A stretch of 64,000 nucleotides of DNA, from contig NZ_CP026721.1 in NCBI RefSeq assembly GCF_004117075.1, positions 992,001 through 1,056,000 on the forward strand, written 5' to 3'. Made by a program: the position numbers and the translations under genes. Shown here piece by piece: positions 1 to 64,000 of this stretch. How positions within the stretch are numbered: position 1 is the first letter of the stretch; the number at the start of each line of letters is the position of its first letter. This stretch comes from Fervidobacterium changbaicum. GTDB lineage: Bacteria > Thermotogota > Thermotogae > Thermotogales > Fervidobacteriaceae. A model generated the notes under the pieces. That model worked only from the letters and a program-made list of their open reading frames with translations. It had not been told where the DNA came from and did not search any database.

Positions 1-553
1 CGGAGCTTGCGAGGAACAAGAATAAAGTTCTCGGTAATCTTTCAGCGATGATTTCTTCCACTCTCCTAGGATATTCACTGAATGATATACCCATCTCCAA
101 GTTAAAGAAATTTCTCATGTGTTTGTAATACTTAACATACCACGGGTCGTCCACACCAAAGAGTTTTTTCATTCTTTCATACATTTCAGGATTTCTCATC
201 AACTTCGGATCCAAAAATTTCGTGGTATAGTCACCTGGCATGGCTAAGAAGATAAAGAAGACAACAGTTACATAGATGATAAGCAAAAGGACAATCTGAG
301 CAGTCCTGTTCCTGATGAACTTGGCAAGTCCAGGCAAGTCAAAACCGTAGAAGTATATTATTGGTGCAATGATGAAATTAAATCTTGGACTGAACAAGTA
401 AAGGTATTTCACATTGAAAAGAGCACCATAGTACAACGCAAGTGAGATTGCAAGGAATATGTAATTAATAGGTCTCTTGCCTTTCCTGAGGGAAAAATAG
501 ATACCTACCAAAGGTATCACGAGTGCGTATAAAATCAGTTCCCAACTTCTCAT
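1..553 (-). CDS. ABC transporter permease, peptide/nickel type (partial, C-terminus beyond window)
   Basis: This is the inner-membrane channel subunit of a dipeptide/oligopeptide (DppB/OppB-like) importer. The ATG is at 553 after GGGAGAGGTG, and 184 codons are visible before the window edge. The typical family start, one long membrane helix ending in Pro-Gly-Asp, is found only at about residues 83-105 (AQIVLLLIIYVTVVFFIFLA then MPGD). It is preceded by about 80 extra residues with two or three further hydrophobic segments. The loop FGVDDPWYVKYYKHMRNFF followed by LEMGISFS is the usual periplasmic motif of this family. It lies downstream of the binding-protein gene and is probably co-transcribed with it. 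The family call is firm; the substrate (peptide or oligosaccharide) cannot be told from this subunit. Confidence 0.88.
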   Translation of the reverse strand, partial: MRSWELILYALVIPLVGIYFSLRKGKRPINYIFLAISLALYYGALFNVKYLYLFSPRFNFIIAPIIYFYGFDLPGLAKFIRNRTAQIVLLLIIYVTVVFFIFLAMPGDYTTKFLDPKLMRNPEMYERMKKLFGVDDPWYVKYYKHMRNFFNLEMGISFSEYPRRVEEIIAERLPRTLFLFLASS

Positions 554-646
554 CTTCACCTCTCCCTTTAATCAGTTTGGACACTTTTATATGATTTGGG
601 AAGTTTTTTCTGCAAGTTTTGAATTTCTCAAGCACCTCATTTAATA

Positions 647-666
647 GTCCCCCCTTGCGGGGGGAC
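647..666 (-). promoter_or_regulatory. GC-rich intercistronic hairpin between binding protein and permease
   Basis: GTCCCCCC and its complement GGGGGGAC flank a four-base loop. On the minus strand it follows the binding-protein stop codon closely and has no T-run after it. A stable hairpin here would protect the 3' end of the binding-protein mRNA, or partly stop read-through, so that the binding protein is made in excess over the permease. That role is inferred. Confidence 0.6.
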
Positions 667-709
667 CTTACGTATTTAGGTTTTAATAATAGAGTGGTTC
701 AGCTTAGAA

Positions 710-2524
710 TCACTGAACCTTCCTTACACCTTCTGGGAATCCGAAGTAACCCTGGATACCATCAAGCATATTGTCAAATGGGAATTTGATTGATGTTCTG
801 TAAGCCTCAATCAACGGGTTGGTGAAGAGAATTATATATGGTAAGTCTTCCGCGAGTATCTTTTGTGCTTCGAATATAGCTTTCCTTGCTTGTTCAAACG
901 TATCTGCATATTCGAATTCTTCAACAAGTGCATCAAATTCTGGGTTGTTGTAACCTGGTGTGTTGAATCCATCTGGTGCCATTTCTTTACTGTGCCAGAA
1001 TGACCTGAAGTATGTTGGCACCCTTCCGATACCCCAACCAAGTATGTACATGTCGAAGTCAACTTCATCAAATGCTTTCGTACTAATTTCGTTGAAGTCT
1101 GTGAGCTTCAAGTTAAGTGGTATACCGATGTTCTTTGCCCATTGTTCGATGTACATTGCTGTCTGTGCTCTCATTGGGTCGTAGTCCATACCCGGTGAAA
1201 GGAGTGTAAGTGTTGGTACTGGCTTTCCGTCTGGACCTTTCAAACCTTTACCAGGTGTCTTAACTGGGTTCTTTGCATCTTTTGGATCGATAACTGGTTC
1301 TGTATCCCATTTGAATCCTGCTTTCTTGAGCAAGCTGACTGCAAGTTGATACCTTTCACCCATGCTGAGTCCTTCTCCGATGGTCTTAACAGCAGAGTTG
1401 TACCAGAAACTATTTGCTGGTGGTACTGGTGTTGCAAGTGGAATTGCTCTTCCTTGGAGCACTTGGTTACAAATGAAATCGCGGTCGATAAGTGCAGCTA
1501 TAGCTTGCCTGAATTCCTTAACATTCATTGGGAACTTTCTCATATTGAATGCAAGGTATCTGAATCCAAGTTGTGGGTTGGAAACTATCTTTATATCCTT
1601 TTGACCTTTGAGTTGTTCAGCCTCACCAGCGGTAAGTCCAACTGGGTTGTAAATATAGTCAATATCGCCAGCGATGAGAGCCTGGATAGCAACCTGTTTG
1701 TTACCGAATACCTTGTAAACAATTGTGTCTACAAATGGTCCATTCTCCACTTGAAGTGTGACAGGTTGTTTTGTGTCTCCAGTTGACCATTTGAAACCTG
1801 TTTTTGGGTTAACAATTGAGAACCCGCCACCTTTGTAGTAAATGTTCTTTTCACCGTATGCCCAGTATTTGTCATTTGGAACTTGTTTTACAACTTGCAC
1901 GAACGCACCTTTTTCAATCTTTCCAAGGTTGAGTGCCGTAATACCAGGGTCAATAACTTCTTGTGAAAGTAGCCATTTTACTGGGTCTTTTTGTTTCTTT
2001 GCTTTTTCTACTATTGGTTTCCAGTAGTTGCTGCATACGATAGCGGTCATGAGTGTGTCGTAGTAAATCGTCATCGTCTTCTTTTCTTTGAAGTAGAACT
2101 TCACTGTCCAAGTATCAATCTTTTCGACTTTTTCTGGTTCGTAAGCTCCACCCCAGTTACCACCAGGTATTTCCATACCTTTTACAGTTGTGTAGGTGAA
2201 AACAACATCATCTGCTGTGAACGGAGCACCGTTTGACCAGCGCATATCTTTTCTGAGTTTTACTGTTACTGTGTACATGTTTCCTTCTTTTTCAATTTTA
2301 GGAATTTCTGCAGCTGCAGATGGAATGAGAGTACCGTCTTTGTTCATGCGAAGCAAGAAAGGATATTTCCACAACTGAACAACAAAGTTCCAAGAAGATG
2401 AACCTGAGCCGAGCAAGTTCCAGATGTTCGTTGTCGTAACATCAGAGAAGATACCGTAGTTAACCTGTACAGCGAAAATGGACAGTGCAACAAGCACCAA
2501 AAGTCCCACAAAAACTTTTTTCAC
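710..2524 (-). CDS. ABC transporter substrate-binding protein, family 5 (peptide/oligosaccharide)
   Basis: This is an exported solute receptor of about 604 residues that hands ligand to the permease encoded just downstream. The N-terminus is a signal peptide (MKKVFVGLLVLVALSIFA, probable cut after SIFA). The mature part carries family 5 hallmarks: LRKDMRWSNGAPFTADDVVFTY near residue 90 and FRQAIAALIDRD in the middle, with a C-terminal DFDMYILGWG segment. GTG at 2524 is chosen because AGGAGGGG sits about six bases before it; the TTG at 2530 is almost on top of that site. No lipobox is seen, so it is likely secreted and free or held by another anchor. Members of this family in Thermotogales bind peptides or oligosaccharides; which one applies here is open. 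Confidence 0.92.
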   Translation of the reverse strand: MKKVFVGLLVLVALSIFAVQVNYGIFSDVTTTNIWNLLGSGSSSWNFVVQLWKYPFLLRMNKDGTLIPSAAAEIPKIEKEGNMYTVTVKLRKDMRWSNGAPFTADDVVFTYTTVKGMEIPGGNWGGAYEPEKVEKIDTWTVKFYFKEKKTMTIYYDTLMTAIVCSNYWKPIVEKAKKQKDPVKWLLSQEVIDPGITALNLGKIEKGAFVQVVKQVPNDKYWAYGEKNIYYKGGGFSIVNPKTGFKWSTGDTKQPVTLQVENGPFVDTIVYKVFGNKQVAIQALIAGDIDYIYNPVGLTAGEAEQLKGQKDIKIVSNPQLGFRYLAFNMRKFPMNVKEFRQAIAALIDRDFICNQVLQGRAIPLATPVPPANSFWYNSAVKTIGEGLSMGERYQLAVSLLKKAGFKWDTEPVIDPKDAKNPVKTPGKGLKGPDGKPVPTLTLLSPGMDYDPMRAQTAMYIEQWAKNIGIPLNLKLTDFNEISTKAFDEVDFDMYILGWGIGRVPTYFRSFWHSKEMAPDGFNTPGYNNPEFDALVEEFEYADTFEQARKAIFEAQKILAEDLPYIILFTNPLIEAYRTSIKFPFDNMLDGIQGYFGFPEGVRKVQ

Positions 2525-2628
2525 AGCCAACCCCTCCTTTTATTGTGGTGTGGGAAGCCCCCCTATTTTTCTCATGAACAATTAAATTTAATGCACAAGA
2601 GCCTATCACCTTTACAATTTTCGTATTA

Positions 2629-2658
2629 ATTATACAACATTTTTATCGTCCATTGCAA
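2629..2658 (-). promoter_or_regulatory. Promoter of the binding-protein/permease operon
   Basis: On the minus strand TTGCAA (2653-2658) and TATAAT (2629-2634) are 18 bases apart. Transcription would begin near 2622 and give a leader of about 100 bases before the GTG at 2524. Confidence 0.65.
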
Positions 2659-2740
2659 GTAGGTAAAAACAATGAATACCCAACCAACAAAAACATTTTT
2701 TGCAATTGTTGTGATAATACGTCCAATTTTCGTTGTTATA

Positions 2741-2749
2741 TGGTAAAAT
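2741..2749 (+). promoter_or_regulatory. Extended -10 promoter for the HD-domain gene
   Basis: TGGTAAAAT is an extended -10 element (TGn plus TAAAAT) 37 bases before the GTG start at 2786. No good -35 box is visible at the usual distance. Confidence 0.45.
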
Positions 2750-2785
2750 AAAAATACGACAAAATTTTAGCAGGAGGCGATAGTT

Positions 2786-4282
2786 GTGTATCATAAGGTT
2801 TCAAGAGACCCAATTTATTCAGAAATCATGCTTTATCCGGTTGAAATATTAATTATCGACACGAAAGCAATGCAAAGGCTTAGATACCTCAGCCAATTGG
2901 TAGGTGCTGAATATGTTTACCCTGGTGCGACACATACCCGTTTTGCACATTCGCTTGGTGTGATGCACCTTTCTGGCGTATATGCCGAACATCTTTATGA
3001 TACACCAGATAAGGTTCGTATTTTACGTCTCGCAGGACTCCTCCACGATATTGGTCATGGACCTTTCAGCCATCAATTTGATGATGTCGTTTACAAAAGG
3101 CTTGGGTTCAATGATGGACACGATGAGTATCGAACAAGACTATTGAGAGAATACTTTCCAAAAGAGTTAATAAAAAAGTACGAAGAAGCTCCATCAACTC
3201 TAAAAAAGGCTGTGTTAGAAGATTTGGAGATAACACTTGGTGAACTCTCAACTAACATGGAAGACAACTTTGCACAGTTGATGGAAGAAGTAATAAAAGT
3301 TTACGAAGGTGAAGAAAAAGGAACGATTGAATTTGCAGTTGTCCAGGGTCCACTTGGTGCTGACAGACTCGATTTTGTTTTGAGAGATTCATACTATGCG
3401 GGGACAAGAGGATTTGGTACGGGTTCTATAGACCGGTTGATTAGGAATTCAAAAATCGTTGAAAAAGATGGAAAAACTATTCTAGCTTACGATTCAAAAG
3501 TTGTCGACGAAATATACACAATCTTGTTTGGCAGATTTATGATGTACAAGAACGTTTACTTCCACAAAACTTCAAGAGCAGCGGACATGATGATACAAGA
3601 ACTCTTGGACCTTTCATACAAGGCGCTTAAATTAGACGAACGTGTTTTGGACATTGAAAAATTTTTGGACCTCACTGATCAAACAATCATTAACGAAGTT
3701 ATATTCAATTTCTACAATCTCGTTGAACAATACGGTGGTGGAGAGGATACAAAGCAAGCACTTTTAAAATACGAAATAGATCTTCAACCTCTCGAACTTG
3801 ACATTGTAATGGCTTACGAAATTGTCGAGAGATTAAAATCACGAAATTTGTGGAAAGTTGTCTTGGAAACACCATTTTCAATAGAAGGTGTCGACCCAAC
3901 ACTCGTAAGCCAAGGTATTGCCGGAGACTTGCTACAAAAAATTCGTCTAAGGCTTGAAAGATGCTTGGAAATTGCCGACGAAGAAGACATGAAAACAATC
4001 AAGCACATCCTTGGTAACTTTGATGAAATTTTCAAAATAGATACCCCTTACAAACTTACAATTGTTCATCCCGAAGAGTTTCTGAGAAGTAATATATACA
4101 TTCTAAAAAAACACAGCCTAATGACCTTTGAAGAATATGTTAGACAGTATCCGGCTTACAACTTCATGAAGAGCAACCTGATACAAATTGTAAGAATATA
4201 TGTTACGAAGGATATACGCGAGATACTGGAGAAATACAAGATACTCCCTGAAACAGGTGTGGAAGTAACGACGCGATGGTAA
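2786..4282 (+). CDS. HD-domain phosphohydrolase (dNTPase-like, COG1078 type)
   Basis: The product is a cytoplasmic metal-dependent phosphohydrolase of 498 residues. It opens with the family signature DPIYSEIMLYPVEILIIDT and QRLRYLSQLV. The metal ligands are visible: His55 in THTRFAHSLGVMH, His87-Asp88 in LLHDIGHGPFSH, and a later Asp in LGADRLDFVLRDSYYAG. Proteins of this group resemble SAMHD1 and bacterial dGTPases, and several hydrolyse deoxynucleoside triphosphates, but the natural substrate of this branch is not established. The start is GTG at 2786, eight bases after AGGAGG. A pantothenate kinase gene follows after 40 bases, probably in the same transcript. Confidence 0.87.
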   Translation: MYHKVSRDPIYSEIMLYPVEILIIDTKAMQRLRYLSQLVGAEYVYPGATHTRFAHSLGVMHLSGVYAEHLYDTPDKVRILRLAGLLHDIGHGPFSHQFDDVVYKRLGFNDGHDEYRTRLLREYFPKELIKKYEEAPSTLKKAVLEDLEITLGELSTNMEDNFAQLMEEVIKVYEGEEKGTIEFAVVQGPLGADRLDFVLRDSYYAGTRGFGTGSIDRLIRNSKIVEKDGKTILAYDSKVVDEIYTILFGRFMMYKNVYFHKTSRAADMMIQELLDLSYKALKLDERVLDIEKFLDLTDQTIINEVIFNFYNLVEQYGGGEDTKQALLKYEIDLQPLELDIVMAYEIVERLKSRNLWKVVLETPFSIEGVDPTLVSQGIAGDLLQKIRLRLERCLEIADEEDMKTIKHILGNFDEIFKIDTPYKLTIVHPEEFLRSNIYILKKHSLMTFEEYVRQYPAYNFMKSNLIQIVRIYVTKDIREILEKYKILPETGVEVTTRW

Positions 4283-4322
4283 ATATTGTAACTAGGTAAC
4301 ACGTAAGGAGGTTTTCCAATTT

Positions 4323-5090
4323 ATGGTTTTGTTGTTCGATGTAGGAAATACACATACAACGATTGCTTTAACAAGAGAAGGTAAAGAATTCGAAAAATAT
4401 CGAATTTCAACCTCAAAGTATGAAACAGAGGACGAACTATACGCATTTTTGAAAAGCTTTTTCAAAGACTATGTTGAAAATTTGCCTATAGTTGTTTCTT
4501 CGGTTGTTCCTTCAGTAAATGTTGTATTTGAATATTTTGCTCAAAAATACGGAAACGGAGAAGTCTATTTTGTCAGAGCGCAAGATTATGATAAAATAAT
4601 ATGGAACGTGCACTATCCTAAAGAAATAGGTGCAGATAGAGTTTGCGATGTCATAGCTGCCAAAAAAGATTACGGGAATAACTGTATCGTTATAGACTAC
4701 GGAACGGCGATAACAATTGAAGTACTTCGAGACGGTGTTTACGAAGGCGGAGCAATAATGCCAGGTTTTGCGATGATGGTAAATGCTCTGTTCAAAGGCA
4801 CCGCGAAGTTGCCATTAGTCGAGCTTAAACCTTATCCAACGTTCATAGGCAAAGACACGGAATCAAATATCCAAATTGGTGCTATTAATGCAACAATTGG
4901 TGCAGTAAAATATGTTATTGAGCACATAGTCAAAGAATTTAGAGAAGCTCCAAGGATAATACATACTGGTGGTCAGTCTGTTTTTGTAAAGAATATTGTT
5001 GATGGAATAATCGACAAAGATTTGACACTGCGAGGGATGTACTACTTCTATGAAGAAAAGAAAAATACTGCTCGTAAACCCCTGGATTGA
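4323..5090 (+). CDS. coaX: Type III pantothenate kinase
   Basis: CoaX phosphorylates pantothenate, the first committed step to coenzyme A, with ATP and a monovalent cation. The 255-residue protein has the expected acetate/sugar-kinase fold motifs in order: FDVGNTHTTIAL (phosphate 1, residues 5-16), a central IGADRVCDVIAA, DYGTAITIEVL (phosphate 2) and the GGAIMPGF loop. It is normal length for the family. A good AAGGAGG precedes the ATG. Its last 41 bases overlap the next gene in another frame, an unusually long overlap. Other CoA genes in this window (coaBC, coaE, panD) are at separate loci. Confidence 0.93.
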   Translation: MVLLFDVGNTHTTIALTREGKEFEKYRISTSKYETEDELYAFLKSFFKDYVENLPIVVSSVVPSVNVVFEYFAQKYGNGEVYFVRAQDYDKIIWNVHYPKEIGADRVCDVIAAKKDYGNNCIVIDYGTAITIEVLRDGVYEGGAIMPGFAMMVNALFKGTAKLPLVELKPYPTFIGKDTESNIQIGAINATIGAVKYVIEHIVKEFREAPRIIHTGGQSVFVKNIVDGIIDKDLTLRGMYYFYEEKKNTARKPLD

Positions 5091-6420
5091 AGATTTCGCT
5101 GCTTACGATTTTTGGTTAAAACCCGTTGGTTTGCTATATGTAGGTAGCTTTTTGAAAAGTCTTGGCATAGAAGTCGAACTAATAGATTTGATGAACAGGT
5201 ACGACCCTGAATTGCCGCTGTATACGAAAGTTCCAAAAGACAAATTCTACGGCACTGGGAAGTTTCCACACATAGAGATTAAAAAACCAGACATATTATA
5301 TTTCATGCCTAGAAAATACAAAAGATACGGAATGCCTGAAGAACTTTTTAGGAAAAGATTGAAAGAAGTTAAAAATGATATAAGTGCAGTTTTCGTAACA
5401 TCTACTTTGACTTATTGGTATCCTGGTTATTTTGATACTATACGTGTTTTGAAAGAGGAACTTTCCGTTCCTGTTGTGCTTGGGGGGTTCTTTGCAAGAA
5501 ATCAGCTTCACATAGCCAAGAAATCTGGAGCGTATGTTTTCACAAAAACAGACTTGAGTTATCTACCTCGCTTTCTTAACGATTTACTTGGATGGAATAT
5601 TCCCAGCACAGATATTGATTGGTTCACAGACCTGTCACCTGCTTATGAGTTGTATAATAATTTAGGATACGTTGTTTTGTTGACAACACTTGGTTGTCCT
5701 TATAGATGTACATATTGTATTGCCCACAGAAATTGGGATAATATGAAATTCAAAGATCCAGAGAAAATATTAGAAGAGATAGAGCTGTTTTCTGAAATGT
5801 TAAAGGTCAAAGACATCGTTTTCTTCGACGATGCGATACTTGTGAACAAAGAAAGGCACTTTAAACCTATTTTAAGAAAAATCTTGGAAAGAAATTTGCA
5901 TAAAAGCCTCAGATTTCATTTGCCAAACGGTATACATGCGCGATTGTTAGACCAAGAAACTGCGGATTTACTTTTTGAAGCCAATTTTAAAACAATCAAA
6001 CTTGGATACGAAACATCCGGTAAGCTCCAAATTGCAACTGGTGGCAAGGTTAGAGATGAAGATATCATTCGCGCATCGGAAATCCTACACAACGCTGGTT
6101 TTACACATAAAGAAGTCAGCGCATATATTATGGTTAATCTGCCTGAGCAAAGCGTTGAGGACGTCAAGAACGCAATAGATGTTTGTGCGAGTATAGATAT
6201 AGATTTCTCCGTTAACGAATTTACTCCAATTGTTGGAACGGATATTTGGATAGACCTGGTAAACAAAGGAAAGCTTACAGGTCTTGAAGATCCATTATTG
6301 CTTAACAATACAGTGTTACCTTACTGGTGGAACAATATGAGTTACGAACAGATACATGAAGTGAAAGAATATGCTAAACAAAAGAAAATTGAACTTGGGT
6401 GGAGTAAAACAGAAGTTTGA
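5050..6420 (+). CDS. Radical SAM protein with N-terminal B12-binding-like region
   Basis: This is a 456-residue radical S-adenosylmethionine enzyme of unknown substrate. The [4Fe-4S] motif CX3CX2C is at Cys216, Cys220 and Cys223 (LGCPYRCTYC). The first 150 residues (KKRKILLVNPWIEDFAAYDFW, PVGLLYVGSFLKSLGIEVELID) have the Rossmann-like look of cobalamin-binding radical SAM proteins, but I see no DxHxxG cobalamin motif. The core continues with IVFFDDAILV and KLGYETSG strands and a C-terminal PIVGTDIW segment. The start at 5050 lies inside coaX; no later start keeps the conserved N-terminus, so the overlap appears real. The function is not known. Confidence 0.85.
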   Translation: MKKRKILLVNPWIEDFAAYDFWLKPVGLLYVGSFLKSLGIEVELIDLMNRYDPELPLYTKVPKDKFYGTGKFPHIEIKKPDILYFMPRKYKRYGMPEELFRKRLKEVKNDISAVFVTSTLTYWYPGYFDTIRVLKEELSVPVVLGGFFARNQLHIAKKSGAYVFTKTDLSYLPRFLNDLLGWNIPSTDIDWFTDLSPAYELYNNLGYVVLLTTLGCPYRCTYCIAHRNWDNMKFKDPEKILEEIELFSEMLKVKDIVFFDDAILVNKERHFKPILRKILERNLHKSLRFHLPNGIHARLLDQETADLLFEANFKTIKLGYETSGKLQIATGGKVRDEDIIRASEILHNAGFTHKEVSAYIMVNLPEQSVEDVKNAIDVCASIDIDFSVNEFTPIVGTDIWIDLVNKGKLTGLEDPLLLNNTVLPYWWNNMSYEQIHEVKEYAKQKKIELGWSKTEV

Positions 6421-6487
6421 CAGAGCAAAAGGAAAAGTTATTACGTGCATCTTGTTATAAGTATAAGCGCAGGGGAGGGGGACTTCT

Positions 6488-7108
6488 TTGAATCAGCTTG
6501 TCCTTTCTGCTTTGAAGAACGTTATTTATGGCTTTGCTGCTTATGTCTTAATTAGCTGGCCACGTGAGTTTTTCAGATGCCTATTTTACAGAATAAGTGT
6601 GGAGCGACTAAGTTCTTCGAATAGACTTTTTCCTCTTTTAAAAAAATCACCCATTGGATACATCGACCCTGTAGGACTATTAACATTTCTATTCTTTGAC
6701 TTTGGTTGGACTAGGTCTCCTTTAATTGATTACCTCAAAATCAGACGAAAAAAGTTGTTCTTTTTCTCAATTTACGGTATTGTTGCTAGCTTCTTGCTAG
6801 GAATAATATACGGAATGGTGAGTAGGTTTTCCAACTCTCCGATAGTTTTCAACCTCTTTTACATTGCTTCAAAATGGAGCTTTACTTTATCTATCGTCTC
6901 TTTGATACCTCTCCCGCCCTTAGACGGTTCAAGGATAGTCTTGGCGTTTTTGCCAGACAAATCGTATGAGTGGTACATAAAATTTAATTTTTATGGTATC
7001 CTATTCATGTTGGGACTTCTTGTCTTGTGGATTTTACCTATGATAATGCACCCGTTAGTTATTTTTATTACAAACGTTACAAACTTTATCATTTTCGGAA
7101 ACTGGTAA
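6488..7108 (+). CDS. Site-2 protease-like (M50) membrane protein lacking the zinc histidines
   Basis: The 206-residue protein is mostly hydrophobic with about five membrane segments. It follows the small M50 site-2-protease plan: a first helix, IGYIDPVGLLTFL, FGWTRSP, and near the end SLIPLPPLDGSRI, which carries the Asp zinc ligand of true proteases. The first-helix motif that should read HExxH is REFFR (about residues 26-30), so both His ligands are Arg while the Glu remains. It is therefore probably inactive as a protease, or acts as a membrane adaptor; that is inference. The start is TTG at 6488 after a strong GGGAGGGGG. It ends 21 bases before the coiled-coil/ZapA-like pair. Confidence 0.75.
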   Translation: MNQLVLSALKNVIYGFAAYVLISWPREFFRCLFYRISVERLSSSNRLFPLLKKSPIGYIDPVGLLTFLFFDFGWTRSPLIDYLKIRRKKLFFFSIYGIVASFLLGIIYGMVSRFSNSPIVFNLFYIASKWSFTLSIVSLIPLPPLDGSRIVLAFLPDKSYEWYIKFNFYGILFMLGLLVLWILPMIMHPLVIFITNVTNFIIFGNW

Positions 7109-7129
7109 AACGCAAGGGAGCGTGGTATA

Positions 7130-7381
7130 ATGAACGAAAAGGTGCAAGAATTGGAACGTTTGGTAGAGGGCATAGTAACAAGTTACGTGGAGCTGAAAAA
7201 AGAAAACGAAAAACTATGGAATGAGCTCAATCAAGCGATTGAGAGGATTAGTCAATTAGAAAGAGAAAAGAACCATTTAGAGAACCTGCTTAGGAATAAC
7301 GAAGAAATCATAAACAAGCTTGTTGTCAGAGTCAAAGATTTAATGCGCATATTGGAAGTGAGCGAACATGAGGAAGGTTAA
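7130..7381 (+). CDS. Small coiled-coil protein, possible ZapB-like or ZapA partner
   Basis: The 83-residue protein is almost entirely a predicted coiled coil, rich in Glu, Lys, Asn and Leu with heptad spacing (ELVKL-like runs such as SQLEREKNHLENLLRNNEEI). I do not recognise the family by sequence. The ATG follows AAGGGAG, and the reading frame overlaps the next gene by 14 bases, so the two are translationally coupled. Because that next gene looks like ZapA, a role alongside it in cell division, as coiled-coil ZapB has in other bacteria, is a reasonable guess but only a guess. Confidence 0.65.
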   Translation: MNEKVQELERLVEGIVTSYVELKKENEKLWNELNQAIERISQLEREKNHLENLLRNNEEIINKLVVRVKDLMRILEVSEHEEG

Positions 7382-7622
7382 AATATCAGTTTTCGGCAAA
7401 GATTACGAATTTGCCACTGATGGCTCTGACGAACTCATAGATTATGTACTCAGAAGACTCAAAGAGCTCCAAATATCTTACAGAAGCCTTTACGACGAGA
7501 TTCCGTTTGATGAACTTTTGGTTCTCATGATTTGTGACTTACTTGAAAATGAATACAATACTCAGAAAGAGCTTGACCAACTTTACAACCGAGTGAAAGA
7601 GAAGATTAGAACGCTGGGTTAA
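7368..7622 (+). CDS. ZapA-like cell division protein
   Basis: The 84-residue product begins KVKISVFGKDYEFATDGSDELIDYVLRRL, matching the ZapA start (a beta hairpin with VxIxGxxY followed by a helix). It continues as a long helix ending in a coiled coil (NTQKELDQLYNRVKEKIRTL). ZapA proteins bind FtsZ polymers and bundle them at the division site. The length suits the short Gram-positive type. It overlaps the preceding coiled-coil gene by 14 bases and is followed after 45 bases by murI, a cell-wall gene. The resemblance is short and judged by eye, so the call is moderate. Confidence 0.6.
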   Translation: MRKVKISVFGKDYEFATDGSDELIDYVLRRLKELQISYRSLYDEIPFDELLVLMICDLLENEYNTQKELDQLYNRVKEKIRTLG

Positions 7623-7667
7623 AAACTGATAACTAAAAAATCTTACCATGGAGGGATATAGAAGCAA

Positions 7668-8474
7668 ATGAGAATTGGACTATTCGATTCAGGAATAGGC
7701 GGTCTTTCTGTCTTAAAAAAATTAATTGAAACCCTACCGGCTCATTATATTTACGTTGCAGATACTATGCGTGCCCCATATGGTACAAAATCACGTGATA
7801 CAATAGAAACTTTCAGTAGGGAAATCATTGGCTTTCTGATGGAACGAAAAGTTGAGCGAATATTTGCAGCATGCAACACTTCCGATTCAACAATGGCGAA
7901 ATATCGCCATGCTTTCAAAATACCGTATCACAGCATTATCCAAGCAGGTGTCAACGCCTCAAAATATGAGAGAGTTGCGGTCATAGGCACTCATACAACA
8001 GTTCAGAGCGGTATCTATAAACACGCTCTTGAAGAAAGAGGAAAAAAGGTTGCTCAAAGACCCGCTCAGCTTTTCGTTTCATTGGTTGAAGAAGGTATAT
8101 TCTATGGCAACATGGTTGAAGCCGTCGTTAAATTCTATCTAGAACCATTTCGAAGATTTAAACCCGACGAACTGATTCTTGGATGTACGCATTTCCCATT
8201 CCTTAAGGACATAATAGCACGTGTTATGGAAAACGTTAGAATTATCGACCCCGCAGATGAAATGGTTAGGGAAATATCCCACCTTGTTGGTAGTGGAAAG
8301 CCGTTCGTCGAATTTTATGTAACTGGCAATCCAGAAGAGTTTGAGAAAAAGCTTAAAAAGATTGGATTCAGACATCCTTACCAAGTGAAACATCTTGAAG
8401 TCACAGAATTAGAACAGAAGGTGGTATACTTTGAAAGAGCTTGTGATATTGACAGGGTACTCGGGAGCGGGTAA
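7668..8474 (+). CDS. murI: Glutamate racemase
   Basis: MurI interconverts L- and D-glutamate and supplies D-Glu for peptidoglycan. The 268-residue protein shows the family pattern: IGLFDSGIGGLSVLKKL at the start, the first catalytic Cys in FAACNTSDS (about residue 70), and the second in ILGCTHFPFL (about residue 180). It heads a tight run of genes. Its 3' end overlaps rapZ by 44 bases, so rapZ translation begins inside murI. GGAGGG lies rather far (about 13 bases) before the ATG. Confidence 0.94.
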   Translation: MRIGLFDSGIGGLSVLKKLIETLPAHYIYVADTMRAPYGTKSRDTIETFSREIIGFLMERKVERIFAACNTSDSTMAKYRHAFKIPYHSIIQAGVNASKYERVAVIGTHTTVQSGIYKHALEERGKKVAQRPAQLFVSLVEEGIFYGNMVEAVVKFYLEPFRRFKPDELILGCTHFPFLKDIIARVMENVRIIDPADEMVREISHLVGSGKPFVEFYVTGNPEEFEKKLKKIGFRHPYQVKHLEVTELEQKVVYFERACDIDRVLGSG

Positions 8475-9279
8475 GTCCACCGCTGCTGGTTTGCTTGAAG
8501 ATTTAGGTTTCTTCTGTATAGATAACCTTCCACCTGAAGTTATATACCAAGTAGCCAGCCTCGTGTTGCCAAGTGTGGAAAAACTGGCCATTGTTATTGA
8601 CGTTCGAGGATATATGTTCGGCAATGTTACAAAAGCCATCAAAGATATCAAAGAAAGGTTCCCGTTCACAAAGGTTATCTTCTTAACCGCCACGAAAGAA
8701 ACTTTGGTCCAAAGATTTGCGCACACTAGAAGGTCTCACCCACTTTCTAAACAGGCCACATCGATAATGGAAGCAATAGATCTGGAAGCTGAGATGATGA
8801 AAGACATCCTCGAGATGGCTGACATCGTGATCGATACGTCCCAGATGAATCCTCACCAACTAAGAGAAAAATTGACAAAGGTTCTTGAGCCCACGGAAGG
8901 AAAGGATTTTACCGTGCATATAATCAGTTTTGGTTTCAAATATGGAATACCGCTTGATGCGGATTTTGTTTTCGATGTCCGCTTCTTTCCAAATCCTTTC
9001 TATATTCCAGAACTCCGCCCGAAAGACGGCCGCGATGAGGAAGTTAAAGAATTCTTGAGAAATATAGAAGGTAGTACCGAATATTTGAATAGGATAAAAT
9101 CCGTTATCTTATTTGCCATAAATAGATACCACTCAGAGGGTAGAAAAGAATTAATTATTGCGATAGGATGTACCGGTGGAAAACACCGGTCTGTTTACTT
9201 TGCTGAAGAGTTGTCTTCTCAGCTTGAAAAAGAGAATTTCAAAACAACCGTTGAACATCGGGATGTGGCACTTGGATGA
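8431..9279 (+). CDS. rapZ: RNase adapter / nucleotide-binding protein RapZ (YvcJ)
   Basis: This is a P-loop protein of 282 residues with Walker A GYSGAGKST near the N-terminus, IDNLPPEVI, and the C-terminal conserved block AIGCTGGKHRSVY. In E. coli RapZ senses glucosamine-6-phosphate and directs RNase E to small RNAs. In Bacillus YvcJ binds and hydrolyses nucleotides and affects competence. The role in Thermotogales is not known. The start is TTG at 8431, inside murI. The stop overlaps the next start by four bases (ATGA). The order rapZ-yvcK-whiA is the classic conserved cluster of Firmicutes and Actinobacteria. Confidence 0.93.
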   Translation: MKELVILTGYSGAGKSTAAGLLEDLGFFCIDNLPPEVIYQVASLVLPSVEKLAIVIDVRGYMFGNVTKAIKDIKERFPFTKVIFLTATKETLVQRFAHTRRSHPLSKQATSIMEAIDLEAEMMKDILEMADIVIDTSQMNPHQLREKLTKVLEPTEGKDFTVHIISFGFKYGIPLDADFVFDVRFFPNPFYIPELRPKDGRDEEVKEFLRNIEGSTEYLNRIKSVILFAINRYHSEGRKELIIAIGCTGGKHRSVYFAEELSSQLEKENFKTTVEHRDVALG

Positions 9280-10250
9280 AGGTCGTTGCCGTAGGTGGTG
9301 GAACAGGTCTTTCTACGTTGTTACGTGGTTTGAAAAATTATCCATTCGATATAACAGCCGTAGTTACAATAACTGATGAAGGTGGAAGTTCAGGTATACT
9401 TAGGGAAGAACTAAACGTTCCACCACCTGGTGACATAAGAAACAATTTGGTAGCGCTTGCAAGTTCTGAAAGTATTCTTAGTGCGTTGTTTAACTATAGA
9501 TTTCAAGATGGCTCTTTGAAAGGCCACAGTGTCGGTAACATCATTTTGGCCGCGCTAACAAAGATTACAGGTAGTTTTGCAGAAGCCGTAGCAAGAGCGT
9601 CTGATATTCTTGCAATAAAAGGTCGCGTGCTCCCTGTATCATTGAAGATGGCAAGGCTTGCTGCTATCTTCTCAGATGGGAAGTGCGTGGTTGGTGAAAC
9701 AAACATCGTTGAGTATGGTAAGACTACCAAGAATCGAATAGTTGAATTGAGATTAGAAGAACCTGTGAGAATAAATCCAGAGGTTGAACACGCAATAGAA
9801 GAAAGCGATGCTATTATCTTTGGCCCCGGAAGTCTATATACAAGCGTCATTGCGAATTTAATTATCGGTGGATTTCAAGAGAGTCTTAAAAGGTCGAAAG
9901 CCATAAAAATCTATATAAGCAATATAATGACTCAACCCGGTGAGACTTTACAATACTCGCTTGGCGACCATGTACAGGAGATTGAAAGATATGCGGGAAT
10001 CTCTATCGATTACATAGTTCACTCTTTACCTCCTAGAAACGAAGAGGTTTTGAAAAGATACATCGAAAAGGGTTCCGAACCAGTGAAGGTGGATATCAAC
10101 GATAATCGCTTAATCTTAGGACATTACTCTTCGGTTATTTTCGAAAATGAATACCGAATTAGACATGATCCATTGCTAATCTCAGAAGTATTATTCAACT
10201 TGCTGAGCTCGTTAAAGAACAAAATACCGAGTGAAAGTTTACAAATTTAG
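9276..10250 (+). CDS. yvcK: Gluconeogenesis factor YvcK (CofD-like)
   Basis: The 324-residue protein of the CofD/YvcK family has the glycine-rich start VVAVGGGTGLSTLLRGL, ITDEGGSSG, PPPGDIRNNLVALA and a later FGPGSLYTSV. In Bacillus, YvcK is needed for growth on gluconeogenic carbon and for cell shape, and it binds UDP-sugars; no enzyme activity is firmly known. The start codon overlaps the rapZ stop (ATGA). It is a member of the murI-to-lysS run, between rapZ and whiA. Confidence 0.93.
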   Translation: MKVVAVGGGTGLSTLLRGLKNYPFDITAVVTITDEGGSSGILREELNVPPPGDIRNNLVALASSESILSALFNYRFQDGSLKGHSVGNIILAALTKITGSFAEAVARASDILAIKGRVLPVSLKMARLAAIFSDGKCVVGETNIVEYGKTTKNRIVELRLEEPVRINPEVEHAIEESDAIIFGPGSLYTSVIANLIIGGFQESLKRSKAIKIYISNIMTQPGETLQYSLGDHVQEIERYAGISIDYIVHSLPPRNEEVLKRYIEKGSEPVKVDINDNRLILGHYSSVIFENEYRIRHDPLLISEVLFNLLSSLKNKIPSESLQI

Positions 10251-10260
10251 AGGTGAAGTC

Positions 10261-11178
10261 GTGAAATACACATTTTCTGAAGAAGTTAAAGGTGAATTAT
10301 GTCAAGTTGATGTTCTCAGCCAGGAAGAGGCACGGGCTGAGATTGTTGGTTATTTAAAAGGTAAAGGAACATACGTGAAAACTTCGGTTGATAGCTATAT
10401 TTTGCTCGAAGTTGGTTTCATACCAGCTGCTCGTAGGGTCATGAATTTGCTGCACATTTTAGGAACGGACAAGAAAAAGCTTACACTGATAAAAAACAAA
10501 CTCCAGCGCAAAAGAGTTCAGATCTTTATTCCAACAGACATCTTAAACAAACTCCAGTTGTCCATACTCTCAATGCCTAAAGAAATCCAAGAAGATATAG
10601 GTTTATTCGGTGCATTTTTGAGAGGCTTCTTTGTCGCTTCTGGATCTGTTACCGACCCAGCAAAGAACTATCATTTCGAATTGGTTTCTTATAACGAACA
10701 ACTACTGTATTTCATTGATAGAAAACTCGAAGATTTTCTTGGTGTAATTGGAAAAATCACAAAGTTGAGGTATAATTATAGGTACTACTTAAAAAGGGGT
10801 TACGACATACAAGAAGTTTTAGAATTAATGGGCGCAATTCGTGCAGCGTCGCATATAGAAAAAATCACTACATCTCGGGAGATAAAAGCGGATATAAACC
10901 GCACTCTTAATTTTTTGAGTGCTAATGCTAAAAGAACAGGCGAAAGCAACGCAAAACAAATCAGAGTTATCAACGAAGTTATTAAAAGAATCGGCTTGGA
11001 AAATTTGCCTGACGAACTGAGGAAACTGGCTCTGCTTAGGTTGGAGCACGAAGACCTTCCTTTAACGGAACTTGGAGAACTCTTCGACCCACCAATGACG
11101 AAAAGCATGGTGTATAATAGGTTTAAGAGATTAGAAAAGCTTTTGGAAAAGACCAAAGGAAGTGGTGAGGGAGAATGA
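10261..11178 (+). CDS. whiA: Sporulation/division regulator WhiA family DNA-binding protein
   Basis: WhiA combines a LAGLIDADG homing-endonuclease-like fold with a C-terminal helix-turn-helix. Here the N-terminal part starts [14 protein letters not shown], the endonuclease-like core includes [17 protein letters not shown], and the C-terminal HTH includes [24 protein letters not shown]. WhiA controls sporulation division genes in Streptomyces and influences division in Bacillus; targets here are unknown. I place the start at GTG 10261 (305 residues) after AGAGGTG, because the upstream GTG at 10231 lies inside yvcK and adds residues not seen in the family. The stop overlaps nrdR by four bases. 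Confidence 0.9.
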
Positions 11179-11645
11179 GGTGCCCATTCTGTGGTTACGA
11201 AGACACAAGAGTGCTTGATTCGAGGGAACTGAGTGAAGGTAGGGCGATAAGACGTAGGAGAGAATGTCCGAACTGTCATGCGAGGTTTACCACGTATGAA
11301 AGGTACGAAACTGGACCAATAACAGTAATAAAAAAGGACGGCAGAAGGGAAAAATTCGACAGAAGAAAGATATTGAACGGTCTTCTGAAGGCTTTTGAAA
11401 AGCGACCTGTCACTTTGGAAGATATCGAGCGAATAGTTGACAATGTCGTTTCGACTCTGCAAAAAAGTGGCTCGGTCGAAGTAAGTACTGAACAAATCGG
11501 GAAAATTGTCATGGAAGAGTTGAAGAAAATAGATCAAGTAGCCTACGTTCGTTTCGCATCGGTTTACAAAGATTTTAGAGAAATTGATCAATTTATAGAA
11601 GTCATCAAAGAATTGCGCGGGGAATCACAAAAACAAAGTGATTAA
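11175..11645 (+). CDS. nrdR: Transcriptional repressor NrdR
   Basis: NrdR represses ribonucleotide reductase genes when deoxyadenosine nucleotides fill its ATP-cone. The 156-residue protein has the N-terminal zinc ribbon with Cys3, Cys6, Cys31 and Cys34 ([18 protein letters not shown]), followed by the ATP-cone ([26 protein letters not shown]). It is coupled to whiA through ATGA. Two NrdR boxes lie upstream of nrdG-nrdD in this same window at 38369-38415, so a probable target is visible about 27 kb away. Confidence 0.95.
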
Positions 11646-11670
11646 ATTTCTTAGTAGGAGGGAGAAAGTG

Positions 11671-12141
11671 ATGGAAAAAGTTAAGCTAACAAGAGCAGGT
11701 TATCAAAAGCTCAAAGAAGAACTCGATGAATTAAAACGCCAACTTATGTTCGAAATCCCAGAGAGGATAAAAGCTGCAAGAGAATTAGGAGACCTTTCGG
11801 AAAATTCAGAGTACCAGGAAGCAAAGAACGAACAAGGCAGAATTGCTTCTCGTATCAACGAACTTGAACAGATGCTCATGAACGCAGAGATAATATCAGA
11901 AGCCTTCGATTCCTCAACCGTGAGTCTTGGTGACTGGGTACTTCTAAAGAACCTCGAAACCGGTGAAGAAATGAAAGTCCAACTTGTAAACCCGCAAGAA
12001 GCTGATATATTTGCAAATAAGATAAGCATTGACTCCCCGCTTGGAAGAGGTATTAACGGAGCGAAGAAAGGGCAGACTATAAAGGTAAAGGCACCGAAAG
12101 GAATTGTTAAATACCAGGTGCTCGATATAACAGCAGAGTAG
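11671..12141 (+). CDS. greA: Transcription elongation factor GreA
   Basis: GreA rescues backtracked RNA polymerase by stimulating cleavage of the nascent RNA. With ATG at 11671, chosen for AGGAGGG about nine bases earlier, it is 156 residues, the usual size. The N-terminal coiled coil reads KLTRAGYQKLKEELDEL and RELGDLSENSEYQEAK, including the acidic tip residues (D and E of GDLSENSEY). The C-terminal FKBP-like domain follows, with SPLGRGINGAKKGQTIKV. It lies between nrdR and lysS; greA-lysS is a common neighbour pair. Confidence 0.95.
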   Translation: MEKVKLTRAGYQKLKEELDELKRQLMFEIPERIKAARELGDLSENSEYQEAKNEQGRIASRINELEQMLMNAEIISEAFDSSTVSLGDWVLLKNLETGEEMKVQLVNPQEADIFANKISIDSPLGRGINGAKKGQTIKVKAPKGIVKYQVLDITAE

Positions 12142-12205
12142 TCAGCTAAAATTACCAAAATGAAATAACTTTTACACTTTTGAAGCAGCTTAGGAGGGAT
12201 TCATC

Positions 12206-13723
12206 TTGCTTAAGGACTTTAGAGAGCAAAGGGTTAAAGAGATAGAAGAACTGCGAAATATGGGCATAAATCCTTATCCATATTCCTATCCGAAAACACA
12301 CACAACGGAAGATATAAAGAAGCAATTCGAACACCTTGCAAACGGAGAAGTCACAGATCAAAAGGTTTCAACAGCTGGAAGGATAATGTCCATAAGAGAG
12401 CACGGCAAAAGTGCGTTCTTTCATATCAAAGACACCTACGGACGCATACAAGCATACGTTCGAAAGGATAAAACAGAGAACTTTGAGTTCTTTAAAGAAC
12501 ACGTAACTGTGGGAGACATCATCGGTGTTGAAGGTATAGTATTTAAAAGCAACACCGGTGAGATTACTATCCTTGTCGAAAAGTTCCAGCTCTTGGTCAA
12601 ACCTCTTAGACCGATGCCTGAGAAATGGCACGGTATAAAGGACAAAGAAATACTCTACCGTCAAAGGTATGTCGATATGATTGCCAATGATGAAACCATA
12701 AAGAGGTTCAGAATAAGGTCAGACATAATTAGAATGATCCGTGAATTTCTACACAAGAAAGGATTCTACGAGGTCGAGACACCTATTCTTCAATACCTCA
12801 CCGGTGGTGCCTCAGCACGTCCATTCATTACACATTGTAATGCACTGGACATCGATATGTATTTAAGAATCGCAACTGAACTCCATCTGAAAAGATTTAT
12901 TGTTGGAGGCTTCGACAAAGTTTACGAAATCGGAAGAATTTTCAGGAATGAAGGTATTTCCTATAAACACCATCCAGAATTCACCTCTATAGAGCTCTAC
13001 CAAGCGTATGCAGACTACGAAGATATGATGAACCTCACTGAAGAGCTCATCACATATCTTGTTGAGCAAATCTTTGGAACCACGAAGATCACGTACCAGG
13101 GTCAGGAAATAGATTTCACAAGACCTTGGAGAAGGGTTAAGATGAGAGAGTTTATAAAAGAAAACCTAGGTGTTGATATACTCGAAGACTCAGACGAAAA
13201 AATGTTGTCTGTTCTAAGAACCCACGGTGTCGATGTTGAAATAGAAGACAGGGGGCACATGATCGAAAAACTTTGGGACCTTGTTGAAGACAAGGTTGTC
13301 CAGCCTACGTTCCTACTCGACCATCCAGTTGAAATTTCGCCCCTGGCAAAGAGACACAGGGAAGATCCTAGGGTTACCGAGAGGTTTGAATTGATAATTT
13401 ACGGTCGCGAGATGGCGAATGCGTTTAGTGAACTCAACGATCCTGTGGATCAGCTTGAAAGGTTCATGAATCAGCTGAAATTAAGAGACCTCGGTGATGA
13501 AGAAGCACAGATGCTTGACAAAGACTTCGTCCGCGCACTTGAATACGGAATGCCACCAACTGGTGGACTTGGAATAGGGATTGATAGGCTTGTCATGTTG
13601 CTAACAGACAGCGCGAACATCCGTGACGTTATCGCATTCCCGCTTGTCAGACCGGAAAGTGATATTGATATAGAAGAAATTGAAATCTCTGAGAAAGCAG
13701 AAGAAGGGGGAGATAGAGTATGA
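12206..13723 (+). CDS. lysS: Lysyl-tRNA synthetase, class II
   Basis: LysS charges tRNA-Lys. The 505-residue protein has an N-terminal OB fold ([22 protein letters not shown]) and a class II core: motif 1 with [18 protein letters not shown], motif 2 [18 protein letters not shown], and motif 3 [15 protein letters not shown] near the C-terminus. The start is TTG at 12206 after TAGGAGGG. The stop shares four bases (ATGA) with the next gene, an exported SurA-like protein. I see no T-box leader in the short 64-base gap before it. Confidence 0.96.
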
Positions 13724-15429
13724 GCAAAGAAAGCAAAGATGTAAAACTCCGAAAACACATAAGTAAGTGGCAACAAGTATTCATTTGGATCATAGCGATC
13801 GCATTCATCGCAGGTATAGCACTCTGGGCTTTAGCGGTTAATTACACTCCTGGGGCAAAGAAAATGAAGAGAACATTAGAAGAAACTGCAGCGTACTTAA
13901 CAAAAGATGGGACACCTCTGAAGAATGAGACTTATTGGGTATTCCCGGAAGACATCGAACAAGTCTACGGAAACCTGTTAGCTCAGTACGGCAACCCTTC
14001 ACTTGATCCCGTTACTGAAGAACCATACGTTAAGACACTCATCGCCGTTGACCTACTCAACAAGAAACTTATGCTCTACTACGCAGAAGTCAACAATATC
14101 AAACCAGATAAAAATAAGGTCAAGGAAGAAGTCAAAAAGGAAATAGACGAATTGAAAAAGGACAATACAAAACTCCAGCAGATTAAAACTCAGTACGGAA
14201 GCCTCACAAATTACGAGAAAGAACTAACACGTCAGAAAGAACAGGAGCTAACAATACAAGCTGTAAGAGATAAACTCGGGGCTGTTACCGATAAAGAGAT
14301 TCAAAACTATTACGACAAAAACAAACAAGACATAATTAACAAATACACAAAAGCAGAAACATCGTATTTGACATTCGAAAGCAAAGAAGAAATGGAGAAA
14401 TTCGTCAAATCAGCTATGGAAAAAGGTGTAACGCAAGCTGCATCCGAAGCTTCATTGACTTTAACGGATTACACGCTGAACAAAGGTACGCTTCCTGAAG
14501 AACTTGAAAACATGATTTTCGATGCAACATCGACACTCGTTTCATTCCCGTACAACGACACGTACTTTGTATTCAATGTGAAAAGTGTACAAAAGGTTGA
14601 TACATTTGAGAATTTCAAAAAATCCGACGCCTTCAACGAAATTGTCACGAACTTGAAGAACGAAAGATTCGGAGAGAACTTCAAGAAATGGAAAGAAGAA
14701 AACAAGATTGCGTTTGAGATAAGAGATCCCGTTTACAACGCATGGTACCGAGCGCTTACTTCGGAAGGCAAAGACTTACTGACTGCGTACAAGAAATTTT
14801 ACGAAGAGTTCTTCACTGAGAAAGAGGAAGTTAAAAGCGATATACCAGCTGAGCAAAAAGCCGCCTTCTTGGTAATTGCAGATAGAATAATTGAGAGTAC
14901 AGATACAGCTCTTGAGGCCGTAAAAGGCGATGTCAGGGAATTTGAGAAGAAAGTGGTTCTATCTATATACGAGCAAGTGAAAGGCTCTTCACTTGAAATA
15001 CTCAGAAGGATGAAAGAGTATTACCCAGACAGGAAAGATATCACCTACGATTACTACTCAAAATTGTACGACACTATAAAACCGTATCTTTCAATTGGCG
15101 GAGCTTACTACGTAATGAATCAACTTTTCGAAGTTTACCAAGGTTTTGCTGATCTTGCTGAAGCCACGAATGTCGATGTTAAGATAAGGGCAGATTCATA
15201 CTACAAATTGTACGAAATGAACAAGCTTCTCGATGATCCTAAAACGGCAAAAGGATATCTGGCAAAGCTGAAAGAACTTAAACCGGACTATAGTATAAAC
15301 TTTGATTCAGCGGAAAAAGAACTCGAAGATATGATCAAACAAAAAGAAGCAGAAGCAACGCAAACGACAAATGAATCGACACAAACTACAAACAACGCAA
15401 CACAAACAAGTGATACAAACAATAAATAA
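13720..15429 (+). CDS. Membrane-anchored SurA-like chaperone/peptidyl-prolyl isomerase-like protein
   Basis: The 569-residue protein has a short basic cytoplasmic start, one signal-anchor helix at about residues 19-42 ([20 protein letters not shown]), then a long helical region outside the membrane. Residues about 60-200 look like a SurA/PrsA N-terminal domain ([25 protein letters not shown], then [13 protein letters not shown]). A parvulin-like stretch with a poor active site follows, and then helical repeats. The last 25 residues are a Thr/Asn/Gln-rich tail. It probably helps fold exported or outer-sheath (toga) proteins; this is inference. It is coupled to lysS and followed by a shorter paralogue. 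Confidence 0.7.
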
Positions 15430-15439
15430 CGAGTGAGAA

Positions 15440-15466
15440 TATCCCCCGCAAAGCCTGCGGGGGATA
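15440..15466 (+). terminator. Strong GC hairpin between the two SurA-like genes
   Basis: TATCCCCCGCA pairs perfectly with TGCGGGGGATA across a five-base loop, 10 bases after the stop codon. Only a short AATTT follows, so it may be a partial terminator or an mRNA 3' stabiliser. Confidence 0.6.
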
Positions 15467-15526
15467 ATTTCAAATGTCAGATTCTTGGTCTAATTCAATC
15501 CTCAACAAACACTTGGAGGTGTTATT

Positions 15527-16843
15527 ATGAAAAGGTATTTGAAGATTCTCTCTTTACTCCTTACGGTTGGTGTCTTGTTCCTCAGTTCAATTGCTTTGGC
15601 AAGCACTCAGCAGAATTTCGCTGCTTATCTTGAAAAAGGTGGAAAGATTCTCACTGGAATTACGTGGGACGATATTGATCAGCTTTACGAACTTTACGAA
15701 ATGTACTACGGTTCTTTCGATCCTATATTTGAAAAACCATACGTTGAAGCACTGATAATGAATCAACTACTTAAGGACAAGTTCGTCGAGTATCTTTCAG
15801 AAGCAGAAGGTCTATCTTCTGAAGAGTTCAAGGTTGCTCACTCTGAAATTTCGGAATCTGATATGGAAAAATACTACGAAGAAAATAGAGAAGACATCCA
15901 ACAAGAAGCATACGTGGACTTTGACTACGCTGTTTTTGAAACGGAAGAAGAAGCAAAAAAATTCTACGATAGAGCCTCTGAAGTCGGTTTTGAAAAGGCT
16001 ATTAGTGAAGCTTCCGAGTCTTCTGGACTTTTGGACTCAGATTCCTATGCCGGACTTAAAAAGAGTCAAACGAGCGCTTCGTTCATAGATGTGCTGTTCA
16101 CACCATCTGAAAAAAAACTCAAAATGCACACGACTGACAACGCAAGCTTTGTGTTCAACATAAAGAATCTAAATGACCTTTCCACATTTGAAAAGTTTAA
16201 AGAATCACCAATGTACGAGGAAGTTATGGCAAATCTTTCCAACGAAAAATTTGAAAAATATGTTGAAGAAAAAATTAAGAGTGAAAAAATCAACTTCGCT
16301 GTGCCTCAAGAGTACAAAATATGGTTTGATATGGTCCGAAATGTACCTCCTGAAAAGCTTGTTGAACAGTACTATTCTACAGTCTTCAATGAAACTGGGA
16401 ATCTCATAGAGACTGATCCTATCGTACTAACAGGTTTGCTAACTGCTTTGGAGGATGCCAATCTAGTTGAAGAGTACATTGAGGAATACGAAGCACTTGT
16501 AAGAGAACTTTATGAATTAGGATACAGATCTTTCTTGGTCCTTGCAAGACTTAGGCAGTTTGACAATTCAGAAAACGTTCTTCTGGAATACAACGTTGAA
16601 CTCTCGAAGATTCTTATAAACTACATAAACAACGGAGACACGTTGTCTGTCCTGCAATACATATATTCAAATCTCTCTGAACTTGAAGAACTAAGCAACT
16701 CTGGAAATCCTGAAGTAAGGCAAAAAGCACTTGAATATCTATACAGAATGAACAAAGCACTTGGAGACGAAGAGAGTGCAAATAAATATTTGGAACAGTT
16801 GCACCAAGAGAATCCGAATTATAAAATAGAAAGTGAGCAATAA
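15527..16843 (+). CDS. Exported SurA-like protein, shorter paralogue of the preceding gene
   Basis: The 438-residue protein has a cleavable signal peptide (MKRYLKILSLLLTVGVLFLS, cut near ALA). It is clearly homologous to the gene before it: YGSFDPIFEKPYVEALIMNQ against [39 protein letters not shown] against [19 protein letters not shown], and NFAVPQEYKIWFDMV against [15 protein letters not shown]. It lacks most of the roughly 80-residue helical part of the SurA-like domain, and its C-terminus ends without the Thr-rich tail. The ATG follows TTGGAGG. The role is unknown; it is probably an extracytoplasmic folding or scaffold factor working with its neighbour. Confidence 0.7.
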   Translation: MKRYLKILSLLLTVGVLFLSSIALASTQQNFAAYLEKGGKILTGITWDDIDQLYELYEMYYGSFDPIFEKPYVEALIMNQLLKDKFVEYLSEAEGLSSEEFKVAHSEISESDMEKYYEENREDIQQEAYVDFDYAVFETEEEAKKFYDRASEVGFEKAISEASESSGLLDSDSYAGLKKSQTSASFIDVLFTPSEKKLKMHTTDNASFVFNIKNLNDLSTFEKFKESPMYEEVMANLSNEKFEKYVEEKIKSEKINFAVPQEYKIWFDMVRNVPPEKLVEQYYSTVFNETGNLIETDPIVLTGLLTALEDANLVEEYIEEYEALVRELYELGYRSFLVLARLRQFDNSENVLLEYNVELSKILINYINNGDTLSVLQYIYSNLSELEELSNSGNPEVRQKALEYLYRMNKALGDEESANKYLEQLHQENPNYKIESEQ

Positions 16844-16910
16844 ACCCAAGACAAAATTTGGACTATTTAGCCAAAACATTCAAAGATATTGTTCCCAGGG
16901 GGGTTAGAGC

Positions 16911-17555
16911 ATGCACTGGGTTATCACAGGTGCAAATAGAGGTATCGGTTTAGCACTGACCAAACAACTGCTATCAAAAGGTGAGAAGGTAACCGTGGGC
17001 GTCAGAACATCCATGCCCATAGAGCATGAAAATCTTAAGGTATTGAAAGTCGACACTTCAAATCCAGTCTCTATAGAAACCTTCGTTTCTCAAATAATTG
17101 AACCTATAGACGTGCTTATAAACAACGCGGGTGTGCTTATTGAAGAAAGGTTCCCTGAAGTCACAGAGGAAGGTATGATATTATCCTTCAAAGTCAACAC
17201 AATGGGTCCATATATGCTCGTACAGGAATGCTACAAACAGAGCAAACTTAGAGAGGGAGCTAAGATAATAAATATATCAAGCATCCTTGGTAGCATTGCA
17301 AGTACGGGCGGAACTACATCCGTGCCTTACTCTGTTTCAAAAGCTGCGTTGAACATGGTTACGAAATTACTGGCGCACAGGCTTAAGAACATGTACGTTG
17401 TTTCCGTCCATCCAGGCTGGGTAAAGACGGACATGGGCGGTCCTGAAGCACCCCTTCTTCCAGAAGAATCAGCGGCTGGTATAATTAAAGTAATCGAGAA
17501 CTTGAACCAAAGTGGGGTCTTTCTTGATTATACCGGGAAACCCCTGCCTTGGTAA
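16911..17555 (+). CDS. Short-chain dehydrogenase/reductase
   Basis: This is a classical SDR of 214 residues. The cofactor site TGANRGIGL is at residues 6-14, followed by the structural NNAG, catalytic Ser region NISSILGS, and YSVSK containing the catalytic Tyr and Lys. The C-terminus [14 protein letters not shown] is typical of NAD(P)-dependent carbonyl reductases of this size. It is slightly shorter than the usual 245 residues. The substrate is not predictable. The ATG follows AGGGGGGTTAG. It is followed by a chemoreceptor-like gene after 46 bases. Confidence 0.88.
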
Positions 17556-17601
17556 ACAAACTTGTCAAAGTTTCTATGCACATAGTGCAGGGGTGTTCTC
17601 C

Positions 17602-19626
17602 ATGAAAGCTGTGGCCAAAAACATATTCATTGTCCTTTTAGGTTTGCTTGCTATTTCCCTGATTGTTGCGTTTATGCAGTTGTACAGAAATGTTCCTGGA
17701 ATAGAAGAGTTTAAAGATGCAACCGTTGTTGTGAACGGTGAAGAAAAACCATTCCCGTACTTTGTAGCAGACAAAGAAAACAACGAGTACGTCATGCAAA
17801 TAAAAATAGATGGGTCGAAATACAAAGGAAAAACTCTTGCCGTTTCGGCGACCGCTAACCAGTACTTACGAATCTACCAAAATGACGTGTTGATATATGA
17901 TATTTCATCTAAGAGAGGTAGTGTCAATCCTTGGCACAGGTATTTTCCTGTTGTTCTCCAAGGCGATGTGGTTATTGAACTCTCTTTTATCTCGAACGGT
18001 GGTATCGAGCGGAAATTTTATATTGGTAAGCACGAGGATATAATTAAATTTGTTGAACGTGCCAACGCTATCGAAGAGTACATGTTTTATCTGGGCACCG
18101 GTTTCATGCTCGGCCTCTTTTTAGTCGTACTTTTATTGGCTGTTGCATTAAAGGAAAAAAGCTTCCTGTACGGTGCTTTAGTTATAGTTTCTCCCTTCTT
18201 GACAAGCATTGATGAGATGAACCTTTTCTTGCATCCTTTCATAGTTTGGAAAAAACTAGCGATACTCGGTGCAGCACTTGCGATGTATTTTGCTTACAGA
18301 TTCGCAAACGAGATTTTCAAAAGAAGGGCAACGAAACTGGAAAAGCTCTACATCTTGGGCTACTGGTCGTTGTTTGTTCCCGTAGTCTTATCTAACAGTA
18401 TGACGTTACTCAAAAGGTCGTATGCGAATTTTTACCTTTACTCTCTCATTTTACTATTAATCGTCCTAGGTATACTTATTAGAAAAACGAAGAACAGATA
18501 TGAACAGTTGATACTCTTTGGTTTCTCTGCGGTTATCGGTGCTACTTTCTTGTCTCTGCTTTCCGTAGCAAACATAATTAAAATTGAATTCATGTTCTTC
18601 AACATAGGTCAACTTTTCTTTGGGTTCACCGTAGCTACATACGTTGCTGCAAAAACTATAGAAGTTTTTAGGAATACTCAGAACATGAACGAAGCAATTA
18701 GCAGACTAATGGAGCAACAGACCAATTACATTCAAAATCTCGTCGCTTCCAGGGATAAGGTGAACGAGCTTTCATCATCTTCCGTAAAATACTTCGACGA
18801 AATAGAAGACTTGTACCAACACCTCAGCAACTCTTCTAAGAATGCACAAGAAACACTTGATAAACTGCAGAATATCGTTGAATACTTCGAAAGTTTTTTG
18901 GACGAGATAATAAAAACTTCGTCGCTGTTGCAAGAAACTGTCAGTAAGTCAGATAGCATAATGGCAGACATAATTGCACTATCTGAAAATAGTAAAGCGA
19001 ACTTTTCTGAAACGGAGACGATCGTCGATAACTTTAATCAAATGAGCACAAAACTGAAATCTACATTCGACGACCTGTACCAAGATTTTGCTAAAATAAA
19101 GGATATTTCAAGTCTCATAAAAGCTATCGCAACTCAAACCAATTTACTTTCTTTAAATGCATCCATAGAAGCAGCAAGAGCCGGAGAGGCTGGTAAAAGC
19201 TTCGCCGTTGTTGCAAGTGAGATAAGGAAGTTGGCTAGCGAAGCTTCTGAATTTGCGGAAAGGATTGAAAACAGCATCACTCTGATCTCCAGCAAGTTTG
19301 AAGGATTCGCAAAAGAACTATTCGACCTTTTCAACAATCTTGAGATTATAAGTAAGAGCAACGAGAAACTTTCACAGTCCATCTACAGATTTATCGATAA
19401 CGTCCAGATTTTAACTCAAGACTTCGACAGAGTTGAGGCAACTTTTGAAAAACAATCATCGGAGATGAACAACCTAAAAGACAGCATATACGAGATAATG
19501 AAAACCTCGGAAGAATTGAGACAAGCATTTGAGTTGTTTGGAGAAACTCAAAAGAAAATAGAAGATATCTTTTCCGTAATTATGGATCAAATTCTTGAGG
19601 TTCAGAACGCACTGAAAATTGAATAA
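17602..19626 (+). CDS. Seven-TM (7TMR-DISM-like) methyl-accepting chemotaxis protein
   Basis: With ATG at 17602 (after AGGGGTG) the protein has 674 residues. Order: an N-terminal membrane helix; an extracytoplasmic beta-rich domain at about residues 30-150; about seven membrane helices at 155-355 beginning [20 protein letters not shown]; and a cytoplasmic coiled coil with the MCP tip [19 protein letters not shown] near residues 510-530. This is the layout of 7TMR-DISM receptors joined to an MCP output, with no HAMP domain visible. It would signal to CheA/CheW from an external ligand, possibly a carbohydrate as known for some relatives. No che genes are adjacent. Confidence 0.82.
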
Positions 19627-19670
19627 TTTGGTTGAAGCCAACGGAAACCAGCAATGGGGGTGATTTTCAA

Positions 19671-20969
19671 GTGAACATAAAAAGGGCATTGATAAGTGTC
19701 TCAGATAAGACGGGAATCGTTGAATTCGCCAAAGAGCTCCACAACCGCGGCGTGGAAATAATTAGCACCGGGGGTACAGCAAAGCTTCTCTCAGATTCCG
19801 GAATCCCCGTGAAACAAGTATCCGAAGTAACAGGTTTTCCTGAAATCCTTGGTGGTCGTGTAAAAACCCTTCACCCATTCATATTCGGTGCTATCCTTGC
19901 CAATTACGATGAACAGTCCCATATCGCAGACCTTGAAGAACATTCGATCAGTCCTATCGACATGGTCGTTGTGAATTTGTATCCTTTTGAAGAAGTTCAA
20001 AAACAAACGAGAGACGAAGATACGTTGATAGAAAATATCGACATTGGTGGAGTTGCACTCCTTAGAGCCGCTGCGAAAAACCACAGGAACGTTGTCGTTG
20101 TATGCGATCCAGCCGATTATCCAAAGGTTATAAAGTTACTAGACTCCTGTGGAGATGTCCCACTCCACGACAGAAGAATGTTCGCACTAAAGGCGTTCTA
20201 TTACACCATGAAATATGATTCCACGATTCACAAAGTCCTTTCCGAACTATTTGCTTCCGAAAAATACGAACATATGACCTTTGAAAAATTCTCCAACCCG
20301 CAGGTTAACTACGAAATCCTTGACAACGTCGATAAGCGATTCGTTAGGCTCAGCAAATACACAGAACAATCTACCGTAGTAACCTTAGGTGCGCTCGTCG
20401 TTGCACAAGAACCTGACTTCGTTATTGCCTTTAACGATTCTCTGCCTGTCTCCATGGTAAATTTGAAAACCTCTGGCGGACGGATATGCGACCTCGTAGG
20501 TTCTACAGTAGTCATGAGAAGACTTACAAACGATATGGTAAGAAAGCTAAAAGAAAGCACGTTTACCATAATATCATACGAGGAAGCTGAAGACGAAGAG
20601 TACGCACAAGAAGCACTAAAGGGGAAGGAATTAATAAAATTCACATACTTTTTCGAAAATTTACAAACTGAAAAAATCCCAATCGTTCACATGGTTGGAA
20701 ATGTGATGATAAAAAAACTAGTAAGCACCATGAACATCTATCGGTTACTTTTAGCATCAATGCCAAAAAACAGCTTGATAGCCGAACAAAATGACGGATT
20801 CTTCAAATTCGAAACATGCCCAACCAATATTATTGAAAGCCTTGAAAAACTCATTTTCGATTCTGAAAAAGCGATGATTAAATTAATTAACATCTATACG
20901 AACGCTGAAGTAGATAACCTTTTCACAAAAATATGCGGTGAACGTGGCATTAACATTTTCACTTTCTAA
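19671..20969 (+). CDS. purH: PurH-like protein: intact IMP cyclohydrolase domain, degenerate AICAR transformylase domain
   Basis: The start is GTG 19671 after GGGGGTGAT (432 residues). Residues 1-190 are a convincing IMP cyclohydrolase (MGS-like) domain: ALISVSDKTGIVEFAKEL, STGGTAKLL, GFPEILGGRVKTLHP with the catalytic Lys, VVVNLYPFE, ENIDIGGVALLRAAAKN. The second half has the length of the AICAR transformylase and faint echoes of it near the end (SLIAEQNDGFFKFE for the usual ASDAFFPF), but it lacks RYGENPH and the catalytic KHxxPCG, where MVNLKTSGGRI stands. It should therefore close FAICAR to IMP but probably cannot formylate AICAR. No other purine genes are near. Another route for the formylation step must exist if the cell makes purines. 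Confidence 0.75.
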   Translation: MNIKRALISVSDKTGIVEFAKELHNRGVEIISTGGTAKLLSDSGIPVKQVSEVTGFPEILGGRVKTLHPFIFGAILANYDEQSHIADLEEHSISPIDMVVVNLYPFEEVQKQTRDEDTLIENIDIGGVALLRAAAKNHRNVVVVCDPADYPKVIKLLDSCGDVPLHDRRMFALKAFYYTMKYDSTIHKVLSELFASEKYEHMTFEKFSNPQVNYEILDNVDKRFVRLSKYTEQSTVVTLGALVVAQEPDFVIAFNDSLPVSMVNLKTSGGRICDLVGSTVVMRRLTNDMVRKLKESTFTIISYEEAEDEEYAQEALKGKELIKFTYFFENLQTEKIPIVHMVGNVMIKKLVSTMNIYRLLLASMPKNSLIAEQNDGFFKFETCPTNIIESLEKLIFDSEKAMIKLINIYTNAEVDNLFTKICGERGINIFTF

Positions 20970-20991
20970 AGCTAATTGGACACACCAACTC

Positions 20992-22002
20992 TCAATTTTG
21001 CAAAGCAGTTTTTAAAATGACACCCTTGCACAAGCTTGCGAGCACACTCGCAAGCTTTTTTGTTAACTCATAAAGCCTGGCCAACTTACCGTCTTCTTCC
21101 GCCTTTTCGAAATCCTCCATCATAGCTCTCCTATTGTACAATATCTCTCCAAAAGCCTTCTTCACTTCATCGTGTACATCGAAAAACATAGAATAAGAAA
21201 ATAATATCGCTTCGTATATAAGTTGTTCATCCGAAACAGGGAGCGTCAAAGGTTTTGCCTCTCTTATAAGCTTATAAAACTCTTCTTTGTACTTTGACCT
21301 TGTCAACAAGAAAGTCATATAATCATCGTAAGTGCTGTGAGCATTTCTCAGAAATACTCTCATTTTCGGATCAAACAAGAACTGGATAAGTTCTGGAACA
21401 GTTCCTGGTCGTACATGATATGGCTGCATCAAATCCTCAAGATAGTGCAGTGCATACGAAAGGAACCTATAACCCCAGTACTCATCACCTTTTCTGAAGG
21501 CTTCCTTGGACATCTTTATAAAGTGCAAAAAGGATTTATCACCCTCCATATATTCAAAAAAGGTTACCTTCAAATAAGCGTGCCTATTTGCCTGAGTATC
21601 TCCAAGGATTGCGTTGACAATCCCAGACTCCTCAACAAAATCCATGCCGTTGTCTGGAAAACGAGAGTACACGTAAAATATAGCCCATACAGGAAGTTTC
21701 CCATCCTGAACCAGCTGATACTGTATTAGCTCAACACCGCTCACTTTCAATAAATCGCTATCAAACGTGATTTTTGCTTTGCCGTGTGCAACAAGGTCGT
21801 ACGTGACGTACTTTTCGGTGTTGTACCTGCGGTTTTCCACATAATCGTAATCCCTTATTTCGACAAGCTTTTGATAATCGAAATTTGGAATAGAGGTTGC
21901 CACCAGGAACGTGAAGATATCATGCGACCCCCAACTGAAAAGAGATTGGGAAAACATCAGAAATATTATCAAGAACACAACGACTCTCGTCAAGTTGAAC
22001 AC
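20992..22002 (-). CDS. Exported zinc-dependent phospholipase C / S1-P1 nuclease family protein
   Basis: The 336-residue protein has a signal peptide whose likely cut (SQSLFS then WGSHDIF) leaves Trp as the first mature residue. That is diagnostic, since in bacterial phospholipase C and S1/P1 nuclease the N-terminal Trp1 binds zinc. The other signature is also present: HYLEDLMQPYHV (HxxxD...H), with FLRNAHSTYDDY nearby as further ligands. The protein would act outside the membrane on phospholipid or nucleic-acid phosphodiesters; which of the two is not decidable here. It is divergently transcribed from the yhaO-like gene. Its 3' end contains a terminator that serves the convergent purH gene. 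Confidence 0.72.
   Translation of the reverse strand: MFNLTRVVVFLIIFLMFSQSLFSWGSHDIFTFLVATSIPNFDYQKLVEIRDYDYVENRRYNTEKYVTYDLVAHGKAKITFDSDLLKVSGVELIQYQLVQDGKLPVWAIFYVYSRFPDNGMDFVEESGIVNAILGDTQANRHAYLKVTFFEYMEGDKSFLHFIKMSKEAFRKGDEYWGYRFLSYALHYLEDLMQPYHVRPGTVPELIQFLFDPKMRVFLRNAHSTYDDYMTFLLTRSKYKEEFYKLIREAKPLTLPVSDEQLIYEAILFSYSMFFDVHDEVKKAFGEILYNRRAMMEDFEKAEEDGKLARLYELTKKLASVLASLCKGVILKTALQN
21032..21061 (+). terminator. Rho-independent terminator for purH inside the convergent coding end
   Basis: AAGCTTGCGA and TCGCAAGCTT form a perfect 10-base stem with a six-base loop, followed by a T-run (21056-21061). It lies about 60 bases after the purH stop, but within the coding 3' end of the minus-strand gene (Leu-Ala-Ser-Val-Leu-Ala-Ser). 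Confidence 0.8.
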
Positions 22003-22036
22003 AACAAATCACCTCAAATCTTTATGCTTTTTTTAG

Positions 22037-22066
22037 ATTATACTCCACAACTGTCAAAAAATCCAA
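22037..22066 (-). promoter_or_regulatory. Promoter of the zinc phospholipase/nuclease-like gene
   Basis: On the minus strand TTGGAT (22061-22066) and TATAAT (22037-22042) are separated by 18 bases. Confidence 0.55.
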
Positions 22067-22076
22067 ATTTTAGCGT

Positions 22077-22082
22077 TATAAT
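22077..22082 (+). promoter_or_regulatory. -10 box for the yhaO-like gene
   Basis: A consensus TATAAT lies 48 bases before the GTG start at 22130. The -35 is not clear (TGTCAA at 22052-22057 is slightly too far). The region 22003-22129 carries both divergent promoters. Confidence 0.45.
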
Positions 22083-22129
22083 ACATGTGTATACCAAGCA
22101 CACCGAATAACCGCTGAGAGGTGATTGTT

Positions 22130-23188
22130 GTGAAGATTCTTCATACGTCTGATTTACATCTAAGAACCGATTCTCCCGAAAGATGGCAAGCACTGCAGCT
22201 CATAGTGGATAAAGCCAAGCAAAACTCTGTTGATCTTCTGGTAATCAGCGGGGATCTGTTCGACAGCAGGGAAGATGCCGTGAGAAGTTACGAGAGGTTA
22301 AGAGCAATATTCTCTGGATCAAGTTTTCAAACATTTATCCTACCTGGCAACCACGACGAAACATTCTATGAAGACGGACTTCATTTTGGAGACAACGTTG
22401 TTGTTCTCTCAAAAGAAAAGAGCATCTATGACTTCGAAGATGCAAGAATAATCGCAGTTCCGTTCAAGAAAGAATATTCATCTGCTAAGGAAACTTTTGC
22501 CGTTCTTCGCCAATCCAACGAACTTACAACTTCGAATAAATCAAACGTCTTGCTTTTTCATGGAGAATTGCTCAGTCCTTATTACGAACCAGATGACTTT
22601 GGAGAAAAGGGCCGATATATGCCGGTAGATTTGAACCTCCTAAGATCGTTGAATTTTCAATACATTCTTGCTGGACATTTTCACACAAAATTCAATATTC
22701 TGAGAATTTCTAATAACTACTTCATCTATCCAGGTTCACCGGTATCAGTTACGAAAAAAGAAAGAGGCAAGAGGAAAGTCAACCTGTTAGAAATAGGTAA
22801 ACAACCGCAAGAGTTGGAACTCGGCTCATTCTATTACGAAGAAATAGAAATAAACTTGAGCATTTTCGACGATGAACATCCTTTTGATAAGTTTTCAAAT
22901 GTTTTGAACAGTTTGAAACTTCCTCAAAATTGTTCACCCATTTTCAAGATTACCGGGCACTTCGACGGTGCGAGATTTTCTATCAGTGAATCAGAGCTGA
23001 AAGCAAAAATCCAAAGTCTCGCGGATACGTTAGGCACAAAACCTGAGGTTGAGTTCTTAGCAAAAGACTTGGGAAAGATCAGCAACGACATGCTCTTTAA
23101 AAAAATAGTAGATAGGATAAATCAGCAAGAACTCGACGAGGAATCGAAAAAGCAGCTCATCGAACTCTTCGTTAACGCAATGATGTGA
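22130..23188 (+). CDS. Metallophosphoesterase, SbcD/Mre11/YhaO-like exonuclease subunit
   Basis: The 352-residue protein has the full calcineurin-like phosphoesterase series: HTSDLHLR, VISGDLFDSRE, LPGNHDE and, later, LAGHFHTKF. This is the nuclease core of the SbcD/Mre11 type; being paired with a YhaN-like ATPase it is nearest to the YhaO branch. It would process DNA ends together with the next gene, 16 bases away. The start is GTG at 22130 after GAGAGGTGA; the track of in-frame GTG codons at 22121 sits on that ribosome binding site. Confidence 0.85.
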   Translation: MKILHTSDLHLRTDSPERWQALQLIVDKAKQNSVDLLVISGDLFDSREDAVRSYERLRAIFSGSSFQTFILPGNHDETFYEDGLHFGDNVVVLSKEKSIYDFEDARIIAVPFKKEYSSAKETFAVLRQSNELTTSNKSNVLLFHGELLSPYYEPDDFGEKGRYMPVDLNLLRSLNFQYILAGHFHTKFNILRISNNYFIYPGSPVSVTKKERGKRKVNLLEIGKQPQELELGSFYYEEIEINLSIFDDEHPFDKFSNVLNSLKLPQNCSPIFKITGHFDGARFSISESELKAKIQSLADTLGTKPEVEFLAKDLGKISNDMLFKKIVDRINQQELDEESKKQLIELFVNAMM

Positions 23189-23204
23189 AAAGGAGGAAAA
23201 TAGT

Positions 23205-25616
23205 ATGAGGATTAAAGAATTCCATATCAAAAAATACGGACCTTTGTCGTTTACAAAACTTGTCAAGTTGAATAATTTCACGATCTTTTACGGTGAAAAC
23301 GAAAGTGGCAAGACATTAACAATAGAGGCCATTCTCAAAATACTCGTTGGCAAGAAAGAGGCAAAAGATAGGATCTACGAAAATATCGAACGAGTAGAGG
23401 AATATCCCGACGGTTACCTCATCATTGAAGATGGAGAAAAATTAATTCGTGTGCAAAATGGGGAATTTCTGAAGCACTTTGAACTATCCCACGAAGAACT
23501 CAAAAATATATTCATCATCCGCAACAGCGACCTAAGCATCGAGTTTTCTCAGAAGAACAAAGAACCAGACGTGTACAGCAAAGTTTCTGAAAAACTTGTC
23601 GGTTCCCAGATATCAAAGATCCAATCCATCAAATCTAAGATTCTTGAAAACAGTATCATCACAGAATCAGGTATGTTTAAAGACCAAAAGGAAGCAAAAT
23701 ACAAACAGTACTTCGAAAGGATAAATAAATTGATTGAAGAGATAGACAACTTACTACCGAAGCTTGAAAAAAGCGACTATTTTGAAATCGAAGAACAAAT
23801 AGCAGTGGTGCAAAAGGAGCTCGAGGCACTTAGAGCAAAGGTAAAAAGTTTAGAAACGTCAAAACAAATTGCCACGTGCAAGGAGCTTTTAGAGGACATA
23901 GCTAAGCTCGAGTCGTTGGTAAATGAATTGAGTAACTACAAGACATACACAAACGAAAATTTACAAAAGTACGTAGAACTTGAGAATAAAATTGAATGGT
24001 TAAAAGACGAGATAGACAAGGTCACTAACGAAAAGCAGAAACTTAAAGATAAAGTAGAGAATATCAATAAAGAAATAGAGCGAATCGAAAATAACATATC
24101 CTTGTTACGTGAAAATAGCAAGAACGCAGAAAAGATAAAAGAAAGAATCAACGGATATCTATACAAGAACTCTGAAATGAGCAATAAATACAAGAACAAA
24201 AACATACTTCTAACTTCGACCTTCACCGCAATTGTTCTTGCCATAATACTCTTTCTAACAATATCAGGAACCATCTTCAAAGCTGTAATAACAGCAGCTG
24301 GTATTGTAACTACACTCTTTTTGTTTGCACTTTATTCCAAACTAATCAACCAAATTAGAGCTGTCGAGCAACTTCGGAAAGAAATCCTAAGGGAAGGGCA
24401 AATAACTTTTCGAACAACTTTCACAGATATCGAATCCCTCGAAAACGAATGTTTAAACACTATGAAGGACTACGAAAAGACCATTGAAGAAGAAACGGGA
24501 TTAAGAAATCGTAAAACTGAGTTCGAACGAGAAATAGACAATTTAGAAGACCAGCTCAAAGACTTAACTGAACAACATTCAAGAGCCGAAACAGATTTGG
24601 AGACTCTTAAGAACTTGTTGTCCGTGAATTCAGCAGAAGGGTTGAGACAAAAACTAAATGAGAGGTCAAAACTTGAAGGAACATACCAAGCCTTAAAATC
24701 ACAAATTCTTACAAAGATAAAAACCTACGGTGTCAAGCTGGACGGCCTTCCTAAAGATTTACCGGAACCATGTGGGCCAGAAATTGCCGGTGAACTTGCG
24801 AAAATAAAGGATACGCTTGTTAAATACATGGAGCTAATGAGTAAAGACCGAACAAAAGAAGAAAGCGAAGAGTTGAAACAATTAGCTGAATTCGAAGAAT
24901 ACGAAGAAAAAATAATGCACGAAATTGAAAAGCTCCAAAAACAGTTGGAGGACCTAAGAAACAAAGAAAGACAGTTGCAAGAATTGATGAAATTCATTTT
25001 TGCCAAAGCAAAAGAATCAAAACTGCTAGATGAAATCTTTGATGAAGTGCCCGACGTTGTATACAAATCTGACCTGATCAAACTCAGAAATGAACTTCGA
25101 GAGTTTATCGACGAATTAACAAAACGACAAAACATCGAGAAAACTGCACTTGAAATACTGCGAAAAATCGAGGAAGAGGAGAGAGAAAGCATTTCAAATT
25201 TATTCAAACAAAGCAATTTAATAAAGATCTTCACTGAGATAACGGACGGAAAATACATCGATGTGGTGTATGGTAAAAACAAAACCGACGAATACATCAA
25301 AGTCAGAAGTGCAGATGGTCAAGAATTCACACCAGAACAACTCTCCGCAGGCACATACGACCAGCTCTACTTTGCCATTCGACTTGCTCTTGCTGAACAT
25401 CTTTTTGGCAAAGAAAACGGGCAAAAGGCATTCTTCATCCTTGACGATCCATTTGTAAAATACGACAAAAAACGCCTTCTAAAACAAATCCAAAAACTTG
25501 TAGAACTTTCAAACCAAGGATGGCAATTTTTGTATTTCACAGCAAAAGATGAAATAGTTGACTTAGGTGAAAGACTCGGCATTGATATAATCAATCTTGA
25601 TGAGATCGTTCATTAA
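23205..25616 (+). CDS. SbcC/Rad50-like AAA ATPase with internal membrane segments (YhaN-like)
   Basis: The 803-residue protein has an SMC-like head split by a long coiled coil. Walker A GENESGKT is at residues 30-37. In the C-terminal half are the ABC signature QLSAGTYDQLYFAIRLALAE and Walker B FFILDDPFVKYD. In place of a zinc hook the coiled coil is broken at about residues 332-379 by two hydrophobic stretches (IVLAIILFLTISG and AVITAAGIVTTLFLFAL), as in YhaN proteins, so the head pair may work at the membrane. It is presumed to act with the upstream phosphoesterase in DNA end processing. AGGAGG precedes the ATG. Confidence 0.82.
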   Translation: MRIKEFHIKKYGPLSFTKLVKLNNFTIFYGENESGKTLTIEAILKILVGKKEAKDRIYENIERVEEYPDGYLIIEDGEKLIRVQNGEFLKHFELSHEELKNIFIIRNSDLSIEFSQKNKEPDVYSKVSEKLVGSQISKIQSIKSKILENSIITESGMFKDQKEAKYKQYFERINKLIEEIDNLLPKLEKSDYFEIEEQIAVVQKELEALRAKVKSLETSKQIATCKELLEDIAKLESLVNELSNYKTYTNENLQKYVELENKIEWLKDEIDKVTNEKQKLKDKVENINKEIERIENNISLLRENSKNAEKIKERINGYLYKNSEMSNKYKNKNILLTSTFTAIVLAIILFLTISGTIFKAVITAAGIVTTLFLFALYSKLINQIRAVEQLRKEILREGQITFRTTFTDIESLENECLNTMKDYEKTIEEETGLRNRKTEFEREIDNLEDQLKDLTEQHSRAETDLETLKNLLSVNSAEGLRQKLNERSKLEGTYQALKSQILTKIKTYGVKLDGLPKDLPEPCGPEIAGELAKIKDTLVKYMELMSKDRTKEESEELKQLAEFEEYEEKIMHEIEKLQKQLEDLRNKERQLQELMKFIFAKAKESKLLDEIFDEVPDVVYKSDLIKLRNELREFIDELTKRQNIEKTALEILRKIEEEERESISNLFKQSNLIKIFTEITDGKYIDVVYGKNKTDEYIKVRSADGQEFTPEQLSAGTYDQLYFAIRLALAEHLFGKENGQKAFFILDDPFVKYDKKRLLKQIQKLVELSNQGWQFLYFTAKDEIVDLGERLGIDIINLDEIVH

Positions 25617-25645
25617 TCATAACTGTTCATTTCTTCTTTACGGTA

Positions 25646-25654
25646 TGCTAAAAT
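25646..25654 (+). promoter_or_regulatory. Extended -10 promoter for galE
   Basis: TGCTAAAAT (extended -10) ends 41 bases before the galE ATG and only 30 bases after the upstream stop. The same nine bases stand before nadE (55296-55304). Confidence 0.45.
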
Positions 25655-25695
25655 TAGACGTGGACCTACAAAGAGAAAAGAAAGGAAGGGAAGAT

Positions 25696-26682
25696 ATGGC
25701 TATCTTAGTTGCTGGTGGGGCAGGATACATCGGTTCGCACGTTTGCAAGATGCTGAAAGAAAGAGGATATGAAGTAATTATCTTGGACAACCTTTCTCAC
25801 GGATACCGAAGCTTTGCAAAGTACGGAGAGTTCATCTTAGGTGATATCGCAGATGCAACCTTGCTCGACTTGATATTCACACACTACAAAGTCGATGCAG
25901 TAATGCATTTTTGTGCGTACATAGAAGTTGGGGAGTCTGTGAAAGATCCGAATAAATACTACATAAACAACGTCTCAAACACAATCACCTTGCTCAACGC
26001 CATGCTGAAGCACAACATAAAATACTTTGTCTTCTCATCGACCGCTGCGGTGTACGGCATGCCAGAGCGAATACCGATAAAAGAAGACGACCCAAAAGCG
26101 CCGATTAATCCATATGGAAGAAGCAAATACATGGTCGAACAAATCTTAGAGGATTACGATAGTGCTTACGCTTTGAAAAGCATACGCTTTAGATACTTTA
26201 ACGCCGCAGGAGCTGACGAATCGCTCGAAATTGGCGAAGCACACGAGCCAGAAACACACCTCATTCCTTTGATCCTCGACGCAGCTTGCAAAGTTAGAGA
26301 AAGCGTAAAAATATTCGGTACAGACTACAAAACCAAAGACGGCACCTGCATCAGAGATTTTGTGCACGTTAACGACTTAGCGGATGCACATATAAAAGGT
26401 CTCGAATATCTAATGAGCGAAAACAAAACCGACTATTTCAACCTTGGTAGTGGTTCAGGATATTCGGTGAGAGAAGTTATCGAAAAAGCCAAAGAAATCA
26501 CGAAGGTTGATTTCAGAGTCGAAGAAACCGGTAGAAGACCAGGGGACCCAGCTTACTTGATAGCCGATAATGAAAAGGCAAGAAAGATACTGAACTGGGA
26601 GCCAAAGTACGACCTTGATGGGATAATAGCCACTGCTTGGAATTGGCACAGAAAGTTGAGGAAGGAATTCTGCAATGAATAA
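25696..26682 (+). CDS. galE: UDP-glucose 4-epimerase
   Basis: GalE interconverts UDP-glucose and UDP-galactose with bound NAD. The protein is 328 residues from ATG 25696 (after GGAAGGG; an upstream in-frame ATG overlapping the previous gene adds unrelated residues). The N-terminal Rossmann motif is VAGGAGYIGSHV. The catalytic region has FSSTAAVYG and, further on, NPYGRSKYMVEQIL with Tyr and Lys of YxxxK. RYFNAAGAD and the C-terminal GRRPGDPAYLIAD follow. It ends 16 bases before a bidirectional terminator. Confidence 0.93.
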   Translation: MAILVAGGAGYIGSHVCKMLKERGYEVIILDNLSHGYRSFAKYGEFILGDIADATLLDLIFTHYKVDAVMHFCAYIEVGESVKDPNKYYINNVSNTITLLNAMLKHNIKYFVFSSTAAVYGMPERIPIKEDDPKAPINPYGRSKYMVEQILEDYDSAYALKSIRFRYFNAAGADESLEIGEAHEPETHLIPLILDAACKVRESVKIFGTDYKTKDGTCIRDFVHVNDLADAHIKGLEYLMSENKTDYFNLGSGSGYSVREVIEKAKEITKVDFRVEETGRRPGDPAYLIADNEKARKILNWEPKYDLDGIIATAWNWHRKLRKEFCNE

Positions 26683-26697
26683 TTCATTTGGAAGTAT

Positions 26698-26729
26698 AAA
26701 AAAGGCTTCGGGTCGACCGAAGCCTTTTT
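26698..26729. terminator. Bidirectional terminator between galE and the convergent exported-protein gene
   Basis: AAAAAGGCTTCGG and CCGAAGCCTTTTT form a long stem around GTCGA, with A-run before and T-run after, so it works on both strands. Confidence 0.85.
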
Positions 26730-26748
26730 GGTTGAATTATATTGATAA

Positions 26749-27261
26749 TTACCTTCTGTATCCCTTGGCTAAAGCTGGATTTCTGACCTGAGCAGTTCTT
26801 CTGAGATTCACTTGTCCTTTTGGCCCTCTCAAGCTTGCTAAATCAAACGACTTCCCATCAACGGTCACCTTTTCCGCAACGATGAACTTATCTGAACTAG
26901 TTGTTACAATTCTTCCTACAATCTCAATAGACTGCCCTTGTTTGAGTTGAAGAAGTCTAAATATAGGTCCTGCATGGACATCGTAGACCGTGTCACCAAC
27001 TTGAACTTTGAAAACAAATCCGTTGTTTAAATCGAGTGAGTACTCCTTTACAGTACCTTTAAACGTCTGCGTTGCACTCAAAGAAGCATCTGCCGGTAAA
27101 TTTCTGTGAAGTCTCTGCTGAACGGCTTGAGCAACCTGCTGCGATGTTTGAGTGTTTGCTGCAGCTTGATAACCGAATCTTTGAGCGTTCATGGGACCAA
27201 ATGCAAAAATACTACCTGCCAAAAGAACTCCCGCTGCCAAAACTACCAAGAACTTTTTCAT
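26749..27261 (-). CDS. Small exported protein, possible OB-fold
   Basis: The 170-residue product starts at ATG 27261 (AGGAGG lies about nine bases before; the upstream TTG sits on the site). It has a signal peptide (MKKFLVVLAAGVLLAGSIFA), a Gln/Ala-rich low-complexity stretch to about residue 50, and one beta-rich domain (GTVKEYSLDLNNGFVFKVQV, IEIVGRIV, KVTVDG) that reads like a secreted OB-type fold. It ends in a basic tail. I do not recognise the family. It is probably periplasmic or toga-associated. It is preceded by its own leader with a small CTCACC/GGTGAG hairpin at 27308-27324. Confidence 0.65.
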   Translation of the reverse strand: MKKFLVVLAAGVLLAGSIFAFGPMNAQRFGYQAAANTQTSQQVAQAVQQRLHRNLPADASLSATQTFKGTVKEYSLDLNNGFVFKVQVGDTVYDVHAGPIFRLLQLKQGQSIEIVGRIVTTSSDKFIVAEKVTVDGKSFDLASLRGPKGQVNLRRTAQVRNPALAKGYRR

Positions 27262-27400
27262 ACTTACCAACCTCCTCAAAGTTTTTTAGTTTTAACCTTT
27301 TTTCGTTCTCACCTTTTCGGTGAGTTGCAATAGTATTCTACTCGTATAACCTTAGAAAGTACTTTAAATTTGCTGAGAACTTGCTTAGAAAATAAAAAAA

Positions 27401-27429
27401 GAGCAAGCCTACTCGGCCTGCCCTTTTTT
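27401..27429 (-). terminator. Terminator of the lipoprotein gene
   Basis: GAGCAAGCC and GGCCTGCCC (with wobble pairs) form a stem around TACTC. On the minus strand it is followed by a run of seven T, 26 bases after the lipoprotein stop. Confidence 0.75.
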
Positions 27430-27454
27430 CTTGCCGTTATGAGAGCAGTAGTGA

Positions 27455-29020
27455 TTATTTCTTCTGCTCAATTAACTCCTTGAGCTTTTCTCTTATCATG
27501 TACCTTGTTATCTCTCTCTTAAAAGCTGAAGGAATAACTTCCGTAAACATCGCCTTTACTCTGAGCTCAATCTTTATCATTGGGTCATTCAAGTTTCCGT
27601 TGTTGTTTAGTTGGAATTTCAAAGCGAACTCAGGATTATTAGCCAAGTCTTCACTGATATAAATAAACGGCAGGTTATTGACAATAAGTCTAACATCATC
27701 AATTGTTGGTTCACGTTCTCCTGTAAATAACTTTTTGAAATTCTCGTAGGACTGCTTGTCCTTAAACACCGTGTCCACAAAAGCTTTTCTAATACCGATG
27801 TTGTTATCACGCAAGTCAATGGAATCTTTGTACAATTTTCTGAAATCTAAAGTAACTATCACTTTGTAACTATATTCACTTTTACCTTTGCTGTTTTCAA
27901 AAGTAGTTGTTGCGTCGTTCGTAAACTCAATGACCCCAGCATTCGGTAAAGCTTTGTTGAATTCAACAAGTACATCCTTTACTTTCTGCGGCACGTTTCC
28001 ATTCAGCTTAAACCCACCCAAATCTACAGGCTGATTAAGTGCCTCTTTTGCTATGAAGCATTTTTCACTTCCTGCAGCTTTCACAAAGAGTGTAACTATT
28101 GTTTCTTTTCCATCCTTTCTGAAACCTTTGTCATCTACGATACTTGTGTTGTTCTCAAAATCACCGATTTCAAGGAAACTCATAACAGACCATTTAAGAG
28201 CATCTAACGTCTTGTTGACTCTTGTTATTTTGAACGGTTCCTCCACAAAAATATCTGCCATGTTCAAAAGATCTTTTGGATTTGCAATTGCTGTTAATTT
28301 GCCGAAGTGTTCCTTTATTCCGTCAAAATCTTCTATAAGTATCCCCATAAGGAAATAGTAAAGATTATTCTCAGCTTCATCAATTATAATAGGGCTTTTA
28401 AATTGATTCTGGGAACTTCTCATGACATTTCTCCATGCTTCTACTAATTCCTCTGCTTGAAGTGCTGATTGGTAACTATGATAAAGCGATGAAAGTGCGT
28501 TATAAGCAACGGAAAAATCCCTGAAATCCATGTACAGCTTGTCAGGTTCAGTAATCTCTGGTTTTATCTTCTTTGCAAGCGCAACGATTTTGTCCTTTCT
28601 CTCTCCTTGAATCTCTACTATGTACTTTTGCCTGTCCGGATGTGTGTAAAATCTTCTTGCACCTTCATCAAGGAATTTTTCTATCTTTTCGATGTACGTT
28701 TTGTGTTTTTCTAAAATGTTCAAAATCTCTGACGGATCAAACTCTTCGTCTTCCAAAAGCTTGAAACCATTTAAGCTCTTTGTAAAAGCTTGAAACGTGC
28801 TGGATGGAACAACTTGCTGGAGTTCATCCAATATACTTTCAAGTTCATCGTCCGCAAGTAAATCCGCTACATACCTCGGATCGTTTGGCTCGAGCTTGGT
28901 ACTATCGTTGACAGGTTGATTTGGTAGTGGTTCAGGACCAAAGAGAGTACAGCTTGTCAACAAAGCTATGCCAAGCACAATAAAAACAAGCATACCGACA
29001 AAAGTGAATCTTTTTAGCAT
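27455..29020 (-). CDS. Predicted lipoprotein of unknown function
   Basis: The 521-residue protein starts with a lipoprotein signal peptide; the lipobox is LTSC with the modified Cys at about residue 24, followed by a Pro/Asn-rich linker. The rest looks soluble, mixed alpha/beta with no motif I recognise. Several segments are charged helices (DDELESILDELQQVVPSS, EILNILEKHKTYIEKIEKFL) and there is a beta-rich second half. It is expected to sit on the outer face of the inner membrane or the toga. A consensus promoter lies at 29079-29107. It stands alone, between two terminator/promoter regions. Confidence 0.7.
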   Translation of the reverse strand: MLKRFTFVGMLVFIVLGIALLTSCTLFGPEPLPNQPVNDSTKLEPNDPRYVADLLADDELESILDELQQVVPSSTFQAFTKSLNGFKLLEDEEFDPSEILNILEKHKTYIEKIEKFLDEGARRFYTHPDRQKYIVEIQGERKDKIVALAKKIKPEITEPDKLYMDFRDFSVAYNALSSLYHSYQSALQAEELVEAWRNVMRSSQNQFKSPIIIDEAENNLYYFLMGILIEDFDGIKEHFGKLTAIANPKDLLNMADIFVEEPFKITRVNKTLDALKWSVMSFLEIGDFENNTSIVDDKGFRKDGKETIVTLFVKAAGSEKCFIAKEALNQPVDLGGFKLNGNVPQKVKDVLVEFNKALPNAGVIEFTNDATTTFENSKGKSEYSYKVIVTLDFRKLYKDSIDLRDNNIGIRKAFVDTVFKDKQSYENFKKLFTGEREPTIDDVRLIVNNLPFIYISEDLANNPEFALKFQLNNNGNLNDPMIKIELRVKAMFTEVIPSAFKREITRYMIREKLKELIEQKK

Positions 29021-29078
29021 ACTTGCCCCCCTTCCTGTAAAAGAATAGTTTTCTCTCGCTCATATCTCCTACGAAATT

Positions 29079-29107
29079 ATTGTAACACAGGCTCTATCCA
29101 AAATCAA
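29079..29107 (-). promoter_or_regulatory. Promoter of the lipoprotein gene
   Basis: TTGATT (29102-29107) and TACAAT (29079-29084) on the minus strand are spaced by exactly 17 bases. Confidence 0.65.
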
Positions 29108-29198
29108 GATACTTATCTTATTCAAATTCGCGCTAAATAAAGAATTCGTCCCACATCTTCTCAATCAGAAACCTTAATCCTCGAAAAAGGGAATATTA

Positions 29199-29214
29199 CG
29201 TAACCTATGTTACG
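29199..29214. promoter_or_regulatory. Operator-like palindrome CGTAAC-N4-GTTACG
   Basis: A perfect inverted repeat (CGTAACCTATGTTACG) ends 26 bases before the TATAAT of the hemerythrin/PAS gene, so it covers the edge of the -35 region. The shape is that of a dimeric helix-turn-helix site of the CRP/FNR class. No regulator is encoded next to it. Confidence 0.5.
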
Positions 29215-29240
29215 GACAATACTTCGAACCTTTGATACAG

Positions 29241-29246
29241 TATAAT
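29241..29246 (+). promoter_or_regulatory. -10 box of the DUF438/hemerythrin/PAS gene
   Basis: A consensus TATAAT lies 45 bases before the ATG at 29291. No consensus -35 is present, which fits a promoter that needs an activator bound at the palindrome 29199-29214. Confidence 0.55.
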
Positions 29247-29290
29247 TAGGTAAAACTAATTACGGCGATCTTCATATGGAGGTGTTCGAT

Positions 29291-30610
29291 ATGGCGGAAA
29301 TTTTCAACAAGAGGGAATACTTGAAGAACCTCATCAGGCGAGCGGACCGAAATCCACAAGAAGTTGAGAGACTGAAAAGCGAGATTAAATCAGTTATAAA
29401 AGAACTAAAACCTGTAGAAATCGCTATCGTTGAAAATGAACTCTCAAGAGAAGACGGGATCACTGTCGAAAGAATTAGGGAGATCTGCGACATCCACCTT
29501 GAGCTAATGGAAGAGTTTCTGAACGAAGAACCTCCCGTCGAACCATGGCATCCTGTATTCATCTCAATGAAGGAACACGAGAAAATTCTTGGTATGCTAA
29601 AGCGACTGAAAGATCTTGTTGAATCGGCGGTGAATTCTCCTTCGTTTGAAACGTTCGTAAGTATTTCAAGTGTCGTTAATGAGATGAAAGGTATCGAGCT
29701 TCACTTCCAAAAGCAAGAATACGGTATATTTCCATACGTAGAAAAATACGGTGTCGAACAACCACCAAAAGTTATGTGGTCTGAGCACGATACAATGCGC
29801 TCCATGATTAAGCAAATCACGGAAATCGTCGAAAATCGCGATGTTGAAGCTCTGAAGACGGTTGGTTTAAAGCTCGCAACAGATTTGCTTGAAATGTTTA
29901 TGTTGCATGTTCATAAGGAAAATCACATACTTTTCCCAACCGCTCTTAATCTTGTTAGTGAAGAAGAATTCAAACAAATCCGAAAAACATTCGATGAAAT
30001 CGGATATTGCTGCTACTTTCCTGAACCATTCAAAAGTGAGAGACAAAAAGAGCAAACTAATAAAGTTGAAGAAAACTCTTCGGCCCAACCAATCTCGGAA
30101 AGTTCCACTGGTTCAACGCAAATTGAAAAGTTGCTGAACGCTTATAGGGAATTGAAAAGTTTGCTCGTTCAAATGAGTGTTATCGATGAAAGTGCGGAAA
30201 AGCAAAAGATAAAGCTTCCCTCTGGCGAGTTTGAGATTGAAGAATTACAATACATGCTCAACACTTTGCCTGTCGATATTACTTTTGTTGATAGGAACGA
30301 TCAGGTGAAATATTTCAGTGAAGGAAAAGAGAGGATATTCTTGAGAACACGTGATATAATCGGTAGAAAAGTTCAAAACTGTCATCCTCCAAAAAGCGTG
30401 CACATCGTGGAAAAGATATTGCGGGACTTCAAATCAGGCAAACGTGATCACGCCGATTTTTGGATAAAACTCGGTGACAAGTACGTTTTGATAAGGTACT
30501 TTGCTGTTAGAAACGAAAAGGGAGAATACCTCGGAACCCTTGAAGTAACCCAAGACATCGCCCCGATACAACAAATCACCGGTGAAAAGAGGATATACGA
30601 CGAGGAATGA
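29291..30610 (+). CDS. DUF438 - hemerythrin - PAS domain sensor protein
   Basis: The 439-residue protein starts at ATG 29291 after GGAGGTG. Residues 1-75 form a DUF438 domain (KREYLKNLIRRAD, ERIREICDIHLELMEEF). About 85-230 is a hemerythrin-like HHE four-helix domain with His and Glu ligands in WHPVFISMKEHEKIL, ELHFQKQEYGIFPYVE, MWSEHDTMRSMI and MLHVHKENHILFP. The last 120 residues are a PAS domain opened by LPSGEFEIEELQYMLNTLPV, with FVDRNDQVKYFSE. Hemerythrin-like centres bind oxygen or nitric oxide; in an anaerobe this suggests an oxygen or NO sensor or protector. There is no kinase or output domain. A cupin gene follows after 27 bases. Confidence 0.85.
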   Translation: MAEIFNKREYLKNLIRRADRNPQEVERLKSEIKSVIKELKPVEIAIVENELSREDGITVERIREICDIHLELMEEFLNEEPPVEPWHPVFISMKEHEKILGMLKRLKDLVESAVNSPSFETFVSISSVVNEMKGIELHFQKQEYGIFPYVEKYGVEQPPKVMWSEHDTMRSMIKQITEIVENRDVEALKTVGLKLATDLLEMFMLHVHKENHILFPTALNLVSEEEFKQIRKTFDEIGYCCYFPEPFKSERQKEQTNKVEENSSAQPISESSTGSTQIEKLLNAYRELKSLLVQMSVIDESAEKQKIKLPSGEFEIEELQYMLNTLPVDITFVDRNDQVKYFSEGKERIFLRTRDIIGRKVQNCHPPKSVHIVEKILRDFKSGKRDHADFWIKLGDKYVLIRYFAVRNEKGEYLGTLEVTQDIAPIQQITGEKRIYDEE

Positions 30611-30637
30611 TTATCATATCAAAGGGAGGTAAACGCA

Positions 30638-30943
30638 ATGGTCTACAGAGTATCCGATACCCCGAACTTAATGCAAGGTCCCATCGATGCGCGAAGGTTC
30701 TACGAATCCAAGAAAGCTATTGTCGCACAGATTACACTCCAGCCTGGTGGGAAACTTGAAAAGCACTCTTCAAAGGAATTCGCACTTCTTTTCGTCATAT
30801 TTGGGAAGGTTAGGGTAGAGGTAGGGGATCATTCGTATGAACTCGAACAAGATTCCCTAATCGAATTTCCACAGAATATTTTGCACAGTGTCGAAAACGT
30901 GGGCGACGGAGTGGCGAAGGTGCTGGTGGTCAAGATTAAGTGA
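30638..30943 (+). CDS. Small cupin-domain protein
   Basis: The 101-residue single-domain cupin has motif 1 around LQPGGKLEKHSSKEFALLFVIFGKVRVEVGD and motif 2 around SLIEFPQNILHSVENVG. The metal-ligand set is reduced (one His in motif 1 as KHSSKE, one in motif 2 as ILHSV). It is cytoplasmic, with unknown ligand. It shares a transcript with the hemerythrin/PAS gene, AGGGAGG precedes the ATG, and a terminator follows, so the two are likely a two-gene redox-response unit. Confidence 0.8.
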   Translation: MVYRVSDTPNLMQGPIDARRFYESKKAIVAQITLQPGGKLEKHSSKEFALLFVIFGKVRVEVGDHSYELEQDSLIEFPQNILHSVENVGDGVAKVLVVKIK

Positions 30944-30972
30944 GCATTCTTTTTGACTGAATTTTCTAAATA

Positions 30973-30998
30973 AAAGGTCGGCCGTGCGGCCGACCTTT
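30973..30998. terminator. Bidirectional terminator between cupin and glycerate kinase genes
   Basis: AAAGGTCGGCC and GGCCGACCTTT pair around GTGC, with TGTTTTTT after it on the plus strand and a TTTAT tract on the minus strand. Confidence 0.85.
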
Positions 30999-31005
30999 GT
31001 TTTTT

Positions 31006-32277
31006 CTAACCAACAATCAACACGATCAAATCGTTGACATTCGTGCCTGTTGGACCTGTGATTAGAAGGTCTCCAGCGATCTTGAGTGCGTTGTATGAAT
31101 CGTTGTTTTCTAAGAAGCTTTCAGCGCGGTAGCCAACTTGTTTTATTCTTTGCACCGTTTGACCGTCGACGATTCCCCCAGCAGCATCGGTTGGTCCATC
31201 GGTGCCATCCGTTCCAAAGCTGCAAAGGACAACATCGCTCAAACCATCGATGGAAAGAGCAAAGGAAAGTGCCAATTCCTGATTTCTTCCACCTTTTCCA
31301 GTGCCTTTAACTCTAACGATAGTTTCCCCACCAAGTATCACAGCTGCGGGCTTTCTAACAGGCCTATCATTTTCTTTTATCTCTTTAGCTATCGAACCTA
31401 AGAACCTACCAGCTTCTTTTGCTTCACAATCAAGAACCGTTGTTAAGATAAGCGTGTTGTAACCAAGTTCTTTTGCTACATTTTGAGCAGTGTCGCAAGC
31501 TACTTTCACGCTGCCTATGATGTAAGTTTCTACGTTCGATAATTCTTTTGGCGTTTCCTGTTTAAGTGCGTTTAGAATACTTTCGCTTGTAGTGATCTTG
31601 TACCTTTCCAGCACTTCCAATGCTTGCTGCGAAGTTGTGTTGTCCGGATAAGCAGGACCTGAAGCAATGCTGTCCAACCTATCGCCAAGCACATCGGACA
31701 GAACAAGTGAGATAACTTTCGCAGGATGAACGTGCTGAGCAAACCTTCCACCTTTGACTTTTGAAAGGTGTTTCCGAACGGTATTTATCTCCACTATATT
31801 CGCACCACTTTTTAGCAACGCTTCGTTCAATTTCTGGATATCTTTAAGACTGATACCATCCACTGGCATTTCAAAAAGTGCAGAACCACCGCCTGAAACA
31901 AGAAAGAGCACTACATCGTTCTGTGTTAAATTTTCCGTGAGTTCAAGCGCTCTTTTCGTTGCATTTAAGGTGTTTTCATCAGGTATTGGGTGGCCTGCCT
32001 CATAGATTTCAAAGCCTTCTATATTCCCTTCCGAATGACCGTATTTAGTTATAATTATGCCTCTTTCGATCTCGTCTTTCAAAACTTCCTTTGCGGCCTT
32101 CGCCATTCGCCAAGCTGCTTTTCCAATTGATACCACAATGAGTTTGCCTTTTCTATTTTGGAGTTTTTCGATGTTCTTAGTAAGCCAATCCTTCACCGTA
32201 TTGTCTGGAACTACAGATTTTCTGACTCTTTCAATTATCATCTCAATGTCCGTTCTTAATTTCTGAATTACGATCAA
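31006..32277 (-). CDS. Glycerate 2-kinase (MOFRL family)
   Basis: This enzyme phosphorylates D-glycerate to 2-phosphoglycerate, linking serine or sugar-acid breakdown to glycolysis. The protein has an N-terminal nucleotide-binding domain with VVSIGKAAWRMAKAA, EAGHPIPDE, FLVSGGGSALFEMP and SGPAYPDNTT, and a C-terminal MOFRL domain with ILGGETIVRVKGTGKGGRNQ and CSFGTDGTDGPTDAAGG. It closely resembles the characterised Thermotoga enzyme in plan and size. TTG 32277 (423 residues) is preferred because GAGAGGGG sits eight bases before it; GTG 32286 is too close to that site. Confidence 0.9.
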   Translation of the reverse strand: MIVIQKLRTDIEMIIERVRKSVVPDNTVKDWLTKNIEKLQNRKGKLIVVSIGKAAWRMAKAAKEVLKDEIERGIIITKYGHSEGNIEGFEIYEAGHPIPDENTLNATKRALELTENLTQNDVVLFLVSGGGSALFEMPVDGISLKDIQKLNEALLKSGANIVEINTVRKHLSKVKGGRFAQHVHPAKVISLVLSDVLGDRLDSIASGPAYPDNTTSQQALEVLERYKITTSESILNALKQETPKELSNVETYIIGSVKVACDTAQNVAKELGYNTLILTTVLDCEAKEAGRFLGSIAKEIKENDRPVRKPAAVILGGETIVRVKGTGKGGRNQELALSFALSIDGLSDVVLCSFGTDGTDGPTDAAGGIVDGQTVQRIKQVGYRAESFLENNDSYNALKIAGDLLITGPTGTNVNDLIVLIVG

Positions 32278-32304
32278 CGAATTCACCCCTCTCTAACTAT
32301 TTTT

Positions 32305-32334
32305 ATTATACCGTTATCAATTATCAATTCGCAA
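32305..32334 (-). promoter_or_regulatory. Promoter of the glycerate kinase gene
   Basis: On the minus strand TTGCGA (32329-32334) and TATAAT (32305-32310) are spaced by 18 bases. Confidence 0.6.
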
Positions 32335-32437
32335 TTAAAAGTGCCTGCAGTAATCCTTCAAAACTTGTAGAATTTACTCCTTTGATGTGATAAAATAAAT
32401 CAATAGACAACATTATCTATTCCAGGAGGTATACGGT

Positions 32438-33139
32438 TTGGAAAACTACAGTAATTTAAAAGTTTTTTCGCTTGACACTTCATCACCGCGTGTTGTTGCT
32501 TGCTATTTTGATAGTGAGAAAAAGATAATGATCGAATTAGAAACCAAAGCAAAGCACGGTATCCAGGTATCACAAGTTGTTGAAAAGTTGAAGGAAGTCG
32601 ATTTCAACTCACTTGATGTGATAGGTGTAGGTATTGGACCTGGTGGCTTGACAGGTCTTCGAGTTGGCATATCCTTTGCACTCGGATTGGGAATCGGGAA
32701 GAGATTTGTTCGAATAAGTTCGTTGAAACTTATAGCAATGAACGCACTTGCCTCCAACGGCTATATTGGAGTCGTGAGAAAGGCAAGGGAGGGTTACCTT
32801 TACGCAGGGCTTTACCATGCCGAAAATGGAAAACTGCATACGCTTGTTGAACCCTTTATCGAGTCCATAGATGTGGTAAGGGAAAGATTTAAAAGCTATA
32901 ACCAGCTACTTTTGCTTGGCGATGGTGCGGAATATTTTAAAGACTATGGCATCGTATTTGAACAACCCACGTATTCCCAATACAATTTTCCAAGCGTAAG
33001 AAATCTGTACTTATTAACAATCGAAGAGATAGCCAACGGCAATTTTGTGGATGCTCTACACATCGAACCACTCTATTTACAAAAGAGTATCGCTGAATTG
33101 AATTTCGAAAAAAAGCTAAAACAAATTCAGGAAAAATAA
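32438..33139 (+). CDS. tsaB: tRNA t6A37 threonylcarbamoyl complex subunit TsaB
   Basis: TsaB is the non-catalytic partner of TsaD in the complex that puts the threonylcarbamoyl group on A37 of ANN-decoding tRNAs. The 233-residue ASKHA-fold protein has FSLDTSSPRVVACYF at the start, then KHGIQVSQVVEKL, and the glycine-rich IGVGIGPGGLTGLRVGISFA (canonical GPGSFTGLR). The start is TTG 32438 after AGGAGGT. Other t6A genes are not in this window. mutS follows after 25 bases and is probably co-transcribed. Confidence 0.88.
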   Translation: MENYSNLKVFSLDTSSPRVVACYFDSEKKIMIELETKAKHGIQVSQVVEKLKEVDFNSLDVIGVGIGPGGLTGLRVGISFALGLGIGKRFVRISSLKLIAMNALASNGYIGVVRKAREGYLYAGLYHAENGKLHTLVEPFIESIDVVRERFKSYNQLLLLGDGAEYFKDYGIVFEQPTYSQYNFPSVRNLYLLTIEEIANGNFVDALHIEPLYLQKSIAELNFEKKLKQIQEK

Positions 33140-33164
33140 AAATAACAAGTTTTGAGGTGGTTCA

Positions 33165-35684
33165 ATGGCGTACCATCCGGAAAGCATGGGAAACGTGAAA
33201 AAGCCGGTAAGAGAAGAATCAAATGAAGCGCTATTTTCTAATCTTAAAGATATGAAATTGACACCAATGATGAGGCAGTATCTTGATATAAAGAAGAAAT
33301 ATCAAGATTCCATTCTGCTCTTCAGGCTCGGGGATTTTTACGAAGCCTTCTTCGATGACGCACTTGTTGTATCCAAGGTGCTCAACATCGTTCTCACCAA
33401 ACGTCAGGATGCTCCAATGGCGGGCATCCCATACCATGCGCTCGATAATTACTTGAAGAGACTTGTAGATAGCGGCTACAAGGTTGCTATTTGCGAGCAG
33501 ATGGAAGATCCAGCAACAGCAAAAGGTATTGTGAAACGCGAGGTAACACGTGTAATAACTCCCGGAACAATAATCGAAGATGAGCTTTTGACAACAAGCA
33601 ATAATTACATGGCTTCAGTATATGAAACAAAATCAGGGGAAGTCTACACTGTCCTTGCTGACTCTTCAACCGGTGACGTTGTGGTAAAAAAATTCGACAA
33701 TCTCGAAGAGTTGTTTGACTTTGTTGAAACACACGAGATTTCTCAAATCATCTGTCCGGAAAGTCTTTATCCGAAGATAAAGTCCAGAATTAAAATATTC
33801 GTAGACCGACTCGACGACTGGTACTACACGGGAACAATCGATGCGATCAAGCAGGCCTACGGACTTGCAACGATAGAACACTTCGAGCTCGGTGAAGCAC
33901 ACTACCCGCTCGGTGCAACAATAAAATACCTGAGCTATACTTTGAATAAGCCAGCGAAAATGAAAGTTCCAAGGATACTCGATGAATCAACATACATGAT
34001 TCTTGACTCTACAACAATTGAAAACCTCTCCCTCGTTCCGGGAGAACGAGGTAAGAATCTCTTCGATGTTCTCAATAAGACAAAAACTCCGATGGGTGCA
34101 AGGCTATTAAAGTGGATAATCCTCCATCCACTCAAGGACAAAAAGGCGATAGAAAGAAGGCACGATATGGTAAGTGCCTTCTTTGAAGATTCTCTGCTCA
34201 CAAACGAAATTAGAGAGTATTTAGACGGTGTGTACGACTTGGAACGGATAATCAACAGACTGCAGTACGACAGTGCAAAGCCAAAGGACTTGATAAGCCT
34301 GAAAAACACACTGGAAGTTATCCAACCCATTCGGGAAGCGCTGGAAAGCAACGAAAATTTGATGACGCTCGTTGAACAACTCCCGGATTTGAATATAGTC
34401 AAAGAAAAGATTCAAAGTACAATAAACGATGAGATAGAGGGGGATTTGGGAGAAGGCAAGATCATCCGCGAAGGTGTGTCAAAAGAATTAGATGAATACA
34501 GAGAACTTCTTTATCATTCCAGCGAAAGGCTCAAAGAATTTGAGGAAAGAGAGCGCTTAAGAACGGGAATTCAAAAACTAAAAGTCGGATTCAACAACGT
34601 TTTTGGATATTACATAGAAATTCCAAAAGGGCAAACGAAAAACGCACCGGAAGATTACACAAGACTCCAGACACTTGTCAACGCTGAGCGCTACACAAAT
34701 CCAAAATTGAAAGAGTTCGAGCAAAAGATTTTGGCAGCCAAAGAGCGAGTGGAAGAACTCGAGAAATTGATTTTCAACAACTTGTGCGAAGAACTGAAAA
34801 ACTACGCGCAAGAGCTGAGAAAGACTTCCGAAACGCTTGCATGGATTGATATATATACATCGTTTGCGTACCTCGCCAGGCTTTACAGTTACGTCAGGCC
34901 AATCCTTTCAAACGCAGAATTCGAAATCCTCCAAGGCAGACACCCAGTAGTGGAAAGGTTCGTTGATGAATTCGTTCCTAACGACACGTACATGGACGAT
35001 AAGTTGAGAATGTACATACTCACGGGTCCCAATATGAGTGGTAAGAGCACTTACATAAGGCAAATAGGCCTGATAACCCTGATGTCGCAAATAGGTTCGT
35101 TTGTACCTGCATCATTCGCAAAATTGCCCATCTTTGACCGAATATTCACTCGAATGGGTGCGAGGGACGATATTTCAACCGGCAAAAGTACGTTCTTAAC
35201 GGAAATGAGCGAAGTTGCCTTAATACTTAATAAAGCAACGGAAAAAAGTCTTGTTTTACTCGATGAAGTTGGAAGAGGAACAAGCACGTTTGATGGAATA
35301 AGCATCGCATGGGCGATAAGTGAGTACATATACAATGAACTGAAATGTAAAACCGTCTTTGCTACTCATTTTACAGAATTAACTGAACTTGCCGACATGT
35401 ACCCAGGCATCAAGAACCTGACCATCCAGGTCAAAGAAACAGCCGATGGTGTCATCTTCCTTCACAAAGTGGTGGAAGGTGTGGCTGATAGAAGCTATGG
35501 TATAGAAGTTGCAGCTATCGCCGGTTTACCACAGAGCATCGTTGAAAGAGCAAAGGAGATTCTCGACATCATAGTAGAAAAGAGCGATATAGAAAAGAAA
35601 GTTGGAATACTAAAAGAAGGACAGATGAAGAAAATAAAATCAACGAAAAAAACTGTCCCCGAGGGACAGTTGAGAATGTTCTGA
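33165..35684 (+). CDS. mutS: DNA mismatch repair protein MutS
   Basis: MutS recognises mismatches and small loops. The 839-residue protein has the mismatch-binding domain with KLTPMMRQYLDIKKKYQDSI and LLFRLGDFYEAFFDDA (the Phe-x-Glu wedge is GDFYEAF), the connector, lever and clamp, and the ATPase: Walker A TGPNMSGKST near residue 620, then STFLTEMSE, LVLLDEVGRGTSTFDG and FATHFTEL. The N-terminus carries about 35 extra residues before the usual start; ATG 33165 has a GAGGTGG site, so it is kept. The C-terminal codons form a perfect hairpin (35651-35671). Confidence 0.95.
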   Translation: MAYHPESMGNVKKPVREESNEALFSNLKDMKLTPMMRQYLDIKKKYQDSILLFRLGDFYEAFFDDALVVSKVLNIVLTKRQDAPMAGIPYHALDNYLKRLVDSGYKVAICEQMEDPATAKGIVKREVTRVITPGTIIEDELLTTSNNYMASVYETKSGEVYTVLADSSTGDVVVKKFDNLEELFDFVETHEISQIICPESLYPKIKSRIKIFVDRLDDWYYTGTIDAIKQAYGLATIEHFELGEAHYPLGATIKYLSYTLNKPAKMKVPRILDESTYMILDSTTIENLSLVPGERGKNLFDVLNKTKTPMGARLLKWIILHPLKDKKAIERRHDMVSAFFEDSLLTNEIREYLDGVYDLERIINRLQYDSAKPKDLISLKNTLEVIQPIREALESNENLMTLVEQLPDLNIVKEKIQSTINDEIEGDLGEGKIIREGVSKELDEYRELLYHSSERLKEFEERERLRTGIQKLKVGFNNVFGYYIEIPKGQTKNAPEDYTRLQTLVNAERYTNPKLKEFEQKILAAKERVEELEKLIFNNLCEELKNYAQELRKTSETLAWIDIYTSFAYLARLYSYVRPILSNAEFEILQGRHPVVERFVDEFVPNDTYMDDKLRMYILTGPNMSGKSTYIRQIGLITLMSQIGSFVPASFAKLPIFDRIFTRMGARDDISTGKSTFLTEMSEVALILNKATEKSLVLLDEVGRGTSTFDGISIAWAISEYIYNELKCKTVFATHFTELTELADMYPGIKNLTIQVKETADGVIFLHKVVEGVADRSYGIEVAAIAGLPQSIVERAKEILDIIVEKSDIEKKVGILKEGQMKKIKSTKKTVPEGQLRMF

Positions 35685-35730
35685 GCGATATTCTAATGTC
35701 TTTCTTTGCTCTCCAAAAAGCAGAGCAAAG
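35651..35730. terminator. Two hairpins between mutS and nrdD
   Basis: AACTGTCCC/GGGACAGTT (35651-35671) lies in the last mutS codons, and CTTTGCTCT/AGAGCAAAG (35704-35730) lies in the gap. Neither is followed by a T-run, so termination at this convergent junction is plausible but not textbook. Confidence 0.4.
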
Positions 35731-35745
35731 GGGGATGGGGATTGT

Positions 35746-37671
35746 TCAAGCTTTGTAGAATACCCGCTTTGGGTATTCTTCTTTTCTTCTAACGCTGTTG
35801 AACGAACTCACGGGCACAAGGTATCCCACTATCCTCAAGTATTCATCCGCCTTTTTCTTCCCACATACGGGGCATTGTTCGCCATAGAACGCGTGGCCTT
35901 CTTCACATACGCTTATCTTTTGATTAAATGCAAAATACACAACACCCGTATTTGCAACCAAATGGACCATCTTCCATGCTTCTTCTTCCGTTCTAAACGG
36001 TGAATCTACGTTTATATGCAGTATCGCCCCGCCTGAGACTTTCTTATCAAACATGCCTGAGTATTTTATCCTGTTTAGCATGTCCGTGTCTGTTGTGAGT
36101 GGGAGCCATTGGTTGGAATAAAGCACATACTCTGTGTTGTAAAGGAGTCTATCTTTTTGAGCAAAGGTAACCGCCGCTTTCTCAGCAGGCACCTGTTCTA
36201 TATTGAACGTGAACCCGTACTTTTCAAAAGCTATATCGTTCATCCTTCTGATTTCGTCAAGTACTGCGTTTACAAATTCTTCCCCTTCTTGTGTATATTT
36301 CACCCCGTCGATGTCCACCATCGTCAAACCGAGCAATTCCATCGCCTCGTACAGTCCGTTTATACCAACCGTTCCGTACTGCCTGTTTAGATCCATCAGT
36401 CCCAAGCTATAAAGCGGCAGTACGCCCTGCTGGATTCTTTCTTGAATTATGTTTCTGATAGCTGCCAAAACTTTCTGGACGAGTTCTACTTTCTCGGCAA
36501 GCCTTTTGATAAAACCTTCCTTATTCCCTATTTCAAGTGCGATCCTTGGCAGGTTTATCGTCACTACCTTGAAAGAACCGATGTTCAAGTCCGAGCCACC
36601 GATGGAGTTCACCATACCAGACAGCTTATCAGGTCCCATCTTAAACTTCAGTTCCTTTGTAGAACTCGTGAGCCTGCAGCAAGAAGCCACCGCATCAATG
36701 CTATCAGAGACGTACCAGTTCGTATCTTGCCATCTTAGGTTGACTTTGTTTATAAACCTCGCACTGTCTTCATCAACAAACTTACCATCTTTGTACAGCA
36801 AAGATGCTGTTAAAACCGGGAACGTGAACATCTGCTTTTCTCTTTCTTGAGATATCCACAGCCAGTATTCTTTCTGCAATTCTATTATCTGCTCAACGTA
36901 GTCTGTGATAGCCGAACCATCTGGATAACTTTCTCCTTCGAAAATCGTTTTGATGTAGTTCCTATCCAGATATGTGAAGTTCGTGTAAGGAGACTGAGTG
37001 CCTCTTATCGGCTGGTTAATCGAGTAGGTGAAAATCTGGAAGTGCTGGTGCAGGTATTCCTTTGCCTTACCTTTTGGTATTACTCCACTTTCCAAATCTT
37101 TTCTGTAAAAATAAGCAAGCCACACAAAGAAATCCGGCAAACCAACGGCACCTGATTGCTGGTTGGATGCAAACATGACAAATTGTATCACGTGCTGGAT
37201 GTAAGAAGAAAGATGTTTTGCCGGGATTGATTTTATACTATCGATGAAAAATAATCCCTTTTCCACAATTGGTCGCAAGGAATAAGCGTAACAATACGGC
37301 TCGAATGCGGCATGATGAGCATCGTGCAGGTAAATATCTCCGTACATTTGGAATCTAAGGAACTTCTTCGCATCTTCCAAACCAAAGAGTGACTTCATTC
37401 GTTCGTAAATGTAGTAGATGGAGTACAGCTTCGACCAAGGTTTTACAACCTCGTTGAAGTACGTGTAGACGTTTGTACTCCTCACATTTGCATTTGCATC
37501 TATCGTAGAATTCAGAATTCCGCTGTTGAAAAAGTGCTCTGTGAACTTTGCTACATCAAGCTGCCAGCTGATACCTTCTAAATCCAAAAATGGTTCTGGA
37601 ATGCTTGATATTTCTTCAATAAAATCATCAGAAAAACTGAACGATTTAAGCACATCTCTCAACAGTTGCAT
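35746..37671 (-). CDS. nrdD: Anaerobic (class III) ribonucleoside-triphosphate reductase
   Basis: NrdD reduces ribonucleotides to deoxyribonucleotides with a glycyl radical made by NrdG. The 641-residue protein has the barrel sequence MYGDIYLHDAHH, FVMFASNQQSGAVGLPDFF, an active-site Cys pair SCCRLTSS (about residue 326), and the glycyl radical motif RIVGYL with Gly616. Just before it is a metal-binding stretch CEEGHAFYGEQCPVCG. There is no N-terminal ATP-cone: the protein opens directly with the barrel, so overall activity control by dATP at an ATP-cone is unlikely. It overlaps nrdG by 13 bases, and NrdR boxes precede the pair. Confidence 0.93.
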   Translation of the reverse strand: MQLLRDVLKSFSFSDDFIEEISSIPEPFLDLEGISWQLDVAKFTEHFFNSGILNSTIDANANVRSTNVYTYFNEVVKPWSKLYSIYYIYERMKSLFGLEDAKKFLRFQMYGDIYLHDAHHAAFEPYCYAYSLRPIVEKGLFFIDSIKSIPAKHLSSYIQHVIQFVMFASNQQSGAVGLPDFFVWLAYFYRKDLESGVIPKGKAKEYLHQHFQIFTYSINQPIRGTQSPYTNFTYLDRNYIKTIFEGESYPDGSAITDYVEQIIELQKEYWLWISQEREKQMFTFPVLTASLLYKDGKFVDEDSARFINKVNLRWQDTNWYVSDSIDAVASCCRLTSSTKELKFKMGPDKLSGMVNSIGGSDLNIGSFKVVTINLPRIALEIGNKEGFIKRLAEKVELVQKVLAAIRNIIQERIQQGVLPLYSLGLMDLNRQYGTVGINGLYEAMELLGLTMVDIDGVKYTQEGEEFVNAVLDEIRRMNDIAFEKYGFTFNIEQVPAEKAAVTFAQKDRLLYNTEYVLYSNQWLPLTTDTDMLNRIKYSGMFDKKVSGGAILHINVDSPFRTEEEAWKMVHLVANTGVVYFAFNQKISVCEEGHAFYGEQCPVCGKKKADEYLRIVGYLVPVSSFNSVRRKEEYPKRVFYKA

Positions 37672-38273
37672 AGCACGTCCCCCTTTTTTATGTCTACTTT
37701 TTGTACTTTGCTCTTGTTTTTCAAGATTTCCAAGATCTTGAAAAGTTCTTCTTTTGTGAGATACATTTGATTTGCCGATGCAGGAAAACCGTCACGATGA
37801 TACTTTTTCATATACCGCCCAAGTACGTACTCGTCGAAGTAATCCAAAGGTATGTCAAGCTCTAACAAATCCTTCGGACTTCTCCAAGAATAGACAAGTA
37901 CAACCACTTGCTCTTGAAAAATCTCTTTGACCGTCTTTGCAAGCATATACGCAAACCTTCTGTTTCGCACAGACAAAGGTTCTCCGCCGAGCAATACGAG
38001 TGCAACTTTATCGTACGTACTCAAAAGCAACCTAAGCTTAGCTATAGTGTGTTCAACAAGGTGCCTGAAGTCGATAGCAAACCTTTCGTCAAACTCCCAT
38101 GTCTCAGGATTATGACACCCCAAACATTTCGGGAACGCATCGCACCCCTGGAAGTAAACACTAACGGAAGGAAGGCTCGGATGGTCGCCTTGCATTACAC
38201 GTAAAACACGTAGAAGCGGTTCATCAAACATCAGTGAGCTGAATAGTTCAGCAACTTGACCCTTTTGTTCCAT
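37659..38273 (-). CDS. nrdG: Anaerobic ribonucleotide reductase activating protein (radical SAM)
   Basis: NrdG uses S-adenosylmethionine and a [4Fe-4S] cluster to make the glycyl radical on NrdD. The protein has 204 residues from ATG 38273, chosen because GGGGGG lies just upstream and residues before it are unlike the family. The cluster region reads YFQGCDAFPKCLGCHNPETW, i.e. CX5CX2C rather than the usual CX3CX2C. Later there are VALVLLGGEPL (GGEP) and a C-terminal Cys pair. The gene order nrdG then nrdD and the overlap support the identity. The two-residue insertion in the cluster loop is unusual. Confidence 0.88.
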   Translation of the reverse strand: MEQKGQVAELFSSLMFDEPLLRVLRVMQGDHPSLPSVSVYFQGCDAFPKCLGCHNPETWEFDERFAIDFRHLVEHTIAKLRLLLSTYDKVALVLLGGEPLSVRNRRFAYMLAKTVKEIFQEQVVVLVYSWRSPKDLLELDIPLDYFDEYVLGRYMKKYHRDGFPASANQMYLTKEELFKILEILKNKSKVQKVDIKKGDVLCNC

Positions 38274-38368
38274 AAAAACCCCCCAGTTTAGTACAAACAT
38301 TAAACACAGTACATGAGTTCGGAAAGTAGAAATATACACCGAAGCAAGAGGCTACAAAGGTCGATAAA

Positions 38369-38415
38369 ACACATTATATCGTAGAATTTCCATATTATTA
38401 CACAATATATAGTAT
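38369..38415. promoter_or_regulatory. Two NrdR boxes in front of nrdG-nrdD
   Basis: Box 1 is ACACATTATATCGTAG (38369-38384) and box 2 is ACACAATATATAGTAT (38400-38415). Each resembles the published NrdR consensus acaCwAtATaTwGtgt, and they start 31 bases apart, three helical turns, as is typical. Box 1 contains the likely -10 of the nrdG promoter, so binding would block RNA polymerase. Confidence 0.75.
38373..38378 (-). promoter_or_regulatory. -10 box of nrdG-nrdD
   Basis: TATAAT on the minus strand lies inside NrdR box 1, about 100 bases before the nrdG ATG. The -35 region falls at the near end of box 2 (no clear consensus). Confidence 0.55.
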
Positions 38416-38439
38416 CACATCTGATGCCAGATTGTCAAG

Positions 38440-38471
38440 AAAAAAGGGTGGGAAAATTCAAAATCCCACCC
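38440..38471 (-). terminator. Terminator of the branched-chain amino-acid transport operon
   Basis: On the minus strand GGGTGGGA and TCCCACCC form an eight-base stem, followed directly by TTTTTTC. It lies 56 bases after the livF stop. Confidence 0.85.
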
Positions 38472-38526
38472 AAGATATTGTATTAACATTATTTCGACAA
38501 CAACAATTAGTTATCAACGGATAGAA

Positions 38527-39237
38527 TTACAATCCCAGGTACGCCTTTTTTACCTGTTCATCCTTGAGCAGATCTTTTGCTGGGCCTTCAAGAACGATAT
38601 TACCTGTTTCCAAGACGTATCCGTAGTGCGATATGTTCAGTGCACCAACAGCATTTTGTTCCACAAGTAGTATAGTCATCCCTTCTGAATTCAACTTCTT
38701 GATAATTTCAAAAACCTCTTCCACAAGTATCGGAGCAAGGCCAAGCGAAGGCTCATCCATCATGAGCACCTTTGGCCTGCTCATAAGAGCTCTAGAGATG
38801 GCCAGCATCTGCTGTTCACCACCAGAAAGTGTTCCACCGAGCTGATTTTTCCTTTCAGCAAGCCTTGGGAAAAGTGTAAAAACCCATTCCAGATCTTGTT
38901 TGATTCCATCTTTGTCTTTTCTATTGAAAGCACCCATCATGAGGTTTTCCATAACAGTCAGGTTGGGAAAGATCCTTCTTCCCTCTGGAACAAGACATAC
39001 CCCCATCCTGTTTATCTGGTGTGGAGGTTGGTTTTGGACTTCTTTACCATTGAAGATGATTCTTCCCCTTCTTGATTTCACCAAACCTGCAATTGTGGAA
39101 AGCGTGGTAGTTTTCCCCGCACCGTTTGCGCCGATGAGTGTCACTATCTGTCCCTGTTCCACCTTAAAAGAAATACCTTTGATAGCGTGGATTGAACCGT
39201 AAAATACATGGAGCCCCTCAACTTCAAGCACCGGCAT
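38527..39237 (-). CDS. livF: Branched-chain amino-acid ABC transporter ATPase LivF
   Basis: This is one of two ATPases of a Leu/Ile/Val-type importer. The 236-residue protein has Walker A GANGAGKTTT, LVPEGRRIFPNLTV (typical of LivF), signature LSGGEQQMLAISRAL, Walker B VLMMDEPSLGLAP and the switch His region LLVEQNA. It overlaps livG by 14 bases and is the last gene of the operon, followed by a terminator. Confidence 0.94.
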   Translation of the reverse strand: MPVLEVEGLHVFYGSIHAIKGISFKVEQGQIVTLIGANGAGKTTTLSTIAGLVKSRRGRIIFNGKEVQNQPPHQINRMGVCLVPEGRRIFPNLTVMENLMMGAFNRKDKDGIKQDLEWVFTLFPRLAERKNQLGGTLSGGEQQMLAISRALMSRPKVLMMDEPSLGLAPILVEEVFEIIKKLNSEGMTILLVEQNAVGALNISHYGYVLETGNIVLEGPAKDLLKDEQVKKAYLGL

Positions 39238-40111
39238 GTTCCCACTCCTTACCCAAGTAAGCTTCTATAACTCTCGGGTTTCTACTTATCTCCTGAGGTG
39301 TTCCTTCAGCAATGATCTTTCCAGAATCCATAACGATTATCCTTTCACACACGCCCATAACAACTTTCATATCGTGTTCAATCAGAACCACTGTCAATTT
39401 GAACTCATCCCTTATGTATCGAATAAATTCCATCAATTCTTCCGACTCTTTTGGATTCATACCAGCTGCTGGTTCATCCAAGAGCAACAATTTGGGTTCT
39501 GTAGCTAACGCCCTTGCAATTTCTAATTTCCTTTGCTGACCGTATGGAAGTGACGAGGCAATCTCGTATGCCAGATGGTCCAAGCCCACTTTTCTTAAAA
39601 GCTCCATACCTATATCGCGCATCTCGAGCTCTTTTTTTCTGTACCCTACCTTCGTCACAGCTCTCCAGAACCAAAGGTGTCCCTTGATCTTAGGATCTTT
39701 ACCATGTTTTTTCAGAATCTCGTCTGCGTCCCTTGTAGAGAGCAAATGGTGCATAGCTACAAGCACATTGTCAAGAACTGTTAACGTCCCAAAGAGCCTT
39801 ATGTTTTGAAACGTTCTTGCTATACCAAGATGCGTAATTTGGTGAGGTTTGTACGGTGTGATGTCTATGTCATCAAAGATTATCCTACCCTTTGTTGGGT
39901 AGTAAATCCCAGTGATAACGTTGAACGCCGTAGTCTTACCAGCACCGTTTGGACCTATGATGCCAAGGATCTCACCCTCGTAGACGACGTTGTCAAAATC
40001 GTCTACAGCCGTCAATCCACCGAACTGCATTGTAACATGGTCCATCTTTAGAATTACACGCCTGTTTTTTTCGTTGTTCAATCTCTTTTCTTGCATTAAT
40101 GTATTGTTCAT
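39224..40111 (-). CDS. livG: Branched-chain amino-acid ABC transporter ATPase LivG
   Basis: The second ATPase has 295 residues. It carries the LivG marks: MQFGGLTAVDDF at the start, Walker A GPNGAGKTTAFNVITG, GIARTFQNIRLFGTLTV, a long insertion (residues about 125-170), signature SLPYGQQRKLEIARAL, Walker B LLLLDEPAAGMNP and VLIEHDMKVVMG. The first 20 residues (MNNTLMQEKRLNNEKNRRV) are an extra basic stretch before the usual start, but AAGGAG directly before the ATG supports it. The start overlaps the livM stop by four bases. Confidence 0.94.
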   Translation of the reverse strand: MNNTLMQEKRLNNEKNRRVILKMDHVTMQFGGLTAVDDFDNVVYEGEILGIIGPNGAGKTTAFNVITGIYYPTKGRIIFDDIDITPYKPHQITHLGIARTFQNIRLFGTLTVLDNVLVAMHHLLSTRDADEILKKHGKDPKIKGHLWFWRAVTKVGYRKKELEMRDIGMELLRKVGLDHLAYEIASSLPYGQQRKLEIARALATEPKLLLLDEPAAGMNPKESEELMEFIRYIRDEFKLTVVLIEHDMKVVMGVCERIIVMDSGKIIAEGTPQEISRNPRVIEAYLGKEWEHAGA

Positions 40112-41175
40112 TTTTCACCACTCCTTCTCAAGCCGAGGCGCTTGAAGAAGTTGATTATACCTTCCCAAGTGAGTTCGCTTCTGCCAAAAATTCCCCTCTT
40201 CCATACGATCATCGTCACGACAAAGAGCACAGACAACACAAGCATCCTCATACCTTGGATAGCTGGAAAAGACCTTCCAAAAAGTGTGAACGGCTGTTCG
40301 AAAGCTCTGAGCCACTCCATCAAAAACGCAAAGATTATCGCACCAACAACTGATCCGCTTATACTTCCGAGCCCACCAAGAACAACCATGATAAGCACGT
40401 AGTAAGTGAGTATTGGACCGAATGTCGTGATTCTCGGATCAATTGTCGTAAGCCAGTGCGCATAGAGTGCACCGCTAACACCTGCAAAAAACCCGCTTAT
40501 GACAAATGACAACAACGTGTGTTTAAAGACATTAATTCCCATTGCTTCAGCTGCAATTGCATTGTCTCTTATTGCCAAAAATGCCCGACCGTACGAGCTT
40601 TTCACAAGGCTCACGATGAAAAGTATCGTCACAAAGAGCCAACCCCAGCTCCACCAAATGTTTGTGTAGTTAGGTAAACCCTTTAATCCGAGTGAACCGT
40701 TTGTGATCGATTGTAAGTTGAGTGCAAGGATTCTGAGCACTTCGGAAAAGCCAAGTGAAGCGATAGCAAGGTAATCACCAGAAAGTCTTAGAACTGGAAA
40801 TCCGATAATAAAAGCTCCAAAGGCAGCAACAAGCCCTCCAACAATCGTGGCTGTAAAGAAATCTGTGTGCAAATTAGCAATTAACGGGCTCGGTGGAGCT
40901 ATAATGAATATCATTGCTTTTTGGTCAGGTGGAATTGTCAAAAGCGCGGAAGTATACGCACCAAGCAGTATAAAACCTGCATGACCCAGTGAGAACACAC
41001 CGGTAATCCCGTTGACCAGGTTCAAGCTAACAGCCATGATTCCGTATATGGCCATCAAAGAGAGAATTTGCTTTTTATATGAATCAAAGCTCGCATCCGC
41101 AATCGCCAGCAGAATAATAACCACTATTAAGAACAGAACAGTCAAAATCAAATCTCTTTTCGTTCGGTTTCTCAT
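40108..41175 (-). CDS. livM: Branched-chain amino-acid ABC transporter permease LivM
   Basis: One half of the membrane channel, 355 residues with about nine or ten membrane helices. Family motifs include GVFSLGHAGFILLGAYTSA, LRLSGDYLAIASLGFSEVLRI, IRDNAIAAEAMGINVFKHT and MVVLGGLGSISGSVVGA. The ATG at 41175 has GGGGTG about six bases upstream; a GTG nine bases earlier is also possible. It lies 24 bases after livH and overlaps livG by four bases. Confidence 0.93.
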   Translation of the reverse strand: MRNRTKRDLILTVLFLIVVIILLAIADASFDSYKKQILSLMAIYGIMAVSLNLVNGITGVFSLGHAGFILLGAYTSALLTIPPDQKAMIFIIAPPSPLIANLHTDFFTATIVGGLVAAFGAFIIGFPVLRLSGDYLAIASLGFSEVLRILALNLQSITNGSLGLKGLPNYTNIWWSWGWLFVTILFIVSLVKSSYGRAFLAIRDNAIAAEAMGINVFKHTLLSFVISGFFAGVSGALYAHWLTTIDPRITTFGPILTYYVLIMVVLGGLGSISGSVVGAIIFAFLMEWLRAFEQPFTLFGRSFPAIQGMRMLVLSVLFVVTMIVWKRGIFGRSELTWEGIINFFKRLGLRRSGEK

Positions 41176-41199
41176 CTCTCTCACCCCAACTTTAGTGCA

Positions 41200-42111
41200 T
41201 CAAACTTTTTCCACAGCGCGTTTACCGAGAAGACCTGCTGGCCTGACAAGAAGTATCAGAATCAGAATAATGAAAGCAAAAGCATCTTTGTATTGCATAA
41301 CCGTCGGGAAGAATGTGATTATCATCATCTCGATCACACCAAGCAGTATTCCACCAAGCACTGCACCACCGATAGAGCCAATCCCACCAAGAACTGCTGC
41401 AACAAAAGCCTTCAAACCGGGGACAAAGCCTGTGTAAGGATAAAAGCTCGGATACCTCAATGCCCACATAACCCCAGCAAGAGCCGCAAGAGCAGAAGAT
41501 ATGGCAAACGTAAAACCTATAACATTATCGACATTGACACCCATCAAAGATGTCGTAGGTATATCAACCGATATTGCGCGCATGGCCATTCCCATTTTAG
41601 TTTTATAAACTATCAGGAAAAGCACAAATAGAGCAACAGCTGTTATGCCAAGTATGATGAAGATAATCTTTGGTAGATACACGTTACCAATTACAAACGA
41701 TTCAAACGCAATAGTCTTGTTCTGAAGAGCTTCCAAGAAGGCCTTGTAGTTAGGTCCAAAGAAAACAACAGCGAAGCTTTCGATAAAAAACGAAACACCT
41801 ATTGCCGTTATCAGTGCTGAAATCCTTGGAGAATTTCTCAGTGGCTTATAAGCCAGTCTATCGATAAGCACACCCAAAATCGCCGTTGCTCCAAGAGAAA
41901 CAGTAACAGCAAGCGGAAAACTCAGCCTTATCAGTGTTGCACCGTAGTAAGCAAAGTAAATGCCCATAACCATGATGTCACCAAAGGCGAAATTTATCAA
42001 TCTCAATATACCGTAGACCATCGTGTAACCAACAGCTATGAGTGCGTACAGCCCACCGACCATAAGACCATTGAATAAGTTTTGAATGAAAATCGTTAGG
42101 TTTATAGTCAA
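41200..42111 (-). CDS. livH: Branched-chain amino-acid ABC transporter permease LivH
   Basis: The other channel half, 303 residues with about eight membrane helices. It shows LFNGLMVGGLYALIAVGYTM, YGILRLINFAFGDIMVMG, MRAISVDIPTTSLMGVNVD and VLGGIGSIGGAVLGGILLG, all typical of LivH. The start is TTG 42111, six bases after AAGGAGGTG; the longer in-frame GTG at 42150 begins inside the preceding hairpin and is unlikely. Confidence 0.93.
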   Translation of the reverse strand: MTINLTIFIQNLFNGLMVGGLYALIAVGYTMVYGILRLINFAFGDIMVMGIYFAYYGATLIRLSFPLAVTVSLGATAILGVLIDRLAYKPLRNSPRISALITAIGVSFFIESFAVVFFGPNYKAFLEALQNKTIAFESFVIGNVYLPKIIFIILGITAVALFVLFLIVYKTKMGMAMRAISVDIPTTSLMGVNVDNVIGFTFAISSALAALAGVMWALRYPSFYPYTGFVPGLKAFVAAVLGGIGSIGGAVLGGILLGVIEMMIITFFPTVMQYKDAFAFIILILILLVRPAGLLGKRAVEKV

Positions 42112-42139
42112 TTCAAGCACCTCCTTAAGCCAAATTAAG

Positions 42140-42167
42140 CCCTGCCCCACTTTAAGCGGGGCAGGGG
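42140..42167 (-). promoter_or_regulatory. Intercistronic hairpin between livK and livH
   Basis: CCCTGCCCC and GGGGCAGGG pair across ACTTTAAGC just after the binding-protein stop. There is no good T-run downstream on the minus strand, so it is more likely a 3' stabiliser or partial terminator that lowers permease and ATPase expression. Confidence 0.6.
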
Positions 42168-42177
42168 ATTTTTCTAA

Positions 42178-43290
42178 CTACTGCAAATCTTTCGGCTCTA
42201 TCCTTGTTTCGTACTTGAACTGTCCATTCTGAACCTTGACTATGATTACGTCTTTTATAGCATTTCCATTCTCATCGATTGTGATTGTTCCGCTGACTCC
42301 TTGGAACCCTTTTGTTGATCTTATGGCTGTGTTTATCTTCACAGGGTCTTTAGATTTTGCACGTTCAATTGCATCAACAATAAGCATATAGGCATCGTAC
42401 CCGAGCGCTGCATTCATTGCCGGCATAGTTCCGTACTGTTTTTTGAAAGCTTCAACGAAATCTTTTGCGAGCTTCGTTGTGGCAGCTTCGGGAACATAGT
42501 GAGTTGTGAAGTAAAGCCCCTCTACAGCCTTGCCACCAATTTTTACAAGTTCCGGAGCATCCGCACCGTCACCTGCGATGAAATATCCCTTGTATCCCAT
42601 AGAACGTGCCTGCTGGGCTATTAAAGCAATCTCGTTGTAGTATCCAGTCATCATGATGACATCACTTCCAAAAGCTATTGCCTGAGAAATCTGCGCGCTG
42701 AACTCCTGGTCACCTGATTTGTATTGAACTTTCAGTACTTGTCCTTTGTATTTCTTTTCAAATCTTTCTGTGAAGTAATTAGTCAAACCCACACTATAAT
42801 CTTGCTCTATATCCACAAATATGGTGACCTTCTTAGCTTTTAAATTCTTTGCTGCGAACTCTGCGAGCGCAGTTCCCTGTAGCGGGTCGATAAAGCAGAC
42901 CCTTGAAACAAATTTCTTGCCCTGAGTGACAAGTGGGTTAGTCGAAGTAACTGCAACTTGCGGAACTTTCCTTGCTTCCGCAATTTCGGCTGCAGCCATT
43001 GAGTTGCTACTTGCTATCTCTCCAATAACTGCAACAACCTTTTCCTTATCAATCAACCTAGCCATGGCGTTTGCCGCTTCTGTTTTTTCACTTCTTGTAT
43101 CAGCGTACACAAGTGTTATCTTTTCGCCAAGAGCAGTACCTTTTTGCTTGTGTGCAAGTTCTATACCTTTTTTAGTCCAGTCTCCGAAAGCAGAAATACC
43201 GCCGGTCAGCGGTAACAATACACCAATCTTAATCTCTGCAAAGATACTGAGGGCAAGCAGAAGCACAATAAAGCTAAGTAGCTTCCTCAT
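42178..43290 (-). CDS. livK: Branched-chain amino-acid binding protein, paralogue 1
   Basis: The 370-residue exported receptor (Peripla_BP_6 class) has a signal peptide MRKLLSFIVLLLALSIFA. The mature part opens EIKIGVLLPLTGGISAFGDW, the standard family start, with SSNSMAAAEIAE, SRVCFIDPLQGTALAEF and GDGADAPELVKIGG further on. It is very similar to the gene upstream, from which it must derive by tandem duplication. ATG 43290 follows GGAGGTG. A strong hairpin follows its stop, before livH. Confidence 0.92.
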   Translation of the reverse strand: MRKLLSFIVLLLALSIFAEIKIGVLLPLTGGISAFGDWTKKGIELAHKQKGTALGEKITLVYADTRSEKTEAANAMARLIDKEKVVAVIGEIASSNSMAAAEIAEARKVPQVAVTSTNPLVTQGKKFVSRVCFIDPLQGTALAEFAAKNLKAKKVTIFVDIEQDYSVGLTNYFTERFEKKYKGQVLKVQYKSGDQEFSAQISQAIAFGSDVIMMTGYYNEIALIAQQARSMGYKGYFIAGDGADAPELVKIGGKAVEGLYFTTHYVPEAATTKLAKDFVEAFKKQYGTMPAMNAALGYDAYMLIVDAIERAKSKDPVKINTAIRSTKGFQGVSGTITIDENGNAIKDVIIVKVQNGQFKYETRIEPKDLQ

Positions 43291-43337
43291 ACACCACACC
43301 TCCATTTATAAAGATTTTGAGACTTTTTACCTAAAAA

Positions 43338-43357
43338 TGGGGGGGAAGTCCCCCCAT
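43338..43357 (-). promoter_or_regulatory. Intercistronic hairpin between the two binding-protein genes
   Basis: ATGGGGGG and CCCCCCAT pair across a short loop, directly after the upstream binding-protein stop on the minus strand. The pattern matches the hairpin at 647-666 after the peptide-binding protein gene. Confidence 0.55.
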
Positions 43358-43378
43358 ATTTTTCATACCACTGTTAAA

Positions 43379-44497
43379 TTATTTCAGATCGCTTGCAGAT
43401 ATCTTAGCAGCAAATGCAAATTGCTGATTTTTGACTGTTAGAATGACAACATCTTTCGTGGCATTTCCATTCTGGTCAATCGAAATGACACCTGTTGCCC
43501 CTTGGAAATTCTTGATCGATCTGATAGCGGTAGCTATGAGTTCTGGCTTTGTTGTCTTTGCCCTTTCAATTGCTTCAACAACAAGCATGTATGCGTCGTA
43601 TCCAAGAGCAGAAAGTGTAGATGGCTTCACGCCGTATTTCTTCACAAAAGCATCCACAAACTTCTTTGAAACTGGAGTAATCGGTGCATCCGGATGGTAG
43701 TGGTCAGAGAAGTACATTCCTTCTACAGCCTGACCTCCAATTTTTATCAATTCTGGCGCATCCGCACCATCGCCCGCAAGTATGTAACCTTTGTATCCCA
43801 GAGACCTCGCTTGCTGTGCGACGAGTGCTATCTCATTGTAGTATCCGGTGACAACTATGGCCTCGCTTCCAAACGCAAGAGCTTGTGAAAGTTGTGCGCT
43901 GAACTCCTGGTCACCTGATTTGTACTGAACTTGGAGGACCTGACCACCATATTTTTTGAATCTTTCTATAAAGTAATTCGAAAGTCCAACGCTGTAGTCT
44001 TGTTCAACATCAGTAAATACCGTTGCTTTTTTAATTTTTAACGTCTTAACGGCAAACTCTGCGAGTGCAGTTCCTTGGAGTGGGTCAATGAAACAAACTC
44101 TTGAGACAAATTTCTTACCTTGTGTCACGAGCGGATTTGTAGACGATGGACTAACCATTGGGACCTTTTTCTTTTCCGCAATTTCACCAGCAGCAATAGA
44201 GTTACCACTGATGACTTCACCTATAACAGCAACGACGCCTTCCTTATCTATTAACCTTGCGATACCGTTTGCCGCTTCCGTCTTCTCGCTACGCGTATCC
44301 ATGTATACAACTTCTATCTTCTCTCCAAGAACTGTTCCTTTCTCCTCGTGAGCAAGCTCGATACCTTTCTTGACCAAGTCACCAAAAGCCGATACACCAC
44401 CGGTAAGTGGTAAGAGCGCACCTATCTTGATAACGGCGAAAATACTAAGTGAACTGAGTAGAAGAGCGACCACCAAAAGTTTTCCGAACTTCCTCAT
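43379..44497 (-). CDS. livK: Branched-chain amino-acid binding protein, paralogue 2 (first gene of operon)
   Basis: The 372-residue exported receptor has a signal peptide MRKFGKLLVVALLLSSLSIFA. Its mature part starts VIKIGALLPLTGGVSAFGDL and runs nearly residue for residue with paralogue 1, including SRVCFIDPLQGTALAEF and YKGYILAGDGADAPELIKIG. The visible differences cluster around the ligand-facing Ser segment (VPMVSPSSTNPL here, VPQVAVTSTNPL in the other) and at YFSDHYHPDAP against YFTTHYVPEAA, so the pair may prefer different amino acids. It is the first gene after the operon promoter at 44601-44630. Confidence 0.92.
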   Translation of the reverse strand: MRKFGKLLVVALLLSSLSIFAVIKIGALLPLTGGVSAFGDLVKKGIELAHEEKGTVLGEKIEVVYMDTRSEKTEAANGIARLIDKEGVVAVIGEVISGNSIAAGEIAEKKKVPMVSPSSTNPLVTQGKKFVSRVCFIDPLQGTALAEFAVKTLKIKKATVFTDVEQDYSVGLSNYFIERFKKYGGQVLQVQYKSGDQEFSAQLSQALAFGSEAIVVTGYYNEIALVAQQARSLGYKGYILAGDGADAPELIKIGGQAVEGMYFSDHYHPDAPITPVSKKFVDAFVKKYGVKPSTLSALGYDAYMLVVEAIERAKTTKPELIATAIRSIKNFQGATGVISIDQNGNATKDVVILTVKNQQFAFAAKISASDLK

Positions 44498-44531
44498 ACA
44501 TAACCCCTCCCTTGAAAAGATTTAGAAAAAT

Positions 44532-44556
44532 TTGGAAGAAAAACCACTTCTTCCAA
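44532..44556 (-). promoter_or_regulatory. Leader hairpin of the branched-chain operon, attenuator-like
   Basis: In the roughly 97-base leader TTGGAAGAA and TTCTTCCAA form a perfect nine-base stem, followed on the minus strand by AATTTTTC. It has the build of a weak intrinsic terminator 35 bases before the first start codon. Confidence 0.45.
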
Positions 44557-44600
44557 TATTGAACGTATGGAAAAGTAACAGACTTAACTTTTTTGTTTGT

Positions 44601-44630
44601 ATTTTAACACAAAGTACGGTTTTAAGTCAA
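44601..44630 (-). promoter_or_regulatory. Promoter of the branched-chain amino-acid transport operon
   Basis: On the minus strand TTGACT (44625-44630) and TAAAAT (44601-44606) are spaced by 18 bases. Together with the leader, the coaBC promoter and a short doubtful ORF, this accounts for most of the 397-base gap 44498-44894; the rest is AT-rich with nothing I recognise. Confidence 0.7.
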
Positions 44631-44683
44631 GCTAATTTTATTGCAATAATGCATAATGCTAAGAAATAAGATAAAATAAACTT

Positions 44684-44857
44684 ATGGACAACTTTTTCTA
44701 TGAAAAAGTATTATTTTTCAAGAAAATCAGAGATACGAAATCTAAAATAACAACGTTACTCTTGCAAAGTGAACTTCTTTATGCTTTATTTGAGAAAAAG
44801 TATCCTATGATAAAGAAGTCCTTTCCAGGTGGTATAATTGAAACAAGGGTGCTTTAA
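44684..44857 (+). CDS. Doubtful 57-residue ORF before coaBC
   Basis: An open frame ATG to TAA encodes a basic, Lys- and Leu-rich 57-residue peptide (MDNFFYEKVLFFKKIRDTKS at the start, FPGGIIETRVL at the end). There is no Shine-Dalgarno site. An extended -10 promoter for coaBC lies inside its 3' end. In many bacteria rpoZ (omega) precedes coaBC, but this peptide does not show the omega motifs. It is listed because it fills an otherwise empty stretch; it may be noise. Confidence 0.25.
   Translation: MDNFFYEKVLFFKKIRDTKSKITTLLLQSELLYALFEKKYPMIKKSFPGGIIETRVL
44830..44838 (+). promoter_or_regulatory. Extended -10 promoter for coaBC
   Basis: TGGTATAAT is a perfect extended -10 element, 56 bases before the coaBC ATG. 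The -35 position has no consensus, as is common with extended -10 promoters. Confidence 0.6.
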
Positions 44858-44894
44858 ATTCAAAAAAGAAAGTCGATCTAAGAGGTGAGCAGCG

Positions 44895-46070
44895 ATGAAT
44901 ATATTACTTGGTGTTTCGTCTGGTATAGCCATCTACAAAGCTGTAGACTTGGCGAGTAAGATAAGAAAAGAAGGATGGAATTTGAAAGTGATAATGACAG
45001 AGCATGCAACAAAACTCATAAGTCCCATCGTTTTTTCATCAGTTGGCAACTGTGAAGTTTTCACTGACACTTACGAAATCGAACAAGGTTGGATCATCCA
45101 TACGGAAGTTTCAAAGTGGGCAGATGTTTTACTTATCGCACCTGCAACAGCGAATACTATTGCAAAATTGGCACATGGGTTTGCCGATAATCTGTTAACA
45201 ACAACGGCGCTCGCATTTAACAAATCCAACAAAGTAGTTGTTCCAACAATGAACACACGAATGTATGAAAATCAGGTAACACTGGAGAACATTGAGAAAT
45301 TAAAAGAACATGGCTGGAAGGTGTTGGAACCAGAAGCTGGGCACCTTGCCTGTGGTGAAGTGGGGAAAGGTCGGTATCCCGAGAATGAGAAAATCATCGA
45401 ATTTGTAAAAATACTCTCCGAAGAAAAACCCCTCTCCGGTAAAAAGGTATTGATTACAGCAGGTCCTACAAGGGAAGCTATCGACCCTGTAAGGTACATC
45501 TCAAACCATTCAAGTGGTAAGATGGGGTACTCAATAGCAAAAGTAGCCAAAAGACTCGGAGCCGAAGTATGCCTAATATCTGGTCCTACTTGCTTGGAGG
45601 TTCCTTATTTTATTGATTCATATATTCGTGTCGAAAGTGCAAAAGATATGTTCGAAGCTGTTTTGGAAAAATACAGAGAATATGATATACTAATAATGTG
45701 CGCCGCTGTCGCAGACTACACACCCACCCAAAGCTCACAAGAAAAGATTAAGAAGACTCAGGACAAGCTGGTACTGGAACTTTCAAAGACACCAGACATA
45801 TTGGATTTCTTAGGTCATAACAAACAACCGGGGCAAATAGTTGTCGGATTCGCCGCTGAAACGCAGAACATCGTTGACAATGCGTATGAAAAACTTTTGA
45901 AAAAGGAAGCCGATGTTATTGTTGCAAATGATGCAAGAAGAGCCATGGGAAGTGATGAAAATCAAGTGTATTTAATTTTTAAAGATAAGCCTACGGTAGT
46001 GATCGAGGGCAAAAAAGAAGAAGTAGCAAAGGAGTTGTTGAAAAGGGTATGCGAGCTATTAGAGAAATGA
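44895..46070 (+). CDS. coaBC: Bifunctional phosphopantothenoylcysteine decarboxylase / phosphopantothenate-cysteine ligase
   Basis: CoaBC carries two steps of CoA synthesis: ligation of cysteine to phosphopantothenate (CoaB, C-terminal) and decarboxylation (CoaC, N-terminal flavoprotein). The 391-residue protein shows LLGVSSGIAIYKAVDLAS, the catalytic His in IIHTEVSKWADVLLIAPATANTIAK, PTMNTRMYENQ and HLACGEVGKGR for CoaC. For CoaB it has LITAGPTREAIDPVRYIS, NHSSGKMGYSIA and MCAAVADYTP. The length is normal. AGAGGTGAGCAG precedes the ATG. The next gene overlaps by four bases. Confidence 0.94.
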   Translation: MNILLGVSSGIAIYKAVDLASKIRKEGWNLKVIMTEHATKLISPIVFSSVGNCEVFTDTYEIEQGWIIHTEVSKWADVLLIAPATANTIAKLAHGFADNLLTTTALAFNKSNKVVVPTMNTRMYENQVTLENIEKLKEHGWKVLEPEAGHLACGEVGKGRYPENEKIIEFVKILSEEKPLSGKKVLITAGPTREAIDPVRYISNHSSGKMGYSIAKVAKRLGAEVCLISGPTCLEVPYFIDSYIRVESAKDMFEAVLEKYREYDILIMCAAVADYTPTQSSQEKIKKTQDKLVLELSKTPDILDFLGHNKQPGQIVVGFAAETQNIVDNAYEKLLKKEADVIVANDARRAMGSDENQVYLIFKDKPTVVIEGKKEEVAKELLKRVCELLEK

Positions 46071-47089
46071 AGTTGAGAAAGCCACAACGCCAAACATCTA
46101 AAAGTATTAAAGTTCTTGTGCTCGCTTTTATTGTCCTACTATCATTGATCTTCTCAGGTACAGCATTCAGTTTAGTAGTCGAAAAAGTTTACGTTGGTAT
46201 CAAGTACTCATTTAGAAATTATCGAACCAACGGTGACGTTATTTTCATTGATCCATTCAGTAGAAAAATGGCACTTTACGAGCTTTCAAGCAAGCAAATT
46301 CTTGGTTTTTATAACTACATCGGAAATTTTGTAATTGCTGTATACGATTTAAAAGATAGCTACATTGTTGTGGATCGCACAGGTCCGAATCTTTCCAGAA
46401 TGGCACTCAGCGGAGAATTGATTTCTAATGCAAAGTTTGATAGAAGGATACAAAGCAGCCTTTTCGATGGTGATAAAATATACGTGCTTCTTGAAGGAGG
46501 AACGGTCTACGCTTTTGATAAGAACCTGAACCAGATATTCAAAAAGTCATTTACTGGTTCTCCTGCTTATCTGTTTCTGTGGAGAGGGCAACTTTTAGCA
46601 ACCTACCTCTGGAATGATAACTACGATGTGGAATTTCTCGGAGAACAACCAGTGAAGACTGGATTGACAACCCCGTCTATTCTTGCAAATGATTTGCTTG
46701 TTGATACAAGGGGAGGAAAGGTCTACAACCTAGCAACTGGTAAAACAACAAAGCTCGCAGCGTACATATCAAGTGCTTATTACGACAAAGATACTGGGCA
46801 ATATTACATTTCATCAATGTCAAATTCGACTGTATACGTACTGAAAGACGATGCCGTAATGAACTCGTTCCAAGTACCTTATACACCAACGCAAGTTTCA
46901 AAGATAGGTAACTACATCGTGGTATTAAGTGCACCTTACAATAAGGTCATGGTAACAACAAATGGCAAGGATATTATGGTACTCGATACAGGTGACTATC
47001 CACTTGAGGTCTTCAAGATTGGGGCTTCAACAACATCGTTTGCTGTTTACTGTTCAGACAGCGGAGAAGTGTATTACTACTATTTCTAA
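46067..47089 (+). CDS. Exported or membrane-anchored beta-propeller-like protein, unknown
   Basis: About 340 residues follow ATG 46067, which shares ATGA with the coaBC stop (an upstream ATG at 46049 is also possible). The N-terminus is basic, then one hydrophobic helix (IKVLVLAFIVLLSLIFSGTA) serves as signal or anchor. The rest is beta-rich with repeated Gly-Asp/Asn turns and aromatic strand ends (DGDKIYVLLEGGTVYAFDKN, TRGGKVYNLATGK, NSTVYVLKDD), as in PQQ/WD-like propellers. No family is recognised. It may be an envelope scaffold; function unknown. Confidence 0.65.
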   Translation: MKLRKPQRQTSKSIKVLVLAFIVLLSLIFSGTAFSLVVEKVYVGIKYSFRNYRTNGDVIFIDPFSRKMALYELSSKQILGFYNYIGNFVIAVYDLKDSYIVVDRTGPNLSRMALSGELISNAKFDRRIQSSLFDGDKIYVLLEGGTVYAFDKNLNQIFKKSFTGSPAYLFLWRGQLLATYLWNDNYDVEFLGEQPVKTGLTTPSILANDLLVDTRGGKVYNLATGKTTKLAAYISSAYYDKDTGQYYISSMSNSTVYVLKDDAVMNSFQVPYTPTQVSKIGNYIVVLSAPYNKVMVTTNGKDIMVLDTGDYPLEVFKIGASTTSFAVYCSDSGEVYYYYF

Positions 47090-47136
47090 AAATTTACCAA
47101 CTCACAGTAAAGAAAACCAAAAGGGAGGTATAAAAA

Positions 47137-47742
47137 ATGAAGGCAGTGAGATGGGTTAACACATTCTTTCCAAAGGTAAAAAACACACAAACGATAGCAG
47201 AGGCACTTCATGAAATGAGGAAACACTCATGCGACTACTGTATAGTGATCGATGAAGATGGTAAATTTGACGGCTTGCTCCACAAGTCTGTAATTAAAGA
47301 AGTTGAAATGGAAGAAAAAGTGGGTCCGTACGTTGTATTCCCAGACTTTTACATAGTTGAAGACTCAACAATTGAAGAAGCCGCCATGATGCTGATCGAG
47401 AACAAAGAAACAATACTACCCGTTGTGAATTCAAACAGTGAAGTAATAGGAGTACTAACCATTCAAGAAGTCCTCGAGGCAATGACCGAAATGGCAGCAA
47501 TGGATGAGCATGGTATAAGAATCAACCTCACACTACCAGACAAACCTGGTGAGCTTAAGAAGGTCATCGACGTGCTTGCAAATAACAAGATTAACATTCT
47601 GTCGATTTTGACAATCAAAGATGGTGAATCAAGGCTGGTCTCGATAAAAGTTGATAGCAAGGATGCGGAAAGCGTTGCAGGTATTCTTGAGATTTACGAA
47701 ATTGCATACGAATCCATAGTGGAGGAAGAAGGTTTCTTCTGA
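47137..47742 (+). CDS. CBS-pair and ACT domain protein
   Basis: The 201-residue cytoplasmic protein has two CBS motifs (residues about 5-60: ALHEMRKHSCDYCIVIDEDGKFDGLL; about 65-120: EEAAMMLIENKETILPVVNSNSEVIGVLT) followed by an ACT domain (about 128-195: RINLTLPDKPGELKKVIDVLANNKINIL). CBS pairs bind adenosyl nucleotides and ACT domains bind amino acids, so this looks like a stand-alone sensor of energy and amino-acid state, resembling AcuB. The partner is unknown. AGGGAGG precedes the ATG. It lies nine bases before scpA. Confidence 0.88.
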   Translation: MKAVRWVNTFFPKVKNTQTIAEALHEMRKHSCDYCIVIDEDGKFDGLLHKSVIKEVEMEEKVGPYVVFPDFYIVEDSTIEEAAMMLIENKETILPVVNSNSEVIGVLTIQEVLEAMTEMAAMDEHGIRINLTLPDKPGELKKVIDVLANNKINILSILTIKDGESRLVSIKVDSKDAESVAGILEIYEIAYESIVEEEGFF

Positions 47743-47751
47743 TAATCGAAC

Positions 47752-48438
47752 ATGGAGCTACTTTTTAAACTTGAGCAACTCGAGTTTGAAGGACCGCTTG
47801 ATTTACTCCTTTATCTAGTGCAAAAGAAAAAAATAGACATCCGTCAGTTGTCGATATCACAACTGGCGGATGAGTTTTTGTATTATGTCAACCAGATGGA
47901 GGAACTCAACCTCAACGTTACATCCGAATTCATCGCGACAGCTGCTTATCTTCTCGAACTGAAATCGAAAAGCTTGTTACCAATGAGTGAGAAAGAAAAG
48001 AAAGAGTATGAATACAAAAGAGAGTTGCTCATAAGACGCATCGAAGAATATGCAAGGCTCAAAGAGCTTACCGAAGAGATTATGACCAAAAGCTCTGCAG
48101 ATCAATACCCTGTTAAGGTACCGTATTCGTTCCCAAAAGTTGATGAGAAGAAATTGGTCAAAATCGTCAAAGCCGCACTCCAAGAAGTCGAAGTTAAGCA
48201 GAAAGTGTATATCATAAAGAAGGAAAACTATTCATTGGAACGTATCATGGAAGAAATCGAGGAAAAATACGATGTCGTTAATTTATTGGAAATCCTTAGG
48301 GACAGCTCGTCCAAATACGAAATCATCGTGAAGTTCTTAGCTGTTCTGGAATTAATCAGATTCGAAAGATACATAATAGACGATGACCTTGTTTTGAGAA
48401 AAGTGGTGAGGCCAGATGTCTCGGGCATTCGAGCGTGA
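47752..48438 (+). CDS. scpA: Chromosome segregation and condensation protein ScpA
   Basis: ScpA is the kleisin that bridges the SMC ATPase heads. The 228-residue protein opens with FEGPLDLLLYLVQKKKIDI and SQLADEFLYYVNQM, then AAYLLELKSKSLLP, all typical; the C-terminal winged helix contains SKYEIIVKFLAVLELIRF. An inverted repeat with T-run lies inside codons 30-42 (47838-47879). Its 3' end overlaps scpB by 23 bases, as in most ScpAB operons. Confidence 0.93.
   Translation: MELLFKLEQLEFEGPLDLLLYLVQKKKIDIRQLSISQLADEFLYYVNQMEELNLNVTSEFIATAAYLLELKSKSLLPMSEKEKKEYEYKRELLIRRIEEYARLKELTEEIMTKSSADQYPVKVPYSFPKVDEKKLVKIVKAALQEVEVKQKVYIIKKENYSLERIMEEIEEKYDVVNLLEILRDSSSKYEIIVKFLAVLELIRFERYIIDDDLVLRKVVRPDVSGIRA
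47838..47879 (+). promoter_or_regulatory. Terminator-like hairpin inside scpA
   Basis: CATCCGTCAGTTGT pairs with ACAACTGGCGGATG (one G-U pair) around CGATATC, followed by AGTTTTTG. It lies about 90 bases into the scpA coding region on the sense strand. Confidence 0.5.
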
Positions 48439-49129
48439 ATTAAGTGATTTAGTGGATGAATCCACAAAAACCTTGCAACCTGATAAGATATCGCTTGTTG
48501 AAGCTATTATCTTTGCTTCAAGAGGCGTATCTAAAGCGACTCTCGCCGAATTAACTGACATCCCCGACGAGGAACTTGATAAAATCATCACTTATCTTAA
48601 GAAAAAGTACGATTCAGACGAACATGGCATCGAACTAAAACAGATAGAAGATTATTATCGATTCTACACGAAATCGAAGTTTGCCGATGTAGTGTCAAAA
48701 GTAGCCAAACGAAGAAATCTTGGTAGCCTGTCACCCGCTCAACTTGAGATTGCGGTATTCCTAGCCGTTCGAAGACAAGCAACCAAACTTGAGATCGATA
48801 GCATGCGTGGTAAAGATTCCTCCAACTTGATAAAACAGCTACTCGTCTCCGGAGTTATCAAAAGAAGAAAACTCGGTCGAACGTTTGTTTATAGCCTAAC
48901 AGATACATTCAAAGATGAAAGCATGATCGAAGAGTTGGTAAGACAAGCCGGCGGAGCTTCATTTGAAAGCATAGGCAAAATGCTCTTTGAAACCCCCGAA
49001 ACCATACAATCACAAGATACGCAACAAATCCAGCAAGATACTTCTAACAGTGATGAATCAAAAGATTTTCACAGCGATGCATTTGAGGTCATCCGAAAAG
49101 AAGAAATAGAAATCCCTCCTGAAGAATAA
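48416..49129 (+). CDS. scpB: Chromosome segregation and condensation protein ScpB
   Basis: ScpB dimers bind the middle of ScpA in the SMC-ScpAB condensin. The 237-residue protein contains two winged helices: SLVEAIIFASRGVSKATLAELT and LSPAQLEIAVFLAVRRQATKLEIDSMRG, then SNLIKQLLVSGVIKRRKLG and FVYSLTDTF. The first 25 residues and an acidic, Gln/Ser-rich C-terminal tail of about 50 residues go beyond the usual core. The start is inside scpA. Confidence 0.9.
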   Translation: MSRAFERELSDLVDESTKTLQPDKISLVEAIIFASRGVSKATLAELTDIPDEELDKIITYLKKKYDSDEHGIELKQIEDYYRFYTKSKFADVVSKVAKRRNLGSLSPAQLEIAVFLAVRRQATKLEIDSMRGKDSSNLIKQLLVSGVIKRRKLGRTFVYSLTDTFKDESMIEELVRQAGGASFESIGKMLFETPETIQSQDTQQIQQDTSNSDESKDFHSDAFEVIRKEEIEIPPEE

Positions 49130-49156
49130 AATACGTGCTAAAAGAAGGTGGAAATT

Positions 49157-50197
49157 TTGACAGTCCGCGAAGCAAAGTATCTATCAAAGAAAATAATGGA
49201 GGCAGGGGAAATCCCCCTGTTGATTGGTCATTTTGGCGTGGGAAAGACCGATATAGCACGGGAAATCGCTCAAGAAACACAAAGAAAACTAATCATACTC
49301 GTTCTTTCACAAATGGAGCCGGGCGATTTGATTGGTCTGCCTGCAAGGGATGAGAACAAGACAAGATTTCTGGCTCCAGACTGGTGGCCAGAGGATGGGA
49401 ACACCATAATCCTTTTGGATGAGATAAACCGTGCACATAGAAGCATCAGAAACGCCATTATGCAACTTCTTGTTGACAAAAGAATTCACAACCACATCCT
49501 CCCGGATGGCACATGGATAATGGCTTCCATGAATCCACCAGACGAAAACTACGACCAAGTCGAGCTCATTACAGACCCAGCATTTCTGAGCAGGTTCTTC
49601 ATTCTTGAAATCCATCCTGATCCAAATGAATGGGTCGAATGGGCGAAGAGAAACCACATAGAAGAGGAAGTAATAGACTTCATATCGAAATATCCGGAAT
49701 TTCTTTCCGTTCACGAAACTGTATCACTCAAAGCGTCTATTAAGCCCAGTCCAAGAAGCTGGCACAAACTGAGCAGAGTGCTATCGCTTATGTCTGAAGA
49801 CGACAAAAAAGAATATCTCTACATCCTTGCAAGCGGTATCGTGGGACCAGAAGCAGCAAAGGTGTTCATTGACAAAACCATTACAGGCCAACTCAACACT
49901 CCATCGGAGATACTCATAGAAGGTAAGATTCCAGAATCTTTAGACATCCACCAAGCAAACGGCCTACTAATTCGCTTGGTGGATTACCTGACAACAGTCG
50001 ATGATAAGGAATTGGAGAAACTCTCAAACAATGTGGACACTATCGCTCTGAACCTTATAAGACTCTCCAACGTCGTACCAAAAGATTCGTTCGAGGCATT
50101 CATTAGAATGTTGGTTAACCTATCGAATTTGCCAGGACTGAAAGGCGAGTTCTCTGATAAACTGCTTAGAAAGTTAGTCTCACAATCGAACAACTGA
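49157..50197 (+). CDS. MoxR-type AAA+ ATPase
   Basis: The 346-residue AAA+ protein starts at TTG 49157 (after AAGGTGG). It has Walker A LIGHFGVGKTDIA, Walker B TIILLDEINRA, sensor 1 MASMNPPDENYDQVE and FLSRFFILEIHP with the Arg finger region. The C-terminal half is helical. MoxR ATPases usually act with a von Willebrand A-domain protein to mature metal enzymes or complexes; here no VWA gene is adjacent, downstream there is only a His-rich DUF1292 gene. The client is unknown. Confidence 0.85.
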   Translation: MTVREAKYLSKKIMEAGEIPLLIGHFGVGKTDIAREIAQETQRKLIILVLSQMEPGDLIGLPARDENKTRFLAPDWWPEDGNTIILLDEINRAHRSIRNAIMQLLVDKRIHNHILPDGTWIMASMNPPDENYDQVELITDPAFLSRFFILEIHPDPNEWVEWAKRNHIEEEVIDFISKYPEFLSVHETVSLKASIKPSPRSWHKLSRVLSLMSEDDKKEYLYILASGIVGPEAAKVFIDKTITGQLNTPSEILIEGKIPESLDIHQANGLLIRLVDYLTTVDDKELEKLSNNVDTIALNLIRLSNVVPKDSFEAFIRMLVNLSNLPGLKGEFSDKLLRKLVSQSNN

Positions 50198-50282
50198 AAA
50201 CTATAGACCACAAAAGCGCAGTGTGTATTAAGACAAACAAAACGTAATGTTAACTCAAACTTAAATAAAAAAATTCATTCTG

Positions 50283-50291
50283 TGGTATCAT
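50283..50291 (+). promoter_or_regulatory. Possible extended -10 promoter for the His-rich DUF1292 gene
   Basis: TGGTATCAT lies 42 bases before the ATG at 50334, and an AAGGAAGGAG site follows it. No clear -35 is seen. Confidence 0.4.
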
Positions 50292-50333
50292 ATGAACGTG
50301 TATTTTCATCTTTTTAAGGAAGGAGAGATTAAC

Positions 50334-50720
50334 ATGTTTGATCACGAACACCATCACCACCATCATCACGATCACGATCATGATCACGAACACGATCATG
50401 ACCACATTGACGCATTCACTCTTATGGACGAGGAAGGTAACGAACATCACTTTGTTCTTTTAGGAGAAGTTGAAAACAAAGGAAAGACATACTGGGTATG
50501 TGAAGAAATCTTCGTAGAAAATGATGAGGTTTCCGAATTTGGAGATACATACCTTTTCATCAAAACAGAAGATGATGAAGGTAACGTCTTCCTCGACTCA
50601 ATACAGAGTGAAGAAGAATTCAACGAAGTTGCAAAGCTTTGGGAAGACATGATGGGTGGAGAGGACTTCTTCATCGATTTAGATGAAGAAGACGAAGAAA
50701 ACGAAGAAGACGAGCAGTAA
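50334..50720 (+). CDS. DUF1292-family protein with N-terminal His/Asp-rich metal-binding segment
   Basis: The 128-residue acidic protein starts at ATG 50334 (AAGGAGAG upstream). Residues 4-24 contain 14 His alternating with Asp and Glu, a likely Ni/Zn/Co binding or storage tract. Residues 27-100 match DUF1292 (MDEEGNEHHFVLLGEVENKG, YWVCEEIFVE, YLFIKTEDDEGNVFLDSI). The C-terminus is nearly all Asp and Glu. It is cytoplasmic, with no signal peptide. The function of DUF1292 is unknown; the His-rich head is an addition most family members lack. A consensus tRNA promoter follows right after the stop. Confidence 0.8.
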   Translation: MFDHEHHHHHHHDHDHDHEHDHDHIDAFTLMDEEGNEHHFVLLGEVENKGKTYWVCEEIFVENDEVSEFGDTYLFIKTEDDEGNVFLDSIQSEEEFNEVAKLWEDMMGGEDFFIDLDEEDEENEEDEQ

Positions 50721-50746
50721 GTTTTTTCAATCTCATCTTCACAGTC

Positions 50747-50775
50747 TTGACCAACCTCTGAAGATTTGGTAAAAT
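50747..50775 (+). promoter_or_regulatory. Promoter of tRNA-Thr
   Basis: TTGACC (50747-50752), 17 bases, TAAAAT (50770-50775) with an extended TGG before it. The start would be near 50782, 27 bases before the mature tRNA. Confidence 0.8.
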
Positions 50776-50808
50776 AGACTTCGGTCAAAAATCCAAAATT
50801 CAGCTGGT

Positions 50809-50885
50809 GCAGGCGTAGCTTCAAGCGGTGGAGCGCCTCCTTGGTAAGGAGGAGGGTGTGGGTTCGAGTCCCACCGCCTGCTCCA
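50809..50885 (+). tRNA. tRNA-Thr (anticodon GGT)
   Basis: The 77-base cloverleaf has CCA encoded. The acceptor stem is GCAGGCG/CGCCTGC, the D stem GCTT/GAGC, the anticodon stem CCTCC/GGAGG with loop TTGGTAA (anticodon GGT at 50843-50845), and the T arm GTGGG-TTCGAGT-CCCAC. Discriminator base T, then CCA at 50883-50885. It has its own promoter and terminator, so it is a single-gene unit. Confidence 0.97.
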
Positions 50886-50903
50886 AAAGTGAGAAAAATT
50901 GCG

Positions 50904-50941
50904 AAAGAGGGTACAAAAGTGAAACGTACCCTCTTTTGTTT
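50904..50941 (+). terminator. Terminator of tRNA-Thr
   Basis: AAAGAGGGTAC and GTACCCTCTTT form an 11-base perfect stem, followed by TGTTTTT, 18 bases after the CCA end. Confidence 0.9.
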
Positions 50942-50994
50942 TTATATCCCTCGAAAAAACACTTGTAACCAAATCATTTAGGCTATCAGTGTTG

Positions 50995-51023
50995 TTTAAA
51001 CGCCACAAAACACGTAGTATAAT
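50995..51023 (+). promoter_or_regulatory. Promoter of the PiT-transporter gene
   Basis: TTTAAA (50995-51000), 17 bases, TATAAT (51018-51023), 64 bases before the ATG. Confidence 0.5.
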
Positions 51024-51086
51024 AGTCTTCCATAACCATTTACATAAGCAAGAAACGAGCAATCTAAGAGGGGGCAGTTATAAACA

Positions 51087-52028
51087 ATGAACGTACTCGA
51101 TGTTCTATTATTTTTACCTTCAATATTTCTTGGAATAATAATGGGTGGAAATGATGCAGGAAATACATTAGGAGTCACTATTGGAAATGGTGTGTTCAAA
51201 GCAAAAAAGGCAATAACAATTGCCGCTATTGTGGTGATCATAGGGGCTTTTCTTGGGGGTAAACCCGGTCTTAAGTTAGCCTCCGGAATAGTTAAGGTTG
51301 ACTTAGCAGGGATGGTTATAATTAATCTGTCTGCAGCAGTTGTGACACTTTTCTTTCTAAGGAAAGGCCTTCCCATCTCTATGACGCAAGCAATCATTGG
51401 AGCAAACGTCGGCGTTGGTATCCTGCTCAAGAATATCAATACCCAGATTTTGTTGTACATAGTTTTAGGATGGTTCTCAACTCCCGTTGTGGCATTTATT
51501 CTTGGATTCACCCTTCAGAAAGTTTTATCGACTATGTTTAGAGGCATACGTAATTTGCAAGTTAGGTTCTACATTCTGAGGGTTTTCTTGTGGTTTTTTA
51601 CAATTTACGGAGCATACTCAATGGGTGCAAACGATGTTGGAAAAATTACTGGAATACTCTACCAGAGAGGTTATAATTCTTATCTGCTCTTGTTCATAGG
51701 TGGATTGTCGTTAAGTGCTGGGATAGTTTTGTTAAGTAAAAAGACAATCTACACGCTCGGACGAGAATTGATTGCACTTGACGATTTCACAGCCATGATG
51801 ACTGTAGCAACTCAAGCCTTAACTATTTGGCTTTATTCACTTGTTGGACTCCCAGTTTCACCGGCTCATGCGATAATTGGCAGTTTGGTTGGCGTTGGCT
51901 ATTCAAAAGGTACAAGACTACAAAATCCGAAGGTATTTCAGAAGATACTCTTCTCATGGATAGAAGCCCCACTATACGGTGGAATATTCTCCGCTTTGAT
52001 GTATTCAATATACAAACTTTTGTGGTAG
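51087..52028 (+). CDS. PiT-family inorganic phosphate/sulfate permease
   Basis: The 313-residue membrane protein has about nine or ten helices and the two inverted PiT signatures: GIIMGGNDAGNTLGV near the N-terminus and YSMGANDVGKITG in the middle. The C-terminal GLPVSPAHAIIGSLVGVGYSKG completes the repeat. PiT carriers import phosphate (or sulfate) with H+ or Na+. It is shorter than E. coli PitA, lacking a large central loop, as in archaeal and thermophile members. GAGGGGG precedes the ATG. apt follows after 39 bases. The ion is not certain. Confidence 0.88.
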   Translation: MNVLDVLLFLPSIFLGIIMGGNDAGNTLGVTIGNGVFKAKKAITIAAIVVIIGAFLGGKPGLKLASGIVKVDLAGMVIINLSAAVVTLFFLRKGLPISMTQAIIGANVGVGILLKNINTQILLYIVLGWFSTPVVAFILGFTLQKVLSTMFRGIRNLQVRFYILRVFLWFFTIYGAYSMGANDVGKITGILYQRGYNSYLLLFIGGLSLSAGIVLLSKKTIYTLGRELIALDDFTAMMTVATQALTIWLYSLVGLPVSPAHAIIGSLVGVGYSKGTRLQNPKVFQKILFSWIEAPLYGGIFSALMYSIYKLLW

Positions 52029-52067
52029 AATATATACGTGAAAATAGAAAGCAAGACGGAGGTGTAT

Positions 52068-52586
52068 ATGGACATGGACTTGAAGTCATTCATCAGAGAC
52101 ATTCCAGATTTTCCACAAAAGGGGGTTATATTCCGCGACATAACACCGCTTATCAAAAACCCAGAGGCATTTAAGTATGCTGTTGATACTATAGTCGAAG
52201 AAGTTAAGAAATTCGATTTCGACCTCGTTGTTTGTCCAGAAGCCCGAGGATTCATCATCGGAGCTCCCATAGCGTATCTTTTGGGTAAGGGATTTGTTCC
52301 AGTTAGAAAACCTGGAAAGTTGCCTTATAAAACCGTCAGTGATACATACGAACTGGAGTACGGAAAAGCAGAGTTGCACATCCATGAGGATGCAATTCAG
52401 CCAGGTCAGAAAGTCTTGATAGTAGATGATGTACTTGCAACAGGAGGTACAGCTTTGGCACTGAAAAGGCTCGTTGAAAAAGTCGGAGGAGAAGTTGTCG
52501 CAAGTGCTTTTTTAATTGAGCTCACTTATCTGAATCCAAGAAATTTGCTCAACAACCTGCCGATAATTGCGCCAATTAAATACTAA
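52068..52586 (+). CDS. apt: Adenine phosphoribosyltransferase
   Basis: Apt salvages adenine to AMP with PRPP. From ATG 52068 (CGGAGGTG upstream; the earlier GTG at 52038 is weaker) it is 172 residues, the usual size. Motifs: IRDIPDFPQKGVIFRDITPL at the start, VVCPEARGFIIGAPIAY, VPVRKPGKLPYKTV and the PRPP loop VLIVDDVLATGGTA. Salvage is of interest here because the PurH in this window seems to lack a working transformylase. Confidence 0.95.
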   Translation: MDMDLKSFIRDIPDFPQKGVIFRDITPLIKNPEAFKYAVDTIVEEVKKFDFDLVVCPEARGFIIGAPIAYLLGKGFVPVRKPGKLPYKTVSDTYELEYGKAELHIHEDAIQPGQKVLIVDDVLATGGTALALKRLVEKVGGEVVASAFLIELTYLNPRNLLNNLPIIAPIKY

Positions 52587-52703
52587 TCGAGTATAATATA
52601 AATAAAGACGAATTTCAAAAACAATCGGAGCAAATCAACGAAACAATCCATTGCTGAAAACAGTAAAGAAAAGCACCGTATGAATGTTGTGGAGGTGTGA
52701 CTC

Positions 52704-54065
52704 GTGCTAAAATTTGATTTCACGTACACGCTTGCGGAAAACGTGCAAGGCGGACTTGATACTGAGGAGATCGATTCGTATTCTGAAAAAGTACACGAAT
52801 TTCTCAAAAAGCTCGATGAAAACAAGCCGGGCTTTGTTAATGCTGTACTTACTCGAAAATGGGTTGATTCAGTCAATGAACTGAGCGATTTCATATTCAC
52901 ATTCGACAACCTCGTCGTACTTGGGATTGGAGGTTCCGCACTCGGCAATATAGCAATTCAAAACGCTCTGAGACCTGCGAACTGGAATTCGATGAGTGTG
53001 GATGAGCGAAACGGATACTTAAGAATTTTCGTAGTCGACAACGTTGATCCGGACTTCTTGTCCTCTGTTCTTGACTGCGTTAATCCAAAGACCACGTTGT
53101 TCAACATCATCTCGAAATCCGGAACCACGGCAGAGCCCATGGCCAACTACCTAATTGTGCGCAGCATACTTGAATCGTACGGTCTTGACCCAAAAGAACA
53201 CCTCATTTTCACAACAGACCCAGAAAAAGGTGTCTTGAGAAGACTCGGTAGGGCGGAAGGTATAAGAATGCTCGAAATCCCGCCAGACGTCGGGGGAAGG
53301 TTCAGCGTATTAACGCCTGTCGGACTTCTCTCAGCTAAAGCAGCTGGAGTTGATATTGAAGAACTCATAATCGGGGCTAAGGATGCATATGAAAAGACCA
53401 TAAAATCACCTCTTTGGGAAAACCCGGCAGCAATGATCGCTGTGACACACTACCTGCACTATTTGAAGAAGAGAAACATATCGGTGATGATGGCGTATTC
53501 TAACAGACTTTATTATCTTGCCGATTGGTACAGGCAACTGTGGGCAGAAAGCCTTGGGAAGATGTACGATAACGATGGAAACAAAGTAAATGTAGGACAG
53601 ACACCGGTGAAAGCTCTCGGTGCAGTCGACCAGCACTCCCAAGTCCAGCTCTACAACGAAGGTCCAGACGACAAAGTAATAACGTTCCTCAGAACAGAGC
53701 AGTTTGACAGAGAAATATTAATACCAAAATTGCACGAAAACGAACCAGAGCTCGCTTACCTTGGTGGTAAGAAACTTTCCATGTTGCTCAACAGCGAGCA
53801 ACTCGGCACACAACTTGCGCTTGCCAAACACGGCCGACCTTCGTTAACTGTCACATTCCCGAAAATCGACGAATACCACATCGGTCAATTCATAATGTAC
53901 TACGAGCTTGCAACCGTAATCGCTGGTCACTTGTTCAACATCAACCCGTACGACCAGCCTGGCGTTGAACTTGGAAAGAAGATAACTTACGCTTTGATGG
54001 GACGTCAGGGATTTGAAGAATACAACTATTCAGACAGTGCACAGAAAAGAGTTGAGGTCGAATGA
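52704..54065 (+). CDS. pgi: Glucose-6-phosphate isomerase
   Basis: Pgi interconverts glucose-6-phosphate and fructose-6-phosphate. The 453-residue protein has [28 protein letters not shown], the PGI signature region [15 protein letters not shown] and the C-terminal [12 protein letters not shown]. Catalytic Glu and His lie in AESLGKMYD and QHSQVQLY. The start is GTG 52704 after GGAGGTG. It overlaps the small gene after it by four bases. It represents the glycolytic core of the sugar side of the window. Confidence 0.95.
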
Positions 54066-54283
54066 TGAAAGAATATGTAGAAATCCTTAAGAGCATATTC
54101 GACCCTATAGCGGTATTCTTGAGAGACGAAGAATTCATCGTCGTTGTTAAAGACGAGAAGAACTTGCAGCAAGCCATCTCTGAACTTTCCAAAAGTATAG
54201 ATGACGATATAAGCTTAGTAGTACTCAGTAAAGAAGAGTACGAAAAAATGGAGAAACAGGACCTTGGTGAACGACTGATCTGA
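54062..54283 (+). CDS. Small protein of unknown function between pgi and coaE
   Basis: The 73-residue product is acidic and mixed alpha/beta: a helix, then [18 protein letters not shown], another helix, and [19 protein letters not shown]. It is coupled to pgi through ATGATGA and followed after 15 bases by coaE. The strand-helix-strand pattern resembles part of a nucleotidyltransferase fold but the active-site GS and DxD are absent, so I do not assign one. Confidence 0.65.
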
Positions 54284-54298
54284 GCTTGGTGAACGAGC

Positions 54299-54832
54299 GT
54301 GGTAATCTGCGTAACCGGAAAGATAGCAACCGGTAAGAGCACAGTTTCACAGTTCTTCGCCCAAAGAGGTTTCGAATACATTAACGTGGACAAGCTCGGA
54401 CACATCGCATTTGAAATGAACAAAGAGAATATAAAGCAAACTTTTGGAACCTGCGATAGAAAAGAAATAGCAAAAATCGTCTTTGCAGATCCACAAAAGC
54501 TCAAATTACTCGAAAGCATTGTACATCCAACGATGATGCGATTACTAAAAGACGAGTTGGAAACAAGAAAAGGAAAAGATATCGTTATCGAAGCCGCAAT
54601 CAAGCGTAGGTTGGGAATAGACTGCTGTGATATCACAATTACGGTGGTCTGCGATAAGAAAGTTATAAAAGAAAGGCTGAAAGAAAGATACGACGAAGAT
54701 TTAGTAGAAGAGATTCTTGAAAGACAGAGCGACATAGAGCCAGAAGGTATAGTTATTGAAAACAACTCATCACTTGAAGAACTGCAATCGCAACTTGAAA
54801 AAATATACCAACAAATAAAAGCGAAGGGTTAG
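54299..54832 (+). CDS. coaE: Dephospho-CoA kinase
   Basis: CoaE adds the 3'-phosphate in the last step of CoA synthesis. The 177-residue P-loop kinase has VICVTGKIATGKSTVSQFF at its start, then INVDKLGHIAFE (CoaE domain motif), ESIVHPTMMRLL and TVVCDKKVIKERL with the lid. It is slightly shorter than usual. The start is GTG 54299 with only a weak ribosome site, and it is probably translated by coupling. The stop codon lies in the loop of the terminator. Confidence 0.9.
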   Translation: MVICVTGKIATGKSTVSQFFAQRGFEYINVDKLGHIAFEMNKENIKQTFGTCDRKEIAKIVFADPQKLKLLESIVHPTMMRLLKDELETRKGKDIVIEAAIKRRLGIDCCDITITVVCDKKVIKERLKERYDEDLVEEILERQSDIEPEGIVIENNSSLEELQSQLEKIYQQIKAKG

Positions 54833-54847
54833 TCCCTTCGCTTTTTT
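54817..54847. terminator. Bidirectional terminator, coaE and convergent membrane-protein gene
   Basis: AAAAGCGAAGGG and CCCTTCGCTTTTTT form a long stem with loop TTAGT that contains the coaE stop codon. Confidence 0.85.
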
Positions 54848-54852
54848 CAACC

Positions 54853-55233
54853 TCAGTATTCCTTATTCCCATTCCCCTTTGAGAACAACAAATTCGCTAC
54901 ACTCCCGATCACAACCCCAACCAACATCCAAGCAACTCCAAACCCAACTGCTCCTCTTGCCAGAACCGTCAGCAAGATTTGATACGTCGTGTACTGTTTA
55001 AAATTAACAAAAGCGAGTATCTGAAGAACGAAAAACGAAACTATCGGTGAAACAACTGCCACCGTCAACAATTCTTTCATCCTCGTTCCCAAACCCGTTA
55101 TAAAAAAGGTGGTCACCACAAATATCACCGGCAACGCCCCTACTGAAAAGTTTGGGAACAGAAGATAGAACGTAGCATAAGACTCTACCAATGAAACAAC
55201 CAATATCTTGACAATCAATTCAGCTAAGAGCAT
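54853..55233 (-). CDS. Small membrane protein of unknown function
   Basis: The 126-residue protein is strongly hydrophobic with about four membrane helices (LLAELIVKILVVSLVESYAT, LPVIFVVTTFFITGLG, LLTVAVVSPIVSFFVLQILA, GAVGFGVAWMLVGVVIGSVA) and a short Gly/Asn tail. AAGGGAAGGG precedes the ATG. I do not recognise a family. It is transcribed against coaE and away from nadE. Confidence 0.65.
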   Translation of the reverse strand: MLLAELIVKILVVSLVESYATFYLLFPNFSVGALPVIFVVTTFFITGLGTRMKELLTVAVVSPIVSFFVLQILAFVNFKQYTTYQILLTVLARGAVGFGVAWMLVGVVIGSVANLLFSKGNGNKEY

Positions 55234-55295
55234 AACTACCCTTCCCTTTACACAGAATCGTTATCCTATATATTTTAACATATCTCACCGAAATG

Positions 55296-55304
55296 TGCTA
55301 AAAT
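55296..55304 (+). promoter_or_regulatory. Extended -10 promoter for the nadE-to-manA run
   Basis: TGCTAAAAT lies 56 bases before ATG 55361, identical to the element before galE. Confidence 0.45.
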
Positions 55305-55360
55305 ATTAATAGAAAAAAGTGTACTTGGTAAACAATCCGGTGGTAATCGAGGCGATGTGC

Positions 55361-56221
55361 ATGTTTACTTTCGACCCATCCGTTGAAACTGAAAAGATAG
55401 TCGGCTTTATAAATTCAACAATAAAAAAATACAACTTCAGAGGTGCAGTGATAGGTGTCAGTGGCGGACTCGATTCTGCCGTCGTTTTAGCTCTGCTTGT
55501 GAAAGCATTAGGCCGCGATAAGGTAAAGGCATTCATTCTTCCGGAACGTGACAGTTCGAAATCCAGTACAAAAGACGCAGAAATGGTTTGCAAACACTTT
55601 GACGTTGAATACAAGATCATATCTATTGCCCACGTACTGCGTGCTATGGGAGTTTACAAACTCTTCCCACCCGCATTATTCACACCGGAGAAGGTGAAAG
55701 CAAGTTATGCAAAGAAAAGATGGCAAAGGTACCCAGATCCGTACTCCATGGACCTTAGAAATGAAGGTGACGAATTGTTCTTGAAAGGCATTGCATACTA
55801 CAGGGCAAAACACAGGGTGAGGATGTGCAAATTGTATTTCGAAGCTGAGAGACTGGGATACTGCGTGGTGGGAACTACTAACAAGACAGAACTTGCACTT
55901 GGCCTGTATGTCAAATGGGGTGATGATTCCGTCGATATTGAACCGATCAAACACCTTTACAAAACGCAGGTCTACGCACTGGCGAAATATCTGGGCGTAC
56001 CAGAAAAGATAATTCAAAAACCCCCAACACCAGACCTAATTCCTGGTCTAACGGACGAAGAAGCCTTTGGTTTAACCTACCCTGAAATAGACGATATTCT
56101 CATGAAATTAGATACAGGTATCGATGTGGATACGGAAAAAGCAAAGAGAGTTAAGACCTTGTTGGAATTAGCCAAACATCGAGAACTCAAATCGCTGGGA
56201 ATCGAAGATGTGCAAGCATAA
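55361..56221 (+). CDS. nadE: NAD synthetase, ammonia-dependent type
   Basis: NadE amidates nicotinate adenine dinucleotide to NAD. The protein is 286 residues from ATG 55361, eight bases after GAGG (ATG 55355 is too close to it). It has the PP-loop GVSGGLDSAVVLALL, FILPERDSSKSST, VVGTTNKTELALGLYVKWGDDSVDIEPI, TQVYALAKYLGVP and IIQKPPTPDLIPG. There is no glutaminase domain, so free ammonia should be used. The stretch between the PP-loop and the TTNK motif (about 60 residues, Arg-rich) is longer than in Bacillus NadE. It overlaps the next gene by 14 bases. Confidence 0.9.
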   Translation: MFTFDPSVETEKIVGFINSTIKKYNFRGAVIGVSGGLDSAVVLALLVKALGRDKVKAFILPERDSSKSSTKDAEMVCKHFDVEYKIISIAHVLRAMGVYKLFPPALFTPEKVKASYAKKRWQRYPDPYSMDLRNEGDELFLKGIAYYRAKHRVRMCKLYFEAERLGYCVVGTTNKTELALGLYVKWGDDSVDIEPIKHLYKTQVYALAKYLGVPEKIIQKPPTPDLIPGLTDEEAFGLTYPEIDDILMKLDTGIDVDTEKAKRVKTLLELAKHRELKSLGIEDVQA

Positions 56222-56723
56222 TGATAACAATGAACTGAGATTTCTCTGTGATCTGACCGTTGTAAAGCTGGGAAAGAAATTGAGAATCCTGGGATTTGAC
56301 ACTGAGATAACAAGGTCCATAAGAGTTGATGAGATCGGTGAAATCATAAGACAGACGTCGCGAAGACTTATCACAAAATCAAGAAACCTTGCTAATACCT
56401 TTGGCGGGATACTCGTCACGAAAAATAGGGTATCCGAACAGGTTATTGAACTATTTGCAATCTTGAAAAGCTTGGACATGGAAATAACAAGAACAGCTGC
56501 TCGTTGCGTAAACTGCAACGAAGTATTGGAAGATTACTCTAAAGAAGAAGTAATCGACAAAGTCCCAATATACATCTTTGAAACTGTTGAAAAGTTCAAA
56601 AGATGTCCAAAATGCGGAAAGGTGTATTGGCAAGGAACGCATCTAGCACATCTTCAGAACTTAAAACAGCAAACGCTCCGAAGAAAAGAAACAGACATGC
56701 GAGGTGAGAATAATGATAGGTAA
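56208..56723 (+). CDS. Mut7-C RNase domain protein with zinc ribbon
   Basis: The 171-residue protein belongs to the Mut7-C (COG1656) group: a PIN-like fold with LCDLTVVKLGKKLRILGFDT and RRLITKSRNL in the first half, then a zinc ribbon with Cys pairs in ARCVNCNEVL and KRCPKCGKVYWQGTH. Conserved acidic residues of the family's nuclease site are partly visible. RNase activity is predicted from the family, not shown. It is coupled to nadE (14-base overlap), and its 3' end runs 11 bases into the histidine kinase gene. Confidence 0.85.
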   Translation: MCKHNDNNELRFLCDLTVVKLGKKLRILGFDTEITRSIRVDEIGEIIRQTSRRLITKSRNLANTFGGILVTKNRVSEQVIELFAILKSLDMEITRTAARCVNCNEVLEDYSKEEVIDKVPIYIFETVEKFKRCPKCGKVYWQGTHLAHLQNLKQQTLRRKETDMRGENNDR

Positions 56724-59445
56724 GAAGATCTGCTATGCATTAACCGAGATATTTGAGAAAGATAAATACTCAACAGAAGCAGAGAATACGGCAAACTTAT
56801 TGGCCGAATTCGTTGGCGTTGACAAAATATCGGTCGCCATTTATGAAAAATCCAAAGACATTTACAGAGTTCTCATAAGTAATTTCCTTCCCCTTCAAAC
56901 TAAAGTACCAGTATCAGAAATAGGTGATAGAAATTCACTCTCAAAGCTCACCTTAAAGCTTAAAGATGGAATAACCGTAGATGCATACGTTGAACAGCTC
57001 ATCCACAACACCCCGGAAACTGGTGATGAAAAAGTCGGAATCGTGATGACAAACCAAATTCCAAAAAAGATGGCGAACTTTGCCGAAATCGTAGACTTCC
57101 TTGCGTACAGTTTGTGGTTTATTCCATCGTACGAAAAATCGAAGAGCTACCTTTCCAAGTACCGTTCCTTGTGGATGCTTACAAATTTGTTCGAATCCGC
57201 CAAGTCGCATGAAGAGCTTTTGGATGGATTTGTAAAGGTGATTTCTGAGATCATTGAAGCAGAGATAACCGCCGTTCTGAATTTCCCAGAGAGCTCTGAC
57301 GAAGGACTTAACATAATAATCTACGATAGCCAAACGTCACGATTTGTGCACAAGGATTTGGATATTTCGAAACTTACTGATGAAGCGATGCGCTATTTCA
57401 AAGGTATGGAAAAAATCGTCTACAAACCCGACGGACTGAGCGAACTATTTTCCACAAAAGTCCTTTCTGCTCTCATCGTTCCTGGCGGTGACTACTGGTT
57501 CATCTTTGCTAATAAGAAAAGCAAAGAAATTTACTTACAGACTAAATCTTTTGATTCGATGGATTTAGACCTCGCGCGCGATTCGGTTAAACGCTTTATA
57601 CTTGCTAAAGGGCGTATAGAATTTGAACAAAAGCTGGAGGAAGAGGTCGCAAAATTAAGAGAGCTTCAAAAAATGCACGAAGCACTCATAGAAGAACAAA
57701 AAGAACAAATCAAACGAATGAACGCCGTGCATTACATCAGCCAAGCTATGCGGACAATGTACAGTGTGAAGAACGTCTACAAGACTCTTTTGCTTGGTCT
57801 AACATCCGGAAGATTACTTGGTTACAACCGTGCGTTATTGCTAACATACGACGAGCAACGAGACGTTTTGATTGGTAAGATGTGGATGGGACCTGATACG
57901 GAGAATGTTGAAGAAGACTGGAAAAAAGCCAATCTCAGAGCGATGCGATACGCCGACGTCGTTCAATATCTGCGCGAAGAAGCAATGACTCTAGAGATCA
58001 ACAACAAGCTCACTCAGCAGATCGAGAATAGGATATTCCCATACAAAGCGCATCCGATACTTGAAAAATGTGTGGTGAGGAAGAAAATATTCGTTGCAAA
58101 CGAAAGAATTATCGATACAATGGGATTAGAGGCTGCTGATTTAGTAAACTTGTTGGGAACAAAGGAATTCGCTGCATTCCCTCTCGTTGGAAGAGAAGGT
58201 GTCTTTGGCGTCGTAATCGTTGACAACTACTTCACAAAAAAGCGCATTAAAGAAAGCGACATTGATATCCTAAAAATCTTGTCAGATAGCGCCGGTTTGG
58301 CAATTGAAACTGCCCAAAACTACGAAGAGCTTAGAAACAAAACGATTTCGCTGGAACGCCAAAAGAGCCTTATCGAATATCTAAGGGAATTCTCTGACTC
58401 CGTTTTACAGAACATGTCCTCCGCAATTATCGTTATTGATAAAGAAGGCAAGGTAACAGAATGGAATAAACGTGCAGAAGTCTACTTCAACCGTCCAAAA
58501 GAGCAGATGACTGGCGTTGAGCTTAGAACTCTTGGTTCTGAATTCGAAGATATCGAAGAGATGGCCATCCAAAGTATGAAAATCAAAGAAGAAATCACAC
58601 TAAGCAACTACCTTATCCAAACCGGTGGCCGAGAACGATACTACGATGTAAAAATTACACCGTTCTGGGATGCCGACAAGCTCATGCTAAGAGGTGTTAT
58701 CATTACACTTGATGATGTCACCGAGCGTGTTAATTTGGAAAAAGAACGCAAAAAGCAAGAAAAACTTGCGGCTCTTGGTGAGATGGCTGCGAGAGTAGCC
58801 CACGAATTGAGAAATCCTGTTTCAGTGCTAGGAGGATTCATCAAAAGACTTGAGAAAAACGTTGATAATCCTGAAGCAAGAAACAGATACATAAAGATTA
58901 TTGCGGATGAGATATTGCGATTAGAACAAATAGTAAATGAGATTCTCGACTTTAGCCGTGAGCCACGGTCACTTGAGTTTAGGTATTTTAATCTAAACAA
59001 ACTTGTCAATGACGTTTACATATTGCTCGATGAAAAAATTCGTGAGAAAAACATCCTTTTCACGTTCGAAACAGATGCCGAAGAAATCATCGTGTATGCT
59101 GAATATTCAAGGATGAAACAGGTTGTAATCAATCTTCTCCAAAATGCAATTGAAGCGACCCCAAAAGATGGTAAAATATTAGTTGAAACGCGTGTCAAAT
59201 TTGATAAAATCGTGTTGTCTGTATGGAACGAGGGAACACCTATCGATAAAGAGACCGCTGAAAAGCTTTTCACCCCGTTCTTTACAACCAAAGTCCAGGG
59301 CACAGGCCTGGGATTGGCTATCTGTAAAAAAATCGTTGAAGATGAGCATAAAGGAAAAATCTACCATGAGGCAACGGAGGATGGTAATAGATTTGTAGTT
59401 GAGCTGCCGAAACCAGAAATCACTCCAGATAATGAAGAAAAATAG
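56713..59445 (+). CDS. Cytoplasmic histidine kinase with GAF and PAS domains
   Basis: The protein is 910 residues from ATG 56713 (GAGGTGA upstream; GTG 56704 sits on that site). No membrane helices. Order: N-terminal sensor-like domain 1-160; GAF-like about 170-300; coiled coil about 310-345; second GAF about 350-540 (FAAFPLVGREGVFGVVIVDN); PAS about 560-680 (SAIIVIDKEGKVTEWNKRAE); HisKA with His697 in ARVAHELRNPVSVLGGF; HATPase with NLLQNAIEAT and GTGLGLAICKKIVE. It resembles NtrB-type kinases. No response regulator is next to it, so it is an orphan in this window. Confidence 0.88.
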   Translation: MIGKKICYALTEIFEKDKYSTEAENTANLLAEFVGVDKISVAIYEKSKDIYRVLISNFLPLQTKVPVSEIGDRNSLSKLTLKLKDGITVDAYVEQLIHNTPETGDEKVGIVMTNQIPKKMANFAEIVDFLAYSLWFIPSYEKSKSYLSKYRSLWMLTNLFESAKSHEELLDGFVKVISEIIEAEITAVLNFPESSDEGLNIIIYDSQTSRFVHKDLDISKLTDEAMRYFKGMEKIVYKPDGLSELFSTKVLSALIVPGGDYWFIFANKKSKEIYLQTKSFDSMDLDLARDSVKRFILAKGRIEFEQKLEEEVAKLRELQKMHEALIEEQKEQIKRMNAVHYISQAMRTMYSVKNVYKTLLLGLTSGRLLGYNRALLLTYDEQRDVLIGKMWMGPDTENVEEDWKKANLRAMRYADVVQYLREEAMTLEINNKLTQQIENRIFPYKAHPILEKCVVRKKIFVANERIIDTMGLEAADLVNLLGTKEFAAFPLVGREGVFGVVIVDNYFTKKRIKESDIDILKILSDSAGLAIETAQNYEELRNKTISLERQKSLIEYLREFSDSVLQNMSSAIIVIDKEGKVTEWNKRAEVYFNRPKEQMTGVELRTLGSEFEDIEEMAIQSMKIKEEITLSNYLIQTGGRERYYDVKITPFWDADKLMLRGVIITLDDVTERVNLEKERKKQEKLAALGEMAARVAHELRNPVSVLGGFIKRLEKNVDNPEARNRYIKIIADEILRLEQIVNEILDFSREPRSLEFRYFNLNKLVNDVYILLDEKIREKNILFTFETDAEEIIVYAEYSRMKQVVINLLQNAIEATPKDGKILVETRVKFDKIVLSVWNEGTPIDKETAEKLFTPFFTTKVQGTGLGLAICKKIVEDEHKGKIYHEATEDGNRFVVELPKPEITPDNEEK

Positions 59446-59474
59446 AAAGAACAAAAATAAAAGGAGGAACACAC

Positions 59475-59828
59475 ATGATGGAATTCATGCTGAAAGCCAA
59501 AATCCATATGGCTACGGTAACAGAGAAAGAAATAGAATACGAAGGAAGTATTGGTATTGATGAAGAACTATTAGAATTGGCAGGAATAAAAGTTAACGAG
59601 ATGGTATTGGTGTCTGACGTAAACAACGGTAACAGGCTGGTCACATACGTTATCCCCGAACCACGAGGGTCAAAGAAAATTTCATTGAACGGGGCAGCCG
59701 CAAGACTTGTTGAAAAAGGTGACCGGATAATCATCATGGCCTTTGCTTTGTACAACCCGGAAGAATATCCTGGACCCAAAGTAATAATTCTCAACCCAGA
59801 TAATAGCGTAAAAGAAGTAAAGAAATAA
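59475..59828 (+). CDS. panD: Aspartate 1-decarboxylase
   Basis: PanD makes beta-alanine for pantothenate. The 117-residue proenzyme shows MLKAKIHMATVTEKEIEYEG then SIGID, with the self-cleavage site Gly24-Ser25 that yields the pyruvoyl group, and GLNGAAARL in the form SLNGAAARLVEKGDRIIIM. It is normal length. GGAGG lies before the ATG. It lies between a histidine kinase and a FapA-like gene, away from the other CoA genes in this window. Confidence 0.94.
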   Translation: MMEFMLKAKIHMATVTEKEIEYEGSIGIDEELLELAGIKVNEMVLVSDVNNGNRLVTYVIPEPRGSKKISLNGAAARLVEKGDRIIIMAFALYNPEEYPGPKVIILNPDNSVKEVKK

Positions 59829-59875
59829 AGAAACGCGTCACAATATAGACTCCAACAAATCCAAGGGGGATACCG

Positions 59876-61261
59876 ATGGTTGTAAACATCTCCACAACAC
59901 CGGACAAGATGGAGGCATATATCAAAATATCGAACATACTGCCCGGAGAACAGGTCACTCTCGAAAAATTGATGGAAGAAATAAGAAATGCCAAGATAGT
60001 GCACAACATTGACATTGCTGCACTCAAACACCTGTGTGAAAATCCAGTTGAAAATACACCAATTCTATTTGCAAAAGGCGATGAACCAAAAAATGGAGAA
60101 GACGGCAGAATTGTATTCGAAGTTTTTCAACACAAGCCTTCATTTACCACATCTGGTAACCGTGTTGACTTCAGGGAATTCCCCGTCCAAAAAAGAATCA
60201 TCGTCAAAAAGGGTCAAAAAATAGCAACCGTTTATCCGCCTACTGAAGGCGTTCCTGGAAGAAATGTGTACGGCGAACCTGTTCCAGCAAAGCCTGGCAA
60301 TGAAGCAAAAGTTGTACTGGGAAAAAACGTCGCACTGAGCGAAGATGGGGCTCACATAATAGCTACTTCGGATGGTATACTGAAAGTAGATCCAGAAAAA
60401 GGTGTCGTTGAAGTAAGTGAATACTTGGAAATAGAAGGAAACGTTGACTACGCGACCGGTAATATTGAATTCCCCGGTGTTGTTTTCGTCAAGGGCGATG
60501 TAAAGCCAGGGTTCATAGTTAGGGCAAGAGGTGATATCGAGATACAGGGGGTAGCGGAAGCCTCTACGATAATTTCCTTGGAAGGCAGTATCAAACTCAC
60601 AGGAGCGAAAGGAAAAGATAAAGGGTTGATCAAAGCAAAAAAGAACGTACACGTCAAATACGCCGAATCTGTAACGATAGAATGTGAAAATCTCTATTTC
60701 GAGTCCAATTTACTCAACTGCATGGTTCGAGTTACAAATGCCGTTATTGGACAGGGAAGAAGTAGTGCGATCATAGGTGGCGAATGCATCGCTTCGACGC
60801 GTATCGAAGCTGATGAATTGGGCTCGGACTTCGGTGTCAAGACCTATCTCGAAGTTGGCGTGAATCCATACCTTAGAGAGGAGCTTAAACTAGTCAACAC
60901 TCAAATTGAAATTGACCGAACAAGCATTCAAAAACTTGTCAACATAGTCAAGCAGTACAAAGAATTAAAAGAACGAGGAGCTAAACTCACACCAGACAAA
61001 GAGGAACAATTTTCAAAAGCCGCAAGAACCCTAATCAACTTGCGTGAACAACTCGAAAAGAATTTACAAAGAAAGCAAGAACTGGAAAAAAAAATCTCGG
61101 AAATGCGATACCATTGTGAGATAGTAGCACGAAAAATGCTTTATCCCGGAGTCGAAGTCTACATTCACGATGCAAAATATTTAGCAGACAGACCTCTTCC
61201 GAAAGTCGTCTTGAGATACGAGGACGGAAAAGTTGTTGCCGGTGGCTATTCTGGAACTTGA
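59876..61261 (+). CDS. FapA-like (DUF342) polymer-binding domain protein
   Basis: The 461-residue protein has an N-terminal flexible domain, then a right-handed beta-helix with repeated Gly/Val strands (KVDPEKGVVEVSEYLEIEGN, VDYATGNIEFPGVVFVKGDV, VRARGDIEIQGVAEASTI) typical of FapA/DUF342. The C-terminal 100 residues form a coiled coil (LRTLINLREQLEKNLQRKQ-like helix), followed by a beta hairpin. FapA proteins bind cell-surface or flagellar partners in other bacteria; the role here is unknown. AAGGGGG precedes the ATG. Confidence 0.82.
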   Translation: MVVNISTTPDKMEAYIKISNILPGEQVTLEKLMEEIRNAKIVHNIDIAALKHLCENPVENTPILFAKGDEPKNGEDGRIVFEVFQHKPSFTTSGNRVDFREFPVQKRIIVKKGQKIATVYPPTEGVPGRNVYGEPVPAKPGNEAKVVLGKNVALSEDGAHIIATSDGILKVDPEKGVVEVSEYLEIEGNVDYATGNIEFPGVVFVKGDVKPGFIVRARGDIEIQGVAEASTIISLEGSIKLTGAKGKDKGLIKAKKNVHVKYAESVTIECENLYFESNLLNCMVRVTNAVIGQGRSSAIIGGECIASTRIEADELGSDFGVKTYLEVGVNPYLREELKLVNTQIEIDRTSIQKLVNIVKQYKELKERGAKLTPDKEEQFSKAARTLINLREQLEKNLQRKQELEKKISEMRYHCEIVARKMLYPGVEVYIHDAKYLADRPLPKVVLRYEDGKVVAGGYSGT

Positions 61262-61288
61262 TAGTATTTGAATAACAGGAGGTTTCAT

Positions 61289-62143
61289 ATGTCTTTGCGA
61301 TTAGTAAAAATCCTTCCAAAATTCCGCCCAATGGTCTGGGGGAATTCTGAACTAAACAAAAAATTCGACCTTCCAGTATCCGAAACAACTCAACCAATTG
61401 GAGAAATCTGGCTTCTTTCCGGCCATCCATTGTACGAAACCATCTTGGAAACCGGTTTAACGATTAACCAATTTGGACAGAACCTGTACAACAACAAATA
61501 TCCTCGCTTTCCTATTTTAATCAAACTCGTTTCCACAAATCAATGGCTCAGTGTTCAAGTTCACCCAGATGACTCTTTTGCGCGCAACGTGGAAAACGAA
61601 CCGTGGGGAAAAAGTGAGGCATGGTACTTCTTAACAGATGGAGAATTTGCCGTGTGCGAAGATGTGGAAAAAATGAAAGAATACATAAATTCTGGGCGTA
61701 TTAATCATCTTAATGAAGCACTCACCTTTGTGAAGGTTAAAAAAGGCACTTTTGTAAACATCCCAGCTGGTACTGTCCACGCACTTGGTCCCAACAGCAC
61801 TGTTATCGAAGTCCAGCAATCATCCGATTTGACTTACCGCATATACGACTGGGGCAGACCGAGGGAAACACACTTAGAAAAAGCTTTACAAGCTAGTAAA
61901 AGTATCTCATTGAGTGAGATCGTCTTTGAAAGTACCGATTCACTCAAAACACCGTACTTTTACATGAAAAAATATCTATCTCATATCGACATAGACGAAA
62001 ATAAAATCATGGTGCACATACCCTTTGAAATCTCAAAAGACTACCATGCTACATTAATAATCAACGAAAACAACAAATCAGACAAATCTCAACTCAAGAT
62101 GTTCGGTGATGGACTCTTCATAACAAATTTTGTCTCACTCTAA
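61289..62143 (+). CDS. manA: Class I mannose-6-phosphate isomerase, short cupin type
   Basis: ManA interconverts fructose-6-phosphate and mannose-6-phosphate. The protein is 284 residues from ATG 61289, seven bases after AGGAGG. Metal ligands are visible: Gln and His in SVQVHPDDSFA, Glu in GKSEAWYFL, and His in IPAGTVHALG. KFRPMVWGNSEL and a loose second cupin half follow. It lacks the large helical insert of the E. coli enzyme, as in Bacillus ManA. A hairpin terminator lies eight bases after the stop. Confidence 0.9.
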   Translation: MSLRLVKILPKFRPMVWGNSELNKKFDLPVSETTQPIGEIWLLSGHPLYETILETGLTINQFGQNLYNNKYPRFPILIKLVSTNQWLSVQVHPDDSFARNVENEPWGKSEAWYFLTDGEFAVCEDVEKMKEYINSGRINHLNEALTFVKVKKGTFVNIPAGTVHALGPNSTVIEVQQSSDLTYRIYDWGRPRETHLEKALQASKSISLSEIVFESTDSLKTPYFYMKKYLSHIDIDENKIMVHIPFEISKDYHATLIINENNKSDKSQLKMFGDGLFITNFVSL

Positions 62144-62149
62144 AAAACA

Positions 62150-62178
62150 AAGCGGGCACGTTGCCCGCCTTGATTTTC
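62150..62178. terminator. Terminator between manA and acpP
   Basis: GCGGGCA and TGCCCGC pair around CGT. On the minus strand it is followed by TTTGTTTTTTA (ideal for acpP); on the plus strand by CTTGATTTT (weaker, for manA). Confidence 0.75.
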
Positions 62179-62189
62179 AGCTTCTTAAC

Positions 62190-62441
62190 TTACTCTCTGT
62201 CTTTCAACTTCTCTTGCAGCAAATCAACTATATCTTTTACCGTCATTAACTTTTCAATCTCATCGTCCTCGAGCTTGATTCCAAATTCGTCCTCAAAGAC
62301 CATAACCAAATCAAAAGCATCAAGAGAATCTGCTCCGAGGTCTTCAATCAGATGACTGTCTTCCTCGATATCTTCGATAGGAACGTTAAGCTTTTCGGAA
62401 ATAATTTCCGCAACCTTTTTGAAAAGTTCTTCTCTCTCCAT
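62190..62441 (-). CDS. acpP: Acyl carrier protein
   Basis: ACP carries growing fatty acids on a 4'-phosphopantetheine arm. The acidic 83-residue helical protein has the attachment site LGADSLDAFDL with Ser39. ATG 62441 follows AGGAGGG. A near-perfect promoter lies upstream at 62552-62580, fitting the high expression of this gene. No other fatty-acid genes are adjacent in the window. Confidence 0.96.
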   Translation of the reverse strand: MEREELFKKVAEIISEKLNVPIEDIEEDSHLIEDLGADSLDAFDLVMVFEDEFGIKLEDDEIEKLMTVKDIVDLLQEKLKDRE

Positions 62442-62551
62442 ATTTTGCTCCCTCCTAACCTACGAATATTTTTGGAATATTCTGACTGATCACAAAACTC
62501 GACAAAGCTCCAAGACAACTTTCCAAAAAAGAGAACGAATTTTCTTGGTAT

Positions 62552-62580
62552 ATTTTAATCAAACACATCGCCTTTGTCAA
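62552..62580 (-). promoter_or_regulatory. Strong promoter of acpP
   Basis: On the minus strand TTGACA (62575-62580), 17 bases, TAAAAT (62552-62557). The -35 box begins five bases after the pepF stop; the leader is about 100 bases. Confidence 0.8.
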
Positions 62581-62584
62581 TATT

Positions 62585-64000
62585 CTATTGCTCATTTCCC
62601 ATACCGATTAGTTCTTCGACAAGTCCATCTACGAATTCGAAAGCATTCTCCCAAAATCCTTCTTTACTCACGTCTATTCCCACTTTTTCAAGCAGTTCTT
62701 CCGGAGAATACCTTCCTCCACTCTCCAAAAGCTGCAAATATTTGCCTACAAACGCTTTTCCTTCCTCTAAGTATTTCTGATACAAAGCGATAACCAAACA
62801 CTGAGCGAAATTGTACGCGTATACATAGAACGGAGTTTCGTAAATGTGTGGTATCGAAGACCATTCATGGTTGTACCATTCCGGAATCTCGACAACATTT
62901 CCAAAGACTCTCTCAAGTTCCTCGTGGTATATTCCACTCAGCTCATCCCATCCTGCGTACCCATTCTTGCTTATCAACTCGTGCGCTCTAATCTCAAAGT
63001 TTGTAAACATGTTCTGCCTAAACGTTGTGGCAAAGATATCTTCTATCTTTGAAGCTATCAGTGCCATCTTCTCTTCCTTTGATAACTTCCTCTTAAGATT
63101 GTCGAATACCAAAAACTCCCCAAACACGGAAGCGAGTTCGGCAAGTGTAAGAGGTGTGTCGTGGTTGAAAAACGTCTGCTTTCTGGACAACATGCCGTGC
63201 AATCCATGACCAAGTTCGTGAGCAAGTGTCATAACATCGTACATGTTATTCGTGAAATTTGTCAGTACGTACGGTGGAAGCTTTGTCGTAGAGTATATAC
63301 AATAAGCTCCGCTCACTTTCCCTTTTCTCGGGTACAAATCTATCCGCTCTTCCTTGAAAAATCCCTCAACAACACTGCCAGCTTTTTCATCAAACGCATA
63401 GTAAGACTCAAGTATTATATCCCTCGCTTCTTCAAAAGTGAATTCCCTTTTCTTATTCGAAATCGGAGCATACACATCCGCCAAAGTCAGCTTTTCACCC
63501 AGCATCTTGGACTTCCAGTCGTAGTACTTCCTTAGAATTTCCGTCTTCTCGTTCGTCACAGCAATAAGCCTATCAACAACCTCATCACTCACTTCATTTG
63601 CAAAATTCATCATCGAGATAGGTTTTGGAAACCTTCTAAGCCTACTTTCCGTATCGTAATCTTTCACTACGAGGTTGTAAACTTCCGTCATCACTATCGA
63701 ATCTTCCTTAAACCTTTCAAAAAACACCCGCATCGCACGCTTACGTAAGTCACTATTAGTAGACCTTCTCAGTGCCTTTATCTCTTCCACGGTAAGAACC
63801 TTTTTCTCACCGTCAACCTCCAGCTCGAATGTATAAGAACTCTCCAGACGGCTGTGTATCTTAGCAATCCCGTCCCTTCTTGAAACCGAAGTGAGCGCAA
63901 GCACTTGCTCTGCATCTTTTGAAAGAAGGTGCTTTCTTCTCTCAATGATGCGTCTTATCAAGTGTTCGTAATTATCGTCGAATTTGATTACCTCTTCAAG
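62585..64000 (-). CDS. pepF: Oligoendopeptidase F, M3B family (partial, N-terminus beyond window)
   Basis: This is a cytoplasmic zinc metallopeptidase that degrades oligopeptides, fitting the peptide importer in this window. The 471 visible residues stay open to the window edge (LEEVIKFDDNYEHLIRR before the first in-window candidate start), and 100 or more residues are missing. The zinc site is AHELGHGLHGML (HExxH) with the later Glu in LTLAELASVFGEFL. The C-terminal motif TPFYVYAYNFAQCLVIALY is typical of PepF. Confidence 0.92.
   Translation of the reverse strand, partial: LEEVIKFDDNYEHLIRRIIERRKHLLSKDAEQVLALTSVSRRDGIAKIHSRLESSYTFELEVDGEKKVLTVEEIKALRRSTNSDLRKRAMRVFFERFKEDSIVMTEVYNLVVKDYDTESRLRRFPKPISMMNFANEVSDEVVDRLIAVTNEKTEILRKYYDWKSKMLGEKLTLADVYAPISNKKREFTFEEARDIILESYYAFDEKAGSVVEGFFKEERIDLYPRKGKVSGAYCIYSTTKLPPYVLTNFTNNMYDVMTLAHELGHGLHGMLSRKQTFFNHDTPLTLAELASVFGEFLVFDNLKRKLSKEEKMALIASKIEDIFATTFRQNMFTNFEIRAHELISKNGYAGWDELSGIYHEELERVFGNVVEIPEWYNHEWSSIPHIYETPFYVYAYNFAQCLVIALYQKYLEEGKAFVGKYLQLLESGGRYSPEELLEKVGIDVSKEGFWENAFEFVDGLVEELIGMGNEQ

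What the first reader, a model, noticed from the sequence alone, without database searches (positions are those of the whole stretch)
19671..20969. PurH with intact cyclohydrolase but wrecked AICAR transformylase half
The first 190 residues keep GGRVKTLHP, ENIDIGG and RAAAKN. The second half has the right length and a faint SLIAEQNDGFFKF echo of the usual ASDAFFPF, but lacks RYGENPH and the catalytic KHxxPCG. Either the domain has a new role or formylation is done by another enzyme such as a PurP-type ligase.
Basis: partly seen in the sequence, partly recalled or inferred. Interest (0 to 1): 0.6.

Follow-up and report, generated by a model that had tools for sequence, protein, structure and literature searches.

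The report
Split PurH: cyclohydrolase with dead tail
In this heat-loving bacterium (Fervidobacterium) the usual two-in-one enzyme for the last two steps of purine synthesis is split over two genes far apart: the window gene keeps only the last step and a decayed tail, and it belongs to a family of PurH copies that relatives keep even after losing purine synthesis, which suggests a second, unknown job.

Summary
Observation confirmed. The window gene (19671-20969, 432 aa, Fervidobacterium) has an intact IMP cyclohydrolase (IMPCH) half and no transformylase motifs.

The missing activity is explained. The same chromosome carries a standalone 307-aa AICAR transformylase with RYGENSH, KHQTPCG and ASDAFFPF intact, between purN and purD. 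PurP was not found; the rest of the de novo pathway is there. PurH is split over two loci.

The window gene also belongs to a Thermotogota-wide PurH paralog lineage ("PurH-II") that never has KHxxPCG. All four catalytic IMPCH residues are present in 12/12 PurH-II that are the only IMPCH of a purine-making genome, but in 5/29 that sit beside another PurH and 0/14 in genomes without the pathway. Yet 26 genomes lacking purL, purM and transformylase keep PurH-II, under purifying selection (dN/dS about 0.07). The best conserved segment is the helix linking the two halves.

So the window protein is most likely an IMPCH recruited from a paralog with another, non-catalytic role. That role is inferred and unidentified. 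Structure prediction of the decayed half was inconclusive.

The parts
19671..20969 (+). PurH-II: IMP cyclohydrolase with a decayed AICAR-transformylase half (432 aa, GTG start)
19656..19664 (+). Shine-Dalgarno-like GGGGGTGAT, 6 nt before the GTG start
   Evidence: read from the sequence
19671..20270 (+). IMP cyclohydrolase (MGS-like) domain, residues 1-200, with K65, Y104, D124, K136 (equivalents of human K66, Y104, D125, K137)
20151..20288 (+). inter-domain helical linker, residues about 161-206, the segment best conserved across PurH-II including forms with both halves dead
20271..20966 (+). decayed AICAR-transformylase half, residues 201-432: no RYGENPH, no KHxxPCG, no ASDAFFPF, no RHFKH; dN/dS 0.07-0.20
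20775..20829 (+). 'SLIAEQNDGFFKF' stretch and flanks: counterpart of SNAIVxxKDxxxxGIG, not of ASDAFFPF

Best explanation
The window gene encodes the only IMP cyclohydrolase found in this Fervidobacterium genome. It converts FAICAR to IMP with its intact N-terminal domain. It cannot formylate AICAR: its C-terminal half is a decayed transformylase domain. FAICAR is made by a separate standalone AICAR transformylase encoded about 570 kb away between purN and purD. So bifunctional PurH is split into two genes: the operon copy lost its cyclohydrolase half, and the window copy, from a different paralog lineage (PurH-II), lost its transformylase half. Inferred beyond this: PurH-II has, or had, a second, non-catalytic role (probably protein binding through the conserved inter-domain helix, perhaps as a nucleotide-sensing or scaffold subunit), which would explain why the tail is kept under selection and why relatives without purine synthesis keep the gene.
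For: Shown by computation: intact IMPCH residues in the window protein and no transformylase motifs; standalone transformylase with all motifs in the same genome, 388 bits to T. maritima PurH 1zcz; rest of the pathway present (purF, N, D, M, K, E, C, Q, L); no PurP and no other IMPCH found; same two-gene arrangement in all near-complete genomes of both closest genera. In 12/12 PurH-II that are the sole IMPCH of a purine-making genome all four catalytic residues are kept, against 5/29 beside another PurH and 0/14 without the pathway (Fisher p 1.4e-8, not corrected for relatedness). Decayed half under purifying selection (omega 0.20, 95% 0.11-0.32 for the close pair G013/G015; 0.07-0.20 in others). 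For the second role: 26 genomes without purL, purM and transformylase keep PurH-II, with omega about 0.07 even where both halves are catalytically dead; the linker is the best conserved segment (mean identity 0.50 in PurH-II, 0.47 in the dead set, 0.39 in canonical PurH).
Against: No activity was measured. Direct profile comparison of the Fervidobacterium C-half with canonical transformylase fails (hhalign 0.3% and 10.5%); homology rests on collinearity and on the intermediate G030 (95.5% to the window type, 98.6% to canonical; full-length NF002049 match). AlphaFold models of the C-half were poor, so its fold is not shown. That PurH-II is a single clade is compatible with the data but not shown (AU p 0.163). 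No partner or function for the second role is identified.
Confidence: 0.88

Rival explanations
1. The C-terminal half is a relic on its way to deletion; the protein is just an IMPCH and has no second role. Thermosipho-like relatives and others have already lost the tail.
For: Sister genera g3 and g4 carry only the 200-aa IMPCH; the tail evolves faster than the IMPCH half (omega about 0.07-0.2 against 0.02-0.04).
Against: Omega is well below 1 in every pair with a usable dS, and the frame is open in all 9 long forms of the two closest genera. Forms dead in both halves persist under strong purifying selection in purine auxotrophs.
Confidence: 0.25
2. The decayed half is kept as a structural partner: it homodimerises, or pairs with the standalone transformylase so that the two gene products form a split PurH that channels FAICAR.
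For: PurH works as a dimer, both domains contributing (PMC12605026). In Fervidobacterium and its sister genus the tail coexists with the standalone transformylase.
Against: Thermosipho-like g3 genomes have the standalone transformylase and a tail-less IMPCH, so the tail is not required for a split pathway. Many PurH-II with a tail occur without any transformylase.
Confidence: 0.3
3. PurH-II is a ribosome-binding or hibernation-type factor, as Methanosarcina PurH is when it bridges 50S subunits with aEF2.
For: A PurH dimer with empty active sites bridging 50S subunits has been seen (PMC12605026, PDB 9ou7). The window's closest PDB sequence is that PurH, though this reflects only the shared IMPCH domain.
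Against: The Methanosarcina case uses archaeal EF2. Hibernation factor HPF is found in nearly all Thermotogota, so there is no gap to fill. No direct evidence.
Confidence: 0.05
4. Residual or alternative transformylase activity survives in the C-half under a shifted active site.
For: None found.
Against: KHxxPCG absent under every alignment and in all tail-bearing PurH-II aligned; a transformylase with all motifs is present elsewhere in the genome.
Confidence: 0.02

Closest known systems
Bifunctional PurH / ATIC (TIGR00355, NF002049; T. maritima TM1249, PDB 1zcz)
   Same: N-terminal MGS-like IMP cyclohydrolase with all four catalytic residues; domain order and linker; C-half collinear with a transformylase domain
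   Different: Transformylase half lacks every catalytic motif and is about 60 residues shorter; full-length models score far below cut-off (257.6 of 528; 269.8 of 402 bits)
Archaeal split PurH1/PurH2 (Brown et al. 2011, PMC3261824; Hunter et al. 2019, PMC6797443)
   Same: Separate genes for AICAR transformylase and IMP cyclohydrolase. Brown et al. say isolated PurH domains occur frequently only in Archaea
   Different: Here in Bacteria; the IMPCH gene still carries a decayed transformylase half and comes from a separate PurH paralog lineage
ForH (PDB 6nko), standalone IMPCH-like domain
   Same: Single IMPCH-type domain; TM-score (by target) about 0.8 to the N-half model
   Different: ForH has no tail; its pathway (formycin synthesis) is from own knowledge
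Methanosarcina PurH-aEF2 50S dimerisation factor (PMC12605026, PDB 9ou7)
   Same: Precedent for a non-enzymatic PurH role with empty active sites
   Different: Intact bifunctional enzyme in an archaeon; no evidence that PurH-II binds ribosomes

Membership tests
Bifunctional PurH (TIGR00355 / NF002049) | IMPCH catalytic residues K66, Y104, D125, K137 (human numbering) | tested here: met
   KYDK in the alignment; motifs GGRVKTLHP, NLYPF, ENIDIGG, RAAAKN
Bifunctional PurH (TIGR00355 / NF002049) | Transformylase motifs RYGENPH and catalytic KHxxPCG | tested here: not met
   Absent in all alignments
Bifunctional PurH (TIGR00355 / NF002049) | Score over the curated equivalog cut-off | tested here: not met
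   257.6 of 528 and 269.8 of 402 bits; only residues 2-206 matched
Bifunctional PurH (TIGR00355 / NF002049) | C-half has the transformylase fold | tested here: inconclusive
   AlphaFold pLDDT low in the C-half; Foldseek of the full model finds PurH but at 19-23 A rmsd, C-half alone no match at E<=0.001; homology supported through intermediate G030
Standalone IMP cyclohydrolase (PurH2) | IMPCH domain with catalytic residues, separate from a functional transformylase | tested here: met
   IMPCH residues intact here; transformylase encoded separately at G000:C1 about 1.58 Mb. Activity not measured
PurP formate-dependent AICAR ligase substitution | PurP (PF06849) in the genome | tested here: not met
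   0 of 45 genomes of the order, controls positive in 3 archaea
Pseudogene | Relaxed constraint, frameshifts or stops | tested here: not met
   Open frame in all long forms; omega of the C-half 0.07-0.20
Thermotogota PurH-II lineage (named here) | Phylogenetic grouping with the other paralogs | tested here: inconclusive
   Groups inside a set of PurH-II plus 12 canonical rows (f3, f8, f5) at 100/94, apart from the other 18 canonical PurH; one clade of all PurH-II not rejected, p 0.163
Ribosome dimerisation factor (Methanosarcina type) | Binding to 50S subunits with EF2 | not testable with these tools
   Known only from PMC12605026

The most novel reading that the evidence does not exclude
PurH-II is an old, phylum-wide PurH-derived pseudoenzyme of Thermotogota whose main conserved function is not purine synthesis but a binding or regulatory role centred on the inter-domain helix. 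Fervidobacterium and its relatives then took their only IMP cyclohydrolase from this family after the operon PurH lost its cyclohydrolase half.
Probability: 0.6. Interest if true: 0.75.

Novelty: new variant of a known kind. Interest (0 to 1): 0.6.

Why it matters
It resolves an apparently broken essential enzyme: annotation by similarity would call this a bifunctional PurH, while the two activities sit in two loci. More broadly, it exposes a family of catalytically decaying PurH copies kept by a whole bacterial phylum, including many purine auxotrophs. That makes a natural test case for how a metabolic enzyme becomes a non-enzymatic protein. Thermotoga-type genomes carry a small member with both halves dead (about 350-380 aa) that can be deleted or purified.

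Tried and rejected
PurP as formylating enzyme: searched, absent. A second full PurH in the same genome: only the standalone transformylase was found. Direct profile-profile comparison of the window-type C-half with canonical transformylase failed. An earlier script seemed to succeed, but its f1 group wrongly included f10 sequences, so that result is discarded; reversed and shuffled controls gave 0.1-3%. AlphaFold with a 7-sequence alignment gave a usable N-half and a poor C-half; the C-half alone was worse (mean pLDDT 40.7) and its PDB search returned nothing meaningful. Deeper alignments from genome-search loci were not handed to the folding tool because its stated rule names other sources. 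Gene neighbourhood as a clue to function: comFC downstream in two families, glnA beside it in two others, different elsewhere, so no common partner. Replacement of HPF by PurH-II: rejected as motive, HPF is nearly universal in the phylum. Literature in the held library: no paper found on a PurH paralog in Thermotogota. Histidine synthesis as AICAR source: no hisF above cut-off in this genome or in the g4 auxotrophs.

Full report
What is in the window. The gene at 19671-20969 (+) starts with GTG behind a good Shine-Dalgarno-like sequence and encodes 432 aa. Residues 1-205 are a strong match to the IMP cyclohydrolase (IMPCH) half of PurH, with the four residues reported as important in human IMPCH (K66, Y104, D125, K137; listed in PMC3261824) all in place. 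The remaining about 230 residues match no known family above threshold; Pfam's PurH model aligns only with its first 67 positions. RYGENPH, KHxxPCG, ASDAFFPF and the C-terminal RHFKH are all missing. The organism is a Fervidobacterium: a named Fervidobacterium MAG (UBA5837) carries a protein 62% identical to the window's and the same as that of G016, a member of the window's genus.

Where the missing enzyme is. The genome (2.27 Mb, one contig, 99.9% complete) has one further PF01808 match, at about 1.58 Mb: a 307-aa standalone AICAR transformylase with RYGENSH, KHQTPCG, GGGQPSR, ASDAFFPF and RLFRH, 388 bits to the transformylase half of T. maritima PurH 1zcz. It lies in purF-purN-[IS]-transformylase-purD-purM; a second cluster at 0.92 Mb has purK-E-C-Q-L (the purC and purM scores are just under their curated cut-offs). 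PurP was not found in any of the order's 45 genomes, with positive controls. So the window protein is the only IMPCH found in a genome with the rest of the pathway, and PurH is split over two loci about 570 kb apart. All seven near-complete genomes of the window genus and both of the sister genus show the same arrangement.

Is the C-half a decayed transformylase? Position and collinearity say yes, but direct profile comparison fails. The link is made by G030, of the same family, whose PurH-II keeps YGDNPHQ and a C-terminal VEPGGKYSPEEF...TGVTHYSF, matches NF002049 over its whole length, and scores 95.5% with the Fervidobacterium type and 98.6% with canonical transformylase (controls 0.1-3%). 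Structure prediction did not settle it. The C-half is not drifting freely: omega is 0.20 (95% 0.11-0.32) for the closest pair and 0.07-0.20 for others, against 0.02-0.04 for the IMPCH half and 0.04-0.09 for the standalone transformylase (simple Nei-Gojobori estimates, several pairs saturated).

A phylum-wide paralog. A survey of 103 Thermotogota genomes shows that most carry a second PurH-like gene beside canonical PurH. I call it PurH-II. Forms: 488-508 aa (f7, f10), 430-477 aa (window type, G030), about 440-520 aa (f8, f9), 350-380 aa (f3, Thermotoga-like), and about 200 aa without any tail (f1 g3/g4, f2, f11). No tail-bearing PurH-II aligned has KHxxPCG. In the tree the window protein groups with other PurH-II; PurH-II plus twelve canonical rows (the fast-evolving f3 and f8 PurH and one intact f5 PurH) form one side of a branch with 100/94 support against the other canonical PurH. 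A single PurH-II clade is not rejected (p 0.163) but not shown; long branches are present. Synteny supports part of the orthology: comFC directly downstream in f2 and in most f3 loci examined (not G034 nor the separate IMPCH of G033), glnA beside it in f9 and part of f10 (these gene names are my reading of the sequences).

Use decides whether the cyclohydrolase is kept. Of 55 PurH-II aligned, all four catalytic residues are present in 12/12 that are the only IMPCH of a genome with a pathway, 5/29 that are redundant with another PurH or IMPCH, and 0/14 in genomes without the pathway; canonical PurH 35/35 (Fisher p 1.4e-8 ignores relatedness; the 12 come from at least two lineages, family f1 and G033). 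Y104 is replaced by R in f2 and f11, S in g4, P in part of f10. This supports real IMPCH use in the window protein and shows that elsewhere the family does not need it.

Kept without purine synthesis. Twenty-six genomes (20 at least 90% complete) from eleven genera in six families have no purL or purM above cut-off and no transformylase, yet keep PurH-II: G026-29, G032, G042-45, G050, G052-55, G057, G060, G063-65, G068-69, G072-76 (for order members also no purD above cut-off). Only G031, G077, G078 and G086 lack both. In one genus (g27) species with and without the pathway all keep it. Members dead in both halves show omega 0.07 (95% 0.05-0.09, G054/G055) and 0.08 (G042/G043). The best conserved segment in PurH-II is the linker (consensus about CGDVPLxxRRxLxLKAxYxxxxYxSxIHKxLSELFASEKFEH; mean pairwise identity 0.50, 0.47 in the dead set), whereas in canonical PurH this segment and the next 30 residues are the least conserved (0.39 and 0.38, other segments 0.44-0.54). 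From this I infer a non-catalytic role resting on that helix. No partner is identified; the neighbourhoods differ between families.

Mechanism. Shown by computation: split of the two activities over two genes; intact motifs in each; selection on the tail; retention in auxotrophs. Inferred: enzymatic activity of each part; that the operon copy lost its IMPCH half while PurH-II kept its own; the second role. A precedent for a non-enzymatic PurH exists: in Methanosarcina acetivorans a PurH dimer with empty active sites and aEF2 bridges 50S subunits (PMC12605026). It is a lead only, and HPF is found in nearly all Thermotogota.

Known or new. Split PurH1/PurH2 is known from Archaea, and Brown et al. 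state that isolated PurH domains are frequent only there (PMC3261824). A bacterial lineage with a split PurH whose IMPCH comes from a decayed paralog, and a phylum-wide PurH paralog kept without purine synthesis, were not found in the papers searched (only openly licensed papers are held).

Noticed in passing
L161:7621-8631 (-), G000:C1 about 1.5806-1.5816 Mb: An insertion-sequence transposase gene (IS6/IS1-type zinc domain) sits on the opposite strand between purN and the standalone transformylase, inside the purine cluster of the window's genome.
   Followed up: partly
L062-L074 (Thermotoga-like genomes G032-G044): About 350-380-aa proteins directly upstream of a comFC-like gene in most genomes, without catalytic residues of either PurH half and with almost no Pfam signal (E 0.028 for L064), yet under purifying selection: an unnamed conserved family.
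   Followed up: partly
G026-G029 (genus g4 of the window's family): No purD, purL, purM, transformylase or hisF above cut-off, but a conserved 200-aa IMPCH with Y104 changed to Ser in those read. No known route would supply its substrate.
   Followed up: yes
G030:C1:365175-372997: This member of the window's family carries a full-length canonical PurH that groups with PurH of family f10 (100/99) and a full-length PurL unlike its relatives: probable transfer of the purine operon from f10.
   Followed up: no
G019:C3:42622-44751: purD and purM matches both report a 729-aa open frame at adjacent places: a possible PurD-PurM fusion in one Fervidobacterium relative.
   Followed up: no
G033 (f3): C21:8786-9367, C30:2873-3547, C18:42610-42999: A second split PurH: short intact IMPCH, standalone transformylase, and in addition a fully dead PurH-II beside comFC.
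   Followed up: partly
L015-L022 (Thermotoga-like PurH, family f3): The canonical PurH of this group lacks about 40 residues of the IMPCH domain (between HPEIFAGILG and VDLYPP) while keeping the catalytic residues.
   Followed up: no
L116, L117, L118, L121-L123, L131, L132, L134: glnA (glutamine synthetase by sequence) lies next to PurH-II in families f9 and f10, an asparagine-synthetase-like gene further upstream in f10.
   Followed up: partly
window:13720-16843: Two tandem paralogous secreted or membrane-anchored proteins (569 and 438 aa) upstream of the gene, conserved as a pair in both closest genera.
   Followed up: no

Follow-up and report, generated by a model that had tools for sequence, protein, structure and literature searches.

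The repressor NrdR is listed among the widespread regulators in RegPrecise 3.0, which includes a Thermotogales collection (PMC3840689), and RegPrecise predictions reported in PMC4493059 place tmNrdD, tmNrdG and tmNrdJ under NrdR control in eight Thermotogae. This predicted regulon has the same repressor, the same targets (nrdD, nrdG and nrdJ) and the same bacterial group as the locus described here. NrdR requires dATP together with ATP (or ADP) for binding, and it sits on two boxes as a tetramer, with the DNA kinked (PMC9110341, PMC12176259). In PMC12051234, binding by four NrdRs was strongest with 15-17 bp between the boxes, the same spacers gave repression of an E. coli reporter, and the accepted spacer lengths are 14-17 or 24-27 bp.

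Two characterised operators provide further comparisons. The nrdDG operator of E. coli has two boxes 15 bp apart, to which NrdR with ATP and dATP binds with a K_D of 160 +/- 37 nM (PMC12176259). The class III RNR operon of Fervidobacterium changbaicum is likewise preceded by two boxes 15 bp apart, the measured binding being that of E. coli only, and the gene order differs, with nrdD before nrdG in E. coli (from the operon name) and nrdG before nrdD here. In Streptomyces coelicolor the nrdRJ operator puts a class II RNR under NrdR, and D15 and R17 of the protein are reported to be important for specific binding (PMC9110341). There nrdR precedes nrdJ, whereas here nrdR has genes matching whiA and greA on either side and nrdJ is elsewhere in the genome. 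No paper in the collection searched dealt with both NrdR and Fervidobacterium.

We describe a box pair before nrdG-nrdD which we judge, with a probability of about 0.94, to be a standard two-box NrdR operator over the promoter of these genes. Because the RegPrecise prediction covers Thermotogae (PMC4493059), the site would be a real, ordinary instance of a circuit that is essentially already known.

The nrdG-nrdD locus and its paired boxes

The window is the whole stretch of 64,000 nucleotides that was analysed, and the features used below are as follows.

11175-11645, plus strand: nrdR, the repressor gene (TIGR00244, 203.9 bits, cut-off 124.65)
35746-37671, minus strand: nrdD, class III RNR (NF006127, 843.8 bits, cut-off 545; TIGR02827, 724.6 bits, cut-off 568.3)
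37659-38273, minus strand: nrdG, putative class III RNR activase (best match TIGR02826, 94.1 bits, below the cut-off of 151.7)
38369-38384, minus strand: gene-proximal putative NrdR box (box 1), holding TATAAT
38400-38415, minus strand: gene-distal putative NrdR box (box 2), holding the likely -10
38409-38414, minus strand: candidate -10 hexamer TACTAT, extended (TG one base before), with an 18-base spacer, inside the distal box
38433-38438, minus strand: candidate -35 hexamer TTGACA of the nrdG promoter, from the promoter scan
38439-38471, minus strand: likely intrinsic terminator of the upstream ABC-transporter gene run (8-bp stem, 10-base loop, T run; fold -15.8 kcal/mol)
38527-39237: livF-like gene of the ABC-transporter run upstream of nrdG, from a profile match

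The tentative name nrdG rests on the TIGR02826 match, on the place of the gene before nrdD and on the identical gene pair in relatives. Its start, the ATG at 38273 with a G-rich stretch just before it, was picked by reading the sequence, and the gene overlaps nrdD by 13 bases. Among the records compared, from which very near ones may be absent, the closest named relative is Fervidobacterium sp. UBA5837, with 57% identity in NrdG. The product of nrdD carries an NSIGG motif which resembles the SIGG finger-loop tip of Thermotoga maritima NrdD, where isoleucine is reported in the expected radical-cysteine position (PMC4493059). Directly before the nrdG -35, and downstream of the livF-like gene, lies a terminator-like hairpin (38446-38471) with its T run; a scan limited to loops of 8 bases did not list it. 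No match in 38200-38600 attained the gathering score of its RNA family, and the three matches found there are weaker.

NrdR boxes follow a palindromic consensus of 16 bases, ACACWATATATWGTGT. Each box was scored by its matches out of 16 to this consensus, and each pair by the sum of both boxes. The preliminary description had reported two NrdR-like elements of 16 bases here, and both are present as described: on the minus strand upstream of nrdG-nrdD, 12/16 (proximal) and 15/16 (distal), separated by a 15-base gap with starts 31 bases apart. Their sum of 27 makes them the top pair at gap 14-17 in the window, the best elsewhere in the window being 22, and when the 250 bases upstream were dinucleotide-shuffled 300 times, no shuffle scored above 23. 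The 15-bp spacer lies within the 14-17 bp range given in PMC12051234, which corresponds to three helical turns centre to centre, and the predicted operator fits the published sequence requirements of NrdR.

When the paired core pattern was sought at its exact spacing in the whole genome, the nrdG site was found at 2 mismatches and one other place at 3. Read backwards as a control, the pattern matched twice forward and twice in reverse with no more than 3 mismatches, leaving no excess for the real pattern. This genome-wide search alone does not separate the nrdG site from chance, and because the backwards control gave equally many matches, more weight was given to conservation and the shuffle test. 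The pattern for a single box lacks specificity: with as many as 3 mismatches allowed, it matched 45 times forward and 40 times in reverse, against 81 and 83 times when read backwards. The regular expression published for paired boxes is not specific on its own either, since it has four short-spacer matches in the window.

Two other places in the genome were considered and taken as chance matches. As a regulon member we rejected 1837950-1837965, which has one mismatch to the single-box pattern built from both boxes, is inside a 429-codon ORF and is absent from the pair search. As an operator we rejected the pair at 1205875-1205915 (3 mismatches). It falls within a 58-codon ORF, a 95-codon ORF starts 357 bases further on, and none of the nearby ORFs listed is an RNR gene; at full length this pair scores 23, more than the 22 of the nrdJ pair in our genome. 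One 16-mer, ACACAATATGTCTTAT, recurs unchanged at six listed places (genome 29415, 259503, 361157, 661553, 1944067 and 2091174) and is perhaps part of a repeated element.

Position of the predicted nrdG promoter relative to the boxes

Promoters were tabulated for 9 nrdJ loci and for the 20 nrdG loci whose pair is strong; the sequence listing includes 17 nrdJ loci together with 18 of the 20. The promoter scan found TTGACA-18-TACTAT at 38438-38409, where TG extends the -10, so that the box pair overlaps a polymerase site recognised by consensus only. In G000, G008, the first G004 copy, G007, G006, G001 and G002, TACTAT is located at the start of the upstream box, 17-18 bases from a TTGACA or TTGACT; in the second G004 copy TACAAT takes its place, again with a spacing of 17-18 bases. 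The distal-box promoter is present in all eight same-genus loci examined for it, that is, in seven besides our own, G003 not among them. The preliminary description had taken the TATAAT of box 1 for the nrdG -10; this hexamer is indeed in box 1, but the better and more conserved -10 is the TACTAT of box 2, and the earlier placement was probably wrong.

It could also be that there are two promoters, with a -10 in each box and the proximal TATAAT used too, an arrangement compatible with an NrdR operator. A proximal candidate does match the promoter consensus at 9/12 in our genome (GTAATA-17-TATAAT) and at 10/12 in G007 (TGTACA-17-TATAAT), and in G001 the proximal TTGATA-17-TATATT is one match better than the distal candidate. 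However, a proximal TATAAT is found in 2/8 same-genus loci (our own and G007) against 8/8 for the distal promoter, and we regard a second promoter as unlikely.

Outside the genus the position is more varied. G030 has TTGACC-18-TACAAT at the position equivalent to the same-genus promoter, and G013 and G009 have TTGACT-18-TATACT two bases earlier than that position. The eight loci of one family, f3 (G033, G037, G035, G025, G031, G027, G029 and G021), have TATAAT or TAAAAT with a preceding TG after the downstream box; in six of the eight the first-ranked candidate is TTAACA-16-TAGAAT ahead of the upstream box, which has at least as many matching bases, and in G021 this candidate ties on hexamers. 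The promoter may plausibly have shifted between families. That the NrdR box pair stays in place across the bacterial order and the promoter moves within it, with the -10 in the upstream box in the genus and after the downstream box in f3, is a tentative proposal to which we give slightly less than even odds; if true, repression could be tuned with the operator unchanged.

Box pairs before nrdG in related genomes

A search for nrdG in 121 genomes (our own and 120 relatives) gave a match in 25, from which G078 was dropped for its weak match, leaving a comparison set of 24 genomes and 25 loci in which G004 has two copies. The rows left out of this set were two weak matches, L033 (G078) and L036 (G002), and L035, which is the second half of the gene split in G021. 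The contig of G003 ends early.

Since the 24 genomes are kin, their nrdG loci are not independent, and in 20 of the 25 the top-scoring pair at gap 14-16, sought within 250 bases upstream of the match, had a score that 0 of 300 shuffles reached. The gap among these 20 is 15 in four (G000, G008, the first G004 copy and G002), 16 in one (G047) and 14 in 15. Four further loci, all of one genus (G012, G015, G017 and G019), have the order nrdD, nrdG, nrdJ, with nothing directly before nrdG and a pair with gap 16 and a sum of 28-31 before nrdD; absence of boxes from this genus was considered and dropped, the pair being present before nrdD. The remaining locus, G003, has a marginal pair only (sum 22, 1/300 shuffles). 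When gaps of 1-50 were allowed, a gap of 48 in G009 and of 44 in G003 was listed ahead of the NrdR-like gap with an equal sum. Conservation of the two boxes before nrdG or nrdD at the same spacing, which the preliminary description had proposed as its test, is therefore seen in 20 loci directly, in four by way of nrdD and in one marginally; the pair is kept at 14-16 bases, but the spacing is not exactly 15.

G004, of the same genus, has two nrdG-nrdD loci (L011 and L034), each with its own box pair. The box and promoter sequence of the second copy resembles that of G030, from another family, and this operon may have been transferred together with its operator. In G021, nrdG was matched as two adjoining pieces (L032 and L035), possibly as a result of a frameshift or a sequencing error.

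The boxes of our own genome each hold a -10-like hexamer, which would suit the view that they are mere promoter sequence, A+T-rich -10 elements (TACTAT, TATAAT) resembling NrdR boxes by chance, but this is highly improbable, as two palindromes at a 14-16-base gap recur where just one has such a hexamer and the pair score is not reached by dinucleotide shuffles in 20/25 loci.

NrdR, nrdJ and the proposed circuit

The NrdR of this genome has 156 aa, and the TIGR00244 match, which upholds the repressor gene named in the preliminary description, is above its cut-off and covers profile positions 1-147 of 147. Cysteines C3, C6, C31 and C34, read by eye from the translation, are presumably those of the zinc ribbon, and several RNR models match residues ~50 to 137, which are taken to be the ATP-cone. 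When compared by eye with the residues named as DNA contacts of S. coelicolor NrdR in PMC9110341, the protein has the DNA-reading D15 and R17 as well as the backbone arginines, R12, R26-R29 and R37. NrdR is above cut-off in 31/31 genomes searched, including 8 without an nrdG match, and its presence does not discriminate among genomes. None of the eight best-scoring pairs in the window precedes nrdR, and this ranking gives no indication that nrdR is autoregulated.

A probable second target, located outside the window, was missed by the preliminary description.

Genome 368481-370349, minus strand: nrdJ, class II RNR, from a genome match

Before nrdJ there are CCACAATTCGTTGTAT and CCACAAGATGTGGTAT, 15 bases apart, the second of which runs into TATAAT with TG ahead. 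The pair is weak in our own genome (sum 22, 1/300 shuffles), and the support for an nrdJ operator is comparative. The search for nrdJ covered 22 of the 121 genomes and that for NrdR 31. The shuffle test was applied to 18 of the 22 nrdJ loci, leaving out G012, G015, G017 and G019, where nrdJ follows nrdG; the pair score was reached by 0/300 shuffles in 10 loci, by 1 to 5 in 7 and by 275/300 in G025, which has no pair. The best nrdJ pair of G030 and of G027 is not convincing. An extended TATAAT or TATACT is found at the end of the second box in 9/9 nrdJ loci compared.

The protein that binds is not readable from sequence, and another dimeric regulator, such as a redox or oxygen regulator, might occupy the boxes instead of NrdR, but we give this very little credence, since similar pairs precede the class II RNR gene nrdJ and the boxes resemble, by eye, the E. 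coli sites with measured NrdR binding (PMC12176259).

Control of nrdG-nrdD by NrdR, as first put forward in the preliminary description, is strongly supported by the box pairs of the relatives, the overlap with the predicted promoter and the intact NrdR. At high dATP, NrdR loaded with dATP and ATP would bind the two boxes as a tetramer, their centres being 31 bp and thus three helical turns apart. The bound protein would cover the distal-box -10 and the start region and block RNA polymerase, and less class III RNR would be made. Because a second, weaker candidate operator of like kind precedes nrdJ, both RNR classes would probably answer to one dNTP sensor, nrdJ with less certainty.

The nrdG-nrdD operator raises no new question by itself. 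What it adds is comparative support for the published prediction of one dNTP-sensing repressor for class II and class III RNR in Thermotogae, together with the exact candidate sites at which this repressor would act.
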